From Roseibium limicola (GTDB lineage: Bacteria > Pseudomonadota > Alphaproteobacteria > Rhizobiales > Stappiaceae), in assembly GCF_017313085.1 (NCBI RefSeq), contig NZ_JAFLNF010000005.1:62001-126000 (forward strand): a DNA stretch of 64,000 nt, read 5' to 3'. The position numbers were made by a program, and so were the translations under genes. The notes under the pieces are model-generated. The model was not told the DNA's origin and searched no databases. It worked only from the letters and a program-made list of their open reading frames with translations. Within the stretch, counting starts at the first letter, position 1; the number at the start of each line of letters is the position of its first letter. Positions 1-64,000 of the stretch are shown here, in pieces.

Positions 1-520
1 TTATTCCCTCAGCGGTCCGGTCACGGCGAAAGTCAACTCCCATAAGGCGGGGCCAGTAGCGTCTGGCAGCTTGTGCTTCCAGATTTCCGCTATCCCCGGA
101 CTTCACCCGGAGAGACATTTCCCGAAGATCGTGTGCATTTCGACCCGCCTGTTCCAGAACAAAGGCCTGCGCCATGATTTTCGTCTTGACCAGCTGTGCC
201 CAAAGCCGTTTCGAGACAGGTTTGTTGGCGACTGCCTGGGCTTGCATGCGCAAGCCTTGGGCAAAGTGTCCGGAAACCGGCCAAATGACCGCAGCCGGTG
301 TCTGGCTGTCATTACAAATGATCACCGGGACGTTGGCGTCTGCCAGCCGGGAACAGATATTTGCCGAGAGACTGGCTCCGTGACCACGAATGACTAGTCC
401 GGCGATATCGTCAATGGCAATTTGTCCTACCGTTTTACTTTTTAGGCTGAGTTTCAGAAATCCGCGGGACACGCTGATATGGACCCCATCTGATACGATT
501 TCGACAATCCGGTTGTGCAT
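1..520 (-). CDS. cas1: Cas1 (type II-C), 3' end missing
   Basis: This is the CRISPR adaptation integrase subunit, which works with Cas2 to insert spacers. I translated it by hand from an ATG at 520-518 on the minus strand; 173 codons stay open to the window edge. The protein begins MHNRIVEIVSDGVHISVSRG and shows the N-terminal beta domain (about 1-80), then the helical domain. LEAQAARRYW places E148 at the first conserved metal-binding glutamate of the family; the later His and Asp/Glu ligands lie off the window. A strong GAGGAGGAA Shine-Dalgarno site precedes the start. The start is 57 bp downstream of the cas9 stop on the same strand, the usual cas9-cas1-cas2 order. Nothing in the visible part is broken. 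Confidence 0.9.
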   Translation of the reverse strand, partial: MHNRIVEIVSDGVHISVSRGFLKLSLKSKTVGQIAIDDIAGLVIRGHGASLSANICSRLADANVPVIICNDSQTPAAVIWPVSGHFAQGLRMQAQAVANKPVSKRLWAQLVKTKIMAQAFVLEQAGRNAHDLREMSLRVKSGDSGNLEAQAARRYWPRLMGVDFRRDRTAEGI

Positions 521-577
521 GGCTTCCTCCTCGCGTCAGAGTGCCAGCACCGAGTCGAATTGCGAGCAGTTTCCATA

Positions 578-3500
578 TTAATTGTGAATCTTTACCCTTC
601 CTGAAGGCGAGACAGTGACTTGATGGGTATTAAGCTTCTGCAAGACTCCGGGTGCCTTTGTAATATACGCAAGGTCGTCTTTTGCATCTCGCGTGCGCGC
701 ATCTACATTTGCTTCTAAGTGTTCAGCCAAGCTAATTTTTCCGGTCGTGAACTTGGCCACTTGAGCAATCAAGCGCCGCCCCTCATGTTCAAACTCTAGA
801 TAATCCCCTTTACGCAGCCGCAGGATCAGTGGCTGGCCCTTCCGTCCGATTTTGGTGCGCCACCATTGCGGATCGGTTCGCGCCAATTGATAGGCTTCAA
901 ACGTGGAAATCACCTCTCCGGTCCACTTGCTTTTGCTGTCGGCCCAGATGTCGTAACAATAATTGCCATCCCCTTTATAGGCCTTGTAGGGCTTTCCGCT
1001 GTCGTCTGAAAACGTAATGACATTCATCCGTTCTTCGATGCGGACCTTGTAGACTGGAGGCTTCATTGCGGACGAAACCTCCAGAAGCCTGGCCTTGAAC
1101 TCTGCGCCGGTCAGGCCGACCGTGGCCTCAAGCAAAGCTAAGCGCAAAGCCGGGTCACGGATCTTCTCCAGACTTTCGGGTGTTTTGAATGCATCGCTAT
1201 CAAGAGGCTTACGGGTCACGACTGGCCGAATGCCCTTTTTGTCAGGAACTCCATTCGGCCCTTGCACCAGGCCATAGGCCGTGTCGTTGTGCATGGCGCC
1301 TTGAATGCCGTGGTCAGGCTTGTGGCTAACGATCATTTTTCGGACCGTTTCTGCAACCTCGTCTCTGAAACCAGGCCACGGGTCCGGCGTATCCGCCAGC
1401 AGTCGGCGGGTGTGTTCCTGTTCGCTTTTGGCAGCTGCGCTGGACGCGGCCTGCAGAATGCGACGATCGGTACAGGCACAGACGATTGCATCGATGGCGT
1501 GATGCCGATGGTCATTGCGGTTCTTTTTCTGGTTGGCGGAGGCCTGGTCATTGTGGCCGCGCAGAACACTGTCGAGTCCCCAAGTCCAGCGCAGGTCTGC
1601 GGTCAACCGACCTGTCACGACCCAGACGTGATTTTCGCCACCCTTGTGGCCTGAGCCTCCGTAAAGTGTCTCCAGATAGGCCTTGGCAATCCGGGAAATA
1701 TAACGTGTGTCACCAAGTTGTCGGGCCAGAAAACCGCTTTCTTCAGCTTCAAAGCGGTTCATGGCATCGGGAGAAAAACGCCAAATTTTGCCCGGGGGAA
1801 GATCAGCTGCCCGAGCAGAGAGATCTTCCCAATCATATCCTGCTGGCGATGTTCCAAACGCCTCAAAGGGAGTGCGGTTTCCTTTGTCGCGATTGGCTTG
1901 GCGTACACACAGGGTTTTGTTCGACAAGCTGTCGTCGAGGGTACGTGAAAACGGCAGGATATGCTCGATTTCGATCTGGTCGGTGAACAGCTCGCTGAGG
2001 CCGATCTGGCGCCCGCTGAACACGCAGCGCTTGCCGAGCGCGTCCAGCTCGTCATAAAGGCGAAGCCTCAATCTGTTTTCGTAGCTGTCCTCGATCGGAG
2101 GTGAAAATTCCGATGCCAAGCGGTGTCGCAGCCTGTCGTTGGCGTCCTGATTCTTCTTCTGTTGCGCCTCCAGCTCGGTTTTGCCCTTGGCCGACAGAGG
2201 CAGGTCACGGGCCAGTTCCAGCACCACCTGATCAGGTGCACCGAACCGGCGGATGAGATCGTTGACAACAGCGCGCACTTGGTTGAGTGCTACATGTACT
2301 GTCGGATTGGCGATCTTGCCATAGCGGATCTCGTCCGGGTCATCCGGCTTTCCTGAGCCGAAGGCGACCGACCGCTCCAGGGCCATGCCGTAATAGGGCA
2401 GCCCCTCATCGAAGACCTCTCCAGTCCCCAGCTGACTATGACTCCCAAGACCAGCCAACTGGACAGCTTCGGAATAGGGAACTACGGCTTGCTCAAGCTC
2501 CGGTAGGATGTGATCGATTGCCGCCTTGCTGAGGTTACCATGGCCGTCGGGCAGAGGGCAGTCAACGACACGGATAGCCTTATCGCGTTCGATTCCATGC
2601 CTCGTGCAAAGCCAATCGAGGAGAATGTTCTCGTCTTCATCCTCAAGCAGCCTGAGCACGATTTCGTCCTGCTCGATGAGCGGTAGATCAAGCCAGCTCG
2701 GCCCCCAGCGATCACCCTGAATGAGTCTGGCGGCCGTCAGGTCTCCGTCAAGGTGTTTGCGTTTATCTGTTTCAGTATTGAAAGGATCGTAAAGCTCGAT
2801 CCCTTTCAATTTGCGGATTTGGTCGAATGTCACCCGGCCGGTTTTGTTGCTCGGCCGCAGCAGACGCTCCGCGATCTTGTTCCGTTGGCTGGTCGTCAGA
2901 CCTTGACTTGGCGCACCGACAGGGGCCGTCCGCAGCGCATTTACCTCTTGATAGATGCGCGCGCGTTGAAAGGACGGCAGCGCTTTTGGAGCCCGTTCTT
3001 CGTTGGGCAATAGAGTGCACCGGCCGACAGGCTGAGGTTTCAGGGGGTGCTGCCATTCGATGGTATCGCGCAGTTCTGCCCAAGCAGTGTCCGCGAATGC
3101 TTCCGGACTGTGACTTTTCTGCGCCCCCCAGATTCGATCAAATTCCTCCAGAACCAATGTCCGGGTCGGGTAATAATCGTATTGGGCCTGGGAACCGGTA
3201 CCGGATTTCCGGACACGAGCCAGTGGTTGCGGCTTTCTCTTGCCACGCTCAGCCTTGGAATTGTGCTCAAGCGCCTCCAGGCGGGGGCGCCCGAACAACT
3301 CACCGAGGGTACGTGCGCCTTCAGCCTTCAAACGCTCGAGAGTCCGCTTTGTTGCCTCATGAATCATACCGCTGTCGGAGATGCCTCGGTCTGCTTTGCG
3401 GTTTGATTTGAAGCCGCGGCGTTGATGCAGATGGAATATCGCCCGTCCGATCTGGTGCGGATTGAGGGGGGAATCCAGTGCCCGGCAACGCAGGATCCAG

Positions 3501-3829
3501 GGATCGCTGTCTTGCAAGGGCGTGCTTGCTCCGCCCTCCAAAGCTTTTCTTGCCGCAGGATCTTCCGGAAACAGGCCATGGGCAATCAACTGGCGTATTA
3601 GCCGCGCTTGACGACGCTCGGTACGGTCACGATTTTTCCTAGCCGCTCTAGGTTCCCGCCGTTTTGCAGCATTGGACTGCTTGTCTTTCGGATTACGTCC
3701 ATCCGAAAAAATCCGGACGCCGCAATCCACAAGTCCGCAGGGGACCAGAACACCACTGTCTTCTGCCAGCTCCAGCGCTGCCCATCCGAGTGAGTTCGAT
3801 CCAAGGTCCAATCCAAGACGCCATGCCAT
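578..3829 (-). CDS. cas9: Cas9 RNA-guided endonuclease, type II-C
   Basis: This is the effector of a type II CRISPR system, which cuts DNA matched by crRNA:tracrRNA. At 1083 residues it has the compact size usual for II-C. RuvC-I is at the N-terminus (GLDLGSNSLGW, D8). An arginine-rich bridge helix spans about 56-80. RuvC-II contains VVLELARDL (E538). The HNH motif is IEIEHILPFS with H623, and N637 lies in DSLSNKTL. RuvC-III is NDHRHHAID with H777 and D780. All residues needed for both nuclease sites are therefore present. The C-terminal part from about 900 would hold the PAM-interacting region. The start ATGGCATGG has only a weak AAGAG site upstream. The gene diverges from the tracrRNA candidate and is followed by cas1. 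Confidence 0.97.
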   Translation of the reverse strand: MAWRLGLDLGSNSLGWAALELAEDSGVLVPCGLVDCGVRIFSDGRNPKDKQSNAAKRREPRAARKNRDRTERRQARLIRQLIAHGLFPEDPAARKALEGGASTPLQDSDPWILRCRALDSPLNPHQIGRAIFHLHQRRGFKSNRKADRGISDSGMIHEATKRTLERLKAEGARTLGELFGRPRLEALEHNSKAERGKRKPQPLARVRKSGTGSQAQYDYYPTRTLVLEEFDRIWGAQKSHSPEAFADTAWAELRDTIEWQHPLKPQPVGRCTLLPNEERAPKALPSFQRARIYQEVNALRTAPVGAPSQGLTTSQRNKIAERLLRPSNKTGRVTFDQIRKLKGIELYDPFNTETDKRKHLDGDLTAARLIQGDRWGPSWLDLPLIEQDEIVLRLLEDEDENILLDWLCTRHGIERDKAIRVVDCPLPDGHGNLSKAAIDHILPELEQAVVPYSEAVQLAGLGSHSQLGTGEVFDEGLPYYGMALERSVAFGSGKPDDPDEIRYGKIANPTVHVALNQVRAVVNDLIRRFGAPDQVVLELARDLPLSAKGKTELEAQQKKNQDANDRLRHRLASEFSPPIEDSYENRLRLRLYDELDALGKRCVFSGRQIGLSELFTDQIEIEHILPFSRTLDDSLSNKTLCVRQANRDKGNRTPFEAFGTSPAGYDWEDLSARAADLPPGKIWRFSPDAMNRFEAEESGFLARQLGDTRYISRIAKAYLETLYGGSGHKGGENHVWVVTGRLTADLRWTWGLDSVLRGHNDQASANQKKNRNDHRHHAIDAIVCACTDRRILQAASSAAAKSEQEHTRRLLADTPDPWPGFRDEVAETVRKMIVSHKPDHGIQGAMHNDTAYGLVQGPNGVPDKKGIRPVVTRKPLDSDAFKTPESLEKIRDPALRLALLEATVGLTGAEFKARLLEVSSAMKPPVYKVRIEERMNVITFSDDSGKPYKAYKGDGNYCYDIWADSKSKWTGEVISTFEAYQLARTDPQWWRTKIGRKGQPLILRLRKGDYLEFEHEGRRLIAQVAKFTTGKISLAEHLEANVDARTRDAKDDLAYITKAPGVLQKLNTHQVTVSPSGRVKIHN

Positions 3830-3967
3830 GAAAATCTCTTTTCGGTAAAATACGGGTGCCCAGAACGGTCAAATGAAGCCTCTTTGCGCCGTCGGTAGCC
3901 GATTAAAAGTGTGCCGGGCAGTCTTGTAAACCGTCATTGTTGTATAAACTTTCAACGCACGACCTGC

Positions 3968-3996
3968 TTGCGTGCCAGATGACAGCCTGCTAATTA
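3968..3996 (+). promoter_or_regulatory. Candidate promoter of the tracrRNA
   Basis: TTGCGT (3968-3973) and TAATTA (3991-3996) are spaced by 17 bp. A transcript from here would start near 4003, just at the anti-repeat. The hexamers match the sigma-70 consensus only moderately, and the call rests mainly on position. A 5-bp stem (TGCTA...TAGCA, 3988-4005) overlaps the -10 region. Confidence 0.4.
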
Positions 3997-4002
3997 TTAG
4001 TA

Positions 4003-4100
4003 GCATTTAGCACTCTGGAAAAGTCGGGCTTTCCGTTAACAAGGATTTAGTCCACTAAATGCGGAATGGCTCGTTCTCCGGAACGGGCCATTTCTTTTTT
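4003..4100 (+). ncRNA. Candidate tracrRNA of the type II-C system
   Basis: The tracrRNA pairs with CRISPR repeats and is bound by Cas9. The strand opposite cas9 carries no gene here, yet there is a perfect-looking intrinsic terminator, so a short plus-strand transcript is expected. From 5' to 3', 4006-4041 reads ATTTAGCACT...CCGTTAAC. Its reverse complement is exactly 36 nt, starts with GTT and ends in GTGCTAAAT, the size and style of II-C repeats. AAGG follows directly, as in known tracrRNAs. A nexus-type hairpin (ATTTAG-TCCA-CTAAAT, 4045-4060) contains TAGTCC. The terminator hairpin (4065-4092) and a T-rich tail end it. The array is outside the window, so the anti-repeat is a prediction. 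Confidence 0.75.
4065..4100 (+). terminator. Intrinsic terminator of the tracrRNA
   Basis: A 12-bp stem (4065-4076 with 4081-4092, one U-G wobble) closes a TCCG loop and is followed by TCTTTTTT. It is oriented on the plus strand, where there is no protein gene upstream. Confidence 0.85.
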
Positions 4101-4264
4101 GGAGTTCTTGGCGAGTCGACTGTCTGGCTTGCTTTGGCTTACTCTTTCAGGCTCTCGTCTGCCCAGTACGTAACAATTGCCTACGATCATTCCGATACCG
4201 ATTTGCGCTTCCTTTCCGCTTCCGGCATGATCCACCTATCACTTCGTCAATAGATCCGACCCAT

Positions 4265-4290
4265 CACCCGCGCACCCGCGTGGGTGTTTT
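4265..4290 (+). terminator. Terminator-like hairpin before the prophage genes
   Basis: A 9-bp stem with one wobble (4265-4273 with 4278-4286) and an ACCC loop is followed by TTTT. It lies just upstream of the first prophage gene. It could end a transcript from a phage gene that has since been deleted. The rest of 4101-4319 shows no convincing gene, promoter or phage end. Confidence 0.45.
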
Positions 4291-4319
4291 GCCTACTCGC
4301 TCCCGGGCACTCTTGCGCC

Positions 4320-5486
4320 ATGAGCAAGCAACCCCACCCATTTGAGATCTGCGCCGCTGACCCGGTCGCCCTGACGCCCGAGATGACGTCTGAGATGGCG
4401 GCTGGGAAGACTGGTGGAAATCAGTCTGGCATCTGGATCCGGCTGATCCCGGCGGGCAGTTTCAAGGCCCGCGATGGCCGTGGGCCGTTTGACGCGGGCG
4501 ACCAGACCGCCATGCAGGCGATCGTTGCCCGGACCAAGGATTATCTCGGCGGAACGGACATGATGATTGATTATGATCATCAGTCGGCCTTTGGCGCTAT
4601 TCCAGGTGTTGGCGGCACGGCCAAGGCTGCTGGCTGGGTCAAGGGCTTCGATGTTCGCAAGGACGGTATTTATGGCCGGGTGGACTGGACCGCTGCCGCC
4701 AGGGCCGCGATCGAAGCTTCGGAATATCGCTACATTTCTCCGCTGTTCACCCGCGACACGGCGGGCCGGGTCACGGCCCTGCGCAATGCGGCGCTGTTGA
4801 ACATGCCCGCGATGGATCTTGAGGCTATTGCCGCCCGTGCTTTTTCTCTTCAAACCAAAGGACCCGACATGGATGAGATCCTTGAAGCTCTTGGCCTGGC
4901 CAAGGGCGCGGGGGACGGGGAGGCGCTGGCTTCCATCACGTCCCTGACAACTGGCCTCAGCGCCATTGCCTTGGCCGCCGGGCTCGACAAGAGTTCTGAT
5001 GCGAAGATCATCGCGGCCTCGGTGGCTGATCTGGCGAAGGCGTCAAAAGCCAATCTGGCCCAGTCTGATCCTGTGAAGCCCGATCCGGCAAAATATGTGC
5101 CGATTGAACAGGTCACGGCCCTGCAGGCGGATCTCGCTTCCTTGCGCGATACGGTTGAGACCGACAAGGCCGAAGAGGTGGTTGCCACTGCCATCGAGAC
5201 CGGCAAGCTGCCCCCGGCGCTGAAGGACTGGGGCCTGTCCCTGGCCAAGTCCAACCTGACCGCCTTTGAGGCCTTCACCGCCGGAGCGCCGGTCCTGACC
5301 GGGACCCAGCTTGGCAGTCAGAAAAAGGCCGAGGGCGATGATGCTGACGATGCCGATCCGGCACTGATTGCCGCTGCTGCCACCGCTCACCAGAAAAAGC
5401 TGCTGGAAGCCGGTCAGGAGATCGACTTCGCCGCTGCTGTCGCTGCCGTGCAAACACTCCAGCTCAAGGGGGAGCTCAAGACATGA
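4320..5486 (+). CDS. Mu-like prophage I protein (head protease/scaffold)
   Basis: This resembles the Mu gpI family, a head maturation protease whose C-terminal part serves as scaffold. The first half contains MIDYDHQSAFG and EYRYISPLF, typical of this family. The second half (from about residue 180) is Ala/Lys/Asp rich and likely helical, as expected for scaffold. I chose ATG 4320 (388 aa, MSKQPHPFEI) over the GTG at 4284; neither start has a clear ribosome site. The stop overlaps the next start as ATGA. In Mu-type phages this gene follows terminase, portal and minor head genes, and none of those is present upstream. Confidence 0.85.
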   Translation: MSKQPHPFEICAADPVALTPEMTSEMAAGKTGGNQSGIWIRLIPAGSFKARDGRGPFDAGDQTAMQAIVARTKDYLGGTDMMIDYDHQSAFGAIPGVGGTAKAAGWVKGFDVRKDGIYGRVDWTAAARAAIEASEYRYISPLFTRDTAGRVTALRNAALLNMPAMDLEAIAARAFSLQTKGPDMDEILEALGLAKGAGDGEALASITSLTTGLSAIALAAGLDKSSDAKIIAASVADLAKASKANLAQSDPVKPDPAKYVPIEQVTALQADLASLRDTVETDKAEEVVATAIETGKLPPALKDWGLSLAKSNLTAFEAFTAGAPVLTGTQLGSQKKAEGDDADDADPALIAAAATAHQKKLLEAGQEIDFAAAVAAVQTLQLKGELKT

Positions 5487-5866
5487 TCCCGTCCTTCATC
5501 CGGTCCTATGAGGCCTCTGCCGATATTTCTCCGTTCCGGCTTGTGGCGTTTTCCGATGCGGCGACCAGCCAGAAGGTTGCGCAAGGCACCAGCGAGACGT
5601 CTTTGCTGATGGGCGTTTCCGACAAGATGGGCGGCGATGCGGGCCAGATGAGTGATGTGGTCCGCGCCGGTCTTGCCTCCGTTGAACTGGGCGAGGCGGT
5701 CAGTGCCGGGGATCCGCTGACAAGCGATGCCAATGGCATGGCGGTGGCGGCGGCGGCCGCTGCAGGCGAGACCGTGCGCTTTGTCGGCTTTGCGGATCAG
5801 CCCGGCATTGCCGGAGACGTCATCGACTTTTTTGTCGCGCCCGGCCTTCTGCACGAACCGGCTTAA
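5483..5866 (+). CDS. Head decoration-like phage protein (DUF2190-like)
   Basis: A 127-residue small, Ala/Gly/Val-rich protein lies between the protease and the major capsid gene. Position and composition (GEAVSAGDPLTSDANGMA) fit the DUF2190-type capsid decoration or head-fibre proteins, which bind the outside of the capsid lattice. It is translationally coupled to the I protein by a 4-bp ATGA overlap. The function is inferred from position and family likeness; no catalytic motif is expected. Confidence 0.65.
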   Translation: MIPSFIRSYEASADISPFRLVAFSDAATSQKVAQGTSETSLLMGVSDKMGGDAGQMSDVVRAGLASVELGEAVSAGDPLTSDANGMAVAAAAAAGETVRFVGFADQPGIAGDVIDFFVAPGLLHEPA

Positions 5867-5919
5867 CGCGGATCACGCGGGCTTTTTAAACCCGACACTC
5901 TCTCCAGATCGAGGCTCCC

Positions 5920-6894
5920 ATGGCACCGAACCGTCCCTTTACTGTCGATCCGATCCTGACCGCGATTGCGATCGGCTACCGCAACCCGTCCCAGACCCTG
6001 ATCGCCGACGATGTTCTGCCGCGCGTTCCGGTCGGTGCGGAAAAATTCGCCTGGACCGAATATCCGCTGGAAGAGGCCTTCAACATTCCGGACGGCCGGG
6101 TCGGTCGTCGTGGTCGGGTCCAGCAGCTGGAGTGCGGCGGCACGGAAAAGACCGACGAGGTCGAGGACTTTGGCTTCGAGTCGCCAATCCCCTATTCGGA
6201 CATCGATGCGGCCTCGGAAGCGCGCAGCCGGAAGGTGTCAAAATTTGATCCGGAAGGCCATGCGACCATGATGCTGACGGACACGCTGGCCAATGTGCGC
6301 GAGGTGCGTGTTGCGGGCATGGTTCACAATGCAGCCAATTATGCGCCTGCGCGGCAGGTGACCCTGGCGGGCACGGACCAGTTTTCCGACTATGCCAATT
6401 CGGATCCGATCGGGGTTCTGAAAACCGGGCTGGAATCCACCCTGATCTTTGCGCCCAACACGCTGGTGATGGGCCGGGGCGTCTGGTCGAAACTGTCGTC
6501 CCACCCGAAGATTGTCAATGCGGTGAAGGGCAATCTGACCGAAGAGGGCATTGTCACCCGGCAGCAGTTCCTGGATCTGTTTTCCAGTGAAGGGATCTCG
6601 AAAATCCTGGTCGGGGATGCCTGGTACAACACGGCCCGTCCGGGGCAAGACGTCAACCTGGCCCGGGCCTGGGGCAATCACCTTGCCCTGTTGCATCTCA
6701 ACCCCATCGCCAACCCGCAGGGCGGCGGCATCACCTTCGGCTTTACGGCCCAATACGGCAGCAAACTGTCGGGCCGGATCTAGGACAAGGATGTCGGCCT
6801 TCAGGGCGGTGTGCGCATTCGCACCGGCGAGCGGGTCAAGGAGCTGATCGTTGCCAAGGACGTTGGCTACTTCATCCAGAACGCAGTTGGTTGA
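5920..6894 (+). pseudogene. Major capsid protein, interrupted by in-frame TAG
   Basis: The protein resembles the HK97-fold major capsid proteins of Mu-like alphaproteobacterial phages (LIADDVLPRVPVG near the N-terminus, FGFTAQYGSKLSGRI later). The frame stops at TAG 6781-6783 after 287 codons. It then continues in the same frame as DKDVGLQGGVRIRTGERVKE to TGA 6892-6894, which is the normal C-terminal strand and helix of this family. One base change (for example GAG to TAG) would explain the lesion. The last 37 residues are normally part of the folded core, so the truncated product is unlikely to assemble. Amber readthrough or a sequencing error cannot be excluded. Confidence 0.85.
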
Positions 6895-6904
6895 GGAGAC
6901 TTCC

Positions 6905-7285
6905 ATGGCCCGTAAACCCAAGACAGCCACCACGCCCAAGACAGCTGCCACTCCCAAAACCGCCACAGCGGCAACAACAGCGACAGTGGCCCCCAAGACA
7001 GCCCCTGCCAAGCCGGAAACGGCAGCACCAGAAACGACGTTAGAAACGGCCCAGGACAAGACTAATCCTGCGACCACGACGACAGAACCGGACACAAGCG
7101 GTCAAATTGAGCAACCGAGCAAAGACGAAGCGCCGACTACAGTTCCGGCAATCGTGATGCTGCCGCTCCGGCGCAACGGGGTGTCTCACGGGATCGGTGA
7201 TCCGGTGGAACTGCCGGACGCCGAGTTCCGGAAGCTTGAAGGCCAAGGTGTCGTTCAGCGTGTTGTTCAGGCTGCAGAGGATTAA
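6905..7285 (+). CDS. Small phage protein with low-complexity Thr/Ala/Lys/Pro N-terminus
   Basis: A 126-residue protein is preceded by GAGGAGAC. Residues 3-70 are made of degenerate KTATTPKTAATPKT-like repeats, likely disordered. The C-terminal 40 residues (LPLRRNGVSHGIGDPVELPD) look like a small phage domain often found between capsid and head-completion genes. I do not recognise a specific function. A longer frame from 6851 exists, but the ATG at 6905 has the good ribosome site. Confidence 0.6.
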   Translation: MARKPKTATTPKTAATPKTATAATTATVAPKTAPAKPETAAPETTLETAQDKTNPATTTTEPDTSGQIEQPSKDEAPTTVPAIVMLPLRRNGVSHGIGDPVELPDAEFRKLEGQGVVQRVVQAAED

Positions 7286-7292
7286 GCTGCTC

Positions 7293-7724
7293 ATGGCTTA
7301 TGCAACCCGGCAGGATCTGATTGATCGGTTTGGCGAGGACGAGCTAATCCAGCTCACCGACCGGGTGAACCTGCCTGCATCCACCATCGACGAGGACATG
7401 GTTGCAGCCCATATCGCGGATGCGGAGAACCTGGCGGACAGTTATCTGGCCAAGCTCTACCGGCTGCCGCTGGATCCGGTGCCTGCTGTTCTGACCCGGA
7501 TCATTTGCGAGATTGCCCGGTATTTCCTGCATGGACGGCGAACCGACAAGGACGACCCGGTGACGCGGGACTACGCCCTAGCGATTGCCTGGCTGAAGGA
7601 TGTGGCCAGAGGCACGGTGCAGCTTGAGGCCGAGGGAGCCGCATCCAGCCAGACAAGTGGCGGTCAGGTTCAGGTGTCTGCACCGGATCGGGTGTTTTCC
7701 CGTGACACGCTTATTGGATTTTAG
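7293..7724 (+). CDS. Mu gp36-like head-tail protein (DUF1320)
   Basis: A 143-residue protein starts MAYATRQDLIDRFGEDELIQL, the characteristic N-terminus of the DUF1320/Mu gp36 family, thought to act in head-tail joining or head completion. It is mostly helical, followed by a Ser/Gln-rich tail. ATG 7293 is preceded by a poor ribosome site. The gene ends in a TAG that is a true stop, followed 8 bp later by the next gene. Confidence 0.8.
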   Translation: MAYATRQDLIDRFGEDELIQLTDRVNLPASTIDEDMVAAHIADAENLADSYLAKLYRLPLDPVPAVLTRIICEIARYFLHGRRTDKDDPVTRDYALAIAWLKDVARGTVQLEAEGAASSQTSGGQVQVSAPDRVFSRDTLIGF

Positions 7725-7732
7725 GGATCGTT

Positions 7733-8341
7733 ATGGCTGACACCACCCCCTTCATCACCATTGAAGATGCCCAAATCAATGCGGCCCTGAGCCGCGTTGC
7801 CGAGGCAGGAGGAGAGACCGGTGCGCTGATGAACGAGATCCAGGCGGCAATGCTGTTTTCCGTGCAACGTCGATTTGAGACAGAAAGCGCGCCCGATGGC
7901 ACGCCCTGGCAGCGCCATGCGCCAAGGACTGCAAAGGCGAGGGCAAAACGGAAAACGCATGGTCGTTCAGGGGGCACTGGCCCGATCACACCGAAACTAC
8001 TGAGAGAGACGAACCGGCTCTACAAGTCGATCAGCGGCGAGGCCACGAAGACCGAGGCGTCTGTGGGAACCAATCTCGTCTATGCCGCGATCCACCAGAC
8101 GGGCGGCACGGTCACCCAGTATCCCCAATCGCGGAAAGTGAAGTTCCGGAAAGTCGGAACGCAGACACTCTTTGCCAAAAAGGCCCATAAGCGTGCCTTC
8201 GAGAAGCCGGTGACCTTTGGTGAGCGGACCATCGTTATACCGGCAAGGCCCTATCTGGGGTTCTCCGACGAGGACCGGGCAACGATCCTGGTGATTGCCG
8301 AAAACCACTACAGCGCCATCACGGATGGGGGTCTTTCATGA
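7733..8341 (+). CDS. Phage virion morphogenesis protein (Mu gpG-like)
   Basis: A 202-residue protein of the phage virion morphogenesis/tail completion family (Mu gpG type). DGTPWQRHAPRT is the typical WxP(L/R) region, and LVYAAIHQTGGTV is the conserved YAxiHQxGG motif. HK97-gp10-like proteins of this kind join tail to head. The stop overlaps the next start by ATGA at 8338-8341. Confidence 0.85.
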   Translation: MADTTPFITIEDAQINAALSRVAEAGGETGALMNEIQAAMLFSVQRRFETESAPDGTPWQRHAPRTAKARAKRKTHGRSGGTGPITPKLLRETNRLYKSISGEATKTEASVGTNLVYAAIHQTGGTVTQYPQSRKVKFRKVGTQTLFAKKAHKRAFEKPVTFGERTIVIPARPYLGFSDEDRATILVIAENHYSAITDGGLS

Positions 8342-8766
8342 CCCTCGTGCGCGATATAATCGCTCGGTTACTGGAGCTTCAAACGGTCTTTAAAACGGTC
8401 GGGGGAGCTGCGGATTTCTCTCTGATCGAAAAGCGTCGCTCCGGAACACCTGCCGCCTATGTGATGGTGGCGGATGAGGCCAGCGGTGAAAACGAGCGCG
8501 TCACTGGGCGCATTCTGCAGCGCCTTGAGACGGATATCGCTGTCGTCATCGTCACCGACAATCTGAGCGGTGCCCGGATGGGGCAGGCTGCCGATGACAT
8601 TGAGGGCCTGAAGGCCTTTGTCCGCGCGCGTCTGATCGGTTTTGAACCCTCTGATGCTGCTGAACCCGTCAGCCACATTTCCGGGGATCTGATCAAGGCC
8701 CATGGCGGCGCGGTCTGGTTTGAGGACCGCTATTCCGTCCCGACCTACCTGGAGGAACAGCCATGA
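8338..8766 (+). CDS. Mu gp37-like tail terminator protein
   Basis: A 142-residue protein directly after the gpG-like gene, where Mu-like and other long-tailed phages carry a tail terminator. The N-terminal helix (VRDIIARLLELQTVFKTV) and the strand RLETDIAVVIV fit that fold. It likely caps the tail tube before head joining. It overlaps both neighbours by 4 bp, so the three genes are probably translated as a coupled set. Family assignment is by order and likeness. Confidence 0.65.
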   Translation: MTLVRDIIARLLELQTVFKTVGGAADFSLIEKRRSGTPAAYVMVADEASGENERVTGRILQRLETDIAVVIVTDNLSGARMGQAADDIEGLKAFVRARLIGFEPSDAAEPVSHISGDLIKAHGGAVWFEDRYSVPTYLEEQP

Positions 8767-9113
8767 CCTATGAGCCGCGAACAGGTGGCCGCTACATCCG
8801 CGATCCGAAGACGGGGGAGCGGGTGCGGGAAGAAAAAAAGCCTGGTCGGCTTTTGGAGCGGGCAGAGCCCGCAGCAGATGCGCTGGATCCCCGGATCAAG
8901 TCCGGGGCAGGCTCCGGATCTCGCGATGCGGCTTCGCCACACGCGGTCCGGGATGACGGCGGAGTTTTAGGCGCGGCTACGCCCAAACCAAAGCCATCAA
9001 GGAAAAAGAACCCGAAGCCAAAGGCGTCGCAAGGCCAAGCGGCCGTCGCGGTCAATGCCGCGCCCCGTCTGGAGGACAGCGCAACGCGCGGCACGTCCGT
9101 GAAGACATCATAG
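8763..9113 (+). CDS. Small basic phage protein carrying an in-frame palindromic repeat
   Basis: A 116-residue, Lys/Arg/Pro/Ala-rich protein with no recognised domain. The first 30 residues (YIRDPKTGERVREEKKPG) look phage-like. The middle (ALDPRIKSGAGSGSRDA and what follows) is the translation of a chromosomal palindromic repeat, see 8886-8960. The original gene was therefore probably shorter, with the repeat inserted without breaking the frame. It overlaps the tail terminator gene by 4 bp and ends in TAG. Confidence 0.55.
   Translation: MTYEPRTGGRYIRDPKTGERVREEKKPGRLLERAEPAADALDPRIKSGAGSGSRDAASPHAVRDDGGVLGAATPKPKPSRKKNPKPKASQGQAAVAVNAAPRLEDSATRGTSVKTS
8886..8960. repeat. REP-like palindromic element inside a phage gene
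   Basis: CCCCGGA-TCAAG-TCCGGGG (8889-8907) is a perfect 7-bp stem, followed by a second GC-rich imperfect palindrome up to about 8960. The translation LDPRIKSG (and GLDPGI on the other strand) is the familiar signature of dispersed palindromic repeats in many alphaproteobacterial genomes. The edges are approximate. Confidence 0.6.
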
Positions 9114-9125
9114 GAGACCTAATCC

Positions 9126-10052
9126 ATGCGCAAGTTCAAGAAGCTCGCCTGTCTCGCGAAGATCGAGACGGTCTATGGCACGGACAGTGTTCCCCTTGCC
9201 GCGAATGCCATCCAGCTCAGCGATGTGACGCTGACACCGCTGGCGGGCGAAGACGTTTCCCGCGATCTGCTGTTGCCCCATCTGGGTCACCAGGGCATCG
9301 AGCTGACCGGGAATTACATGCAGCTGGAGTTCGCGGTGGAATGTGCCGGCGCAGGCAGCGCCGGTGATGTGCCAGGCTATGGGGTACTGCTGCGGGCCTG
9401 CGGTCTGTCCGAGACCATCGATCCGGGTGTGTCGGTTGTCTATGAACCGGTGTCGGACGGCGAGGAAGCGGTCTCGATCTATTATCATCATGACGGCGTC
9501 CGTCATGTTGCCCTCGGGTGCCGGGGAACCTTTCAGGTGGAGTTTGCCCCGCGCCGGATCCCGCGTTTCAGGTTCAACATCATGGGACTGCTTGGAACCG
9601 TCACCGATCAGGCACTTCCTTCTGCGGATCTGTCGGCCTTCCAGAAGCCGGTCCCGGTCTCCAAGGCACAGACCAGCCTGTCACTGCATGGCGCGCCCCG
9701 GATTGCCGAGAGCATCTCGATTGATCTGGGCAATGCGGTCGAGCCGCGCTTTCTGATCGGCGATGAGCGCATGCAGCTGACCGACCGGCAAAGCATCGGC
9801 ACGGCGGTGGTCGAGGCCAAGTCCATGGCGGCGATCAACTGGTTCGACGTGGCGCAGGCCAAGACGCTGGACGCGCTTCAGGTGGTGCATGGAACCGCCG
9901 CCGGTCACATCGTTCAGGTGGATGCGCCGAAGGTTCAGATCGGCCGGCCAAGCCAGGGCCAGAGCCAGAACCAGAACATCCTCAACTATTCCCTGCCGCT
10001 GATGTTCGTGCCCGATGCCGGGGACGACGAGCTGGTGATCACTGTGAAGTAG
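9126..10052 (+). CDS. Phage major tail tube protein
   Basis: A 308-residue beta-rich protein placed between the tail terminator and the tail-assembly chaperone, as in long-tailed phages. It begins MRKFKKLACLAKIETVYGTD, typical of siphovirus-type tube proteins, where ETxYGTD is recurrent. The assignment rests on this motif, on size and on order. The TAG stop at 10050-10052 overlaps an AGGAGG ribosome site (10051-10056) that originally served the next gene. No sheath gene follows, so the tail is of the flexible or GTA kind, not the contractile Mu kind. Confidence 0.75.
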   Translation: MRKFKKLACLAKIETVYGTDSVPLAANAIQLSDVTLTPLAGEDVSRDLLLPHLGHQGIELTGNYMQLEFAVECAGAGSAGDVPGYGVLLRACGLSETIDPGVSVVYEPVSDGEEAVSIYYHHDGVRHVALGCRGTFQVEFAPRRIPRFRFNIMGLLGTVTDQALPSADLSAFQKPVPVSKAQTSLSLHGAPRIAESISIDLGNAVEPRFLIGDERMQLTDRQSIGTAVVEAKSMAAINWFDVAQAKTLDALQVVHGTAAGHIVQVDAPKVQIGRPSQGQSQNQNILNYSLPLMFVPDAGDDELVITVK

Positions 10053-10059
10053 GAGGTAC

Positions 10060-10324
10060 ATACCAATGCCCGGATATAGGAACGCATTTGATGGTGCCAA
10101 ATCGGCGACCCGGCAAGGCGCGCCGCGCGGCGCGGCCTGGTTGGCCGGGCAAGCGGGGCAACGCGGACCGGGGCGGCGATTTGGCCCACCGCAGGCCGCG
10201 CTTTCGCGTCCGCCGGACTGTGTCGGCGCACTCGACCGATGCCCCGCATCGCCCTTCGCGCGCCTCCGAGCCGGCAGACGCGCCAAGCGCGGTCAAATCC
10301 ATTCCTCTATCCGGGCATTGGTAT
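10060..10324. mobile_element. MITE-like element with about 34-bp inverted repeats
   Basis: The left end ATACCAATGCCCGGATA (10060-10076) is repeated inverted at the right end (10308-10324). The similarity continues inward for about 34 bp with four mismatches. The 265-bp element holds no gene. AT at both outer ends fits a 2-bp target duplication. Removing the element restores AGGAGG-TAC-ATG, so it inserted between the ribosome site and the start codon of the next gene. It is probably a non-autonomous transposon derivative; the mobilising family is unknown. Confidence 0.8.
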
Positions 10325-10709
10325 GATCATGCAATTCCGCCTGTCAGACACATACGCCTTCTGGTGGCCGGTGACGGTCAAGATGCCGGATCCGGATAAG
10401 CCCGGGAAGGTTCTGGACCAGAGTTTTGAAGCCCAATTCCTGATGATCGGCAGCGAGCGCCTTGCCGCCCTCGATGGCGAAGGCGGTGACCAACACGCGG
10501 TCCTGAAGGAGGTCTGGACGGACTGGCGCGGGGTCGAGGATGAGAACGGATCCGAAGCCGAGTTCTCGGATGAGGCCCGCGATCGTTGTCTCGACTATGC
10601 CCATGTGCGGCTGGCGCTTTACACCGCCTACCTCGAAGCCAGCAGTGGCCGGCCATCGCATAGTGGGCAGACGGGCCAAAACACTCAGGCACCAAAGGTA
10701 AAAAACTGA
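10323..10709 (+). CDS. Tail assembly chaperone, upstream frame (lambda G-like)
   Basis: A 128-residue protein between the tail tube and the tape measure, the position of tail-assembly chaperones. It starts at ATG 10323 or 10329, immediately outside the inverted-repeat element. The AGGAGG site that belonged to it is now about 265 bp away, and no replacement is visible, so expression should be poor. The last codons read GTA AAA AAC TGA and contain an A AAA AAC slippery sequence in the correct phase for a -1 shift into the next frame. The role is to hold the tape measure during tail assembly. Confidence 0.7.
   Translation: MIMQFRLSDTYAFWWPVTVKMPDPDKPGKVLDQSFEAQFLMIGSERLAALDGEGGDQHAVLKEVWTDWRGVEDENGSEAEFSDEARDRCLDYAHVRLALYTAYLEASSGRPSHSGQTGQNTQAPKVKN
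10700..10706 (+). promoter_or_regulatory. Programmed -1 frameshift site A AAA AAC
   Basis: The heptamer sits in zero phase as X XXY YYZ, one codon before the TGA at 10707-10709. A -1 slip continues as CTG ATG GCG GCC, the frame of the 10709-11080 ORF. This mirrors the G/GT arrangement conserved in long-tailed phages. Confidence 0.75.
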
Positions 10710-11080
10710 TGGCGGCCGCGCGGGCCTGGGCCTTCGCCCGGCGCGGCCTCATTGATCCGGAGCAGAGCCAAAGTCTCGACCAGGACACGGCCTCAGACTT
10801 TGAGGCCCTGGGCGTCGCCGTTCCCGCTGCTGAGATCAGTGAGCCTGAAGCCTTTGATGTCTGGCGCTGCAACTGGCGCAGCGTGACCGCCTTTCTGTCT
10901 TTGGAGACCCAGTGGCGGGTGGCTGCGGGGCCAGCTGGGTTTGCCTTTCTGGGACTGGATTACACAGCAGCCAAATCTGCCTTCAGTGGCCGCAGCCGGC
11001 GCGCCTGGCAGAACCTGTTGGCGGATCTCCAGATCATGGAGCGTGCAGCCCTGCCTATATTGAACGGGGAACCCGCATGA
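10709..11080 (+). CDS. DUF1799-like phage protein; T-like extension of the chaperone
   Basis: A 123-residue Ala-rich protein resembling the DUF1799 phage family. It lies in the -1 frame relative to the preceding ORF and begins on its stop codon (TGATG). It may be made as a G-T fusion through the slippery site at 10700-10706, by re-initiation at the ATG, or both. In other long-tailed phages the extension recruits tail tube and tape measure. It overlaps the tape measure start by 4 bp (ATGA). Confidence 0.65.
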   Translation: MAAARAWAFARRGLIDPEQSQSLDQDTASDFEALGVAVPAAEISEPEAFDVWRCNWRSVTAFLSLETQWRVAAGPAGFAFLGLDYTAAKSAFSGRSRRAWQNLLADLQIMERAALPILNGEPA

Positions 11081-13302
11081 CCCTTCAGCTCAAGATGCTG
11101 GCCAGTCTGGATGCTTCCGGGGTGGAACGCGGCGCGCAGGAGGCCCAGAGACATCTGCGGCTTGTCGGCAGCGAAGCAACGAAGACGGGCGCACGGCTTT
11201 CTCAGGCGCTTGATGCGCAGTTCGGCATTGGCGGCGCACCTGCTGCGGACCGGGCGCGTGACATCGAGGCCTATGGCGCTCAGCTGGATGAACTGCGAGC
11301 CAGGTTCAATCCTCTGTTTGCCCTGCAACGCCGTTACGAGGCGAGCGTCAAGGAGATCAGCGACGCCCACAAGGTTGGTGCGATCAGTGCCAAGGAGGCT
11401 GCAAACGCCACCGCGCAGGCAACCGGCATCTACAAGGCGCAACGGGCAGCGCTCGCAGGATCATCCCAGGTTCTGAGCAGGTTCGGGTCCTCCACCAAGC
11501 TGGCTGCCAGCGAAGTCAATATTCTGGGCCAGCAGTTTGCCGATGCAGGTGTCCAGATTGCGTCCGGCCAGTCGCTCTTTACGGCTATTCTGCAACAGGG
11601 AAGCCAGGTCCAGTTCATGCTCGGATCCAAAGGCGTCAATACAATCGGCGGATCGCTCCGCATTCTCAAACAAGGTCTGATCGGTTTTCTGAACCCGATC
11701 AATCTGGCTCTGGTCGGACTGGCCAGTGGCGCCGCTGCCGCATCCGCGCTTTATCAGGCAGTCGCCAATGACGACACGGCCGAGGACGCTCTGGAGACCC
11801 AGAACGAACTGATCCGGCAGATGGCCGAACGCTACAAGGATGTTAAGGCAGCCCTTGATCAGCTCGACCGCTCGCCGACGCTGACCAACATCACGCTCGA
11901 CACGGATGACCTGGAACAGCAGCGCGATCTGCTTCAGGGTTTGATCTCAGAGATTGAAGACAGCGTTCAGCGGAGCCTAAGGCTAGAAGCAAATGCGCTG
12001 ACGGCCCTGGCCGAACCGCTGACGGAAGATGCGGCCTTGTTCCGCGACTTCCAAGATGAGCTGCGGGCAACGGCCGATCAATTCATCAACGCAGAGGCAG
12101 GAGCCGATCAGCTCATTGCCCGGCTGATTGAACTTGCCAGAACCGCACCGGACACGGAGAGCGAACAGGCGATCCGGGAGATCATCAAGGAAGCCAGGCA
12201 GGCCGACACCGGCTTGTTCGATCTGGTCAAGCGGCTGAATGAGGTAGAGGCCTCCCTGCGCGGTGTGGATGCCGCAGCCAGTGCCATCGGTGCGCTTTCA
12301 CCAGCGGCCAACGACAGGATCAGAGCCACGTTCGGGATCTTCGACGAACAGACCGCACGCGAACGTCTGGCAGCACAGCTAAGGCCGCGAACAAAGGGCA
12401 AAACGTCAGACGCCGATCGCCGGGTCGAACGAACGCAGGACCTGTTGCGCAACCAGAATGAGGAACTGGCTCGTCTGCGGCTGGAGACCCGTTTGATTGG
12501 AAGCACGGATGCGGCCCGTGCCAAGGCCCTTGCGACACTCGAAGCAGAGATCCAGATCCGCGACCTAGGCATCAATGCGCTCGGATCGGAGGCCGAAGCC
12601 ATTCGGGCCAATGCCCTGGCGATTGCCGACAGCATCGACACACTTGAGCAGAACCAACAGGCCTGGGACACCGTCCGCTCAGCCGGGACAAGTGCGATCG
12701 ACACGCTGGTGGATCGACTGGCGAGTGGCGACCTTTCCGGTGCCATCCAGGCAATCACCTCTGACCTCTCCCGAATGGTCGTGATGCTGGGCGCGGCCAA
12801 TCCTTTGAAGAACGCGCTCTTCGGCAGCAACCTTCCGACGCTGTCGTCAACCGGAGGACTGCTGTCCGGATTGTTTGGCGGTGGTTCTGGTGGCCTGTCG
12901 TCTGCGCTCGGTGCAGCAACCTTCGGTCTTTATGACATCGGCGGGGCAACGCCTGCCGGCAACGACAATGACATCGCCGGGTTTGTCCATAGGAACGAAT
13001 ATGTCTTCGATGCCAGGTCCACCCGGGCCATCGGCGTGCCGGTACTGGAGGCCATGCGCAAGGGAGCTCTCAAGGGCTATCAGTCCGGAGGCCTGGTCAC
13101 CACAGACCCGATGAACCTACCAGGGATAGGGACCGAGTCAGGCCGAACAACACCGCAAGTCCGTCACCAATTTCAACCGGACAGCAGCGGCAATGTCACC
13201 ATCAACATCACCACGCCGGACGCCCAGAGTTTCCGAGCCGCCCGCACCCAGATCGCTGGTGAGTTCGCACGCCTGACCGCACGTGGGCAGCGGGGGATGT
13301 AA
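11077..13302 (+). CDS. Phage tail tape measure protein
   Basis: A 741-residue protein that sets tail length and is ejected with DNA. It is largely helical and Gln/Ala/Leu rich. A hydrophobic segment lies at about 205-230 (GFLNPINLALVGLASGAAAA), long coiled-coil-prone stretches at 250-560, and a Gly/Ser-rich region near 590-640. It resembles the prophage tape-measure family and is far shorter than lambda gpH-type proteins would predict for a very long tail. I chose ATG 11077 (MTLQLKMLASLD), which overlaps the preceding stop; the frame is open further upstream without support. Confidence 0.85.
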   Translation: MTLQLKMLASLDASGVERGAQEAQRHLRLVGSEATKTGARLSQALDAQFGIGGAPAADRARDIEAYGAQLDELRARFNPLFALQRRYEASVKEISDAHKVGAISAKEAANATAQATGIYKAQRAALAGSSQVLSRFGSSTKLAASEVNILGQQFADAGVQIASGQSLFTAILQQGSQVQFMLGSKGVNTIGGSLRILKQGLIGFLNPINLALVGLASGAAAASALYQAVANDDTAEDALETQNELIRQMAERYKDVKAALDQLDRSPTLTNITLDTDDLEQQRDLLQGLISEIEDSVQRSLRLEANALTALAEPLTEDAALFRDFQDELRATADQFINAEAGADQLIARLIELARTAPDTESEQAIREIIKEARQADTGLFDLVKRLNEVEASLRGVDAAASAIGALSPAANDRIRATFGIFDEQTARERLAAQLRPRTKGKTSDADRRVERTQDLLRNQNEELARLRLETRLIGSTDAARAKALATLEAEIQIRDLGINALGSEAEAIRANALAIADSIDTLEQNQQAWDTVRSAGTSAIDTLVDRLASGDLSGAIQAITSDLSRMVVMLGAANPLKNALFGSNLPTLSSTGGLLSGLFGGGSGGLSSALGAATFGLYDIGGATPAGNDNDIAGFVHRNEYVFDARSTRAIGVPVLEAMRKGALKGYQSGGLVTTDPMNLPGIGTESGRTTPQVRHQFQPDSSGNVTINITTPDAQSFRAARTQIAGEFARLTARGQRGM

Positions 13303-13928
13303 TGGCTGATTTTGATGAGGTGCAATTCCCGGTCATCGTGGCGCGCGGGGCAAGCGGCGGCCCCGAGCGGCGCACGGAGATCGTCGAGCTGGCCTCCGGC
13401 CATGAGGAGCGCAACACGCCCTGGGCCGACAGCCGGCGCAGCTATGATGTGGGCTCCGGTATTCGCAGCGCCGATGATCTGGCCGATGTGGTTGCGTTTT
13501 TCGAGGCGCGCTCCGCACGGCTGCGCGGCTTCCGGTTCAAAGACTGGTCGGATTTCAAGTCCTGCAAGCCTTCTGAAGCGATCTCCGATGAGGATCAGCT
13601 CCTCGGGGCAGCCGATGGCGTCACCACAAGGTTCCAGCTGGTGAAGGCCTATAGCTCCGGTGGTCGTACCTGGACACGGGAGATCTCCAAGCCTGTGGCT
13701 GGATCCGTCGTGATCGCTGTTGGTGGGGCGGCTCTGTCCTCCGGTTGGTCGGTCGATACCACAACCGGCCTCATCACCTTCGACGTCGCCCCGGCCTCCG
13801 GCACTATCACGGCGGGTTTTGAGTTCGACGTGCCCTGCCGCTTCGACACGGATCAGCTGCAGACCACCTTGCGCATCCATCGTCTCGGCGAGATCCGCGC
13901 CATTCCGATTGTGGAGGTGCGGGTATGA
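13302..13928 (+). CDS. Distal tail protein, DUF2460 (GTA gp12-like)
   Basis: A 208-residue protein with the DUF2460 signature: FDEVQFPVIVARGASGGPER, then DVGSGIRSADDLADVVAFFEARS and LRGFRFKDWSDFKS. It corresponds to g12 of the Rhodobacter gene transfer agent and forms the distal tail ring that joins tube to baseplate. The start overlaps the tape measure stop by one base (TAATG), and its stop overlaps the next start by ATGA. It is the first gene of a block in the same order as GTA g12-g15. Confidence 0.9.
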   Translation: MADFDEVQFPVIVARGASGGPERRTEIVELASGHEERNTPWADSRRSYDVGSGIRSADDLADVVAFFEARSARLRGFRFKDWSDFKSCKPSEAISDEDQLLGAADGVTTRFQLVKAYSSGGRTWTREISKPVAGSVVIAVGGAALSSGWSVDTTTGLITFDVAPASGTITAGFEFDVPCRFDTDQLQTTLRIHRLGEIRAIPIVEVRV

Positions 13929-14809
13929 AGACTGTTCCGGTTTCCATGCAGGCCGCGCTCGATGGCCGGGCCACCACCCACGCCAGATGCTGGAAAGTGG
14001 AGCGGCGCGACGGCACCCTATTCGGGTTCACCGATCATGATCGGGCTTTGACCATCGACGGTCTTTCCTATGAGGCCGCGACCGGCTTCACCGCCACATC
14101 CATCGAGTCCAGCCTCGGCCTGGCGGTCGACAATCTCGACGTGGAAGGCGCCCTGTCGTCGGCCTCGATCACCGAAGACGATATCGCCCGAGGCCTTTGG
14201 GACGACGCAACGATCGAGGTCTGGCTGGTAGACTGGACGGAGACGGTCAACCGCCTGCTCCTGCGCAAAGGCAACATTGGCGAGATCTCCAGAGGCCCGA
14301 CCGCCTTCATGGCCGAACTGCGCGGGTTGGCGCACCGGCTTGGCCAGACCACGGGCCGCCAGTTCGACCGGACCTGCTCCTGGGAGCTGGGCGACGGCAA
14401 GTGCAAGGTGGCGCTGGCCGGTTGGATCTCGGCTGGCGTCGTCGTTGCGGCCTTTGATTTCCGCAGCTTCACCGGCTCCGGCCTGGACGGCAAAGACGAC
14501 GGGCTGTTCCAGCGCGGACTGGTGACCTGGACCAGCGGCGCCAATACCGGTCTTCAAATGGAGGTTAAACGACATTCCAATAGCAATGGAACGGTGACCC
14601 TCGAGCTGGTTCTGCCGATGGCCGATGCCATTGAGGTGGGGGACAGTTTCTCGGTTCAGGCCGGGTGCGACAAGACCTGGGCCACCTGTCAGGCCCGGTT
14701 CGGCAACAGCGACAACTTCGGCGGCTTTCCCCATATGCCCGGCAACGAGTTCGTCATCGGCTATGCGGACAAGGACGATCTGAACGACGGCGGGAGCCTG
14801 TTCACATGA
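13925..14809 (+). CDS. Baseplate hub protein, DUF2163 (GTA gp13-like)
   Basis: A 294-residue protein of the DUF2163/BR0599 family, matching GTA g13. The N-terminal half carries the FGFTDHDRAL region. The C-terminal half has four cysteines in the pattern C-x(8)-C (FDRTCSWELGDGKCKV) and C-x(6)-C (AGCDKTWATCQARF). In related hub proteins such as lambda gpL, cysteines of this kind bind an iron-sulfur cluster, so the same is likely here. It is coupled to both neighbours by ATGA overlaps. Confidence 0.9.
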   Translation: MKTVPVSMQAALDGRATTHARCWKVERRDGTLFGFTDHDRALTIDGLSYEAATGFTATSIESSLGLAVDNLDVEGALSSASITEDDIARGLWDDATIEVWLVDWTETVNRLLLRKGNIGEISRGPTAFMAELRGLAHRLGQTTGRQFDRTCSWELGDGKCKVALAGWISAGVVVAAFDFRSFTGSGLDGKDDGLFQRGLVTWTSGANTGLQMEVKRHSNSNGTVTLELVLPMADAIEVGDSFSVQAGCDKTWATCQARFGNSDNFGGFPHMPGNEFVIGYADKDDLNDGGSLFT

Positions 14810-15273
14810 GCCCCCATAAACAAGAAAATGGGTTCCGCAGTCAGATCATCAAGGAAGCGCGCAGCTGGATCGGCACACCTTACGTTCATCAGGCAGCAAC
14901 GAAGGGTTCCGGCTGCGACTGCCTCGGGCTGGTGCGCGGTGTCTGGCGCGAGGTCATGGGCAGCGAACCAGAGACACCTCCACCCTATACGCGGGACTGG
15001 GCCGAGCGGTCAGGCCGGGAGACCCTGAAGGACGCCGCATCCCGGCACATGGAGGCGGTGCCGGTCGATCGGGCGGGCCCGGGCGACGTGCTGCTGTTTG
15101 CCTTCAGGTCCGGGCTGCCGGCCAAACACTGCGCGATCCTGACCACACCGATCGATGATCCGGCCCCCCGCATCATCCATGCCCATGAGCATCTGCCAGT
15201 GGCGGAAGTCGCGCTGGTGCCGGGATGGCGGCGCAAAATCCGCTTTGCCTTCCGCTTTCCGGGAGCGGCCTGA
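14806..15273 (+). CDS. NlpC/P60 tail peptidase (GTA gp14-like)
   Basis: A 155-residue cell-wall peptidase of the NlpC/P60 family, GTA g14 type. It probably opens peptidoglycan during DNA entry. The catalytic cysteine lies in GSGCDCLGLVRGVW (C39 by alignment to D-C-x-G-L) and the histidine in AKHCAIL (H108). ATG 14806 was chosen because it overlaps the preceding stop (ATGA); a frame open from 14665 has no support. The stop overlaps the next ATG by one base. Confidence 0.9.
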   Translation: MSPHKQENGFRSQIIKEARSWIGTPYVHQAATKGSGCDCLGLVRGVWREVMGSEPETPPPYTRDWAERSGRETLKDAASRHMEAVPVDRAGPGDVLLFAFRSGLPAKHCAILTTPIDDPAPRIIHAHEHLPVAEVALVPGWRRKIRFAFRFPGAA

Positions 15274-18200
15274 TGGCGACGTTGGTTTTGGGCGCAGCCG
15301 CGACAGCCTTCTCCGGTGCGATTGGTGCAGGCACTTTTACCTCGGCTTTGATCTCGGGTGCGGCGACTGTTGCCGGAGCCTATGCGGACAATCTTCTGGC
15401 TTCAAGCCTGTCACCGACACAGCGGCAGTCGGTGGAAGGCCCGAAGATCTCGGACTTGCGCCTGCAGACATCGACAGAAGGGTCCGCGCTTCCGGACGTC
15501 TTTGGCCGGGTGAGGATTGCCGGCCAGGTGATCTGGGCGACACGGCTTCGGATGGAGACCTCCACCTCGACAGAGACGGTCGGGGGCAAGGGGATGAGCG
15601 GTGGTCAGAAGGTCAGCACGACCACATACCGATATTTTGCCAACTTTGCCGTTGGCCTTTGCGAAGGACCGATCATCGGCATTGGCCGGGTCTGGGCGGA
15701 TGGCAAACTGCTGGATCTGACCGGGATCACCACCCGCGTCCATGTCGGGTCAGAGGATCAGCAGCCGGATCCCTTGATCGAGACCAAGGAAGGCAGCGCG
15801 CCGGCCTATCGCGGTACGGCCTATGTGGTCTTTGAGGATCTGACCCTGGACGTGTTCGGCAACCGCGTTCCGCAGCTTGAGTTCGAGGTCTTTCGCCGGG
15901 TCGGGCAATCCGTCGAAGACGAGATCCAGGGCATGGTGGTGATCCCGGGCGCCGGCGAATGGGTCTACGCCACCGAGCCTGTCCGCAACCAGAATGGGGG
16001 GACCGAGGGCGCCACCACGCCTGAGAACGTCAACAACCAGATCGGCGGCACCGACTGGTCGGTGGCGATCGATGATCTGGAACGGACCTGCCCGAATGCC
16101 AGATCGGTTCTGCTGGTGGTGGCCTGGTTCGGCACGGACCTGAGGTGTGGCTCTTGCCAGATCCGCCCGGGTGTCGAGTTCGGCGGCGAGAAGACCAACG
16201 AGCCGCTGAGCTGGTCCGTCCATGGCGAGACCAGAGACACCGCCTATGTGGTCTCGCGTGAGGCAGCTGATGCAGAACGGCCGTCCTATGGCGGCACGCC
16301 CTCGGACCAGTCGGTGGTTCAGGCCATCCGGGACCTCAAGGCACGCGGCATCGATGTGGTGCTTTATCCCTTCATCCTGATGGACATTGCGGAAGTCAAT
16401 GGACTGCCGGATCCCTATGGCGGAACTGAGCAGGCCGTGCGGCCCTGGCGTGGGCGCATCACCTGTCATCCGGCGCCGGGACAGCCAGGCACCGTCGACA
16501 GGACAGCTGCAGCGGGTACCCAGGTCGACACGCTCTTCGGAACTGTTGGCGCGACCCAGATCAGCGTCTCGATCAATGCGGACAGCGGCGCGGTCAGCAC
16601 CTCCTACAGCGGACCATCCGAATGGTCGCTCCGGCGTATGGTGTTGCATTACGCCAAGCTCTGCGCGGCACTGAATGCGGAAGAGGCAGGCACCGTCAGC
16701 GGCTTCGTCATGGCCTCGGAGTTGCTCGGTCTGACGAGCGTCCGCAGTTCTGCCTCAGGTTTCCCGGCAGTTGCGCAACTGGTGGCCCTGGCAGGCGACT
16801 GCAGGTCGGTTCTTGGGTCGAACGTAGCGCTGACCTATGCCGCCGACTGGTCGGAGTATCGCGGCTTTGATGCCAGTCATGTTTCTGGCGATAGCTCCGG
16901 GGATTTCTACTTTCATCTGGATCCGCTCTGGGCCAGCTCCGACATCGATGCGGTGGCGATCGACAACTACATGAAGCTCTCCGACTGGCGCGATGGCACC
17001 ACACATCTGGACGCATTGGCCGGCTGGGCCTCGATCCATGATCCGGACTACCTCAAGAGCAACGTCGAAGGCGGCGAGGACTATGACTGGTATTATGCCA
17101 GCGAGGCCGACCGGACCAACCAGGTTAGAACAGACATAACGGACGGCGGCGGTAAGCCGTGGGTCTACCGGGCCAAGGATTTCCGTAACTGGTGGCTGAA
17201 CCAGCACTATGACCGGCCGGGCGGTGTCGAAAGCGGCTCACCAACATCCTGGGTGCCGCAATCCAAGCCGATCTGGTTCACCGAATACGGCTTCCCCTCG
17301 GTCGACAAGGCCACCAACCAGCCGAATGTCTTTGTCGATCCCAAGTCGTCGGAAAGCGCCTGGCCGTATTTCTCCAACCGCCAGCGCTCGGACGCAATCC
17401 AGCGGCGGGGGATCGAGACCGTCCTGCGCTACTGGGATCCGGAGGAAGGCAACAACCCGGTCTCTGGCATCTATGGCGAGCGCATGCTGGATCTCTCACG
17501 CTCGTTCCTCTGGACCTGGGACGCGCGGCCCTATCCGGCGTGGCCCTATCAATCGGAGGTCTGGAGCGACGGCGACAACTGGCCGCTGGGCCATTGGGTC
17601 CAGGGCAAGTTCGGTGCAGTCGATCTGGCTGAGCTGGTGGCTTACATCTGCGGGTCCGTCGGCTTTTCAGATATCGATGTCTCGCAGCTTCAGGGCGTCG
17701 TCACCGGCTGGCAGCGGGCGTCGATCACCACACCGCGGGCGCAGCTGCAAACGCTGGCACAGCTTTATCTGTTCGACGCGGTCGAGAGCGAAGGCCTGAT
17801 CCGCTTTGTCCCGCGCGGCGGCGCGACCAGGGCGACCATCCTCGAACAGGATCTGGCGGCCCCAGATCGCAAGAGCGCCGACTGGTCGATGACCCGGGCG
17901 CAAGAGACCGACCTGCCGGTCCGGGCGTCACTCGCCTATTTCGACGCGGAGAATGATTACCGCCAGACCAGCTCCAATGCCGGACGGTTGACCGGGTCAT
18001 CGGAGCGGATCGAAAGCGTCTCCGCGCCTGCGATAATCGAGACGGCCGAGGCCGAAGGCATGGTCGAGGCCTGGCTGCTGGAACGCTGGGTCGGGCGCGA
18101 ACAGGCAAGCTTTGCTCTACCGCCCTCGATGATCCGGCTGGACCCGACCGATACGGTGGCGCTCGAGGCGGGCGGCCGCAGCCGGGATTTGCGCCTCTCG

Positions 18201-19235
18201 CGCATCATCGATGCAGGAGCCCGACAATGCGAGGCGGTGGCCGTCGAGCGGTCGATCTATTCCATCCAGCGCGGCACATCGCGGCCGGTCTCCCCCGGCA
18301 CCGTGCCGAGCTACGGACCGGCGGTACTGGAGGTTCTGGATCTGCCGGTGATCGAGGAGACCCAGGTCGAGCACCGGCCCTGGCTGGCGGCGACCTCCAG
18401 TCCATGGGCGGGTGTTCAGGTGCTGGAAGGGTCGAGAAGCGTTGGGAGCGTGATTGCACCGGCGACGCTCGGGGTAACGACCACGGACTTCCATTCCGGG
18501 ACCAGCTTCCGCTTCGACCGGGCGAACTCTCTGACCGTGAAGCTCGCCTATGGCACGTTGGCCTCTGTTTCCGAGGATGGGCTTCTGGAAGGCACCGACA
18601 ACGCCCTGGCGATCCGGAACGCCGACGATGACTGGGAGATCCTGCAGTTCGCGACGGCGGATCTGGTCGCAGCGCAGACATGGCAGCTGTCCGGCCTGTT
18701 GCGCGGGCGGCGCGGGACGGAACACGCCATGCGGGATCCGGTGGCAGCTGGCGCGCGGGTGGTTTTGCTGGATGGTTCCCTGACCCAGGCCGATGTGCCT
18801 CTGTCTGATCGGGGCATTGAGCGCATCTGGCGCTATGGGCCGGCGCCGGCTCCATCGACGGACAGCAGTTTCAAAACCCGTTCAAACACCTTTGAAGCGG
18901 TGGCTCTGAAGCCCCTTGCGCCGGCGCATCTGGCAGGAAGCAGGAACCTTGCCGGGGATCTCGCGATCAGCTGGGTCCGGAGGGCGCGGCGCAATGGCGG
19001 CTGGCTGGATGGCACTGATGTGCCGCTGGTCGAGGCAAGCGAGCGCTATGAGCTGGAGATCCTGGGTAGCGGATCGGTGATCCGGACGGTCTCTGGCCTG
19101 TCATCGCCTGCATGCACTTACACAGCAGCCAATCAGGTCGCCGACTACGGATCGGTTCAAACATCCATCCATGTCCGTGTCTTCCAGATCTCAGACGCCA
19201 TCGGACGCGGCATTCCAGCGGAGGCAATCCTATGA
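15273..19235 (+). CDS. Host specificity/tail tip protein with GTA TIM-barrel domain (gp15-like)
   Basis: A 1320-residue protein, the counterpart of GTA g15 and of lambda J-type tail tips. The N-terminus is a Gly/Ala-rich hydrophobic stretch (ATLVLGAAATAFSGAIGAG) followed by a baseplate domain. The centre, at roughly 480-780, is the GTA TIM-barrel glycosidase-like domain (YAADWSEYRG, DIDAVAIDNYM, PIWFTEYGFPSVDKATNQP). Fibronectin-like and tail domains follow. It likely seals the tail tip and contacts the cell surface. It is the largest gene of the prophage and is intact. Confidence 0.9.
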   Translation: MATLVLGAAATAFSGAIGAGTFTSALISGAATVAGAYADNLLASSLSPTQRQSVEGPKISDLRLQTSTEGSALPDVFGRVRIAGQVIWATRLRMETSTSTETVGGKGMSGGQKVSTTTYRYFANFAVGLCEGPIIGIGRVWADGKLLDLTGITTRVHVGSEDQQPDPLIETKEGSAPAYRGTAYVVFEDLTLDVFGNRVPQLEFEVFRRVGQSVEDEIQGMVVIPGAGEWVYATEPVRNQNGGTEGATTPENVNNQIGGTDWSVAIDDLERTCPNARSVLLVVAWFGTDLRCGSCQIRPGVEFGGEKTNEPLSWSVHGETRDTAYVVSREAADAERPSYGGTPSDQSVVQAIRDLKARGIDVVLYPFILMDIAEVNGLPDPYGGTEQAVRPWRGRITCHPAPGQPGTVDRTAAAGTQVDTLFGTVGATQISVSINADSGAVSTSYSGPSEWSLRRMVLHYAKLCAALNAEEAGTVSGFVMASELLGLTSVRSSASGFPAVAQLVALAGDCRSVLGSNVALTYAADWSEYRGFDASHVSGDSSGDFYFHLDPLWASSDIDAVAIDNYMKLSDWRDGTTHLDALAGWASIHDPDYLKSNVEGGEDYDWYYASEADRTNQVRTDITDGGGKPWVYRAKDFRNWWLNQHYDRPGGVESGSPTSWVPQSKPIWFTEYGFPSVDKATNQPNVFVDPKSSESAWPYFSNRQRSDAIQRRGIETVLRYWDPEEGNNPVSGIYGERMLDLSRSFLWTWDARPYPAWPYQSEVWSDGDNWPLGHWVQGKFGAVDLAELVAYICGSVGFSDIDVSQLQGVVTGWQRASITTPRAQLQTLAQLYLFDAVESEGLIRFVPRGGATRATILEQDLAAPDRKSADWSMTRAQETDLPVRASLAYFDAENDYRQTSSNAGRLTGSSERIESVSAPAIIETAEAEGMVEAWLLERWVGREQASFALPPSMIRLDPTDTVALEAGGRSRDLRLSRIIDAGARQCEAVAVERSIYSIQRGTSRPVSPGTVPSYGPAVLEVLDLPVIEETQVEHRPWLAATSSPWAGVQVLEGSRSVGSVIAPATLGVTTTDFHSGTSFRFDRANSLTVKLAYGTLASVSEDGLLEGTDNALAIRNADDDWEILQFATADLVAAQTWQLSGLLRGRRGTEHAMRDPVAAGARVVLLDGSLTQADVPLSDRGIERIWRYGPAPAPSTDSSFKTRSNTFEAVALKPLAPAHLAGSRNLAGDLAISWVRRARRNGGWLDGTDVPLVEASERYELEILGSGSVIRTVSGLSSPACTYTAANQVADYGSVQTSIHVRVFQISDAIGRGIPAEAIL

Positions 19236-19957
19236 GCAGTACGGCACGCCTGAACTTACCCTTTATTGCGGCCAGTCAGGCGCAGAAGGAAGTCACGCAT
19301 AATGAAGCACTGGCGAGGCTCGATGCGCTTGCTCACTTGGTGATCCTTGATCGGGACCTGTCAGCCCCACCGGCGGCCAGCGAGGGCGACAGTTATCTCG
19401 TGGCGACAGGTGGCAGTGGAGACTGGGCCGGACGAGATGGCCAGATCGCAAGCTATACGGACGGGGCCTGGGCGTTCTATCCGCCGGTGCTCGGAATGCT
19501 CGCCTATGTCGCCGACGAAGGAACGCTGGCGGTCTACACGGCCAGCGGCTGGAAAGAATATGGCGCGTTGTTGTCTGAGGTGGCGACTGTGTCGAGATCC
19601 CCATCTGGCGCGGAAAGCCGGATCGGTACTGTCGAGGAAGAATTGACCGGCCTGTCGGGAGCCAGCGTAGACACCTCGATCGTCATTCCAAACCGGGCCA
19701 TTGTCTTTGGCGTCTCAACCCGGACAACTACCGCCATCACCGGGGCAACCTCCTACGATTGCGGGATATCCGGTGAGACATCCAAGTTCGGCGGATCGCT
19801 TGGCATTGCTGCTGGGTCAACGAATGCAGGGGTGATCGGGCCGCAGGCGTTTTACTCGGACACGGCAGTCCGGCTGACAGCCAATGGTGGGAGCTTTACC
19901 GGCGGGGCGGTGAAGGTAGTGCTGCATTACTTCTTGCCGGTCGTGCCGCAGGAATAA
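19232..19957 (+). CDS. DUF2793 phage tail/fibre protein
   Basis: A 241-residue protein beginning STARLNLPFIAASQAQKEVT, then HNEALARLDALAHLV, the diagnostic DUF2793 N-terminus found at the end of tail modules in alphaproteobacterial prophages and near GTA clusters. The C-terminal 90 residues (TGATSYDCGISGETSKFGG) form a likely receptor-binding domain. I chose ATG 19232, which overlaps the previous stop by ATGA. A stem-loop without a T-run (GTCCGGA...TCCGGAC, 19970-19994) lies just after the gene. Confidence 0.85.
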   Translation: MSSTARLNLPFIAASQAQKEVTHNEALARLDALAHLVILDRDLSAPPAASEGDSYLVATGGSGDWAGRDGQIASYTDGAWAFYPPVLGMLAYVADEGTLAVYTASGWKEYGALLSEVATVSRSPSGAESRIGTVEEELTGLSGASVDTSIVIPNRAIVFGVSTRTTTAITGATSYDCGISGETSKFGGSLGIAAGSTNAGVIGPQAFYSDTAVRLTANGGSFTGGAVKVVLHYFLPVVPQE

Positions 19958-20058
19958 AAGACACGGGCGGTCCGGACCCGAAAATGATCCGGACAGCGGG
20001 CCTCCTTGGTCAAAATTCAGCCCGCCCAGCAGTAGCTATAAGATAACCGCCGCACCCG

Positions 20059-20074
20059 CTGCTCGCGCGAGCAG
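20059..20074. promoter_or_regulatory. Perfect 16-bp palindrome upstream of com
   Basis: CTGCTCGCGCGAGCAG is a perfect dyad 33 bp before the com start codon. It could be an operator or form a hairpin in the com-dcm leader. Mu controls its com-mom operon in a complex way, but no Mu site is recognisable here, so the role is unknown. Confidence 0.4.
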
Positions 20075-20106
20075 GTTCAGTGTCGGCGATTCTCTTCAAG
20101 GTTGAA

Positions 20107-20331
20107 ATGAACGAAATCAGATGTGCAGGTTGCCGCAGGCTCTTGCTGAAGTCCGCTGACCGAGCGATAGTCGGTCCGGTTGATATCAAGTGTCCGCGTT
20201 GCGGCACGATGAATTCCCTGAGGCCATTGGTCATAGAACCAACAGAGCCCTTCTCCGATCGCCACGAGCGAACAGAAACCGGAGAATGCTCTTGTGGCTC
20301 TACATCCCGAAAGAATGCCTCAGCGGCTTAA
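20107..20331 (+). CDS. com: Com-like zinc-finger translational regulator (Mu type)
   Basis: A 74-residue protein beginning MNEIRCAGCRRLLLK, with two CxxC pairs (C6/C9 and C29/C32 in KCPRCGTMN), matching phage Mu Com. Mu Com binds the mom mRNA and opens the mom start site for translation. Here com overlaps a cytosine methyltransferase gene instead of mom. ATG 20107 has an AAGG site. The C-terminal GECSCGS adds two further cysteines. The stop at 20329-20331 lies inside the methyltransferase reading frame. Confidence 0.85.
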   Translation: MNEIRCAGCRRLLLKSADRAIVGPVDIKCPRCGTMNSLRPLVIEPTEPFSDRHERTETGECSCGSTSRKNASAA

Positions 20332-21197
20332 CGGACTTTCCCTCTGCGCCGGCGTTGGAGGACTGGAGCTCGGACTCCATGTCGCAGAACCCGGATATCG
20401 AACTGTTTGTTATGTTGAGCGAGAAGCCTGCGCAGCGGCCACCCTCGTGGCGCGGATGGAAGACCAGGCCCTGGATCACGCGCCTGTGTGGGACGATGTT
20501 AAGTCCTTCGACGGCCGCCCGTGGCGTGGAAAGGTTCATATCCTCTCTGCCGGCTATCCCTGTCAGCCGTTCTCGTCTTCCGGTAAGCGGCGGGGCAGGG
20601 AGGACCCGCGTCACCTCTGGCCGGACGTTGCCCGGATTATCGGAGAGAGTGAACCCGAATGGGTCTTCTGCGAAAACGTCGAGGGACATCTGGACCGTGG
20701 ATTTGAGGAAGTCGCCGGAGACTTTCAGGCAATGGGTTACAGCCTCAAAGCGGGATTGTTCTCGGCGGCTGAAGTCGGCGCGGCCCACATCCGGAAGAGG
20801 CTCTTCATACTGGCCCACGCCAACAACAAGCCTCTACTGCTCCCGGACCGACATCCTGATCGAGGAGGGCGCCCTTCGGTTCAGGACCGCCACCGACCAG
20901 AACGGCAACCAGCACGCGATCGGCAATGCGGCCCGGGTCTGGACGACGTTCTGGCTAACGATGAAGGGGATGGGTTTGAAGCCCCTTCAAGACCCGATTT
21001 ACCCGTCTTCGCGCCCGCTCCATGTGACCTTGAAGCCTGGGACACGCACCTGTCCCGGAGACTGGACCTTCAACCCGAATTTTTCGGACTGGCTGATGGG
21101 CTGGCCAATCGGGTGGAGCGATCCAGGGCAGCCGGTAACGGGGTGGTCCCGTTGGCAGCAGCTTATGCGTACCGAACTCTCAGGGCTGGGTATCTAG
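20286..21197 (+). CDS. Overlapping ORF in a second frame of the methyltransferase gene
   Basis: The +1 frame relative to the methyltransferase is open for over 300 codons (ATG 20286, MLLWLYIPKECLSG). Its 3' third is strikingly protein-like: WPTPT from residue 176, NPNFSDWLMGWPIGWSD near 265-280, then a W/R-rich end. Similar WPTPT...WxMGxP-type proteins are, as I recall, common next to or over phage Dcm genes. Codons such as GAC ATC CTG ATC GAG GAG GGC suggest selection in this frame. It may be a real overprinted gene or a conserved shadow; no function can be given. Confidence 0.5.
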   Translation: MLLWLYIPKECLSGLTDFPSAPALEDWSSDSMSQNPDIELFVMLSEKPAQRPPSWRGWKTRPWITRLCGTMLSPSTAARGVERFISSLPAIPVSRSRLPVSGGAGRTRVTSGRTLPGLSERVNPNGSSAKTSRDIWTVDLRKSPETFRQWVTASKRDCSRRLKSARPTSGRGSSYWPTPTTSLYCSRTDILIEEGALRFRTATDQNGNQHAIGNAARVWTTFWLTMKGMGLKPLQDPIYPSSRPLHVTLKPGTRTCPGDWTFNPNFSDWLMGWPIGWSDPGQPVTGWSRWQQLMRTELSGLGI

Positions 21198-21217
21198 TAA
21201 GGGAAGGGGGAGGCTAG
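20294..21217 (+). CDS. Phage DNA cytosine-5 methyltransferase
   Basis: A 307-residue m5C methyltransferase, probably protecting phage DNA from restriction. Motif I is LSLCAGVGGLELGL, motif IV SAGYPCQPFS with catalytic C90, motif VI CENVEG, motif VIII HIRKRLFILA and motif X AAGNGVVPLAAA. The target recognition part (about 175-265) is short. The start is GTG 20294 (GGAG 9 nt upstream) or ATG 20315; both overlap com. A second long frame (20286-21197) overlaps nearly the whole gene. From about 20820 the third-position GC is clearly higher in that other frame than in this one. It occupies the place of mom in Mu. Confidence 0.88.
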   Translation: MALHPERMPQRLNGLSLCAGVGGLELGLHVAEPGYRTVCYVEREACAAATLVARMEDQALDHAPVWDDVKSFDGRPWRGKVHILSAGYPCQPFSSSGKRRGREDPRHLWPDVARIIGESEPEWVFCENVEGHLDRGFEEVAGDFQAMGYSLKAGLFSAAEVGAAHIRKRLFILAHANNKPLLLPDRHPDRGGRPSVQDRHRPERQPARDRQCGPGLDDVLANDEGDGFEAPSRPDLPVFAPAPCDLEAWDTHLSRRLDLQPEFFGLADGLANRVERSRAAGNGVVPLAAAYAYRTLRAGYLVREGGG

Positions 21218-21248
21218 ATAAAGAAGGCGAAACGCAATCCAAATCGGT

Positions 21249-21294
21249 TGCCATTCGTTCTTGCGCGAAATGCCATCCGAACTTGCGCGCTACA
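21249..21294 (+). mobile_element. Right end of the Mu-like prophage
   Basis: Two adjacent 22-bp direct repeats, 21249-21270 and 21271-21292, match at 17 of 22 positions; both contain TGCCAT and CTTGCGCG. They are followed by CA (21293-21294). Tandem transposase-binding repeats ending in CA are the hallmark of Mu-type phage ends. The flank continues as GTTGG, which would be the 5-bp target duplication. No inverted counterpart (left end) is in the window. Confidence 0.75.
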
Positions 21295-21376
21295 GTTGGC
21301 TCTGCATGGTGCAGGCGCATAAGGCCGCGTTTCTCAGCGAGTCTCGAAACGATAGGGCATAAGCCCTTGAAAAGTT

Positions 21377-21453
21377 TGGTCGGGCAGGCCGGATTTGAAC
21401 CGACGACCCCTTCACCCCCAGTGAAGTGCGCTACCAGGCTGCGCTACTGCCCG
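21377..21453 (-). tRNA. tRNA-Pro (anticodon GGG)
   Basis: On the minus strand the cloverleaf is complete: acceptor CGGGCAG with CTGCCCG, D-arm GCGC...GCGC, anticodon stem CTTCA with TGAAG around the loop CTGGGGG, T-arm with GTTCAAAT, discriminator A and an encoded CCA. It lies 82 bp beyond the prophage end and reads towards it. Confidence 0.95.
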
Positions 21454-21499
21454 AACTTCAGGCTTACCTATCTGGTTCGCGCATTGTTGGCAAGCCGGT

Positions 21500-22807
21500 T
21501 CATGCCCCTTGATCCACAGGACTGTGACAGCGTGGGGAGGCGGGCCTTTGCCGCTGAAGCGGGATTGCGCTGAGGCTCTGCTTCTGCAGGATCCGCTCGG
21601 CCGCAATCAACCCCCAAGCCAGCCCGTAGAGCATGTAGACATGGCGCCAATGATCGGTGTCGATGATGATCTGCAGGAACATATGCGCCAGCATCACGCC
21701 GAAGATGCAGTGGATGAAGGGCGTCCAGGGACGGTGCTTGAAGAGAAGCGGCACAAGGCGGGCAAAGGTCCACACCAGGAAGACGATGTAAGTCGTGCCG
21801 CCCAGCCAACCGTAGGTGGTGAAGCCCTTCAAATAGACGTTGTGCTCATCTTCGGGGAAATACTGGTTGAACTCCAAGGCCCCGAGGCCGAGCGGCCGTT
21901 CCAGTACCATTTCAAAACCGAGGGAATAGCGGGCAAAGCGACCAAGGCGGGCGACGTCATAAGGCTGTTCCAGCTTGGCGCGCTGCTGAAACATGTCCCA
22001 GACACTGTCGAAGGACAGCGCCACCGCCAGCATTGCGGCCAGGGCCAGAACACCACCCAGACCCAGAAGAACCAGGCGCAAACGCTTGGCGCTGTTCTGC
22101 TCGGTGATCAGGCCGAGCGTATAAACCACAAGGGAGGCCGCAAGCAGAACGCCCCAGGCACCACGCGAGAAACTGAGGAAGATGCCTAGCACCAGAATGC
22201 CGAGGATCGGCAGCAGTAACAGGCACTCACGCAGCGGCCGCACCATCAGCCGCTGCACCAGGATTACCGTCGGCAGTGCGAGAAAGGGGCCGTAGACGTT
22301 GGGGTCCTCGAACGTGCCGCGTGCCCGGTCGTAGCGGGTAAAGAACTCGGCTCCGGGGAAGGCGTGAAAATATCCCAGAATGCCGGTGATCGCGACGATG
22401 ACGGAGCAGGCCAGATAGCCATGTTCAATGAACCTGAAGCGCCCGGGCTTTTCGGCCAAAACAGCCGCGTAGAAGATCGAGGTGACTGTCAGAAACACGG
22501 TCACAGCCGTATAGGTGAAGGCGGTTTCGAACTTGGTCGCTAGGGGCACTGAGGCTATGCCGCCGGCGCAATAAAGAAGGAAACAGACTACCAGCGGTCC
22601 AAACTCAGAGCGGAGTTTGAGGCCGAACAGAAGCCAGATGACCGTGATCAGCGCCAGATACAGCTCATAGGGCGCCGGTTCCCGGATGACGAAGCCGGAG
22701 AGAAACGCCGCCAGCCACAATGCGCCATCGCCGATGCGGCTGGTCGTGAGGACCGGCTGCATCGACCGTGTGGCGACTGGCGCGGATCTGATGGCCGCAT
22801 CGCTCAA
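21500..22807 (-). CDS. O-antigen ligase/polymerase family membrane protein
   Basis: A 435-residue protein with about 10-12 membrane spans and the Wzy_C/O-antigen ligase pattern. RARGTFEDPNVYGPF precedes a periplasmic loop and SFSRGAWG follows; EDEHNVYLKGFTTYGWLGG carries the conserved H in the large loop. Such proteins join or polymerise undecaprenyl-linked sugar units on the periplasmic side. It is the last gene of the minus-strand operon and overlaps the sugar transferase by 4 bp. Polymerase or ligase cannot be told apart from sequence; the exopolysaccharide setting favours a polymerase. Confidence 0.85.
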   Translation of the reverse strand: MSDAAIRSAPVATRSMQPVLTTSRIGDGALWLAAFLSGFVIREPAPYELYLALITVIWLLFGLKLRSEFGPLVVCFLLYCAGGIASVPLATKFETAFTYTAVTVFLTVTSIFYAAVLAEKPGRFRFIEHGYLACSVIVAITGILGYFHAFPGAEFFTRYDRARGTFEDPNVYGPFLALPTVILVQRLMVRPLRECLLLLPILGILVLGIFLSFSRGAWGVLLAASLVVYTLGLITEQNSAKRLRLVLLGLGGVLALAAMLAVALSFDSVWDMFQQRAKLEQPYDVARLGRFARYSLGFEMVLERPLGLGALEFNQYFPEDEHNVYLKGFTTYGWLGGTTYIVFLVWTFARLVPLLFKHRPWTPFIHCIFGVMLAHMFLQIIIDTDHWRHVYMLYGLAWGLIAAERILQKQSLSAIPLQRQRPASPRCHSPVDQGA

Positions 22808-24450
22808 TATGCGTTCTCCGTATTCATCAGCCGGAAGGGCGTCAGGAAGAGGATCTTCAGATCGAACAGGATCGACCAGTTTTCGATGTAATAGACGTCG
22901 AATTCCACCCGCTTGCGGATCTTTTCCGAGGTGTCGACCTCACCGCGCCAGCCATTGATCTGGGCCCAGCCGGTGACACCCGGCTTCACCTTGTGACGCG
23001 CGAAATAGCCATCGACCACATTGTCCCAGGTGGTGTTGTCGGTGTGGGCGTTCACCGCGTGGGGGCGTGGGCCGACCAGCGACAGGTTCCCGGCCAGAAC
23101 GTTGACCAGCTGAGGCAACTCATCAATGGAGGTCTTGCGGATGAAGCGGCCAACCGGGGTGACGCGGGCATCGTTCTTGGTCACGACCTTCTTGGCGTCA
23201 GGGTCGGCCATTTCTGTAAACATCGAGCGGAACTTGAGTACTTCAACAATCTCGTTGTTAAAACCGTAGCGCTTCTGCCGAAACAGAATAGGACCCTTGC
23301 TGGTCGTCTTGACTGCGATGGCTGCACCAATGATTACAGGCAAAAGAAGCACCAGCGCCAGCGACGCGAAAACCACGTCAAACACCCGCTTGGCGACCAT
23401 GTCCCAGTCGGTGATCGGCTTTTCCAATACGTCGACAAAGGGCACTGTGCCGATAAAGGATGTGCCGCGATCACGGAAGCGCACCTTGTCCGTATGGGCC
23501 GACAGGCGAATGTCGACGGGCAGGATCCAGAGCCGCTGAAGCAGCTCCAGCACCCGCTTTTCAGCTCGCAGCGGAATACAGACGATCAGCATGTCGATCC
23601 GGGCGAGGCGGGCAAATTCGACCAGAGCGGCGATGTTGCCCAATTTCGGGTATCCAGCCACCACGGAAGGTGAGCGGTCGCTGGCCCGGTCATCGAAAAT
23701 CCCGCAAATCCGGATGTCGTTCTCTGACTGACCTTCGATTTCGTGGATCAACTCGGCAGCTGCAGTACCGCCGCCTACAATGATGGCACGACGTTCCAGC
23801 CGCCCGATCTTCATCCAGTGGCGGACCCGCCGATAGATCAGCATCCGAAAACAGACCAGACTGCCCAAGGCCATGACAAACCAGGCGCCAAGCCAGGGTT
23901 GCGGCAGGCTTTGGCCGAATCCTGTCATGGTTTTGATCAGGAAAAACATACCGAAAACCAGGGTCCAGCCAGCGGCGATCCGGCCGAACTGTGACATTCC
24001 GCGTCGCATGACGGAAACCTGATAGGCGTCCGCAGCCTGGAAGAATGCAAGTGAGAACAGCATTGCCCCGGCAAGAGCGATAATATGAGTCAGCGTGAAG
24101 TCGGTGGCGCCTGCGTCTGTCCAGGCGGACAGAATTCCCGTTCCGCAAATCAGCATCAAGTCAGTCAGTCGGACTGACCCGCTGAGAACCGGTACGGAAA
24201 TACCATTGTCGTGCAGCCGCTCGGCAATCTCCAGCGCTTCAGAAGACAGACCGGACTGCGTTTGTGCGCTTTGGCTGGCATGAGGCCCGGCCATGCCGAC
24301 GGGGCCGATCGGGCCGTAAACGTTTGAGACGCCTGATATTTCATTCGCACGGTGCAATCCCCGCGTCAGACGTTGACGCAGTCCATCCTGCGTCCCTGGC
24401 GTGGTGCCGACCTCGCTCGTAGCGCTTGTCTTGTTCACAGGATTGATCAT
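22804..24450 (-). CDS. Undecaprenyl-phosphate sugar phosphotransferase (WcaJ/PssY type)
   Basis: A 548-residue polyprenyl glycosylphosphotransferase that starts repeat-unit synthesis by moving a sugar-1-phosphate (usually glucose) to undecaprenyl phosphate. The N-terminal part (80-230) has four to five membrane spans, then a CoA-binding-like Rossmann domain (RRAIIVGGGTAAAELI). The C-terminal catalytic domain has KRVFDVVFASLALVLL, FRQKRYGFNN, KFRSM, RKTSIDELPQLVNVL, SLVGPRPHAV and KPGVTGWAQINGWRGE, all hallmarks of the family. It overlaps both operon neighbours by 4 bp, so the genes are co-translated. Confidence 0.93.
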   Translation of the reverse strand: MINPVNKTSATSEVGTTPGTQDGLRQRLTRGLHRANEISGVSNVYGPIGPVGMAGPHASQSAQTQSGLSSEALEIAERLHDNGISVPVLSGSVRLTDLMLICGTGILSAWTDAGATDFTLTHIIALAGAMLFSLAFFQAADAYQVSVMRRGMSQFGRIAAGWTLVFGMFFLIKTMTGFGQSLPQPWLGAWFVMALGSLVCFRMLIYRRVRHWMKIGRLERRAIIVGGGTAAAELIHEIEGQSENDIRICGIFDDRASDRSPSVVAGYPKLGNIAALVEFARLARIDMLIVCIPLRAEKRVLELLQRLWILPVDIRLSAHTDKVRFRDRGTSFIGTVPFVDVLEKPITDWDMVAKRVFDVVFASLALVLLLPVIIGAAIAVKTTSKGPILFRQKRYGFNNEIVEVLKFRSMFTEMADPDAKKVVTKNDARVTPVGRFIRKTSIDELPQLVNVLAGNLSLVGPRPHAVNAHTDNTTWDNVVDGYFARHKVKPGVTGWAQINGWRGEVDTSEKIRKRVEFDVYYIENWSILFDLKILFLTPFRLMNTENAY

Positions 24451-25679
24451 GAAAGGTTGCTCGTCCGTGCGTAAACCGTTTCGGAAGCCGGGTCCTGGGC
24501 TGAGCTTTGAACCTGCCCGTTGGCTGTGTCTCCCTGCAGAACCTCGCCGCGTGAATGACGGTAGAGAGTGGTGATGCGGTCAGCCATCAGATCGACGCTG
24601 AACGTATCGGCCAGGCAGGTACGTAGCAACTTGGCGGCATCCTTCAGGGCGTCGGGGTCTGCAAGGGCGGTTTTCATGGCGTGGGTCAGATGGTCGACGT
24701 TGCCCGGTTCAATCAGCCGCTTGGCATATCGGCCAAAGACCTCCGGTACACCGCCGACACGCGTTGCGATCAAAGGACGCTCGGCGGCCACTGTTTCCAG
24801 AATGATGTAGGGCATTGCCTCTGCGCGTGAAGGAACGACAACGCATTTCCCCAACTTGAAAGCCTCGCGGGCGGGCAGGGCGCCGAGGAAAGAAATTTTG
24901 TCGCTCAGGCCGTAGTCTTCGACCATCTTGCGATACTTCGGCTCGTCTGGACCTTCGCCGACAATGCTGGCGGTGGGAACGGTACCAGTGTGAAGATGAA
25001 GATTGTGCAAGGCATCGATGAAGAGGTCCGGCCCCTTCAAATCGCGCAGCATGCCAATGTAAAGGAAGTCTGCAGCATCGGGGTTCGCCTCAATCGGCGC
25101 AAATTCACTCGGCTGCAAACCGTTGTAGACCACTCGCGTGGCGCAGGTCGGTTCAATCACCTTGGTTTCAAACGCCGCATATTCATAGTCGGAGACAAAC
25201 ACGATGCCGTCGGTCATCCTCAGGAGCACACGCTCCAGGGCATGATAGAATCGACCTTCGAGGCTATGCGGATTGTAGTGGAGGCTGCCGCCGTGCGGGC
25301 AGTAGATCCGCTCGATCTTTTGCCCCTGGGAACGCAGAAGCGATCCAATGAAGCGGGTGTAAGCGCCGCCTTTGGCTCCATGACCATGGAGAACGTCGGG
25401 CTTCAGCCCCTTGATATGGCGGTACAGGTCACGGGTGGCGGCCATATCCTGCAGCGACAATTGACGACGCATTGGAAAGCGCTCAACGCCAAGGCTTAAC
25501 TTGTCGCGCAGGCTATCGACATTCGCGTTGTCAAAGTCGCTGCCACTGGCGCTGTCGCAAATCAGGCCTACTGCGTGTCCAGCCGCTGCCTGGCTGAGTG
25601 CGAGGTCCTTGATGTGCCTGAAGATCCCGCCAATTGGCGAGCGCACGCAGTGGACGATCCGCAAAGGATCTTTGGTCAT
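24447..25679 (-). CDS. Glycosyltransferase family 4
   Basis: A 410-residue cytoplasmic GT-B enzyme. The N-terminal domain starts RIVHCVRSPIGGIFRHIKDL with the donor/acceptor glycine loop and includes DVLHGHGAKGG. The C-terminal domain has VYNGLQPSEF, YIGMLRDLKGPDLFIDAL and PSRAEAMPYIILET, the E-x7-E motif that holds the nucleotide sugar. It should add a sugar to the lipid-linked unit made by the downstream phosphotransferase. The last 30 residues are Ser/Gln-rich and look like an added tail. The start lies about 108 bp after the Wza-type gene. Confidence 0.9.
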   Translation of the reverse strand: MTKDPLRIVHCVRSPIGGIFRHIKDLALSQAAAGHAVGLICDSASGSDFDNANVDSLRDKLSLGVERFPMRRQLSLQDMAATRDLYRHIKGLKPDVLHGHGAKGGAYTRFIGSLLRSQGQKIERIYCPHGGSLHYNPHSLEGRFYHALERVLLRMTDGIVFVSDYEYAAFETKVIEPTCATRVVYNGLQPSEFAPIEANPDAADFLYIGMLRDLKGPDLFIDALHNLHLHTGTVPTASIVGEGPDEPKYRKMVEDYGLSDKISFLGALPAREAFKLGKCVVVPSRAEAMPYIILETVAAERPLIATRVGGVPEVFGRYAKRLIEPGNVDHLTHAMKTALADPDALKDAAKLLRTCLADTFSVDLMADRITTLYRHSRGEVLQGDTANGQVQSSAQDPASETVYARTSNLS

Positions 25680-25787
25680 TGTGCAGGCTCCCTGTTGCGC
25701 GTCCCGGACTTCTTTTTGTGGTCCGTGAACCCGATGAGAGCCACATTACTTGCGGTGGGTGAGTCTGCGGTTAACTCGCATCAATTT

Positions 25788-26348
25788 TCAGAAGTACCGT
25801 TCGCGCACATAAATGGTGTCTCCTGGGCGGATAGGGTCCGAAATAGGAACACGTCCGTTTAGGATTTCACCATTCGTCTGACGGGTGATGTCGACGTCTT
25901 TTTGACGTGCGCGAGTGGAGAAGCCCCCAGCTGTGGCGATGGCATTCTGTGCGGTCATGCCGGCTACGTAGGAATACTGGCCCGGGTTTTGCACTTCGCC
26001 CATGATGAAGAATGGCCGGTAGGTAGTCACTTCTACGGAGACGTCCGGGTCACGCAGATAACCCTGCCGCAGCTTGCGTCCGATTTCCGCTGCCAGTTCG
26101 GCTTGGGTCTTGCCGCGGGCCTCCACGTTGCCGATCAATGGGAATGAAATTATCCCCGACTGATCAACGATGTAGTTGTTCGAAAGTGTGTCCTGCCCGA
26201 AAACAATCACACGCAGTTGGTCGCTTGATTCCAGCCGGTAGGCCTGGGTCAAGGTCTCATGAAACGCGGCGGGAGGCCGACGATAACCGCTACAGCCAGA
26301 CAGTGCTGCTGCGAGAAGGCCGATCAGGATCCAGCGAAAGGGCATCAT
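25788..26348 (-). CDS. Wza/OtnA-type polysaccharide export lipoprotein
   Basis: A 186-residue outer-membrane export protein. The signal peptide (MPFRWILIGLLAAALSGC) ends in a lipobox with C19 from the second Met. It is followed by a poly-export domain (SSDQLRVIVFGQDTLSNNYIVD) and one SLBB domain (FFIMGEVQNPGQYSYVAGM). At this length it is the short ExoF/GumB-like kind, not full Wza. It reads away from the GumC-like gene across a 195-bp divergent promoter region and heads the minus-strand polysaccharide operon. Confidence 0.9.
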   Translation of the reverse strand: MMPFRWILIGLLAAALSGCSGYRRPPAAFHETLTQAYRLESSDQLRVIVFGQDTLSNNYIVDQSGIISFPLIGNVEARGKTQAELAAEIGRKLRQGYLRDPDVSVEVTTYRPFFIMGEVQNPGQYSYVAGMTAQNAIATAGGFSTRARQKDVDITRQTNGEILNGRVPISDPIRPGDTIYVRERYF

Positions 26349-26543
26349 CTACTCCACTTGCAAGTTATGGCAAGATCTCAGGACATGGTTAATGGCTGGT
26401 GAAAGTCGGTAGAAAGAGAAAAGAGACATCGGAAAAAATCTGCTTGGAAAAATTAACGAGGCATCTGCGGGAACGTTACGGAGCTTAACGCATCGCTTAC
26501 CCTAGTTTGACATAGTTCACGGTGAAGATCGTGGAGTGATTAA

Positions 26544-29117
26544 ATGTCGAGTGATCGCGGGGCAGCTTCTGCCACAGATATGGCCCTGGATTTAAAGGGG
26601 CTTCTTAAGAGCATTGGACGATCGATGAGTTGGCTTTTGCCGCTCGTCGTCGTCGTGGCGGTCTCCGTCTGCGTCATGCTTCTGCTCAGTCCGAAGAAAT
26701 ATCGTGGCACGGCCCGTGTGCTGATCGAGAGCACAGACTATGGGCTGCCTGGTCGGGCGCGTGGCGCAGAGGAAGAACGCGCCATGCTGGATATGCAGGG
26801 CGTCGCCAGTCAGGTGCAGCTGCTGATGTCCGCGGATCTGGCGCAGCGGGTTTCCGAGCGTCTGGAACTTGCGGCCATTCCCGAGTTCAAGGCCGCTGGC
26901 TCCGGGGGGGTCTTCAACGGCATCCTGTCGATGGTTGGTCTGGGCAGCGAAGCGCAGGTGGATACGCAGGAAGAACGGGTTCTGAAGTCCTACTTCAAGA
27001 AGCTCAACGTCTACCGGGTCGAGGGTTCACGGGTCATCACGGTGGAGTTCAGCGCCGAGAATGCCAAGCTGTCGGCCAAGGTGGCAAACACCATCCTTGA
27101 TGAGTATCTCGCTCTTCAGTCCGCAGCCAAGCGCCAGAGTACGGAAGTCGCGACATTATCTCTTCAGCCGCAGATCGTTGAATTGCGCAAGGACGTGCAG
27201 ATGGCACGACAGGCTGTGGCTGACTTCCGGTCCAATGCCGATCTTCTTCTGGGCGCCGGTGATCAGACCCTCAGCCAGCAACGGCTGGTAGAGCTTGGCA
27301 CATCTTATAATTCTGCACTTGCTGCGCGAGATGAAGCTCAGGCGAAAGCCAGTCAGGTGCGCGGACTTCTGACCTCCGGTGGCGCATTGGAAACCGCCAC
27401 AGATGTGCTCAATTCACAATTGATCCAGCGCCTGCGCGAGCGGCAGGCCGAACTTCAGGCCAATGTGTCTGAGCAATCGATCACCTTGCTGCCGAACCAT
27501 CCGCAGCTCAAGGCCTTGAAATCCCAGCTGGCAGACTACGACCGGCTTATTCGCGGTGAAGCACGGAAGATCCTTGCCGGCCTTGAGAGTGACGCGCGTG
27601 TTGCCGAACAACAGGCCGAAACATTGGGCGCGCGCCTGGATGAGCTGAAGCAGAAAGTCACCCGATCTAACGCCGATCAGGTACGTCTGGATGAACTTTC
27701 ACGGGAAGCTGCAGCCAAGGAGCGTCAGCTCGACATTTTGGTTTCAAGCTACAGAGAAGCCGATTCCCGGCTGAAATCTCAGGTTTTGCCGGCTGATGCG
27801 CGGATTATATCGCGCGCGACCGTACCGCTCGAGCCTTATGCGCCCAAGATTGTCGCCTCCACCATCCTTGCTGCTGTCGCCACATTCGTCTTCGGCTGTG
27901 CCATTGTGATTGCAGGTGCATTTCTGTCCGGCAATGCGCTGTATGTTGTTGAGACGCGGCATACCCAAACAGTGCCGACGCAAACGCAATCGACACAGGC
28001 GCCAGAAGGGTATGCTGAGGCATTCGCTCCCTCGGCTGCAGGCTATGCCTATTCCGGTCTTACTCCGCAACCGACGGTCGTCATTCCGCAGGACGAGCGT
28101 CTTGAGGACGATCTTGATGAGGCGGAAGTCGGGGTGATCGAGGCAGAGCTCGGCGATAGCGCCAAGGAAGATTTGGATCTTGCCATCAGGGAAGAGACGC
28201 ATTGGACCTTGGGTGAGAGCGTTGATGAGACTGTGCCCGATGCAGACACTGATCCGCTTGTTCTTTTGAGCGAAGACACTGTTGAAGATGACAATGGCAC
28301 TGACGTTCCAGCCGAGACGCTCGCGGTTTACGACGATGTGGAAGCCGAGCTTTCTGATCTCGGCTATGGCCTGCGTGCCGGTCTTGACGAAAGCCACGAT
28401 GCTCTGTCCGACTTTGTCGCTGAGATAGAAGAGGCTGCGGAGGCAGACGAGGCTTCGCCTGAGCAGACGCTTGTATCGGTTGCCGAACTGGCCGGGGTTG
28501 CGGCAGGAGCGGGAGCTGCTGACATTGCAGACTGGGAGGCCGATGAGGGCTCTCGCCAAGAGGCTTTGATTGGAGATCTGCAGGGGCTCATTGTCGTACT
28601 TTCCGTCGATAGTCCGGGCTTGTCCCATCGCTGCGCCTTCCATCTGGCCCGATGTGCTGCGGACCAGGGGCAGACTTCCTTGATGCTGGAAGTTTTTCCC
28701 GAGCAGAATGTACCGCAGGCGGCCAAAGGCTTTGCCGATCTCGTTGCCGGAGAAACCTCCTTCGCCAAGGTGATCTATGGCGATGCGAATTCTTCGGCGC
28801 ATATCATCGAAGCGGGTTCCCAGGGCGTGACCGACGAGCTTGCCCGTGCGCCGCGGTTTGCGCAGACCCTTGAGGTAATCTCGGGAATGTACAAGACGGT
28901 GGTGATCGACCTTGGAGCCATTGACGGATCTCTGGCCAGCGTGCAGGTGCTGCGGCAGGCGCAGCGGGTGCTGCTGATGACCGAGGACGAGGACCTGGGG
29001 CCTGAGTTGGAAGGTGCGGCCAAGCTGCTTCGCCGCAACAGCCGTGCGCACGTCGAAGTCTTTGTTGAAGGCGATCTGCCTGAGGCAGTCGGTCGGGGCG
29101 CTCATCACGCTGCTTGA
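26544..29117 (+). CDS. GumC/Wzz-type chain-length protein with degenerate tyrosine-kinase domain
   Basis: An 857-residue inner-membrane co-polymerase. TM1 is at about 30-50, then the periplasmic Wzz and long coiled-coil region (NHPQLKALKSQLADYD), with TM2 at about 435-460. A strongly acidic linker (about 500-670, rich in E/D) leads to a C-terminal BY-kinase-like domain (680-850). The domain keeps the fold (YKTVVIDLGAIDGS, QAQRVLLMTED). The Walker A position reads SVDSPGLSHRC with no GKT, and there is no tyrosine-rich tail, so it is probably a pseudokinase. The ribosome site is GGAG. A bidirectional terminator follows. Confidence 0.88.
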   Translation: MSSDRGAASATDMALDLKGLLKSIGRSMSWLLPLVVVVAVSVCVMLLLSPKKYRGTARVLIESTDYGLPGRARGAEEERAMLDMQGVASQVQLLMSADLAQRVSERLELAAIPEFKAAGSGGVFNGILSMVGLGSEAQVDTQEERVLKSYFKKLNVYRVEGSRVITVEFSAENAKLSAKVANTILDEYLALQSAAKRQSTEVATLSLQPQIVELRKDVQMARQAVADFRSNADLLLGAGDQTLSQQRLVELGTSYNSALAARDEAQAKASQVRGLLTSGGALETATDVLNSQLIQRLRERQAELQANVSEQSITLLPNHPQLKALKSQLADYDRLIRGEARKILAGLESDARVAEQQAETLGARLDELKQKVTRSNADQVRLDELSREAAAKERQLDILVSSYREADSRLKSQVLPADARIISRATVPLEPYAPKIVASTILAAVATFVFGCAIVIAGAFLSGNALYVVETRHTQTVPTQTQSTQAPEGYAEAFAPSAAGYAYSGLTPQPTVVIPQDERLEDDLDEAEVGVIEAELGDSAKEDLDLAIREETHWTLGESVDETVPDADTDPLVLLSEDTVEDDNGTDVPAETLAVYDDVEAELSDLGYGLRAGLDESHDALSDFVAEIEEAAEADEASPEQTLVSVAELAGVAAGAGAADIADWEADEGSRQEALIGDLQGLIVVLSVDSPGLSHRCAFHLARCAADQGQTSLMLEVFPEQNVPQAAKGFADLVAGETSFAKVIYGDANSSAHIIEAGSQGVTDELARAPRFAQTLEVISGMYKTVVIDLGAIDGSLASVQVLRQAQRVLLMTEDEDLGPELEGAAKLLRRNSRAHVEVFVEGDLPEAVGRGAHHAA

Positions 29118-29137
29118 GCTAGGCTCTGGCTATCTTG

Positions 29138-29172
29138 AAAAAAAACACCGCAAGCAATCGCGGTGTTTTTTT
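29138..29172. terminator. Bidirectional terminator
   Basis: AACACCGC (29144-29151) pairs with GCGGTGTT (29160-29167). The hairpin is flanked by an A-run on the left and a T-run on the right. It serves the convergent GumC-like and acetyltransferase genes. Confidence 0.9.
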
Positions 29173-29214
29173 GTTCCTGGCTGTTTGATGTCGAGCGAAA
29201 AAGGGCGTGGGGGA

Positions 29215-30414
29215 TCAGCTCGCCTTTGCCCGCCAGCTGCGTGCTTTGCGAACCATGCTCCAAAGCTTCGGGTTGGATCTGATCATCGTCTTTGCCGCGG
29301 TGACAGCCGATTGCACTGCAAAACCCAGCCGTCCCTTGAAGCTCACTGGAAGAAAGAGGTCGCTCAGCAGCAAGGGGTCGGTCCACCCATGTTTGTAGCG
29401 TTCCTCGCCAAGACCCAGATCAAATACTGTGGCGTGGCCTTCTTCGCAGATATTGCGAATTAGGTCCTTGAGAAGCACGACACCGGGGCTCTTGTTCGTC
29501 AGGTCGTCATGGGCGATCGAATTGGTGTAGCCGACGACGCAGGCGTCATGGCGCAGGCACAGATAGGTTGCGCGAATCTTGTCTGCGGCATGGAGGCACC
29601 AAACCGTGAGCAAGGGGCTTGTGCTTTCTGCGGCCGTTCCCAGAGCGCTTTGTCGTGTCAAATTGCGTACAAAGGCCTGGGCTGTCTCACTCTCGAAGGC
29701 ATTCGGGATGCCAGTCAGTTCAGCGCGTGTTTGTCGTTGCTCGAAAAAGACTGCGAGACCTTCGTTGATTTCTTCCGGTGTCTCGGCACAGTAAACACGG
29801 AAATCTCCACTCTCGTTCAGGGCCTTTTCCTTGCGCCGCAGCGAGCGGCGGGAAGTCTTGCCCATAGAGTTTTCATACATCACCTCAAACCCTTGAGACA
29901 GTTCCCCTCGGAACGTCGGATTCATACTCTTTTGCCGTGATGTGTAGGGCAGGGGAAGCGCTGTGCCTTCACTGACTGGCGGAACATTGCGCAGGTACAT
30001 CAGGTCGACATTTGCCGCCTTGAGAACATTCAGGATCAACGGCTGGATGGCCCGGCGAATGTCTTCCGAAGAGAACTTTTCAAGCAGCTCTTTGTCCCAC
30101 ACGCCGGTGTTTTGGTTGGCATTGCTCTGGCTATAGAATTCGGCGATCTGCATACCCATCTGCGTCGTGAGACTTAGCGGAAGCAGCAGGACGGGCTTAT
30201 TACCCGTAAAAATAGCAATAAAAAGTGGACGAGCATCGAGTTTGTAACCAAATGTATCAAGCCAACTCGAAATCCAGCCGGGAGACTGATACACAAAATC
30301 AAGTGTGCTGGGCATGGCGTGGTTTTCACCCCGCATGCTCTGGTAGAGCGCGCGGTAGGCGTTCAGGTCGGAAAGAACTTCGGCTCTGAAATCATTTGGG
30401 AAATTGGAGGCCAT
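29215..30414 (-). CDS. GNAT acetyltransferase, CelD/BcsL family
   Basis: A 399-residue protein of the CelD/BcsL (Acetyltransf_6) group, found in cellulose and exopolysaccharide loci. The conserved block is SMGKTSRRSLRRKEKALNESGDFRVYCAETPEE, followed by the second GNAT half with AADKIRATYLCLRHDACVVGYTNSI, SPGVVLLKDLI and FDLGLGEERYKHGWTD. It probably acetylates or otherwise acylates a polysaccharide precursor or a cell-envelope substrate. It is transcribed convergently with the GumC-like gene and divergently from the deacetylase gene. Confidence 0.85.
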   Translation of the reverse strand: MASNFPNDFRAEVLSDLNAYRALYQSMRGENHAMPSTLDFVYQSPGWISSWLDTFGYKLDARPLFIAIFTGNKPVLLLPLSLTTQMGMQIAEFYSQSNANQNTGVWDKELLEKFSSEDIRRAIQPLILNVLKAANVDLMYLRNVPPVSEGTALPLPYTSRQKSMNPTFRGELSQGFEVMYENSMGKTSRRSLRRKEKALNESGDFRVYCAETPEEINEGLAVFFEQRQTRAELTGIPNAFESETAQAFVRNLTRQSALGTAAESTSPLLTVWCLHAADKIRATYLCLRHDACVVGYTNSIAHDDLTNKSPGVVLLKDLIRNICEEGHATVFDLGLGEERYKHGWTDPLLLSDLFLPVSFKGRLGFAVQSAVTAAKTMIRSNPKLWSMVRKARSWRAKAS

Positions 30415-30618
30415 TGCCGGTAGCTACTACTCGCTGTTTTGCGGTGGGGCTGATCAGGGCGGAAATTGAGATTGTTGAACAATTATCTGGGCGTTTGGGC
30501 CGTCTGGATGAAAGTGAAACATAAGTCCGTCCGGCAGGATTTGATCCGGATTATTGCCAATAATTCTTAAAGAAATGGGTGTTTGGTAACGCGTGGGTTG
30601 CCGAGGTGTGGGGATTTC

Positions 30619-31737
30619 ATGACAGCACGGCGGGAAGTATTCAAGCAGGCACTGGCGGTCCTCCATAAAACGGGAGTGAGCAAGGCTGTAGCCCCTGTGA
30701 CGCAAGGGGTGGGGGCTATCTTCATGCTGCATCGCGTCTTGCCCGTTTCAGATGCTGCGTTTCAGCCGAACAAACACCTGGAGATCACGCCTGAGTTTCT
30801 GGAACACACCGTCGAGCGCATTCGCGAGAACGGCTATCAGATCATTTCTCTGGGAGAAGCCATCGATTTGTTGAAGTTGGGACATGGCATTGATCATGGC
30901 AGGGCGCGCTATGCGGTGCTGACGTTCGACGACGGCTTTCGCGACAACTTCGAGATTGCCTATCCGATTCTGAAACGCTTGCAGGCGCCGTTCACGATTT
31001 TCCTGGGCTCCGGGCTTCTCGATCGCACCACTGAGTTGTGGTGGGTGGCTCTGGAGCAGTTGGTTGCAAACCAGTCTTGCCTCGATCTATCAGGGCAGCC
31101 GCAGGCTCCGTCCGACACAATTGCCTGTGCCACCCTGGAGGACAAAGTCGCCGCCTTCAGCACGATCGTTCAATGGCTGACACAGGTTGTCAGTGAGACA
31201 GAGCAGCGCGAGATCATCCGCGCGTTGGCTGCGCGATACGATCTCGACCTTCCGGCTCTGGCGGACGAGCTGATGATGACCTGGGATGATGCGCGTGAGC
31301 TGGCGCAGGACCCTCTGGTGACACTTGGCGGTCATACCCACAGTCACTTCGCAGTCGCGCGTCTGGAGGCTGATGCGGCGGAAGCTGATATGGCTCTGGG
31401 CGTTCAGAGGATGGAAAAGGAGCTGGGTCGCCGTCCGAAACTCTTTGCTTATCCCTACGGATATCCGAGTGCGGTCAGCCCGCGAGACGGCGAGATTGCT
31501 GCCAAACTGGGGTTCCGCGCCTGCGTTACCACGACGCCGGGCGTGTTGCGCGCCAATCACGCCTCAGAGTTGATGCAGCTGCCGCGCGTGTCGCTCAATG
31601 GTGAATTTCAGGACGATTACATGATCGACCAATACCTGAGCGGGGCGCCCTTTGCGCTTTACGACACGGCAAAATGGGCCAAGTCGGGATTTGGAATCAA
31701 GGACGGGCTTTCCCGCCTTTTTCCATCCACCAAATAA
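30619..31737 (+). CDS. Polysaccharide deacetylase (NodB domain)
   Basis: A 372-residue carbohydrate esterase 4 family protein. VLTFDDGFRDN carries the catalytic Asp and metal Asp; LGGHTHSHFAV carries the two metal His; KLFAYPYGYPSAVS is the later motif. It probably removes acetyl groups from the exopolysaccharide or an intermediate and sits opposite an acetyltransferase gene. No clear signal peptide is present, only a mildly hydrophobic N-terminus. I chose ATG 30619 with GGGGA upstream over a TTG at 30583. The 3' end overlaps DUF2842 on the other strand by 41 bp. Confidence 0.9.
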   Translation: MTARREVFKQALAVLHKTGVSKAVAPVTQGVGAIFMLHRVLPVSDAAFQPNKHLEITPEFLEHTVERIRENGYQIISLGEAIDLLKLGHGIDHGRARYAVLTFDDGFRDNFEIAYPILKRLQAPFTIFLGSGLLDRTTELWWVALEQLVANQSCLDLSGQPQAPSDTIACATLEDKVAAFSTIVQWLTQVVSETEQREIIRALAARYDLDLPALADELMMTWDDARELAQDPLVTLGGHTHSHFAVARLEADAAEADMALGVQRMEKELGRRPKLFAYPYGYPSAVSPRDGEIAAKLGFRACVTTTPGVLRANHASELMQLPRVSLNGEFQDDYMIDQYLSGAPFALYDTAKWAKSGFGIKDGLSRLFPSTK

Positions 31738-31912
31738 TAGCGCCTGCGGGGATGACCCACACCAGGCCGGCCACCGCATAATAGGCCAGACGCATGCCGG
31801 TTCCCGCGGTCTGCAGGCTCATGTCGCCAATCACCATGGCCACGAGCGCATAGGTGATGACGAATGTCACCAGAACGACCATGCCGATGAATTTGCGGAA
31901 CGAAGGTACCAT
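31697..31912 (-). CDS. DUF2842 small membrane protein
   Basis: A 71-residue protein with two membrane spans (FIGMVVLVTFVITYALVAMVIG and LAYYAVAGLVWVIPAGAIIWWM), a pattern typical of alphaproteobacterial DUF2842. Function is unknown. It often lies near cytochrome oxidase assembly genes, and here ctaA follows on the other strand. Two Met codons are adjacent; the second is used. It converges on and overlaps the deacetylase 3' end. Confidence 0.8.
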   Translation of the reverse strand: MVPSFRKFIGMVVLVTFVITYALVAMVIGDMSLQTAGTGMRLAYYAVAGLVWVIPAGAIIWWMEKGGKARP

Positions 31913-32088
31913 CAAAAAATCCTGAAACGTCTTGCCCGCGCAGATAAGCGCCGGTTTCGTGCTGCCCGTTGACGTTACCGCCCGACGAGGCCTTCAGCGC
32001 CGAAGTGTCGCAATTGGCAAGTGGCAGCTTGCCGCCTTGTCTATGCACCTATATCTCCCTGCGGTGAAGGTCAAATTCGGGATAATCC

Positions 32089-33174
32089 ATGACAGTTTCC
32101 TCCGCTCCCATATCGGCATCAGCCGCACCCGGTCCAGCTATCGAACGAAACCGAAAATTCATCCGTTGGTGGCTCTACGGCATTTGCCTGCTGGTGCTGG
32201 CGATGGTTGTCGTTGGGGGGGCGACCCGCCTGACGGAATCCGGCCTGTCGATCACCGAATGGAAGCCGATCCACGGCGCCATTCCGCCGTTGAGCGTTGG
32301 CGAGTGGGAAGAAGAATTCGCCAAGTACCAGCAGATCCCCCAGTATGAAGTCGTCAACAAGGGGATGTCCCTGGACGAATTCAAGTTCATCTTCTGGTGG
32401 GAGTGGGGACACCGTCTGCTCGGCCGGTTCATTGGCGTTGCCTTCTTCATTCCGCTGGTCGGGTTCTGGGCCAAAGGCATGATTGAGCCCTGGCTGAAGC
32501 CGCGTCTGGTCATCGGGCTGGTTCTGGGCGGCCTGCAAGGCGGGCTCGGCTGGTATATGGTCGCCTCCGGGCTGGTCGACCGGATTGATGTCAGCCAGTA
32601 CAGGCTGGCTGCCCACCTGACACTTGCCTGCGTGATCTTTGCTTATCTTTTCTGGATTGCCCGCCGGCTTGCCCCGCGCCAAGCGGCGACTGAGGCTGAA
32701 ATGCACGGCCTGCGCGGCATCGGCACTGCGTTTCTCGCCCTCGTGTTTTTGCAGATCTTCCTTGGGGGTCTGGTGGCCGGGTTGAACGCCGGATTTACCT
32801 ACAACACCTGGCCACTGATGGATGGGCAGATCATTCCCGCAGGTCTGCTCATCATGGATCCTGCCTGGAAGAACTTCTTTGAAAATGTTCTGACCGTACA
32901 GTTCCAGCATCGCGTGACAGCCTATCTGCTTGTGGCGGTCGCTGTGCTCCTGATGATTCAGTCGAAAAAAGTATCTGGGCGCAAGCTGGTGATGATGCCG
33001 GCACGCCATCTTGTTGGCTTTGTGTTTCTGCAGGTCGTTTTCGGCATCGGCACGCTGGTCATGCATGTGCCACTGCATCTCGCCTTGTGGCATCAGGCAT
33101 TTGCCGTCATCGTGTTGGGAGCGGCGGTCGATTATCTTGCTGCCCTGAAAGGTCCTTATTCCTTACGGGTGTGA
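32089..33174 (+). CDS. ctaA: Heme A synthase (COX15/CtaA)
   Basis: A 361-residue inner-membrane enzyme oxidising heme O to heme A for cytochrome aa3 oxidases. Eight membrane spans are visible. Family motifs are GGATRLTESGLSITEWKPI, EWGHRLLGR, YRLAAHLTLA, GLNAGFTYNTWPLMDG and FQHRVTAY, whose histidines bind heme. At this length it is the alphaproteobacterial type 2 form. The N-terminal 20 residues are Ala/Ser/Pro-rich and cytosolic. It implies an aerobic host with an aa3-type oxidase. Confidence 0.95.
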   Translation: MTVSSAPISASAAPGPAIERNRKFIRWWLYGICLLVLAMVVVGGATRLTESGLSITEWKPIHGAIPPLSVGEWEEEFAKYQQIPQYEVVNKGMSLDEFKFIFWWEWGHRLLGRFIGVAFFIPLVGFWAKGMIEPWLKPRLVIGLVLGGLQGGLGWYMVASGLVDRIDVSQYRLAAHLTLACVIFAYLFWIARRLAPRQAATEAEMHGLRGIGTAFLALVFLQIFLGGLVAGLNAGFTYNTWPLMDGQIIPAGLLIMDPAWKNFFENVLTVQFQHRVTAYLLVAVAVLLMIQSKKVSGRKLVMMPARHLVGFVFLQVVFGIGTLVMHVPLHLALWHQAFAVIVLGAAVDYLAALKGPYSLRV

Positions 33175-33209
33175 GGGTACTTGTCGTCCCGAAACAGTTA
33201 AGGTCCTGC

Positions 33210-34064
33210 ATGCCATCTCCCCATTTGCTTCCTGACGATGCCGATGCACGCCGCTCCGTTGAGCCCGTCATCTGCTATCCGACCGATACACTGCCCAATG
33301 CTGATTTGCCGCTATATCTGGCGGCTCGTGCGGGCGCAGCAAAGGTGGGGGAGGTCGTTGTTGCTCCTAGGGATGCTGCCAGCATTGAGGTGCCAGCCGG
33401 CCATTTTCTGCGCGTCAGCAGCGTCGAGGGAGCGCAGGTCGGAGATTTGAACCTCTTTAACGCAGCAGATTTGACGGAGCGATTCTACTCTGGAAAAACA
33501 CGCGCGCTGCACGGAACGCACGTCTCCACCGGGGATCAGCTCTGGTCGAACTTCCCAACACTGCGCCCCATGGCAACGGTTGTTGACGACACGCTCAACT
33601 GGTACGGGATTGATGAGTTCGGCGGGTCTGTCCACGATGTGATCGGCACCCGGTGCGACCCCTACACAGGGCAGGTTCTGGCAGGCAAGGATTATCACCA
33701 TTGCTGTCATTCCAACCTGACGCGAGCCGTCGCTGAAGCACGAAATCTGCCGCTGTGGGAAGCTGAGGCTCAGGTCCATGACGTGCTGAATGTCTTCATG
33801 TGCACCGGATTTACCCGCGACACCGGCCAATATTTCATGAAAGCCAGCCCGGTGCGACCGGGCGACTATCTGGAAATGTTCGCCGAGATAGACCTGCTCG
33901 CCGTGTTGAGTGCGTGTCCGGGCGGAGATTGCAGTGCAGAGCACACCTCCGATGCTGCCGCTTGCTATCCGCTGCTGATGGAGGTCTTCAAGCCGACAAA
34001 CAATGCGCTTGACGGGTGGTCCTCCCCGCCCGTCAACGCTTATGACCGAAGTCATGGGACGTAA
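33210..34064 (+). CDS. DUF1989 (urea carboxylase-associated) family protein
   Basis: A 284-residue protein of the DUF1989 family, some members of which sit beside urea carboxylase genes; no such gene is nearby here. Conserved parts include VPAGHFLRVSSVEGAQVGDLN, GKTRALHGTHVSTGDQLWS, YHHCCHSNLTRA and LNVFMCTGF. Cysteines and histidines in the last two suggest metal binding. I chose ATG 33210; the frame is open upstream over the ctaA end, but that part is non-homologous in style. The substrate is unknown. Confidence 0.8.
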   Translation: MPSPHLLPDDADARRSVEPVICYPTDTLPNADLPLYLAARAGAAKVGEVVVAPRDAASIEVPAGHFLRVSSVEGAQVGDLNLFNAADLTERFYSGKTRALHGTHVSTGDQLWSNFPTLRPMATVVDDTLNWYGIDEFGGSVHDVIGTRCDPYTGQVLAGKDYHHCCHSNLTRAVAEARNLPLWEAEAQVHDVLNVFMCTGFTRDTGQYFMKASPVRPGDYLEMFAEIDLLAVLSACPGGDCSAEHTSDAAACYPLLMEVFKPTNNALDGWSSPPVNAYDRSHGT

Positions 34065-34078
34065 GGGCTTTTTTCGTT

Positions 34079-34513
34079 CTACGGGCCAGGTATCCAGGTG
34101 GTCGTCGAGCCGCCATGGTTCATTACTTCGAACGTGGGTGGTGAGGCAGAGATCATTCTGAGGATGCTTCCAAGCCGCTCACCGACAGGCTTGAGCAGGC
34201 CGTCCCGCCGGATATAGGTTTTGATGCTGCACACCTGCATTCCACATTCCGGACTGAGAACCGGGGCGCCATTGCAGCTGATGCCGGAGTGATCGAGGAT
34301 TAAATCGGTCCGTCCGTCGCCGTTCAAGTCGGCCTCAAAGATGCTGGTGGCATCCCAATTGCCGCCGCGATCTCCGCAGGCAGCCGAAATTTCCTGATCC
34401 ATTAAATAAATCGTCGCGTTCGAGTAAGCGTATGCAGGCATGTGGGCAAAGCATAGCGGTGTAAAGCTGGCGGTGAGGGCAAACAGAAGAATTCTGGAGT
34501 TAGCAAAGTTCAT
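34079..34513 (-). CDS. Secreted protein with an FG-GAP/EF-hand-like calcium motif
   Basis: A 144-residue unrecognised protein. A signal peptide (LLFALTASFTPLCFAHMPAYA) is likely cleaved near residue 29. FEADLNGDGRTDLILDHSGISC is a DxNxDGxxD loop as in FG-GAP/VCBS repeats, suggesting calcium binding. Four cysteines in the mature part could form two disulphides. It converges with the DUF1989 gene. The 274 bp between this gene and nspC hold nothing I can name beyond the likely promoters. Confidence 0.6.
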   Translation of the reverse strand: MNFANSRILLFALTASFTPLCFAHMPAYAYSNATIYLMDQEISAACGDRGGNWDATSIFEADLNGDGRTDLILDHSGISCNGAPVLSPECGMQVCSIKTYIRRDGLLKPVGERLGSILRMISASPPTFEVMNHGGSTTTWIPGP

Positions 34514-34787
34514 CGAAAATTCCTTCTGGCTCGGAGAAGCTGCAGGTCGAAGCTTGACGTGTCAGCGCAGGGGCGACAAGTGGCTGCATTCTATCAACAC
34601 CGAAGTGCCGACCTGTCGGCCCTTGAACGCGCTGAATTGTGGCTTAGGTGGAAGGCAGATCTTCTTATCCTCTTGACGCGGCACATCTGCCCTATAGAAG
34701 TCGCTCACCATACTCGCCGGGATCAAACTGCCGTCTTCATGGCAGCGCCTCGGATCAGGAAATCAACCCTGGAAAGGCTCCGCACGG

Positions 34788-35882
34788 ATGGAAACGCCCT
34801 ACTACCTTCTCGACAAGGCCAAGCTGAAGGCCAACATGGAAAAGATTGCCTGGCTGCGTGAGCATTCCGGCGCGAAATCCCTGTTGGCGCTGAAGTGCTT
34901 TGCCACTTGGTCGGTCTTCGATCTGATGGGAGAGTATATGGACGGTACGACATCGTCTTCGCTCTATGAGGTCAAACTGGGCTATCAGAAGTTCGGTGGC
35001 GAGACCCATGCCTATTCGGTCGCCTATGCTGACAATGAGATCGACGAGGTTTTGCAGAACTGCGACAAGATCCTCTTCAACTCAATCGGCCAGCTGAGCC
35101 GCTTTGACACCCAGTCAGCGGGCAAGGTCCGTGGACTGCGGGTCAATCCGGGCGTCTCGACCTCAGAGTTTGATCTGGCAGATCCTGCGCGCCCGTTCTC
35201 GCGACTGGGCGAGCACGATCCGGCTCTGATTGAGGCCGTTGCAGACAAGATCTCCGGCTTCATGTTCCACAACAATTGTGAGAACTCCGACTTTGGTCGC
35301 TTCGACGAGATGCTGAATCTGATTGAGAGTAAATTTGGCCATCTTATTGAAAAGATGGACTGGATCTCTCTTGGCGGCGGCATTCACTTTACTGGCGAGG
35401 GCTACCCGCTGGCGCAGCTGGCCGCGCGTCTGAAGCGCTTTTCCGAAACGTTTGGCGTTCAGGTCTATCTGGAACCGGGTGAAGCGGCGATCACCGGAAC
35501 AGCGACCCTGGAAGTCACTGTGCTTGATACGCTGAACAACGGCAAGGATCTGGCCATCGTCGACAGCTCTATTGAAGCCCATATGCTGGATCTGCTGATC
35601 TACCGTGAACCTGCGAAGATTTCCCCAAACACCGGTCCACACAAAGTCATGGTGTGTGGGAAAAGCTGTTTGGCGGGCGATATTTTTGGCGAGTTCAGTT
35701 TCGAAAAGCCGGTCCGGCCGGGCGACCGCTTGTCCATCCGGGATGCAGCGGGTTACACAATGGTCAAGAAGAACTGGTTCAACGGCGTGAAGATGCCGGG
35801 CATTGCCATCAAGGAAGAGGATGGCACCATTCGACTGGTCCGCGCGTTCGGCTATGAGGACTATGTCTCAAGCTTGTCTTGA
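34788..35882 (+). CDS. nspC: Carboxynorspermidine/carboxyspermidine decarboxylase
   Basis: A 364-residue PLP enzyme that removes the carboxyl from carboxy(nor)spermidine, the last step of the aspartate-semialdehyde route to spermidine-type polyamines. The PLP lysine lies in LLALKCFATW. Other conserved parts are SGFMFHNNCENSDF, SLGGGIHFTGEGYP, VYLEPGEAAITG and VCGKSCLAGDIFGEF, where the last supplies the substrate-binding Cys/Asp pair. The partner dehydrogenase follows 185 bp downstream, consistent with a shared pathway if not one transcript. Confidence 0.95.
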   Translation: METPYYLLDKAKLKANMEKIAWLREHSGAKSLLALKCFATWSVFDLMGEYMDGTTSSSLYEVKLGYQKFGGETHAYSVAYADNEIDEVLQNCDKILFNSIGQLSRFDTQSAGKVRGLRVNPGVSTSEFDLADPARPFSRLGEHDPALIEAVADKISGFMFHNNCENSDFGRFDEMLNLIESKFGHLIEKMDWISLGGGIHFTGEGYPLAQLAARLKRFSETFGVQVYLEPGEAAITGTATLEVTVLDTLNNGKDLAIVDSSIEAHMLDLLIYREPAKISPNTGPHKVMVCGKSCLAGDIFGEFSFEKPVRPGDRLSIRDAAGYTMVKKNWFNGVKMPGIAIKEEDGTIRLVRAFGYEDYVSSLS

Positions 35883-36067
35883 TTGCAGAGTAGCACCTGT
35901 CCATCGCATCAAGGCGGTTAGCCGCCTTCGATGATCTAAATTCATCGCAATTCCGGGCCTGCGTGTGACCAGTTGAGGCCACGACAAGGGAATTGCTCCT
36001 GTTTCCTGCGGGGAGCTGATGGCCGGAATTGGCCCTCTGCCCGCGCTAACCGGAGGTTTGTCTTCCC

Positions 36068-37312
36068 ATGAAGAAGAACGTGCTCATCATCGGCGCCGGC
36101 GGCGTCGCCCGCGTGGTGGCTCATAAATGCGCCCAGAACAACGACGTTCTTGGCGACATTCACATTGCATCGCGCACCAAGTCCAAGTGCGAGGCCATTG
36201 TCGCCAGCGTGCATGAAATGGGAAACATGAAGGCTGAGGGCCTTTTGGAATCACATGCGCTCGATGCGATGGACGTGGCGGCCACGGTCGCGCTGATCAA
36301 GCATACCGATACGCAGATCGTCATCAATGTCGGCACAGCCTTCCTCAACATGTCGGTGATGAGTGCCTGTATTGAAACAGGCACAGCCTATATCGATACC
36401 GCTATTCATGAAGAGCAGGACAAGATCTGCGAAACGCCGCCGTGGTACGCAAACTACGAGTGGCCGCGCAAGGCCGAGTGCGAAAAGGCCGGTGTGACTG
36501 CCATTCTCGGGGCCGGTTTTGATCCCGGCGTGGTCAACGCCTTCGCCCGTCTGGCCAAAGACGATTATGTCGATGACATCACTGACATCGATATTGTCGA
36601 TATCAACGCTGGCAGCCACGGCAAGTATTTCGCCACCAACTTCGATCCGGAGATCAATTTCCGCGAGTTCACCGGGACCGTCTATTCCTGGCAGGACAGC
36701 CAGTGGAAAGAAAACGAGATGTTCGAGGTCGGCAAGGAGTACGACCTGCCGGTCGTAGGCAAACAGATGGCCTATATGTCCGGCCACGACGAAGTGCATT
36801 CGCTTGCCAAGAACATGGGCTCGCCCAATGTTCGCTTTTGGATGGGCTTCGGTGAGCACTACATCAACGTCTTCACCGTGCTGAAGAATATCGGCCTTCT
36901 GTCCGAGCAACCGGTGAAGCTGGCGAATGGCGACGAAGTGGTGCCGCTGAAGGTGGTCAAGGCGTGTCTGCCGGATCCGTCGTCCTTGGCGCCGAACTAC
37001 ACCGGCAAGACCTGCATCGGTGATTTCGTCAAGGGAACGAAGAACGGCAATCCGGCCGAGGTTTTCATCTATAACGTTGCCGACCATAAGGAAGCCTACG
37101 AGGAAGTCGGGTCTCAGGGCATCTCCTACACAGCCGGTGTTCCGCCGGTTGCTGCGGCGATCCTCGTGGCATCAGGCGAGTGGGATGTGAAAACCATGGC
37201 AAATGTCGAAGAGCTGCCACCCAAGCCATTTCTGCATATCCTTGGCCAAATCGGCCTGCCGACGTGCATTCGCGATGAGAATGGCGAGCGTCAACTGGAT
37301 TTCTCCAAGTAA
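36068..37312 (+). CDS. Carboxynorspermidine synthase (saccharopine dehydrogenase family)
   Basis: A 414-residue NAD(P)H enzyme that condenses putrescine or diaminopropane with aspartate semialdehyde. The Rossmann loop is VLIIGAGGVARVVAHKC. TQIVINVGTAFLNMSVM, GAGFDPGVVNAFARLA and NINVFTVLKNIG-like parts fit the carboxynorspermidine dehydrogenase branch rather than lysine catabolism, and the adjacent nspC decides the assignment. A GGAGG site precedes ATG 36068. A strong terminator follows at 37339-37368. Confidence 0.93.
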   Translation: MKKNVLIIGAGGVARVVAHKCAQNNDVLGDIHIASRTKSKCEAIVASVHEMGNMKAEGLLESHALDAMDVAATVALIKHTDTQIVINVGTAFLNMSVMSACIETGTAYIDTAIHEEQDKICETPPWYANYEWPRKAECEKAGVTAILGAGFDPGVVNAFARLAKDDYVDDITDIDIVDINAGSHGKYFATNFDPEINFREFTGTVYSWQDSQWKENEMFEVGKEYDLPVVGKQMAYMSGHDEVHSLAKNMGSPNVRFWMGFGEHYINVFTVLKNIGLLSEQPVKLANGDEVVPLKVVKACLPDPSSLAPNYTGKTCIGDFVKGTKNGNPAEVFIYNVADHKEAYEEVGSQGISYTAGVPPVAAAILVASGEWDVKTMANVEELPPKPFLHILGQIGLPTCIRDENGERQLDFSK

Positions 37313-37338
37313 GCGAACTTCCCTTGCAATTTAAGACA

Positions 37339-37368
37339 GCCGTCGGTCGCTAGACCGGCGGCTTTTTT
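37339..37368 (+). terminator. Intrinsic terminator after the polyamine genes
   Basis: GCCGTCGGTC (37339-37348) pairs with GACCGGCGGC (37353-37362) with one wobble around a GCTA loop; TTTTTT follows. Confidence 0.92.
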
Positions 37369-37467
37369 GTATGAGCCTTGCGAACGTGGAGAGTTTGAAA
37401 TTCTTGAGGTTTTTCGATGTGCTGGTCTGGAGATTGAAAAATCTTCGGCTCGATCGTTAGATTTTTC

Positions 37468-37496
37468 TTGTGCTGCTGAATTAGTCGGCCTATAAA
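37468..37496 (+). promoter_or_regulatory. Candidate promoter of the cold-shock gene
   Basis: TTGTGC (37468-37473) and TATAAA (37491-37496) are 17 bp apart. Transcription from about 37503 would give a 5' leader of roughly 140 nt before the cspA-like start, a length typical of cold-shock mRNAs whose leader refolds at low temperature. The rest of the 331-bp gap 37313-37643 holds only the upstream terminator. Confidence 0.55.
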
Positions 37497-37643
37497 GCGC
37501 TCATCGATTTTGCTTTGCCGAACTTTGTTACCGCGCGTTCATTCGCGCACCGAACGATCTTCCCTATCAACTTCGACACTCTTGCATCGCTGGGCACACA
37601 GTCACGCGGGCATTCGCTCATCTTCGATTGAAAGGAAATCGTT

Positions 37644-37853
37644 ATGGCTACTGGTACAGTTAAGTTCTTCAATTCCACTAAAGGCTTCGGCTTCATTCAG
37701 CCTGACGACGGCGCACCGGACGTTTTCGTCCACATCTCCGCTGTTGAACGCGCTGGCATGTTCGGCCTGAACGAAGGCGACAAGGTCTCTTTTGACGTTG
37801 TTAAAGACCGTCGTTCCGGCAAGTCCGCTGCAGACAACCTGCAGGCTGCCTAA
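37644..37853 (+). CDS. Cold-shock protein (CspA family)
   Basis: A 69-residue single cold-shock domain that binds single-stranded RNA/DNA. The RNP1 motif is KGFGFI (13-18) and RNP2 is VFVHI (27-31). The start [18 protein letters not shown] is canonical, with GAAAGGA as ribosome site. It has its own long leader and its own terminator, so it is a monocistronic unit. Confidence 0.97.
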
Positions 37854-37912
37854 TACCGCATTTCCGTCTTGTGACCACGGATGTACTGGCACGAGATGTT
37901 GAGATGATTAAG

Positions 37913-37941
37913 AAGGCCGGGCGGCAACGCCCGGCCTTTTT
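37913..37941 (+). terminator. Intrinsic terminator after the cold-shock gene
   Basis: AAGGCCGGGCG (37913-37923) pairs perfectly with CGCCCGGCCTT (37928-37938) around GCAA; TTT continues the T-run. Confidence 0.93.
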
Positions 37942-38061
37942 GTTTGTTTAGTCCTTTGAGACGGACTGCTTCCGGACGAGATTGATTCCGCCACCGTCTG
38001 GGAGCCCTTCAGTGCTGAGCTCCCAGTTATTATACAACACAAGAGGTTGCTGAAGCTGGCT

Positions 38062-39054
38062 TCAAGCGAGTTCGGCTGCGACCGGAACAACGATGCGCCC
38101 GCGGACATTTCCTTTGAGAAATTTCGGCGCTGTTTCGATCACGTTGCTGAAGGGCACTTCCACCGTCATCGCATCCAGCTTGGACTTGTCCAGATCGCGG
38201 GCCAGCCCGGCCCAGGCCGCTTGCCGGTCGGGCAGGGGGCACATGACGCTGTCGACACCGATCAGCGACACACCGCGCAAGATGAACGGAGCGACGGTCG
38301 CAGGCAGATCCATGCCAGCAGCAAGACCGCAGGCTGCCACGGCACCCTGGTACTTGATTGCAGACAGCATATTCGCCAGTACCTGACTTCCCGCCACGTC
38401 GATCCCACCTGCCCAACGTTCCTTTGCCAGAGGCCTGCCCTTGCCCGAAAGCTCTTCACGCTCAATGATGGTCGCGGCGCCGAGGCTTTTCAGGTACGCC
38501 GCCTCACTCATGCGCCCAGTCACGGCTGCGACTTCAAAGCCGCGTGCTGCCAGCAAAGCTGTTGCGACGCTGCCGACGCCCCCTGCGGCACCCGACACGA
38601 CGATCTCGCCGTCCTCGGGGCGTAATCCATGGCGCTCCAGTGCCTGCACACACAGCATCGCCGTGTAGCCGGCGGTGCCTATTGCCATGGACTGACGCAA
38701 CGAAAGACCATCGGGCAATGGTACCAGCCAATCGCCTTTCACCCTGGCCTGCTTTGCCAGTCCACCCCAGTGCTTTTCCCCCACGCCCCAGCCATTCAGA
38801 ATAACCCGGTCGCCTGGTTTGTACTCGGGATGGGCGCTTTCACGCACGATGCCGGAAAAGTCGATGCCCGGTACCATTGGAAAGCTGCGCACGACTGGCG
38901 AGATGCCGGTGATCGCCAGCGCGTCCTTGTAGTTGAGGGTGGAATAGACCACATCGACCCGTACATCACCCTCTGGCAGCTGGTCCGGGTTGACCTGAGT
39001 GAGGCTGACGGTTTGGTTGGCTTCGGGTTTTTCGATCAAGATGGCGTCAAACAT
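38062..39054 (-). CDS. acuI: Acrylyl-CoA reductase-type MDR oxidoreductase (AcuI/YhdH)
   Basis: A 330-residue NADPH-dependent medium-chain reductase. The N-terminal GroES-like domain has [14 protein letters not shown] and [10 protein letters not shown]. The Rossmann region is [20 protein letters not shown]. The family signature [17 protein letters not shown] follows the pattern of AcuI/YhdH. AcuI turns toxic acryloyl-CoA into propionyl-CoA, for example in DMSP breakdown by marine bacteria. A TetR gene lies 14 bp upstream on the same strand and probably controls it. Confidence 0.9.
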
Positions 39055-39068
39055 GGGAAGATAACCTT

Positions 39069-39716
39069 CTATGCCGTGAGGAGAGTGAAGAACGAGTTGG
39101 AAAATATGCGAAGCGGAGCAGCGTCACGCTCAAGCTTGGAGCGCAGCACGGCACCTTCCCAACCAATCCAGAAGAAGGCAGCCAGGGCCTTGGCATCCTG
39201 GGTCGAAGAGAGCGTGCCTTCGTCCTGTGCGAGCCGCAGGCACTTGGCTGTTCTGGCCTGCCAGTCTTCAAGCACGCAAATGAGCTGAGACCGGAAGCTC
39301 TCGGGCAGTGCTGCCATTTCCTGACCAAGATTTCCGACAAGGCAGCCACGCCGAAAACCATGTCGCGCCATTCCTGCCTCTGCGTCTTCGACGAAAGCCG
39401 CCAGCCGTTTCAGCGCCGGCAACTTCGGGTTGGAGAACGAGATGTGAAGTTTGGCGGAGAAATAGGCGTGATAGGCGCTGATCAGCTGGCCGCCGAATTC
39501 TTCCTTGTTGCGGAAGTAATGATAGAAGCTGCCCTTCGGCACACCGGCATGGGTGAGGACCTCGTCCACACCGACCGAGGAATAACCCCGTTCGGTCAGG
39601 TGTATTAGGCCGGAGCGGATAAGCTTTTGGCGGGCTTGCGCAGTGGCCGGGTCTTTTTTGGGTCGCCCCCGCTTTGCAGCGGAGGTGGCCGACATGGATT
39701 GGGCGAGATCTGTCAT
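39069..39716 (-). CDS. TetR-family regulator (AcuR-like)
   Basis: A 215-residue repressor. The N-terminal helix-turn-helix region is [20 protein letters not shown], then [15 protein letters not shown]. The ligand domain (90-215) includes [21 protein letters not shown], typical of the AcuR/YcdC-like branch. It probably senses acrylate or a similar electrophile and represses itself and acuI. The start ATG 39716 has no ribosome site, and the predicted transcription start falls on it, so the message may be leaderless. Its operator candidate overlaps the promoter. Confidence 0.88.
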
Positions 39717-39722
39717 ATCTAT

Positions 39723-39751
39723 TTTCTAGACAGATCGGTCTATTAATTCAA
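39723..39751 (-). promoter_or_regulatory. TetR/acuI promoter with overlapping TetR operator
   Basis: On the minus strand, TTGAAT (39751-39746) and TAGAAA (39728-39723) are 17 bp apart. TAGAC-n-GATC-n-GTCTA (39727-39742) is an inverted repeat across the spacer and -10 box, the right size and place for autorepression by the TetR protein. The predicted start is at the A of the ATG. Confidence 0.7.
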
Positions 39752-39805
39752 ATGGTCCCTTTGACCAAGCTGGTCTGGCGTTGGTGTCCAGCACGCGACT
39801 CAAAT

Positions 39806-39835
39806 AAAAACGCCCGCGGCCACAGGCGCGGGCGT
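39806..39835 (-). terminator. Terminator of the flavin monooxygenase gene
   Basis: On the minus strand ACGCCCGCG pairs with CGCGGGCGT (39810-39818 with 39827-39835) and is followed by a T-run (39810-39806). Confidence 0.85.
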
Positions 39836-39856
39836 CAGTGCATGTCAGGGCGGGGG

Positions 39857-40876
39857 TTAACGCCAGCCAAGCTCCGGAGCGATCTCTTTCAGGATCGTCT
39901 CCAGCACATGTACGTTGTAATCGACGCCTAACTGGTTCGGCACGGTCAGCAACAGCGTGTCGGCTTCGGCGATTGCCTCGTCCTGTTGCAGCTGTTTGAT
40001 CAGCTGCTTTGGCTTCGCGGCATAGGAGCGACCGAAGATCGAGCGCGTTTCATGGATGAATCCAACGCTATCCCGATCATCACCCCGTCCGAAGTATTGG
40101 CGGTCTGTCTCGTTGACGAGCGCAAAGATCGACCGACTGACCGAGACCCGCGGTGTCCGCGTGTGACCGGCCTCTTTCCATGCCTCCCGGTAAGCGCGGA
40201 TTTGCTTGCCCTGCTGAACATGAAACGCTTCGCCGGTCTCATCGTCCTTCAAGGTCGAGCTCTGCAGGTTCATGCCAAGTTTTGCCGCCCAACGTGCTGT
40301 CGCATCAGAGCCCGAGCCCCACCAGATGCGCTCCCGCAGACTTTCCGAATGGGGTTCCAGCCGCAACTGGCCGGGAGGATTGGGGAACATCGGGCGCGGG
40401 TTCGGCTCGGCAAAGCCCTTGCCATTCAGCAGTTGCAGGAAGACCTCACCATGGTGTCGTCCCATGTCAGCGTCGGTCTGCCCGTCCTGAGGTTGATAGC
40501 CAAAATACCTCCAACCATCGATAACCTGTTCCGGTGAGCCGCGTGACAGCCCAAGCTGCAGCCGCCCCCCAGAAATCAGATCGGCAGCGCCGGCATTCTC
40601 CACCATGTAGAACGGGTTTTCATAGCGCATGTCGATGACGCCGGTACCGATCTCGATTTTCGAGGTCTTCGCACCGACAGCTGCCAGCAGTGGAAAGGGA
40701 GATGCAAGCTGATTGGCGAAGTGATGAACCCGGAAATAGGCGCCGTCCACTCCCAGCTCTTCTGCGGCGACTGCCAGATCAATCGATTGCAGCAACGTCT
40801 CCTGCGCCGACCGCGTGCCGGAATGCGGTGAAGGCGACCAGTGCCCAAAAGAGAGAAATCCGATATTTTTGGTCAT
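39857..40876 (-). CDS. LLM-class flavin-dependent oxidoreductase
   Basis: A 339-residue bacterial luciferase-like TIM-barrel enzyme using reduced flavin. The start reads NIGFLSFGHWSPSPHSGTRSA, and other parts are AYFRVHHFANQLASPFPLL, IEIGTGVIDMRYENP, GGRLQLGLSRGSPEQVIDGW and WWGSGSDATARWAAKLGM. The substrate is unknown; many relatives are annotated as alkane or xenobiotic monooxygenases. It stands alone, with its own terminator. A 15-bp palindrome lies about 100 bp upstream. Confidence 0.88.
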   Translation of the reverse strand: MTKNIGFLSFGHWSPSPHSGTRSAQETLLQSIDLAVAAEELGVDGAYFRVHHFANQLASPFPLLAAVGAKTSKIEIGTGVIDMRYENPFYMVENAGAADLISGGRLQLGLSRGSPEQVIDGWRYFGYQPQDGQTDADMGRHHGEVFLQLLNGKGFAEPNPRPMFPNPPGQLRLEPHSESLRERIWWGSGSDATARWAAKLGMNLQSSTLKDDETGEAFHVQQGKQIRAYREAWKEAGHTRTPRVSVSRSIFALVNETDRQYFGRGDDRDSVGFIHETRSIFGRSYAAKPKQLIKQLQQDEAIAEADTLLLTVPNQLGVDYNVHVLETILKEIAPELGWR

Positions 40877-40974
40877 AAGTAACCTCTGTGTCCATTTCCA
40901 GGTTTTGGCCCGGAATGGCCTGATGTTCGAATATTACCTATCAGATGGTCAGTCAGGCGCAGAGTGCAACGGAT

Positions 40975-40989
40975 TGAACAGTCTGTTCA
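40975..40989. promoter_or_regulatory. Palindrome TGAACA-GTC-TGTTCA
   Basis: A perfect 6-bp inverted repeat with a 3-bp spacer lies between the fumarase terminator and the flavin oxidoreductase start. It is a candidate operator for the latter; the regulator is unknown. Confidence 0.4.
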
Positions 40990-41027
40990 GGTGAAGAGTG
41001 AGGGACGCGTTTTATGGCTCTCTAAAC

Positions 41028-41056
41028 AAAAAAACCGCCAGTGTTTCCACCGGCGG
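41028..41056 (-). terminator. Terminator of the fumarase gene
   Basis: On the minus strand CCGCCGGTG pairs with CACTGGCGG (41056-41048 with 41043-41035, one wobble), followed by seven T. Confidence 0.9.
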
Positions 41057-41093
41057 ATTTCTTCACTTCACACTGCGAACGCAATCTGAGAAA

Positions 41094-42731
<1,638 letters not shown>

Positions 42732-42925
42732 GGGAAGGGCTCGTCTGTTTCTGGCGTTGGTGTCCGCAAACGGCGCATTTTTGCGCTCTGGCAGACTGAT
42801 AGCGGATATTTAAGCCAAAACAGCCGGAAGCGCTATGCACCCCCGGCTGTCTTTAATCGGTTAAGTATCGATAAGGTGCGGCTTTCGAAGCGCCAAGCTG
42901 GCTCAGCCGGGCTTCACGCCGGAGC

Positions 42926-43483
42926 TTATCGGCTGGCAGTCAGGTCCAGCGTGACCGTCACCACATCGGCGAGGGTTGCGGTGGCAACGCTGGAGCCGAT
43001 GTCATAGGTGGTGCGACTCAGGCTGGCTTCCCCAACGGCGTGCGCAGTGTCACCTTCAATCTTGAGGGTGAAGTCCAGTGTCACGGGCTGACTGACACCT
43101 TTGATCGTCAGAATGCCCTCAGCCTGGAAGGTTTCGTCGTCAACGGGTGACACCGATGTGGTTTTGAACTCTGCCGAGCCGAGGGTGGCGGAGTTGAAAT
43201 AGTCCGGCTGTGCGAGCATATCGTCATATTGGGCATTACCAGTGATGGCCGAGCCGGTTTCGATCTTGGCCGAGATCACAGCATCCTGCGGGGCTTCTGG
43301 GTCGAAGTCGATGCTGGCCTGCCAGCTCTCGAACTTGCCATCCACCTGTCCGTCGGCCTGCTTGACCTGAAACCCGAGCGTGCTCGTGGCCGGGTCAACA
43401 GTCCAGGTATCTGCGGCTGCGGCACCAGCCAGGAGGGGCAGGGCGGCAACAGCGCAAATCAGGGATTTCATCATCAGTCTCAA
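42926..43483 (-). CDS. YceI-family periplasmic protein (second copy)
   Basis: A 185-residue lipocalin-like protein, with a signal peptide (SLICAVAALPLLAGAAAAD) and the YceI barrel (STLGFQVKQADGQVDGKFES, ILTIKGVSQPVTLDF). Family members bind isoprenoid lipids such as polyprenyl or quinone-like chains. It is the last gene of a three-gene operon with cytochrome b561 and a first YceI. It shares only family-level likeness with the 44187 copy. Confidence 0.92.
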   Translation of the reverse strand: MRLMMKSLICAVAALPLLAGAAAADTWTVDPATSTLGFQVKQADGQVDGKFESWQASIDFDPEAPQDAVISAKIETGSAITGNAQYDDMLAQPDYFNSATLGSAEFKTTSVSPVDDETFQAEGILTIKGVSQPVTLDFTLKIEGDTAHAVGEASLSRTTYDIGSSVATATLADVVTVTLDLTASR

Positions 43484-43500
43484 GTCCTTGTAAAGCAGTG

Positions 43501-44085
43501 TCAGGACGCGGATTTGGCCGGCTTGGCGGAGACCATTCGGCGCAAGGTGTCATCCCGTGCGATAAAGTGGTGCTTCAACGCGGCAGCAATATGAGCGACC
43601 AGCAAAGCGACCAACACCCAGGCGGCATACTCGTGGACAACCTTCAAAAGGCTTTCGGCCTGCGCCTTGTCTCCGAGCACCGGCGGGATCGGCAGGTGTG
43701 GCACGGGCAGCACGTCAAACACGATCGTCGGAATCCCCCAGGGCGAGGCGGACACCATCAACCAACCGGAGATGGGCAGCAGGAACATCAAGGCATAGAG
43801 CCCCGCATGCCCCAGATGGGCGGCGAGCTTTTCCAGTGCCGGCATTGCAGCAGGAAGTGCTGGGCTCGGGTTCACCAGGCGCCACACGATTCGCAGGGTG
43901 GTCAATGTAAGAACCACAAAGCCGATCGACTTGTGCAGCTGATACAATGGGTAAAGGTTGGGGGCGCTCTGCGGCAGGCTGGTCATGTAGAGACCCAGCC
44001 CGAGCATGGCGACAATCAGCGTTGCCATGATCCAGTGGAAGCTGATGGCAACAAGACCGTAGCCCCTTGGCGTATTGCGAAGCAT
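43501..44085 (-). CDS. Cytochrome b561
   Basis: A 194-residue four-helix membrane cytochrome b561. Heme-binding histidines lie in ISFHWIMA, QLHKSIGF and VHEYAAW, and the loop GHAGLYALMFLLPISGWLMVSAS is typical. It passes electrons from quinol to periplasmic partners. I chose ATG 44085 with CAGGAG upstream; a frame open from 44160 has a Cys-rich, unlikely N-terminus. It lies between two yceI genes, which suggests the YceI proteins and the cytochrome act on the same lipid or quinone. Confidence 0.92.
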   Translation of the reverse strand: MLRNTPRGYGLVAISFHWIMATLIVAMLGLGLYMTSLPQSAPNLYPLYQLHKSIGFVVLTLTTLRIVWRLVNPSPALPAAMPALEKLAAHLGHAGLYALMFLLPISGWLMVSASPWGIPTIVFDVLPVPHLPIPPVLGDKAQAESLLKVVHEYAAWVLVALLVAHIAAALKHHFIARDDTLRRMVSAKPAKSAS

Positions 44086-44186
44086 GAATGGCTCCTGAAA
44101 ATCGCAAGGCCTGCATCTGAAAAGCCTGGCGTGGTCAGAGCAGCTCAACCCTGTCGGCAAGGTGACAGGGTCGAGCTGAACTCGGC

Positions 44187-44774
44187 TTATTGTGCTGCTG
44201 CACCAGCTTTCATCGACTCGGCGTTGAAGGTCACGGTGATCTCATCGCTGACGTAGGGCACGAACATGTCCATACCGTAGTCGGAGCGCTTGATGACGGA
44301 AGAAACGGCAAAGCCGGCAGCCGGAACCTTGGCCATCGGGTGGTCACCAATGGTTGTTACCGTCACGTCCAGAACAGCCGGCTTGGTGATGCCCTTGATG
44401 GTCAGGTCGCCGGTGACTTTAAGCGTGCTATCGCCGGTTTTCTCTACAGACGTGCTCTTGAAAGTTGCCTCCGGGAAGTTGGCAACATCGAAGAAGTCAG
44501 GGGAGAGGAAATGCGTGTTTCGCTCTTCCCAGAATGTGTCGAGGGACGAGATGTCGATGGTGAATTCAATCGAGGAGGCTGCCGGATCGGCTTCGTCGAT
44601 CATCAGTGTGCCGTCCCACGCCCCGAAGCGGCCTTCGGTGGTGGAGTAACCCAGGTGATTGTAGGAGAACGCCAGGTTGGAATGCGAAGCGTCAAAGTCG
44701 TAGGCAACGGGCTCGGCAAATGCCGATGCACTCATAAGGGACAGCGCAAAAGCGGTCGATGCGAAGCGGATCAT
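44187..44774 (-). CDS. YceI-family periplasmic protein (first copy)
   Basis: A 195-residue protein with a signal peptide (STAFALSLMSASAFAEP) and the YceI barrel (SNLAFSYNHLGYSTTEGRFG, DLTIKGITKPAVLDVTV, KRSDYGMDMFVPYVSDEI). It heads the operon yceI-cytochrome b561-yceI. Binding of a long-chain isoprenoid is expected from the family. Confidence 0.93.
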   Translation of the reverse strand: MIRFASTAFALSLMSASAFAEPVAYDFDASHSNLAFSYNHLGYSTTEGRFGAWDGTLMIDEADPAASSIEFTIDISSLDTFWEERNTHFLSPDFFDVANFPEATFKSTSVEKTGDSTLKVTGDLTIKGITKPAVLDVTVTTIGDHPMAKVPAAGFAVSSVIKRSDYGMDMFVPYVSDEITVTFNAESMKAGAAAQ

Positions 44775-45181
44775 GTCTAAACCTCAGAAGTCGGTGTGGG
44801 GCGGCTCGGGAGGAGCGCGACTGCGACACAGATAGCAATGTTCTCAAGTTAAACAATTTAACGAACTGTCCATATGGGGTGAACAGTGCCTCTGTTTGCG
44901 AGGGGGGCTGAAATACTCTTGTTTTGAGCCGTTTTCCCGCTGGTCCGCGCTTCCTCAAGGCTCTTACTCCATGGGAAAGGCACTGAATGACGCGATTGTG
45001 AAACCGTCTCTAGGGCGCAAGCAGGTGCTTGCGAACGCTAGCACCATGGCTTGGCGCGCTGTCATGCCAGCATCATTCGAATCGATCAGTCTCCACTTCA
45101 AGCTGCGGGCTGGATGCCGTGGACGAAGCTTTTTTGCGTTTCGCTCATTGCGGCACCGGTGTCGCCAAAAGGAGAAAACTC
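44775..45181. other. Intergenic region between yceI and the phosphodiesterase gene
   Basis: The 407 bp hold the divergent promoters. One clear structure is the perfect hairpin CGCAAGC-AGGT-GCTTGCG at 45016-45033, without a T-run. Short frames here show no protein-like features. An AAGGAG ribosome site at the right end marks the GTG start of the next gene. Confidence 0.5.
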
Positions 45182-45904
45182 GTGAAAAAAGCCCGCATTA
45201 TTTGCCATCGTGGCGATAGTATACGTGCCCCGGAAAACACATTTGCGTCCCTTGAAGGGGCCGTGGCATTGGGCGCGGAAGTCGTGGAGTTTGATATTCA
45301 CACCAGCCGGGATGGCGTATTGTATGTCATTCACGATGAAGCTGTGGACCGCACGACCAACGGCACCGGGCTCGTTGCCGAAATGACCTCATCTGAGTTG
45401 GACGCACTGGATGCCGGAAGCTGGTTTGCGCCTGAATTCGCCGGCCAGCGAATCCCGCGCCTTGATGCGTTTCTCGATGCCTGCGTGGGGCGGATTGTGC
45501 CTTATGCCGAAATCAAGGCAGCAGACCCTGGCGACGTGCGTGACATGCTGGCCCGGCGCGGTTTGTTGAGAGATGCCTGGACCTTCTCCTTCGACCCGGC
45601 CATTCGGGCGGAAACTCGTGCCCGTGTCCCCGATTTCCGTCGCTCGGTTTTATACAAGCATGTTGGATCGGTTGCGCGCGCCGTGGAATTGGAGGCCGCA
45701 ATTCTGGAGTTTCATCCGGAAAATCTGACGGAAGCAGTTGCGGCCGAAGCGCGTGCTGTCGGCCTTGTCACCCAGATATTCTATGCCGGAAACGACCCTG
45801 TCGTTTTTGAAGCTGCAGTCAGATCGGGGATCGAGCAGATGAATATCGACGAAGTGGATCTCTTCCGACAGGTGGAGCAGCAGATTAACTCTGTTTCCGG
45901 ATAA
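45182..45904 (+). CDS. Glycerophosphodiester phosphodiesterase
   Basis: A 240-residue GDPD-family enzyme releasing glycerol-3-phosphate from phospholipid head groups. Motifs: IICHRGDSIRAPENTFASL with catalytic His, EFDIHTSRDGVLYVIHDEAVDRTT with metal Glu/Asp and second His, and IVPYAEIK. I chose GTG 45182, 8 nt after AAGGAG; a frame open from 45029 adds an unlikely Cys-rich N-terminus. There is no signal peptide, so it is cytoplasmic. Confidence 0.92.
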   Translation: MKKARIICHRGDSIRAPENTFASLEGAVALGAEVVEFDIHTSRDGVLYVIHDEAVDRTTNGTGLVAEMTSSELDALDAGSWFAPEFAGQRIPRLDAFLDACVGRIVPYAEIKAADPGDVRDMLARRGLLRDAWTFSFDPAIRAETRARVPDFRRSVLYKHVGSVARAVELEAAILEFHPENLTEAVAAEARAVGLVTQIFYAGNDPVVFEAAVRSGIEQMNIDEVDLFRQVEQQINSVSG

Positions 45905-46012
45905 CTCAAATGACAAGAAACAGGCATTTGGCGAAAAAGTTCGTGGTCAGTTTTTCGAAAATTTAAATCTTCGGACCTAGGGTCATCTCAGGAAATTTAT
46001 CGAGGTGGCAAA

Positions 46013-47278
46013 TTGCAGGGCGCGTTTGATTTGAACCGCGGTTTGGTAACAAACAGTGTGTGGGGCGAAAATGTACAGTGTTTTCCGGCTCTCCGGAGAG
46101 TGCTGCTTGTTGTTGTCGCTTGTGTCTTTTGCGCACTATCAAGTCCCGGCAGCTCTTTTGCCGCTGACTGGGTGCTGAAACGCGTGACAGGAACCGTTTA
46201 TCTGGTGGCGCCTGGTATCAAGGCACTGCGTGCCAAAACAGGCATGCCTTTGAAGCGTGGCTACACCCTTGCCACCCGCTCGAACGGCCGAGCGCTTCTG
46301 GCGCGTGGGCGCGAAACAGTCATGGTGTCACCGAACACCACCTTCGCTCTGTCTGCCTATCGTAGTGACCACCAGCAAACGACGCTTTTGCAGAAGAGTG
46401 GTGCTCTTACGGTTGAAGTCGAGAAACAGCGTCGGCCGCACTTTACCGTGGAGACGCCTTTCTTTGCTGCTGTCGTAAAAGGCACCAAGTTTACGGTTTC
46501 TGTACGATCGAAAGATGCCAGAGTTTCGGTCGACCGCGGTGTCGTCAACGTCAGCGACTTTGCGTCCGGCGACCGAACTGACCTGACTGCCGGTCAGTTC
46601 GCTTCTACATCTCCAGCGTCAACGGTTGGGCTGAGTGTCGGTGGGACAACCGTGCCAACTGTTTCTCGCGGTCGGCCGCGGGCTCCTGTGTTCGAAACGC
46701 CTGCTGTTGAGAACGTGCCGACCTCAGATCCCGTCTCTGATGCGTCCAACGACGCGGCGTCCTCACGCAGTTCGAACTCGCCGTTTGGTGGTAACTCTAT
46801 CTTTAATTCCACCAATGTCTATGGCAGCGGAAACAGCAATTCTGGTGCCGGAAACAATAGCGCCGGTGGCAACGGCAATGGTAACTCCGGTAACTCGAAC
46901 GCCGGTGGCAACGGCAATGGCAACTCGGGCAACTCGAACGCCGGTGGCAACGGCAATGGCAACTCGGGCAACTCGAATGCCGGCGGCAACGGCAATGGCA
47001 ACTCGGGCAACTCGAACGCCGGTGGCAACGGCAATGGCAACTCGGGCAACTCGAACGCCGGTGGCAACGGCAATGGCAACTCGGGCAACTCGAACGCCGG
47101 TGGAAACGGCAACGGCAACTCGGGCAACTCGAATGCCGGCGGCAACGGCAATGGCAACTCGGGCAACTCGAACGCCGGCGGCAACGGCAATGGCAACTCC
47201 GGCAACTCGAACGCCGGTGGCAACTCCAATGGCGCGGGAAACTCCGGGAACTCCAACGCTGGTGGAAAAAACAAATGA
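46013..47278 (+). CDS. Secreted FecR-domain protein with 13-residue Gly/Asn/Ser tandem repeats
   Basis: A 421-residue exported protein. The start is TTG 46013, about 6 nt after GAGGTGG; a GTG at 46058 is the alternative. A signal peptide spans about 27-50 (VLLVVVACVFCALSS...). The FecR domain (60-190) has LATRSNGRALLARGRETV, FTVETPFFAAVVKGTKFTV and VDRGVVNV. After a Ser/Pro linker the C-terminus is nine copies of GGNGNGNSGNSNA plus a degenerate tenth, ending GKNK. Similar FecR proteins are often paired with CHASE2 sensors, and one follows 43 bp downstream. The repeat tail may bind wall or matrix material. Confidence 0.85.
   Translation: MQGAFDLNRGLVTNSVWGENVQCFPALRRVLLVVVACVFCALSSPGSSFAADWVLKRVTGTVYLVAPGIKALRAKTGMPLKRGYTLATRSNGRALLARGRETVMVSPNTTFALSAYRSDHQQTTLLQKSGALTVEVEKQRRPHFTVETPFFAAVVKGTKFTVSVRSKDARVSVDRGVVNVSDFASGDRTDLTAGQFASTSPASTVGLSVGGTTVPTVSRGRPRAPVFETPAVENVPTSDPVSDASNDAASSRSSNSPFGGNSIFNSTNVYGSGNSNSGAGNNSAGGNGNGNSGNSNAGGNGNGNSGNSNAGGNGNGNSGNSNAGGNGNGNSGNSNAGGNGNGNSGNSNAGGNGNGNSGNSNAGGNGNGNSGNSNAGGNGNGNSGNSNAGGNGNGNSGNSNAGGNSNGAGNSGNSNAGGKNK
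46865..47215 (+). repeat. Nine tandem 39-bp repeats within the FecR gene
   Basis: Nine head-to-tail units of 39 bp, differing mainly at third codon positions (AAC/AAT, GGT/GGC, TCG/TCC), encode GGNGNGNSGNSNA. A degenerate tenth unit follows from 47216. Copy number probably varies between strains by slippage or recombination. Confidence 0.97.
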
Positions 47279-47321
47279 AGCTTGATGTGTCTCGACAAGG
47301 CCATAGCTGTTGGACGTTCTT

Positions 47322-50135
47322 ATGTCATTTTGGCGTTTGATATCAAACAGGTATAGCTTGCAGCTCGCAAGGATCCTTAGAAGGGCAATCAAGATTGCAG
47401 CTGTGGCGCTTGTCATTAGCGCGGTCGTGGTCGGCCTAAAGGTTTCTGGTGGGCTTGCCTATCTGACGCGCCCGCTGGCCGAGGCACGATTCAGTTTTCT
47501 GCACTCAGCTCCGACTGGTGATATTGTTTTTGTGGAGATTGATGCGCGCAGCTTGCAAGAGGCGGGAATTTGGCCGTGGCCTCGGCGTCTGTATGCAGAA
47601 GCGCTTGATAAGCTCCGCGAGATGGGCGCCTCTGATATCGTTTTTGATATCGATTTCTCTTCTAAATCCAGTTCAGCCAACGATTTGATTTTCTCCCAAG
47701 CTTTGGAGCGGGCAGGCGGCAGCGTCGGACTTGCGACTTTTCAGCAGCCCGCCTCATCGGGAAATGCGCGTGGGAAACAGGCCCTTGTAAACCGTCCGAT
47801 AGAGACATTGAGACGTGTCAGCTGGCCTGTCGTCGTCAGTGTCCCGATAGCGGAGGATGGCCGCGTTTGGCAGGCCATATGGGGCGACGAAATTTCGGAA
47901 GAACCGACCCTCTCCCTAGCCGCCTTCCTCGGAGGAGGGGAAGCCGCTATGGGTCAAGCGTTTTATATCGACTACAGTATAGATCCGACGTCGTTGCCGA
48001 TTTTCTCCTTCATTGACTTGATCAACGGCCATGTTGCGCCTGCGGCAATTCAGGGGCGAAAGGTTGTCATCGGCGCAAGTGCACAGGAGCTTCGCGATCT
48101 CTTCTCTGTACCTGTTCATGGTGTGCTACCAGGCGCCGTGGTCCAGATCCTTGCAGCCGAAAGCATACTTCAGCAGCGCGCACTTACTATTCAGGGTTGG
48201 CTGGAATGTTTGATCGCCGCCCTGCTCTTTGCCTTGCCATTGGTAATCTGGAAAAGGTTTGATTGGTGGTGGCGTGCGTCCGGGATTCTGGGAGGCATGG
48301 CACTGTTCGAGGCCCTTGGGCTTGTCGTCCAGTCAAAGTATCCGGTCATGCTGGAGACGTCAGGGGCGCAGATCGCGCTGACACTGGTGTTCCTGCACCT
48401 GCTGTTTCGTCAAATCGGCCTGGGCAAGATACTTCTGCGCATTTCCCGGGTTCAGACACATAATGCCAACAATATCCTCGGCCGGGTCTTCGACGACAGT
48501 TTCGATGGAATCATGGTCATTGACCAAAAGCTGCGCATTCAGGCTATGAGCCGCGCTGCCTACCGCATTCTTCCATCCTCGGTGTCCGTTGGTGTTCGTG
48601 CGGATAATGTCCTGCCTGATGAGCTCATGGGTGCTGTTCGGGAAGTCTTCGACAGTCAGTTCAACTGGTCTCGTAATGCCGCAGATATCCGCGAGGTCAT
48701 AATTCCCCTCGAGGAAGGAGACCAACGGGTTGTGGAGTTCGTGGTCGCAGCTTCTACCCATTTGGACCTGGGACGATCGAAAAAAGCTTCTCAGGAAGTC
48801 TGTCTGGCAAGCGTGACATGTCGGGATGTGACAGCGCAGAGAGAAGCAACAAACAAACTGCAGCACATGGCGCGCCATGATGCAATAACGGGCCTGCTGA
48901 ACCGCTCAGGTCTTGAAAACTGTCCTCTGGCAACCGGTCATGGGCTTCCCAATGGGATGAAACTGTGCTTGGCGCTTACGGCTGTCGATCAACTTGATCA
49001 GCTCGTGGCATCTCTTGGGTTTCAGTACGGGGATCTTTTGGCCCAGGCTACGGCGGATCGAATGCGGGGAATGGCGATACAAGGCACCACCTTGTCGGCT
49101 ATTGGAGGAGATCGCTTGGCGCTTCTGTTCCCTGTGAGTTCAGATGTCGAGGCACGCAGTTTTCTGGAGCAGATGAAATCGGCGATTTCCGGAGAGTACG
49201 ATCTTGCCGGAAATCGGGTAATTGTGCGCTTCGATATGGGGTACTCTATCCGGCAGTACGAAGCCGGCTCGATCCAGGAGTTGTTGCGGGAGGCCGGCAA
49301 TGCCCTTGCCTTGGCGCATGGTCATTCAGAGCGTGGCCCGGTCAAGTACCGGGAGAAAATGTCCAATACGCTCCGTCGTCGCCGACAACTCGATATGGAG
49401 ATGGCTACAGCTCTTGAACACAATGAGATTCAAGCTGTCTATCAACCACTTGTTTCTTTGAAAGATGGTGAGTTGATCGGTGTTGAAACCCTAATGCGGT
49501 GGACGCACAAGGACCTCGGCTCGATCTCGCCTGTCGAATTCATTGCCATTTCCGAGCAGAACGGCCGCATCAAGACACTTGGGGAATTCATCCTTCGCGA
49601 GGCCATGCAGCAAGCGGTGCAATGGACAAAACCATTGCGGGTTGCAGTGAATGTTTCTCCAGTTCAGTTCAGCGACTCTGATTTTATCAACGTGGTAAAG
49701 CGCGCTTTGAATGATACCGGGTTCAAACCGGAATATCTGGATCTTGAACTGACGGAATCTCTGTTCGTAGAGGATCATTCAGAGGTCGAAGAAAATATCC
49801 GCGAGCTGCGAAAACTTGGTTGCTGCCTTTCTCTCGATGACTTCGGAACCGGATATTCCAGTCTGGGCTATATCCCTCGTATTCCATTCTCAAAGATCAA
49901 GATCGACAAATGCTTTGTCGATGACATTCATACGGATGCTGCACATCGGGCGATTGTGGAAACTGTTGTCGGTCTCGCGAGGGGCTTTGGAATGAAGGTG
50001 GTTGCAGAGGGCATTGAAGAGGCAGTTCAGGGAGAGGTCTTGAGAAAACTAGGCTGTGATATTGGTCAGGGATATCTCTATGGCCGTCCTATGCTGGGCG
50101 ATGATATCGAAGAGCTTCTCCGCTCTGCTGCCTAG
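47322..50135 (+). CDS. CHASE2-PAS-degenerate GGDEF-EAL signalling protein
   Basis: A 937-residue membrane protein. TM1 is at about 25-45, a periplasmic CHASE2 sensor up to about 290 (GDIVFVEIDARSLQEAGIWPWPR, DIVFDIDF, GRKVVIGASAQELRD), then three TM to about 370. A PAS-like domain, a GGDEF domain and an EAL domain follow. The GGDEF site reads GGDRL (near 594), so cyclase activity is unlikely. The EAL domain keeps E in VETLMRW, N in VNVSPVQF, ELTES, DDFGTGYSS, KIDK, EGIE and Q, so it should cleave c-di-GMP. It probably reads a signal with the FecR protein upstream. ATG 47322 is preferred over TTG 47310. Confidence 0.9.
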   Translation: MSFWRLISNRYSLQLARILRRAIKIAAVALVISAVVVGLKVSGGLAYLTRPLAEARFSFLHSAPTGDIVFVEIDARSLQEAGIWPWPRRLYAEALDKLREMGASDIVFDIDFSSKSSSANDLIFSQALERAGGSVGLATFQQPASSGNARGKQALVNRPIETLRRVSWPVVVSVPIAEDGRVWQAIWGDEISEEPTLSLAAFLGGGEAAMGQAFYIDYSIDPTSLPIFSFIDLINGHVAPAAIQGRKVVIGASAQELRDLFSVPVHGVLPGAVVQILAAESILQQRALTIQGWLECLIAALLFALPLVIWKRFDWWWRASGILGGMALFEALGLVVQSKYPVMLETSGAQIALTLVFLHLLFRQIGLGKILLRISRVQTHNANNILGRVFDDSFDGIMVIDQKLRIQAMSRAAYRILPSSVSVGVRADNVLPDELMGAVREVFDSQFNWSRNAADIREVIIPLEEGDQRVVEFVVAASTHLDLGRSKKASQEVCLASVTCRDVTAQREATNKLQHMARHDAITGLLNRSGLENCPLATGHGLPNGMKLCLALTAVDQLDQLVASLGFQYGDLLAQATADRMRGMAIQGTTLSAIGGDRLALLFPVSSDVEARSFLEQMKSAISGEYDLAGNRVIVRFDMGYSIRQYEAGSIQELLREAGNALALAHGHSERGPVKYREKMSNTLRRRRQLDMEMATALEHNEIQAVYQPLVSLKDGELIGVETLMRWTHKDLGSISPVEFIAISEQNGRIKTLGEFILREAMQQAVQWTKPLRVAVNVSPVQFSDSDFINVVKRALNDTGFKPEYLDLELTESLFVEDHSEVEENIRELRKLGCCLSLDDFGTGYSSLGYIPRIPFSKIKIDKCFVDDIHTDAAHRAIVETVVGLARGFGMKVVAEGIEEAVQGEVLRKLGCDIGQGYLYGRPMLGDDIEELLRSAA

Positions 50136-50154
50136 GTATAAAGCTTACTCTCAA

Positions 50155-50184
50155 GAAAAAAGGCCCGCGATGTGCGGGCCTTTT
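50155..50184. terminator. Bidirectional terminator
   Basis: GGCCCGC (50062+100 region, 50162-50168) pairs with GCGGGCC (50174-50180), flanked by an A-run on the left and TTTT on the right. It serves the convergent EAL and gabD genes. Confidence 0.88.
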
Positions 50185-50209
50185 GTCGTTTTCAGGAGTG
50201 TCGCAGCGC

Positions 50210-51667
50210 TTAGGCGCCAAGACCGCCAAAGCAGGCATATTTGATGTTGAGATAGTCATCGAGGCCGTACTTGGAGCCTTCGTTGCCCATGCCACTGTCC
50301 TTGACCCCGCCGAACGGGGCGACCTCGGTCGTGATAACGCCTTCGTTGACGCCGACCAGACCGTATTCAAGCGCTTCCATCACCCGGAAGCTTCGGCCCA
50401 GATCGTTGGTGTAGAAGTAGCAGGCAAGGCCGTACTCGGTGTCATTTGCACGCTCAATGGCCTCGGCTTCCGTCTCGAATTTGAAGAGTACAGCGAGCGG
50501 ACCAAAGGTCTCTTCGCGGGCCACACGCATTTCGGCATGCGCACCGGTTACGACGGTCGGCTGGAAGAAGGTGCCAGGGCCATCGACCTCGGTACCGCCG
50601 ACAATCACCTTGCCGCCCTTGGACTTGGCGTCTTCCAGATGCTCATGCACCTTCTTTACCGCAGCTTCGTTGATCAGCGGACCTTGGGTAACCCCGTCGT
50701 CCAGGCCGTTGCCCGGCTTCAGCTGCTCGGTCACGGCTTTCGCCAGTTTTTCGGCAAAAGCGTCATAAACACCCGCCTGGATATAGAGCCGATTTGCACA
50801 GACGCATGTCTGGCCGGAATTGCGGAACTTCGATGCAATCGCACCTTCCACGGCCTTGTCCAGATCCGCATCATCGAAGACGATGAAAGGCGCATTGCCG
50901 CCCAATTCCATTGAGATCTTTTTCATCGCCTTGCCAGCGTTGCCGGCGAGAATCTTGCCGACGCGCGTGGAGCCGGTAAAGGTGATCTTGGCGACCTGCG
51001 GGTTCTCGCACATCTCTTCGCCGATATCCTTGGCTTCACCGGTGAGCACGTTGATCACGCCTGCCGGAAGGCCTGCCTTTTCCGCCAGGATGCCGTAGGC
51101 GAGAGCAGAGTAGGGAGTAAACTCGGAGGGTTTGATCACCATGGTGCAACCCGAGGCAAGTGCAGCCCCCAGCTTGCGGGCAATCATCGAGTTCGGGAAG
51201 TTCCAAGGCGTGATGGCCCCGACCACGCCAACAGGTTCCTTGGTCACCAGAATGCGACGGTCGCCCCAGGGAGAGGGTATAATGTCGCCGTAAACCCGTT
51301 TGGCTTCCTCGGCGAAGAAACGGATGTACTTGGCGCCGCCCATGATCTCGCCCTTGGCTTCGGCCAGAGGCTTGCCCATCTCAGCGGTCAGCAGAAGGGC
51401 CAGCTCATCCAGATTCGCGACGATCTCGTCGGCCAACCGGCCCATGAGCTTGCTACGCTCTTCAGCAGTGGTCTTCTTCCAGCTCTTGAAAGCAGTATGA
51501 GCAGAGGAAATGGCGCGGGCAGTCTCGGCGCGGCCACAATGGGGGATGGTGCCGATGATCTCATCGGTCGCCGGGTTGATGACTTCAACCGTCGCGCCGT
51601 TGTCCGCAGCACTCCAGCTGCCGTTGATGTAAATGGCTTCCTTTTTGAAAGCGTTGTCGAAGCTCAT
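50210..51667 (-). CDS. gabD: Succinate-semialdehyde dehydrogenase (NAD(P))
   Basis: A 485-residue aldehyde dehydrogenase converting succinate semialdehyde to succinate in GABA breakdown. Motifs: VGAITPWNFPNSMIARKLG, TFTGSTRVGKILA, the catalytic Glu in MELGGNAPFIVFDDAD and the catalytic Cys in NSGQTCVCANRLY. The C-terminal PFGGVKDSGMGNEGSKYGLDDYLNIKY is typical for GabD. I chose ATG 51667 with GAGGGAG upstream; the frame is open for 40 more codons without support. Confidence 0.92.
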   Translation of the reverse strand: MSFDNAFKKEAIYINGSWSAADNGATVEVINPATDEIIGTIPHCGRAETARAISSAHTAFKSWKKTTAEERSKLMGRLADEIVANLDELALLLTAEMGKPLAEAKGEIMGGAKYIRFFAEEAKRVYGDIIPSPWGDRRILVTKEPVGVVGAITPWNFPNSMIARKLGAALASGCTMVIKPSEFTPYSALAYGILAEKAGLPAGVINVLTGEAKDIGEEMCENPQVAKITFTGSTRVGKILAGNAGKAMKKISMELGGNAPFIVFDDADLDKAVEGAIASKFRNSGQTCVCANRLYIQAGVYDAFAEKLAKAVTEQLKPGNGLDDGVTQGPLINEAAVKKVHEHLEDAKSKGGKVIVGGTEVDGPGTFFQPTVVTGAHAEMRVAREETFGPLAVLFKFETEAEAIERANDTEYGLACYFYTNDLGRSFRVMEALEYGLVGVNEGVITTEVAPFGGVKDSGMGNEGSKYGLDDYLNIKYACFGGLGA

Positions 51668-51739
51668 GAGCTGTGCTCCCTCAATGGTCCCGGTTGAAGA
51701 CGGGCCTCTTGTGTTTGAAACAGGCGTTTCCTCGCCCGT

Positions 51740-51811
51740 TATGTGAATGATCTGTCTGCTCACATATGGTGCCTGACGCGTATTCACGCCAGTGAAGAAA
51801 TGTGATCACAT
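51740..51811. promoter_or_regulatory. Two palindromes in the gabD-ldh divergent region
   Basis: TATGTGA-n13-TCACATA (51740-51766) and the perfect 12-bp ATGTGATCACAT (51800-51811) share the TGTGA/TCACA half-site. They lie in the 386-bp gap (51668-52053) between divergent gabD and the Ldh-family gene and could bind one regulator, of GntR or CRP-like type. Nothing else is visible in the gap. Confidence 0.5.
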
Positions 51812-52053
51812 AATTCCACCGCAGCAAACATCTACACCGCGTTCGGGTCAAGGCTACCATCGGTTCCGCCTGGCGAAACCGTTGAGTTTGGGGCTGATTC
51901 CAAACCTGCTTTTTATAGAGCCAGCCGATATCGGCCAGCAAAGGCGATGCTGTTGTGCCGGACTGTGAAATTGATCCACTGGTCAAGCGCAACCTGCTCA
52001 TGCTATCGGAAGCACTCCTTCGAGAATATCATTCCCAAAATATATAGGTTCAC

Positions 52054-53076
52054 ATGTCAGACGTTTCCCTGTCGCTTCAGGATGCCCATGATCTCGTTTT
52101 CAAGGCATTGGTGGCCAACCGTACGTCTGCAGAAAACGCGCGTTTTGTTGCGGATGCCTTGGTCGCCGCCGACGCATCTGGTCAGCCAGGTCATGGCTTG
52201 AGTCGCGTCTCTGGATATGCGGCACAGTCGCGCTCCGGCAAAGTCGATGGCTATGCGGTGCCTGAGATCGAAAAAGCAGCCCCTGGGGTTTTGCGAGTGA
52301 ATGCCAACTACGGCTTTGCCTATCCGGCAATCTCTGTTGCGTTGGAGAAGTTGCCGGACATGGCTCGCAGCCAGGGCATTGCCATGGTGGCTATTCGTCA
52401 TTCGCATCATTTCGGCCAGGGCGGCGCCCATTGTGAGGCTTTGGCCGAGGCCGGTCTGGTCTCTTTTGTCTTCGGCAATGCGCCTGCGGCTATCGCGCCT
52501 TGGGGGGGCAAGACGGCCCTGTTTGGCACTAATCCCATTGCCTTTGCCGCACCGGTACCAGGCCAGCCTCCGCTGGTCATCGATCTGGCGGTATCAACGG
52601 TTGCCAAGGGCAAGATCATGACGGCGGAAAAAACCGGCAAGGCGATCCCTGAAGGCTGGGCGTTCGACGCGGAAGGCAACCCGACAACGAACGCATCTGC
52701 GGCGATGAAAGGAACCATGGTTCCGATTGGTGGCGCCAAGGGGGCCGCCCTTGCCATGATGATCGATGTTCTCGGCGGGGCGCTGGTCGGCGCGGCGCTC
52801 GGACACCAGTCGACAAGCCTCTTTTCAGGTGAAGGCGCCGCACCTGATCTTGGTCAGGTCATCATTGCTATTGATCCGAACCTATCCTCCTTTGGCGCTT
52901 TCGGCGACAAGATGACAACCATGGTCGAAGCCGTGGAAGGGGTGGAAGGCGCACGAATGCCCGGCAGCCGACGTATTGGACTGCGTGAAGCGGCTGCTCG
53001 AGATGGCATTCTCATTCCGGAGCAAATCTATCGGGAAGTGCTGGCCTTGTCAGGTCAGCAACAGGGGGCAGCATGA
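52054..53076 (+). CDS. Ldh-family (malate/lactate/sulfolactate type) dehydrogenase
   Basis: A 340-residue NAD(P)-dependent oxidoreductase of the Ldh_2/MDH2 family, unrelated to classic malate dehydrogenase. Motifs: DASGQPGHGLSRVSGYA, MVAIRHSHHFGQGGAHCE, APWGGKTALFGTNPIAFAAP, KGKIMTAEKTGKAIPEGWA and GGAKGAALAMMID. The substrate may be malate, lactate, sulfolactate or ureidoglycolate-like; sequence does not decide. It overlaps the next gene, a YeiH-type exporter, by 4 bp, so the two are co-translated and probably share a pathway. Confidence 0.88.
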   Translation: MSDVSLSLQDAHDLVFKALVANRTSAENARFVADALVAADASGQPGHGLSRVSGYAAQSRSGKVDGYAVPEIEKAAPGVLRVNANYGFAYPAISVALEKLPDMARSQGIAMVAIRHSHHFGQGGAHCEALAEAGLVSFVFGNAPAAIAPWGGKTALFGTNPIAFAAPVPGQPPLVIDLAVSTVAKGKIMTAEKTGKAIPEGWAFDAEGNPTTNASAAMKGTMVPIGGAKGAALAMMIDVLGGALVGAALGHQSTSLFSGEGAAPDLGQVIIAIDPNLSSFGAFGDKMTTMVEAVEGVEGARMPGSRRIGLREAAARDGILIPEQIYREVLALSGQQQGAA

Positions 53077-54119
53077 GGATGGGCATTCGCGACGCTAAAA
53101 AGCGCACTCAAGGGGTGGCGAAACTGCTTCCCGGCTTGTTGTTGTGCTTCACAATTGCCGCCGCCGCCGGCTTCCTGTCCGACCATTACGGTGGTCCGGT
53201 CATGCTGTTTGCGCTGCTGCTTGGCATTGCCTTCCACTTCCTGTCGCAGGAAGGGCCGTGCATTGCCGGGATCGAATTCACCGCCCGCAAGCTTTTGCGG
53301 GTTGGCGTGGCCTTGCTTGGCGCCCGCGTGACCCTGCAACAGATCGAAAGCCTTGGTGCCGGTCCCTTGGCACTCGTCATTTCCTGCGTAGTCGCGACCA
53401 TTCTCACTGGCTGGGGGTTGGCACGTCTGCTCGGCCGGTCGCGCGAGTTTGGCTTGCTGACCGGTAGCGCGGTGGCCATTTGTGGAGCCTCGGCAGCTCT
53501 CGCTGTGTCTTCCGCCCTGCCGCAAACCAGGGAAGCTGAACGCGATACCCTCTTCACGGTGATCGCAGTGACCACCTTGTCGACCATCGCGATGATCCTC
53601 TACCCGATTGTTTTCGGTCTCTTCGGGTTTTCCGACACGGTGGTGGGTGTGCTGCTGGGGGCGACCATCCACGACGTGGCGCAGGTGGTTGGCGCAGGCT
53701 ATGCGGTCTCCGACGAGGCGGGAGACATCGCCACGTATGTCAAGCTCCTGCGGGTTGCGATGTTGCCCATCGTCGTGCTGATCCTTGCCTTCTCCTACCG
53801 GGCGGCCTCACGGCGGGCCGCAGAAGAAAGCGGCGGTTCCATTCCCAGCGGCTGGGCGTCTTTCCCATGGTTTGCAGTCGGCTTCGCAGTGCTGTTGCTG
53901 GTCAACTCCACCGGAGTCATTCCGGCCCAAGGGCAGGAAGCGCTCGTCCTCACGTCACGCTGGCTGCTGATTGCCGCGATTTCTGCCCTCGGCGTCAAAA
54001 CCTCGCTGAAGGCGATGGCCGCCCTCGGCGCTCGTCATATCGGGGTGATTGTCGCTGAAACGGTGTTTCTCGCCAGCCTGGCTTTGACCATGACCATTCT
54101 GCTGCTCGGACATCTGTGA
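53073..54119 (+). CDS. YeiH-family putative sulfate/anion exporter
   Basis: A 348-residue membrane protein with about ten spans, family UPF0324/YeiH (Cons_hypoth698). Motifs: RKLLRVGVALLGARVTLQQI, GSAVAICGASAALAVSSALP, GATIHDVAQVVGAGYAVSDEAGDIA, KLLRVAMLPIVVL and ALGVKTSLKAM. Related genes occur in sulfonate catabolism clusters and are annotated as sulfate or sulfite exporters. The start ATG lies within the dehydrogenase 3' end (4-bp overlap). Confidence 0.88.
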   Translation: MRMGIRDAKKRTQGVAKLLPGLLLCFTIAAAAGFLSDHYGGPVMLFALLLGIAFHFLSQEGPCIAGIEFTARKLLRVGVALLGARVTLQQIESLGAGPLALVISCVVATILTGWGLARLLGRSREFGLLTGSAVAICGASAALAVSSALPQTREAERDTLFTVIAVTTLSTIAMILYPIVFGLFGFSDTVVGVLLGATIHDVAQVVGAGYAVSDEAGDIATYVKLLRVAMLPIVVLILAFSYRAASRRAAEESGGSIPSGWASFPWFAVGFAVLLLVNSTGVIPAQGQEALVLTSRWLLIAAISALGVKTSLKAMAALGARHIGVIVAETVFLASLALTMTILLLGHL

Positions 54120-54130
54120 GCCTCGTGATA

Positions 54131-54161
54131 CCCGCCCGGTTCGATGGTCCGGGCAGGTTTT
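54131..54161 (+). terminator. Probable terminator after the YeiH-type gene
   Basis: CCCGCCCGG (54131-54139) pairs with CCGGGCAGG (54149-54157) with one mismatch; TTTT follows. Confidence 0.65.
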
Positions 54162-54163
54162 GC

Positions 54164-57100
54164 TCAATATTCCTTTTCGAAATAAATCCCGGCTTTTGAA
54201 TCGCCAGAGGCTCCGACTTCGCCGCGAACCTTGAAGCCCTTGTCCAGATCGATATCCACCTTGACCCGGCTCGACCCTTCCTTGGTGCCCTGTTCGACAC
54301 CCAGGTAGATATTTTCATTCACATATTTACCGATTCCGACCGTCGGACCATCCTCCCCGGATGTGTCGATGTCGATGGCATCAAGGCCCAGCGACTTTCG
54401 CAATGAGGCGAGAGGACCGCTGTCGTTGCCGCCAGTCAGTGTGGCAATGGCCGCCGCCAGCTGGGCGATTTGCGTCGGTGACAAGGACCCCATGTCTTCG
54501 CCGAAGAGCAGCAGTGCCAGGATCTCATCCTGTGGCTGATCGGGTGAGGAGGTCAGGCTGATCAAAGGATCGCCTGCCGGCCCGGTAATGCCCACATTGA
54601 TCGCGGTTGACGAAACGGTTGTTGTGGCGAGAAACGAGATGATCGGGGTGAAGTCACCCGTGAAGGTTGCCTCGCCCTTGGAGAATGTCAGCCGGCGTGT
54701 CAGCACATCCATCTGTCCACGGCGCAGGGTGAAGGCGCCGATTGCTTGAGGATCATTGGTCGTGCCTACAATCCGCAGGTTGCCATAAAGCTCGGCATCC
54801 AGCCCACGCCCACGCACGAAGATCTGCCCTGGTGCGGAAACGTTGATATTGAGGCGTGGCGGTAACGTCGCAGTGCTTTGTTCTTTCTGCTTGCTGGGCC
54901 CACCTCCAATGTCCTTGACCTGTTCGCGCACATCCGCTGGCGCGTTGACGTGCTTCACCGCGACCGGTGAAACTGTGCCGGGTAGGCTGTCGGGAATGGT
55001 GATGTCTGCTTTTCCGATGGTGATGTCGCCAGAGACTTCTGCCGCAGACGATGTCCCCGTGAGGGGGCCATTCACTGCCACATCAACATCGAAGAGGGCG
55101 TTGACGACACCCGGATCGACATAACGCGCCTGGTTCGCCTTGACCGTCAGGTTGGCGGAATTGCCCTCGTCCAGGCCAATGCTGCCATTGGCGGAAATCG
55201 ACCCGCCTGCAGCCAGATCAGCTGTGACGTTGGAAACGGAGAGACCGCTTTGAGTGACTTCGAAAGAGCCTTTGAAGTTCTGCAGGGTCGTGGCTGTGTT
55301 GAGGTCTGTCAGGATCACCGAGCTTGGGGTGGCAGAGAGAGAGTACTGCGGCGAGGTCACAGTGCCTTTGACCTGGCCTGAAAGTGCCATGGCGCCCTTT
55401 GCCCTCAGGCCGGCCTCCGTAAAGGGGCGACGCAGAAAGCTGAGCGGCAGAGAGCCATCCAGCGCCAGGTCGAGCGCCTGTGTGCCGGTGCGTACCTGAC
55501 CGCTCACTGTCAGAACGAGGCCGTCGGGACCGAAGACCTTGGTGGTCTGGGTGACGACTGTGCCTTCCAGCTGTCCGGTGCTGTCGACGCCGAGAGCGGA
55601 AAGCCCGTTCTGGCGCAATTGTGCAGCGCTAAGATCCGCAATACCGGCTTTCCAAGAAACCTGCGGTGCGGAGGTCGGGCCTTTGACATTTGCGTTTCCG
55701 GTCAATATGCCGCTGAGCCCCAGGTCTGGAGCAAAGGCGTTGGCCAGGGTCAACGGCACGTCTTTAAGGTCGGCTGTCAGGTCAAGTGTGTCCGCAACGC
55801 TGCCTGAGACGGTCAGGCGTCCGTTGCCCAGAGCCAGGGTGATTGGCTCGATACTGGTCTTGCCGCCTTCATAGAGGATTTGCGCCGGGCTGCTCAGGTC
55901 GGTCTCAATACCCTGATAGCGTCCGTCGAGATCAGATAGGGCGAGAGTGATGCCGCCATTGTCTTCCAAAGTTACCGTGCCGGTCAGGTTGACCCCATCC
56001 GGGTTGGCCCCGTCGGTCAGCGCGACGCGGGTCTCGAAGTCCGTCGTACGCCCGGAGCTTTGTGCCGTCAGCGTCAGGGTTTTGAACGGTGCCGATCCGG
56101 CAAGAACGTCGCGGGCGGTGCCTTTGGCATTGATGGATGGCACTGCAAACGGGTCATCTATCTTGGCGTTCAGGCTGAGACTGCCGATGGCAAGTGTTTC
56201 AATTTTAAGATCCGTTGCGGAGAGCTCCACATCTGCCGCAGTGGTCAGTCCCTCGGCTGCCGTTACCTTGATATCGCCGCGCAGACTTCCGCCCAAGGGA
56301 CGCAGGGCAAGCGGGGACAAGGAGGCCAGATCGCCAGCGTCAATTGTCAGAGTGCCCTCGAGGCCTTGCGGCGCGCTGGAAAGATCCGCCAACTCGAACC
56401 GACCCGAGAGCCTATTGCCCGCAACATCGGCTTGGAGATCGTCCAGAACGACACCCCCGTCAGAGCTGGTCAGTCGGGCAGACAGGTTGAGCGGTTGGTC
56501 TTTCAACCGTCCTGTCATTGAGATTGTGGCTGCCGGTTCCGTGGCTGAGGCGGTGGCCTCAATGTCCGCATCGAAGTTGTGCAGGTCTGATCCTGCCAGA
56601 GTGATCGTTTCGCTCGACAGGTTCAGGTTGACCTCGGCGGCGGTCAGCGGGCCGCCGACTGTCGCGGAAAAGGCAAGTGGGCCCACCACTTGTGGGTTCA
56701 GCAGAGACAGCTCGCTCAATTCGCCAGCGAGATCCGCGGAGATCTCTTGCGCCTTCAAAGCGGCATTGCCTGTCAACTTGAAGCCTTCGCTGGTCGCAGA
56801 AAGTTCGGTCAGCTCAAGATTGTCTGCTCCGGCCAGTTTGAAGTCGCTCTTCAGTCGCGTTTCGCCAGCCAACAGCGCATCTGCCTGGGGAATGCCGACC
56901 TTTACGCCGGATCCAGCCACCTGAAGAGTGCCCGTCAGATTAAGGTTGGCAGGCGCGCCGCGTGCGGTGAGGGCAAGCTCTGCAACACCTTCAAGTGGTT
57001 TGCCTGCAAGTGCTGCAAAACGCGACAGGTCGTCAGCGGAAGCTGTCGCGGCTATCCTCAGGTCCTGTTGAGAGATCAGGCTGTCTGCAAGGTCCACGCG

Positions 57101-58546
57101 AATGCCAGGAAGCATGGCAATGGCTTCGGCAATATCCAGTCGTTGAGCCACCCCATTTACCCGGCCGGTCAGCGTTATCTCACTGTCGCCGGAAAGCTCT
57201 TGCAGGGCCCTGTCTGTGGGTGCCAATCCGTTTAGAGTGAGCTTGGCGGACAAGGGACTTTCGAGAACGTCGGGGGAAAAGTCAGCGCCATTTCCCTTGG
57301 CGGTCAACGCCAGGTTCTGGAGTTTGCCTTCGTTTGTTCCGAGGGACTGCCCCGTCAACTCGATCGACCAATCAGCTGCAGTCAATTGGCCAGAGACTTG
57401 CGTTTGAAGCGCGAGGGGACCGAACTGCAATCGGCGGTCGCCGATCTCCACGGCGATCAGATTGCCACCTCCGGCACTCACATCCAGGTTGACGGTTGCA
57501 TTCAATCCATTGACTTGCGGATTGAAATCACCCTTTGCGGTCAGGTTCAAGGTGCCGGTGGTAAGCTGGAGAGCGCCGTCTAACGGAATGAAACTCTCTG
57601 ACAGGTGTGCTGAGCCTTCGAGGTCTGTATTGCCCAGGAAGAAGGCGGCGACGGATGACGGCATCAGCGGGGAGAGGTCCCCCTGCAGATTGGTGGTCAG
57701 CTGACGCTCCACACCATCCGTCGTCAGGCGTGCAGTGCCGCTGACGGTCTGGCGACCATCAAGTGCGACGGCCAGATCGGCGGCCCAGTCGCTCAACGGT
57801 CCGTCGCCTTTCAATGCGACATTCAGCGCTGGCAGACCGGGGACATCCAGCAGTCTGGCGGCAAGTCCGCCCTGTGGTTCTTCTACATCCAGGGTGAAGG
57901 CAAGTGTTCCCGCATCGGGAGCAAAGGCAACATTGGCAGAAATGCGCCCACCAGACGTTCCGTCAGCGACGGTCGGGCCTTTGCGGAAGACTTCCAGCGC
58001 ACCGGTGAGTGTCATCGGATCGGGATCGATCGACCCGCCACCGTTCAGAGACAACTGGATGTCTTCACCCAGCAGCTTTTTGCCGAGAGACAGCATTCCG
58101 ATGGTCAGCGAGCCGATACGACTCGGCGGCAGGGACAAGGCGTTGTTGTCCTCGGTCGTTGTGGCGGCCGCCTGGTCTGTAGCTGCGGGCAATGTCGGTT
58201 GGCGCAGGACCGTAACGCTGGCAATGTCGGCGGAGGTGATATCGATGCGCCTGCCAAGCAGTGCAGTGGGTTGCCATTCGAGCGAGAAATTTTCGGCGGA
58301 AGAAAAGACACCTTCGCGGTCTGCCAGAATAACGCGATCAAATCCGGCATCCAGGTCATAGGCAAGGTAGAGCCCCTCCAGCTTGATCTGGAGGTCAGCT
58401 GTCGACGCGATGCTCGATACCAGGTCAGACACCACTGCACGGCCACTGGAAAACTGCAGGACGGTGATCGTCAGAAAGATCAGGGCGAGGGGAAGCAACA
58501 GCAGTAGGGCCGCGACAACGGCAAGGCTCTTGGCCAGTTTGGTCAA
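54164..58546 (-). CDS. tamB: Translocation and assembly module subunit TamB
   Basis: A 1460-residue protein with one N-terminal membrane anchor (SLAVVAALLLLLPLALIFLTITV) and a long run of beta-repeats (AsmA/DUF490 type) rich in LTxxGxxxDxxLxA patterns. The TamB C-terminal domain lies at about 1150-1460 (ARGLDAELYGNLRIVGTTNDP, DEILALLLFGEDMGSLSPTQIAQLA, ENIYLGVEQGTKEGSSRVKVDID, KAGIYFEKEY). It bridges inner and outer membrane and carries lipids or helps outer-membrane protein insertion with TamA, whose gene lies directly upstream. Confidence 0.95.
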   Translation of the reverse strand: MTKLAKSLAVVAALLLLLPLALIFLTITVLQFSSGRAVVSDLVSSIASTADLQIKLEGLYLAYDLDAGFDRVILADREGVFSSAENFSLEWQPTALLGRRIDITSADIASVTVLRQPTLPAATDQAAATTTEDNNALSLPPSRIGSLTIGMLSLGKKLLGEDIQLSLNGGGSIDPDPMTLTGALEVFRKGPTVADGTSGGRISANVAFAPDAGTLAFTLDVEEPQGGLAARLLDVPGLPALNVALKGDGPLSDWAADLAVALDGRQTVSGTARLTTDGVERQLTTNLQGDLSPLMPSSVAAFFLGNTDLEGSAHLSESFIPLDGALQLTTGTLNLTAKGDFNPQVNGLNATVNLDVSAGGGNLIAVEIGDRRLQFGPLALQTQVSGQLTAADWSIELTGQSLGTNEGKLQNLALTAKGNGADFSPDVLESPLSAKLTLNGLAPTDRALQELSGDSEITLTGRVNGVAQRLDIAEAIAMLPGIRVDLADSLISQQDLRIAATASADDLSRFAALAGKPLEGVAELALTARGAPANLNLTGTLQVAGSGVKVGIPQADALLAGETRLKSDFKLAGADNLELTELSATSEGFKLTGNAALKAQEISADLAGELSELSLLNPQVVGPLAFSATVGGPLTAAEVNLNLSSETITLAGSDLHNFDADIEATASATEPAATISMTGRLKDQPLNLSARLTSSDGGVVLDDLQADVAGNRLSGRFELADLSSAPQGLEGTLTIDAGDLASLSPLALRPLGGSLRGDIKVTAAEGLTTAADVELSATDLKIETLAIGSLSLNAKIDDPFAVPSINAKGTARDVLAGSAPFKTLTLTAQSSGRTTDFETRVALTDGANPDGVNLTGTVTLEDNGGITLALSDLDGRYQGIETDLSSPAQILYEGGKTSIEPITLALGNGRLTVSGSVADTLDLTADLKDVPLTLANAFAPDLGLSGILTGNANVKGPTSAPQVSWKAGIADLSAAQLRQNGLSALGVDSTGQLEGTVVTQTTKVFGPDGLVLTVSGQVRTGTQALDLALDGSLPLSFLRRPFTEAGLRAKGAMALSGQVKGTVTSPQYSLSATPSSVILTDLNTATTLQNFKGSFEVTQSGLSVSNVTADLAAGGSISANGSIGLDEGNSANLTVKANQARYVDPGVVNALFDVDVAVNGPLTGTSSAAEVSGDITIGKADITIPDSLPGTVSPVAVKHVNAPADVREQVKDIGGGPSKQKEQSTATLPPRLNINVSAPGQIFVRGRGLDAELYGNLRIVGTTNDPQAIGAFTLRRGQMDVLTRRLTFSKGEATFTGDFTPIISFLATTTVSSTAINVGITGPAGDPLISLTSSPDQPQDEILALLLFGEDMGSLSPTQIAQLAAAIATLTGGNDSGPLASLRKSLGLDAIDIDTSGEDGPTVGIGKYVNENIYLGVEQGTKEGSSRVKVDIDLDKGFKVRGEVGASGDSKAGIYFEKEY

Positions 58547-58608
58547 TTCGGCACCTGATTTGTCAAAGCCGGACAGGTCTCCCTTCCGGAAATTTCTTGG
58601 GCATTGGC

Positions 58609-60624
58609 TTAGAAAGCCTGACTTAACCCAACATATAGGGCGAAATCTGGGTCGTCTTGCCCAGGATCCAACGGTATGGCCGCATCCACGCGCAATGGCC
58701 CAATGGGCGTATAGTAACGAATGCCGGCCCCAACGCCGAATTTCAGCGGTTGGCTGAAGTCGGGCAGGGCATCCTCATAGGCGTTGCCAGCATCCACAAA
58801 GGCCACCACTCCAAGGGTGTCCGTAATTTTAACCCGTACCTCGCCAGAGAGTTCCACAAGGCTTCTGCCACCAGCAACTTCGCCGTTCACGCGTGGCCCG
58901 ACGTTGCGGTAGGCATAACCTCGAATTGAGCCGCCTCCGCCGGCAATCAGCCTGCGGCTGGCCGGAACCGAGCGGATGCTTGGCGCGAGAATGCTTCCGA
59001 CTGAAACTTTGCCGGCAAGAATAAAGCGGTTGGCCTCATCAAGTGCGTAATAGGTGCTGCCGGTCGCCCGGGTAAACAGCATGGCTTCTCCGCCAATCGT
59101 GTCGTAGGCCGGCTCGACATCGGCCTTCAGGTAAAAGCCTTCCGTCGGGTCCAGAACATTGTCGCGGCTATCGTAGGTCAGCCCGACCGGCGTTCCGACC
59201 AGCAGATAATCCTGCGTGCCGTAAACGTCTTCCTCATTGGAGAAGCTGATTTCGCCACCGGCCTGCCCGGACAGCGTCTCGCTGAAGGTGCGCTTGTAAT
59301 AGCCCTCCAGTTTTACGGTGCGGCTGGTATAAGCATCCGGGGCTTCCTGAGCTGCAGAAAGTGCCGTGCTAAAAGAGGTTTGTGGTCCGAAGGCACCTGG
59401 CTTGTCGAAGGCGATACGGGTCGCATATTCCATGTCGGTGAAGCTGGATGCCGATAACCGACCCACGGACCCTTCAATCGACAGCAATTCGCCTTTGCCA
59501 AACAGGTTACGGCGGCGCCAGTAGGCTTCCAGCCCAATACCTTCTGTCGACGACCAGGAGGCGCCCGCGCCAACGACATGCCGCTTGCGCTCGCTCACCT
59601 CGATACTGATAGGCAAGGACCCATCCGGTTGAACAGTGCCTTCCACCAGCCGAACCGAGGAGAAAATACCAAGATCGTTCAGTCTCTTCCGGGATTTGTC
59701 TAACGTCTCGGGCGAATAGATCTCCCCTTCCGGGATGAGGGCATAACGTTCAACAAACGCCGGATCGGTGACTTCTGTGCCTGAGACCGTAACGGCGCCA
59801 AAAACGGCTTTTGGCCCGGTTTCAACCGGGAGACTGACATCCAGTTTGCGCGTGGCGTGGTCGGCAACGATCTCACGCTCGCCGATATCTGCTGTCGGAT
59901 AGCCTCGCTTACGCAGATACAATTCGATTTTCTGCTCGGCATTGAGGATCTTGCCCGAGCGTGCAGGCTCACCGGAGATTAGATCCCAGCGGAGCGGATC
60001 CTTCGGCAAGTCTTCTGCGCCAGGCCCGGACGCGAGCACAGTAATCTCGCCAAACTGAAATTGCGATCCAGCATCAACCGATATCAAGGTTTCGACTGGG
60101 CGGGGGCCGGGAATCTTGCCACTTTCCAGAGTCTCTTCAAGCAGGGTGCCGTTGAAGCGAATGGAGACCGTGCTTCCATAATATCCGTTGGCATAAAGCT
60201 GGCCGAGAATGCGCTTCACGTCAGACAGGCCACGTGAAATAAGCCCAGCCTGTCCTGAGGGTGCCTCGTCTTCCTTGGTCACCAGAGTTGAAGCTGCGCT
60301 TAGCTTGTCCTGCAGATCGTCTTCCTGGCTGCCAACAACAGAGAGTTCTGCTGAGTAGGGAAGGGGATCTGGCACGCTGATATTTGAAGGTTTGTCGCCT
60401 TCAAAGAATTTTTTTCCAAATATTTCGAAGGCTTGAGCCGCCGGCACAGCGCTCAGAGCAAAGGCGGCAGAAAATGTAATGCCCAGAGATGCAGACAAGG
60501 CAAGCACATTCATCCGCCGCAGAGAGCTGCGTCGGTTGATGGAAAGCCCGAGTTGCGATTCGGACTTGTTGCTTGCGAGGTATTCAGATGTGTCCCGCAG
60601 TGTGGCAGACGGTCTACGACCCAC
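58609..60624 (-). CDS. tamA: Translocation and assembly module subunit TamA
   Basis: A 671-residue Omp85-family outer-membrane protein. A signal-like stretch at about 40-65 (VLALSASLGITFSAAFALS) follows a 37-residue basic leader. POTRA domains span about 75-340 (VSGTEVTDPAFVERYALIPEGEIYSP), then the barrel with the conserved VGAGASWSSTEGIGLEAYWRRRN start and IRGYAYRNVGPR. It ends in aromatic F, as outer-membrane barrels do. The start is GTG 60624 after AAAGGCGG; ATG 60513 is an alternative that puts the signal at the N-terminus. It is 62 bp upstream of tamB. Confidence 0.93.
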   Translation of the reverse strand: MGRRPSATLRDTSEYLASNKSESQLGLSINRRSSLRRMNVLALSASLGITFSAAFALSAVPAAQAFEIFGKKFFEGDKPSNISVPDPLPYSAELSVVGSQEDDLQDKLSAASTLVTKEDEAPSGQAGLISRGLSDVKRILGQLYANGYYGSTVSIRFNGTLLEETLESGKIPGPRPVETLISVDAGSQFQFGEITVLASGPGAEDLPKDPLRWDLISGEPARSGKILNAEQKIELYLRKRGYPTADIGEREIVADHATRKLDVSLPVETGPKAVFGAVTVSGTEVTDPAFVERYALIPEGEIYSPETLDKSRKRLNDLGIFSSVRLVEGTVQPDGSLPISIEVSERKRHVVGAGASWSSTEGIGLEAYWRRRNLFGKGELLSIEGSVGRLSASSFTDMEYATRIAFDKPGAFGPQTSFSTALSAAQEAPDAYTSRTVKLEGYYKRTFSETLSGQAGGEISFSNEEDVYGTQDYLLVGTPVGLTYDSRDNVLDPTEGFYLKADVEPAYDTIGGEAMLFTRATGSTYYALDEANRFILAGKVSVGSILAPSIRSVPASRRLIAGGGGSIRGYAYRNVGPRVNGEVAGGRSLVELSGEVRVKITDTLGVVAFVDAGNAYEDALPDFSQPLKFGVGAGIRYYTPIGPLRVDAAIPLDPGQDDPDFALYVGLSQAF

Positions 60625-60837
60625 TAAACGCCGCCTTTCATCCCAATATTGAAAATTCTGGTCTCAAGGCGGTTTCTCGCTCCAAGTCCAGTGCGTCTTC
60701 GGCCAGATTAACCCTCCATCCGTTATACTAGATTGCATTCAGTTAAGAATAAGCAAGCCCTAACCTTGCTGCCGCAAGGGTAGAAAGTTATTTGAGAAAA
60801 CATGGTTTTCCGGTTCTGACAAGGCTTCGCCGTGGAT

Positions 60838-61749
60838 TCAGAAAATTGGCTTGTCTTCCGGAAATCCCAGTTGCCGCCGGGCTGCCGTCAGGGTATTGGC
60901 CATCAGCATGACGATCGTCATCGGGCCGACACCACCGGGAACCGGCGTGATTGCGCCGACGTGGGACTGGCACTCCCGAAAGGCGACGTCACCGACGAGG
61001 CGCGTCTTGCCTTCGCCCTTTTCCGGTGCCGGCAGACGATTGATACCGACATCGATCACGGTCGCTCCGCGCTTGATCCAGTCACCGCGTATCATCTCGG
61101 GGCGGCCGACTGCGGCCACGACAATGTCAGCAGCCCGAATGACGTCTGGCAGATCCTTCGTTCGGCTGTGTGCTACTGTCACTGTACAGCTTTCTTGAAG
61201 CAAAAGGCTGGCCATTGGCTTGCCGACGATATTGGACCGTCCGACGACAACGGCGTTGAGGCCACTGAGATCACTTCCGAGCGTCCGCTTCAGGAGGATC
61301 AGGCTTCCGTGCGGCGTGCAAGGGATCAGCGCGTGGTCCTTTTCGCCGGAGGTCAACAGCCCAACGTTGACTGGATGAAAGCCGTCGACGTCCTTCTCGG
61401 GTTTGATCAGCCGCAGCACCTTGCTTTCGTCGATATGTGAGGGGAGCGGCAACTGCACCAGAATGCCGTGGATGTCCGGATCATCATTCAGCGTTCCGAT
61501 CAGTTCGAGCAGGTGGCTCTCGCCGGTTGAGGCTGGCAAGGTATGCTTCACCGAATGAAACCCCAGCTCGTTTGCGGTCCGATCCTTGGAGCGCACATAG
61601 ACCTCGCTGGCGGGATCCTCGCCCACCAGGACGACAGCCAGGCCTGGTCTTTTTCCGGTGGAGGCAAGGAGTTCGCTGGCGCGGCGGCCAATTTCGTCGC
61701 GCACAGTTGCTGCGATGGCTTTGCCGTCGATCAGGGTGGGCTGGGTCAT
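60838..61749 (-). CDS. folD: Methylenetetrahydrofolate dehydrogenase/cyclohydrolase FolD
   Basis: A 303-residue bifunctional enzyme of one-carbon metabolism. Motifs: [24 protein letters not shown] with the catalytic Lys, [50 protein letters not shown] for NADP, and [19 protein letters not shown] at the end. I chose ATG 61749 ([13 protein letters not shown]) with GGAAG upstream; the frame extends to 61935 without support. Confidence 0.95.
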
Positions 61750-62062
61750 GATCATCTTCCGTTTGAAGGCGGGCCGAAGCGCCTTTATGGAAGGCTCCTC
61801 GGGCGTGGACAAGGCACCAGAACAAAAAATCCGGCCACATCTCGGTTTTGCGGGTAAAAGAAGCGAGGGATAGCTCGCCCGGATCGACGATTTCCGGTGA
61901 CGAGCAAATTGGGGATGCAAGCGAAAGTTTTTCATTTCATTAAGGGAATCGCTTTCAACTGTGACCGGAGGGACACATCTGTTGAGGCTTTTCCTTATTG
62001 CTGGTCAACTGCTTGGACGCAGGCGATTCGGCGTGATACGAGAACCTAGCTTGTTTTTAGTA
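61750..62062. other. Intergenic region between folD and the capsule export gene
   Basis: The 313 bp hold the divergent promoters of folD and the KpsD-like gene. I see no terminator, palindrome or small gene with support. Confidence 0.5.
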
Positions 62063-63205
62063 ATGGACGATTTCATGCGATTTGCCGCACCTGCGCTTCT
62101 TTCGATGTTGCTAGCCGGATGTGGGGCTCTCCCCGCTGATGGTCCTGGCGCAATTCATATTTCCGCGCAGGATGTGGAAACAGACGCTGAGCAGACCGGC
62201 TATTCCCTGATTAATCTCGACACGCAGACAGTTGATATGCTGCAAGGTTATCGTCCCAGCAGTTTCGCCAATCGTTTTCTCGGCGTCGGTGATGGGGCTT
62301 CTCCTTCGTCCCTCGGCGTGGGCGATACGCTGGTGATCGGAATTTGGGAAGCAACACGTGAAGGGCTGTTCAGCTCTGAGAACGATGGCGTTAATCAAAT
62401 TCCGGCCGTTGTTGATGAAACCGGCTATATCTTCGTGCCTTATGCGGGCCGTGTTCGCGCTGCAGGGTTGACTGTCGAGGGCCTGCGTCAATCGATCCAG
62501 CAAAAGCTGATCGGCAAGGCCGTTGAGCCGCAGGTGGTCGTGACGCTGGGCGATAAACTGTCCACCACCGCCGTTGTTGTTGGCGATGCGATGAAGCCGG
62601 GCGTTTACCCGTTGCCAAGTCGCAAGATGCAGCTTCTAGATCTGATCGCCTCTGCCGGCGGGTCTCGTGAAGCAACCTTCGAGACGGTTGTTACCCTGAA
62701 GCGGGGTCGGCATTCTGGCACGACACGCCTCGAGCACCTGATTGAGTTCCCGGAAAATAATGTGACCGTCTCGCCGGGCGACACGGTCTTACTTTCGCAT
62801 CATCCGCGTACCTTCTCTGTCTTTGGAGCGGTGAAGAGCAACACACTCGTTCCTTTCAAGACCAAAAAGGTGACGTTGGCTGAAGGCCTCGCAACCGTTG
62901 GTGGCCTGAACGATTACAAGGCCGATGCTGCTGGAATTTTTCTGTTCCGTTATGAAGATGCTCAGCTGGCTCAGGCCCTTGATCCTCAATTGTCTCGCTC
63001 CATTCCGTCAGAGACGCAGGTTCCGGTTGTTTACCGTTTGAGCCTGCGTGATCCGCGTGGCTTCTTTCTTGCCCGGGAGTTTGAACTACGGGACAAGGAC
63101 ATCATGTACGTGTCCAATCATCCGACTGCCGAGTTTGGGAAATTCCTTGCTATTATTGCGCCGTTAATCAGCAATGTTGCTGCGGCGAACACCCTCGTCG
63201 ATTAA
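62063..63205 (+). CDS. KpsD-like capsular polysaccharide export lipoprotein
   Basis: A 380-residue outer-membrane channel protein for polysaccharide export. The signal peptide ends in a lipobox (LLSMLLAGC). A poly-export domain follows (LGVGDTLVIGIWEATREGLFS, VDETGYIFVPYAGRVRAAGLTVEGLRQSIQ), then SLBB-type domains (STTAVVVGDAMKPGVYPLPSRKM, SVFGAVKSNTLVPF). At twice the length of the Wza-type protein at 25788 it belongs to the KpsD/BexD group. The start is ATG 62063 or ATG 62075, neither with a clear ribosome site. A KpsS-like gene follows, so this begins an ABC-type capsule locus. Confidence 0.88.
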   Translation: MDDFMRFAAPALLSMLLAGCGALPADGPGAIHISAQDVETDAEQTGYSLINLDTQTVDMLQGYRPSSFANRFLGVGDGASPSSLGVGDTLVIGIWEATREGLFSSENDGVNQIPAVVDETGYIFVPYAGRVRAAGLTVEGLRQSIQQKLIGKAVEPQVVVTLGDKLSTTAVVVGDAMKPGVYPLPSRKMQLLDLIASAGGSREATFETVVTLKRGRHSGTTRLEHLIEFPENNVTVSPGDTVLLSHHPRTFSVFGAVKSNTLVPFKTKKVTLAEGLATVGGLNDYKADAAGIFLFRYEDAQLAQALDPQLSRSIPSETQVPVVYRLSLRDPRGFFLAREFELRDKDIMYVSNHPTAEFGKFLAIIAPLISNVAAANTLVD

Positions 63206-63287
63206 CACATTGGAATATGTGATAAGCCTGTGGAGGCTGACCCGCTGCGAGGCTTCTCCTGGTGGGGTACAGGTGTTGGTTTCATAA

Positions 63288-64000
63288 GTGCGAGTATCCA
63301 GTTTGGGTCAGGCGTTTCGAGTATTTTTGTTTCTGCAGGGGCCACCTGCGCGTTTCGCCAGGGTCCTCGCCGATGAACTCGACCTATTGGGTGCCAAAAG
63401 CTTACGCGTCAATCTTTGCGCAGGGGACTGGCTTGCTTGGCATGACCTGCGCTGCACAAACTATCGAGGCAGCCTGAGCGATTGGAAAGCGTGGCTTAGT
63501 GATTTCTGCCTAGCGAATGGCGTTACCGATATCGTGTATTACGCTGACCGGTTGCCATATCATGTGGCAGCACATGAAGTGGCTCAGGACCTGGGGATCG
63601 AGTGTTTTGCATATGAGTTCGGGTACCTGCGCCCGGATTGGATCACTCTTGAACGCAATGGAATGTCGGCTCATTCGTTGTTTCCCAATAACGCGGAAAC
63701 CATTCGGACCGCGGCGCGGGACCTTCCAGATATTGATCGACGACAGCTTTATGGACATAGCTTTGGCGAGGAAGCCTTCGTTGAAGTGATTCACAACATG
63801 TCAAATGTTGTTCTGGCATCGGCATTTCCCAAGTACGACCGAGACCGCTGCTATCACCCGCTGGCTGACTATACCCGCCATCTTTTCCGTCTGCCGCTGG
63901 CGCGCTGGCGCAATCGCCGCGCTGGGAAGGTGATCGACGATCTGGTGGCCTCCGGCACGCCTTACTATGTGTTTCCGCTGCAGCTGCAGAGCGACTATCA
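63288..64000 (+). CDS. KpsS-like capsule biosynthesis glycosyltransferase, 3' end missing
   Basis: Translated by hand; the frame is open from GTG 63288 (directly after an in-frame TAA) to the window edge. The protein reads VFLFLQGPPARFARVLADEL, then NLCAGDWLAWHDLRCTNYRGS, YYADRLPYHVAAHEVAQDLG and YEFGYLRPDWITLERNGMSA, all hallmarks of the KpsS/capsule synthesis family. In E. coli KpsS adds the first beta-Kdo to the lipid anchor of group 2 capsules. About 237 residues are visible; the family has about 390-420. The start has no strong ribosome site. Confidence 0.85.
   Translation, partial: MRVSSLGQAFRVFLFLQGPPARFARVLADELDLLGAKSLRVNLCAGDWLAWHDLRCTNYRGSLSDWKAWLSDFCLANGVTDIVYYADRLPYHVAAHEVAQDLGIECFAYEFGYLRPDWITLERNGMSAHSLFPNNAETIRTAARDLPDIDRRQLYGHSFGEEAFVEVIHNMSNVVLASAFPKYDRDRCYHPLADYTRHLFRLPLARWRNRRAGKVIDDLVASGTPYYVFPLQLQSDY

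What the first reader, a model, noticed from the sequence alone, without database searches (positions are those of the whole stretch)
4003..4100. A tracrRNA gene, with a prediction of the unseen CRISPR repeat
A plus-strand intrinsic terminator stands in a gap with no plus-strand gene. Just upstream are AAGG, a hairpin with TAGTCC and, before that, a 36-nt segment (4006-4041) whose reverse complement starts GTTAACGG and ends GAGTGCTAAAT, the size and style of a II-C repeat. A promoter-like pair ends 7 nt before it. The order matches known tracrRNAs. It predicts that the array outside the window has 36-nt repeats pairing with this segment, with a bulge likely at the internal GGAAA/TTTCC.
Basis: partly seen in the sequence, partly recalled or inferred. 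Interest (0 to 1): 0.7.

Follow-up and report, generated by a model that had tools for sequence, protein, structure and literature searches.

The report
CRISPR guide-RNA gene inside a prophage
The predicted tracrRNA is real: it pairs almost perfectly with a 27-repeat CRISPR array just outside the window, and the whole CRISPR-Cas9 immune system turns out to be cargo of a Mu-like virus sitting in the bacterial chromosome, at a spot where related viruses carry other anti-virus weapons.

Summary
The tracrRNA call is confirmed, and its prediction came true. The array lies 0.8-2.6 kb left of the window: 27 identical 36-nt repeats. The repeat forms about 30 base pairs with window 4008-4040, the best site among 6460 placements in the 18-kb locus. 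Repeat and anti-repeat diverge together across 18 related loci. Array, cas2, cas1, a cas9 with intact motifs (1083 aa) and tracrRNA make a complete type II-C system. As an RNA gene this is an ordinary family member.

The setting is not ordinary. The system lies inside a 42,980-bp Mu-like prophage with inverted TGTA...TACA ends and a 5-bp target duplication (GTTGG), between head genes F and I. A same-genus genome carries a different, poorly cross-pairing II-C system at the same site in opposite orientation. In other relatives the site holds restriction-modification, a retron, Abi-alpha, KAP or kinase/helicase genes, or little. The F-I gap looks like an exchangeable defence-cargo site that captured CRISPR-Cas9 at least twice. 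Targets are almost unknown, expression is untested, and this copy's capsid gene has an early stop.

The parts
4003..4100 (+). tracrRNA gene (5' end inferred, 3' end at the terminator T-run)
   Evidence: 5' end inferred from comparison with relatives, no RNA data
4008..4040 (+). anti-repeat, about 30 bp with the CRISPR repeat
   Evidence: cofold; best of 6460 placements and cognate-versus-foreign matrix
4045..4060 (+). hairpin after the anti-repeat (nexus-like; AUUUAG-UCCA-CUAAAU, or GGA/UCC at 4043-4053 as in relatives)
4063..4100 (+). intrinsic terminator of the tracrRNA
578..3829 (-). cas9, 1083 aa, RuvC and HNH motifs intact
1..520 (-). cas1 (310 aa; continues left of the window to C13:61588); cas2 (C13:61244-61561) and the 27-repeat array (C13:59417-61170, + strand) follow outside the window
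4320..5486 (+). Mu-like protease I gene, right border of the cargo site (left border: gene F, C13:58429-59214, outside the window)
   Evidence: Mu-like_Pro 3.3e-70; Phage_Mu_F 1.1e-20
5920..6783 (+). prophage major head protein, with an early in-frame stop compared with a relative
21272..21294 (+). right terminal inverted repeat of the prophage (left one starts at C13:40315)
21295..21299 (.). GTTGG, 5-bp target duplication (other copy at C13:40310-40314)

Best explanation
Window 4003-4100 (+) is the tracrRNA gene of a complete type II-C CRISPR-Cas system (array, cas2, cas1, cas9, tracrRNA) that is carried as cargo by a Mu-like prophage. The tracrRNA is made on its own, stops at its terminator, pairs through 4008-4040 with the repeat part of each crRNA, and the duplex loads Cas9, which cuts matching DNA. 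Cas1-Cas2 add spacers at the cas2 end of the array. In the lysogen the system most likely protects the prophage and its host against other phages. It occupies an exchangeable defence-cargo site between phage head genes F and I. Shown: sequence, pairing, co-divergence, gene content, prophage ends, alternative cargo. Inferred: transcription, processing, Cas9 loading, spacer acquisition and the defence role.
For: Array and repeat found where predicted. Duplex -34 kcal/mol beyond the monomers, against about -10 with the repeat or tracrRNA of the other prophage system. In 18 loci the cognate repeat:anti-repeat energy averages -53 against -29 for foreign pairs; cognate is best in 15 of 18; 0 of 10,000 permutations as good. 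The conserved core GTTAACAAG plus terminator lies beside cas9 in relatives. Cas9, Cas1 and Cas2 match type II families and the catalytic motifs are intact. Prophage: repressor, Ner-like gene, MuA-like transposase and MuB-like ATPase, portal, F and I, exact ends and target duplication. A second, different II-C system sits at the same F-I site in G026 (L045). The site varies in relatives.
Against: No RNA data and no convincing promoter. Only 1 of 26 spacers has a plausible target, a 28/31 match in a phage cytosine-methyltransferase gene, and none matches the related Mu-like phages tested. The prophage's major head gene has an early stop, so this copy may no longer make virions. No Cas gene appeared in 80 related viral contigs, so CRISPR cargo is rare.
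Confidence: 0.93

Rival explanations
1. The prophage is dead and the CRISPR-Cas locus is now simply a host immune system that happens to sit in a prophage remnant.
For: The major head gene has an early stop that the close relative L123 lacks.
Against: Both ends and the target duplication are intact, and MuA- and MuB-like genes are long open frames. A second related prophage carries a different II-C system at the same site, so capture by phages, rather than one dead remnant, is the common factor.
Confidence: 0.3
2. The RNA is a different small RNA or only a terminator and regulatory leader, and its match to the repeat is a decayed repeat copy.
For: Stray single repeat copies with anti-repeat-like sequence occur near arrays or cas9 in some relatives.
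Against: Only the stretch 4008-4030 follows the repeat closely; the rest keeps pairing with a loop and a bulge. The core GTTAACAAG, a following hairpin and a terminator are conserved in relatives while the anti-repeat changes together with each repeat.
Confidence: 0.02
3. The system serves RNA-guided transposition of the Mu-like element, like CRISPR-associated transposons.
For: It sits in an element with MuA- and MuB-like genes; Mu-type CASTs of types I-A and V-F are reported (PMC11656645).
Against: Cas9 has its nuclease motifs and the locus has its own cas1-cas2, whereas CAST effectors are interference-defective (PMC11656645). The cas genes are not next to A/B, and no spacer matches the own genome outside the array.
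Confidence: 0.01

Closest known systems
Type II-C CRISPR-Cas9 with tracrRNA (Neisseria / Campylobacter type)
   Same: cas9-cas1-cas2 only, ~1083-aa Cas9, 36-nt repeats, 30-nt spacers, tracrRNA order anti-repeat, hairpin, terminator; array convergent with the cas operon and tracrRNA divergent from cas9 (the match to the Neisseria layout is from my own knowledge); array polarity as described for II-C in PMC12080349
   Different: Carried inside a Mu-like prophage; a possible 5' closing helix of the free tracrRNA (GCAUUUAG with CUAAAUGC) is kept in this clade
Phage ICP1 type I-F CRISPR-Cas
   Same: Complete adaptive system with array and adaptation genes in a phage, at a locus where other strains carry other genes (PMC11656645)
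   Different: Type II-C instead of I-F; 43-kb Mu-like prophage instead of ICP1; targets here unknown, so counter-defence is not shown
P2/P4 phage and satellite defence hotspots (Rousset et al. 2022, PMC9122126)
   Same: One fixed phage locus with exchangeable defence systems
   Different: Those hotspots lack large systems such as CRISPR-Cas according to that paper; here the F-I gap holds 7 kb of CRISPR-Cas9
Mu-like phages Rhodovulum RS1, vB_RhkS_P1, Thiobacimonas vB_ThpS-P1
   Same: Same order portal - F - protease I
   Different: Their F-I gap is short or holds small unknown genes, no CRISPR

Membership tests
tracrRNA of a type II CRISPR-Cas system | anti-repeat complementary to the repeat of the adjacent array | tested here: met
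tracrRNA of a type II CRISPR-Cas system | downstream hairpin(s) and a Rho-independent terminator | tested here: met
tracrRNA of a type II CRISPR-Cas system | co-divergence of anti-repeat and repeat in relatives | tested here: met
   18 loci; relatedness not corrected for
tracrRNA of a type II CRISPR-Cas system | transcribed and bound by Cas9 with crRNA | not testable with these tools
   needs RNA-seq or Cas9 pull-down
CRISPR-Cas subtype II-C | cas9, cas1, cas2 and no csn2 or cas4 | tested here: met
   neighbours on both sides are phage genes
CRISPR-Cas subtype II-C | compact Cas9 with RuvC and HNH motifs | tested here: met
   TIGR01865 4.7e-186; motifs; best solved-structure matches are 1082-1095-aa Cas9 chains
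CRISPR-Cas subtype II-C | promoter inside each repeat | not tested
   not examined; repeat ends GTGCTACAAC
Mu-like transposable prophage | MuA-like transposase, MuB-like ATPase, Mu portal, F, I | tested here: met
Mu-like transposable prophage | inverted ends with repeated end sites and a 5-bp target duplication | tested here: met
   TGTAACGCGCAAG... / ...CTTGCGCGCTACA, GTTGG twice
Mu-like transposable prophage | inducible, virion-forming | tested here: inconclusive
   major head gene has an early stop; induction not testable
CRISPR-associated transposon | interference-defective effector guiding insertion | tested here: not met
   Cas9 motifs intact, adaptation genes present

The most novel reading that the evidence does not exclude
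Mu-like phages of this alphaproteobacterial genus keep an exchangeable defence-cargo site between head genes F and I that has captured complete, mutually incompatible CRISPR-Cas9 systems at least twice, so that adaptive immunity itself moves by phage transposition and serves phage-against-phage competition.
Probability: 0.55. Interest if true: 0.65.

Novelty: new variant of a known kind. Interest (0 to 1): 0.52.

Why it matters
The RNA itself is an ordinary tracrRNA, but a repeat predicted from sequence alone was then found, which is a clean test of the reading. The larger point is where it sits. [quoted passage not shown] A complete Cas9 system with adaptation genes inside a 43-kb Mu-like prophage, and a different one at the same site in a relative, suggests a route by which whole adaptive immune systems can spread, and gives a setting to test whether temperate phages use them against rivals. 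The two systems may also offer an orthogonal Cas9/tracrRNA pair.

Tried and rejected
Rfam search of the 18-kb locus: no tracrRNA family hit; only two weak hits, of which Leu_leader is the hairpin between array and cas2. Spacer targets: phage collection, 201 relatives, 397 genomes of the order and the fetched loci gave one near match, spacer 15. Cas9 relatives in IMG/VR and phage records: none close; one distant 26% hit. Window Cas9 on plasmids: at best 41%. Nearest Cas9 relatives (58-64%, other alphaproteobacteria) show none of the window's Mu genes in the flanks held. A crRNA-triggered switch in which the free tracrRNA hides its anti-repeat was tested by cross-pairing and is not supported within the close clade (p = 0.26). 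Literature searches found no report of CRISPR-Cas in a Mu-like phage morphogenesis region; subscription papers are not covered.

Full report
1. The observation. The plus strand at window 4003-4100 holds, in order, an anti-repeat, AAGG, a small hairpin and a 14-bp terminator with six Ts. The RNA folds far better than shuffles (z = -6.6). The promoter claim is weak: the scanner finds a 9-of-12 pair ending at 4006, and such matches are not evidence.

2. The prediction. The window lies at G000:C13:62001-126000. The stretch to its left (L002) holds a CRISPR array at C13:59417-61170: 27 repeats of 36 nt, all identical (GTTGCGGTTGGCCTGACTTTTCCAGAGTGCTACAAC), with 26 spacers of 29-31 nt. Then come cas2 and cas1 and, in the window, cas9, all on the minus strand. 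The repeat pairs with 4008-4040: 23 continuous pairs, a UU/UU loop, 3 pairs, a one-base bulge, 4 pairs. Of 6460 placements in the locus, this site is best (-52.4 kcal/mol; mean -20.0, sd 4.2; next unrelated site -43.5, antisense to cas9).

3. Relatives. Cas9 relatives with 58-64% identity come from other alphaproteobacteria (Devosia, Emcibacter, Rhizobiaceae, Marinicaulis, Sneathiella). Cas9s of the window's own genus and family are only about 37-39% identical in BLAST alignments (40-42% by the search). Nearly all have an RNA beside cas9 with the core GTTAACAAG and a terminator. One relative (L010) has exactly the window's repeat. In 18 loci with both parts, the cognate repeat:anti-repeat energy averages -53.0 against -29.3 kcal/mol for foreign pairs; the cognate is best in 15 of 18, and the three exceptions lie within groups of similar repeats; 0 of 10,000 permutations did as well. 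This co-divergence is the strongest evidence that the RNA is the working partner of the array. Relatedness of the loci is not corrected for.

4. The system. Cas9 matches TIGR01865 (4.7e-186) with RuvC-I, RuvC-II, HNH and RuvC-III motifs present. Cas1 matches the type II form and Cas2 matches its family. No csn2 or cas4 is present, so subtype II-C. A strong hairpin flanked by A and T runs lies between the last repeat and cas2, as expected between converging transcripts. According to PMC12080349, II-C arrays gain spacers at the last repeat, here the cas2 side; in L045 the degenerate repeat lies at the opposite end, which fits.

5. The setting. The genes on both sides are Mu-like phage genes: small and large terminase, portal (Portal_Mu 6.2e-109), F (1.1e-20), then the CRISPR locus, then protease I (3.3e-70), head, neck and tail genes. 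Left of these are a repressor, a Ner-like gene, a MuA-like transposase and a MuB-like ATPase. The element has inverted ends, TGTAACGCGCAAGAACGGATGGC from C13:40315 and GCCATCCGAACTTGCGCGCTACA ending at C13:83294 (window 21294), each with a second internal copy of the site, and a 5-bp target duplication GTTGG on both sides. It is therefore a Mu-like prophage of 42,980 bp, about 7 kb of it CRISPR-Cas. A tRNA-Pro and host genes follow.

6. The second case. Genome G026 of the same genus carries a related prophage (tail 92%, F 73% identity) with another complete II-C system between F and I, but with a Cas9 only 37% identical, a different repeat and the opposite orientation (L045). Its tracrRNA and repeat do not pair well with those of the window (-10 against -29 to -34 kcal/mol beyond the monomers). 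These are best read as two separate captures at one site.

7. The site. In other same-genus prophages the F-I gap holds, mostly in reverse orientation, a protein kinase with a UvrD-like helicase (the closest prophage, L123), a methylase with an AAA-type restriction protein (L127, L128), a retron I-C reverse transcriptase (L130), Abi-alpha (L126), a DUF900 hydrolase (L125) or unknown genes (L124), or very little (L129). Of 80 related viral contigs, 59 span the gap; 12 have more than 1.5 kb there, including methylase, reverse transcriptase, KAP NTPase, AAA and HEPN/Toprim genes; none of the 80 has cas genes or an array (L152 and L153 carry ORFs of the same lengths and starts as the L127 and L130 cargo and may be the same strains). 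Two cultured Mu-like phages have a short gap. I read the gap as a defence-cargo site in which CRISPR-Cas is one rare payload. The defence role of these genes is inferred from family names.

8. Function. The likely role is immunity of the lysogen against rival elements. Direct evidence is thin: of 26 spacers only spacer 15 has a plausible match, 28 of 31 bases in a cytosine-methyltransferase gene of a Klebsiella phage and at one place in a genome of the order. No spacer has a convincing match in the Mu-like relatives or in the own genome outside the array. Rivals are a decayed prophage whose CRISPR locus now serves only the host (the head gene has an early stop) and, very unlikely, guided transposition.

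9. Known or new. The tracrRNA is a regular member of its family by every feature that could be tested. Phage-borne complete CRISPR systems (ICP1) and phage defence hotspots (P2/P4) are known (PMC11656645, PMC9122126). A complete Cas9 system as exchangeable cargo in the head-gene region of Mu-like prophages, twice, was not found in the papers searched; that is absence from an open-access library only.

Noticed in passing
L045 (G026:C1), 6397-11800: A second, different type II-C CRISPR-Cas system (Cas9 37% identical, 9 repeats, first repeat degenerate) lies between the same two genes, F and I, of a related Mu-like prophage, in opposite orientation.
   Followed up: yes
L123-L130, L152, L153, L168, L171, L224, L225 (gap between Mu F and Mu I): The F-I gap of related Mu-like prophages is a variable cargo site with restriction-modification, retron I-C, Abi-alpha, KAP, HEPN/Toprim and kinase plus UvrD-like helicase genes, and several long unknown ORFs (593, 467, 421 aa) that may be new defence genes.
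   Followed up: partly
window 4003-4010 with 4055-4062: The tracrRNA 5' end GCAUUUAG pairs with CUAAAUGC after the hairpin; the helix is kept in the close clade, with changes on both sides in L007, L011 and L012, so the free tracrRNA may be closed end to end. In the window it competes with the hairpin at 4045-4060.
   Followed up: partly
window 5920-6890: The major head protein gene has an early in-frame stop well before the end of the frame seen in the relative L123; this prophage copy may be unable to form normal capsids. An intact copy exists in the relative.
   Followed up: partly
window 20318-21217: A C5-cytosine methyltransferase gene lies at the right end of the prophage, while spacer 15 of the array nearly matches a methyltransferase gene of another phage (not this one).
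   Followed up: partly
L064 8769-11328 (C13:40769-43328): Left prophage end outside the repressor: minus-strand genes including a 497-aa protein with a weak HEPN/RES N-terminal match (below the curated cut-off), perhaps a second cargo site.
   Followed up: no
L010 14646-16199: A Rhizobiaceae MAG has a repeat identical to the window's although its Cas9 is only 64% identical; the repeat is conserved more than the protein, or repeats were exchanged.
   Followed up: no
window 1081-1140: A GC-rich stretch antisense to cas9 pairs with the repeat at -43.5 kcal/mol, the second best site in the locus; probably composition.
   Followed up: no
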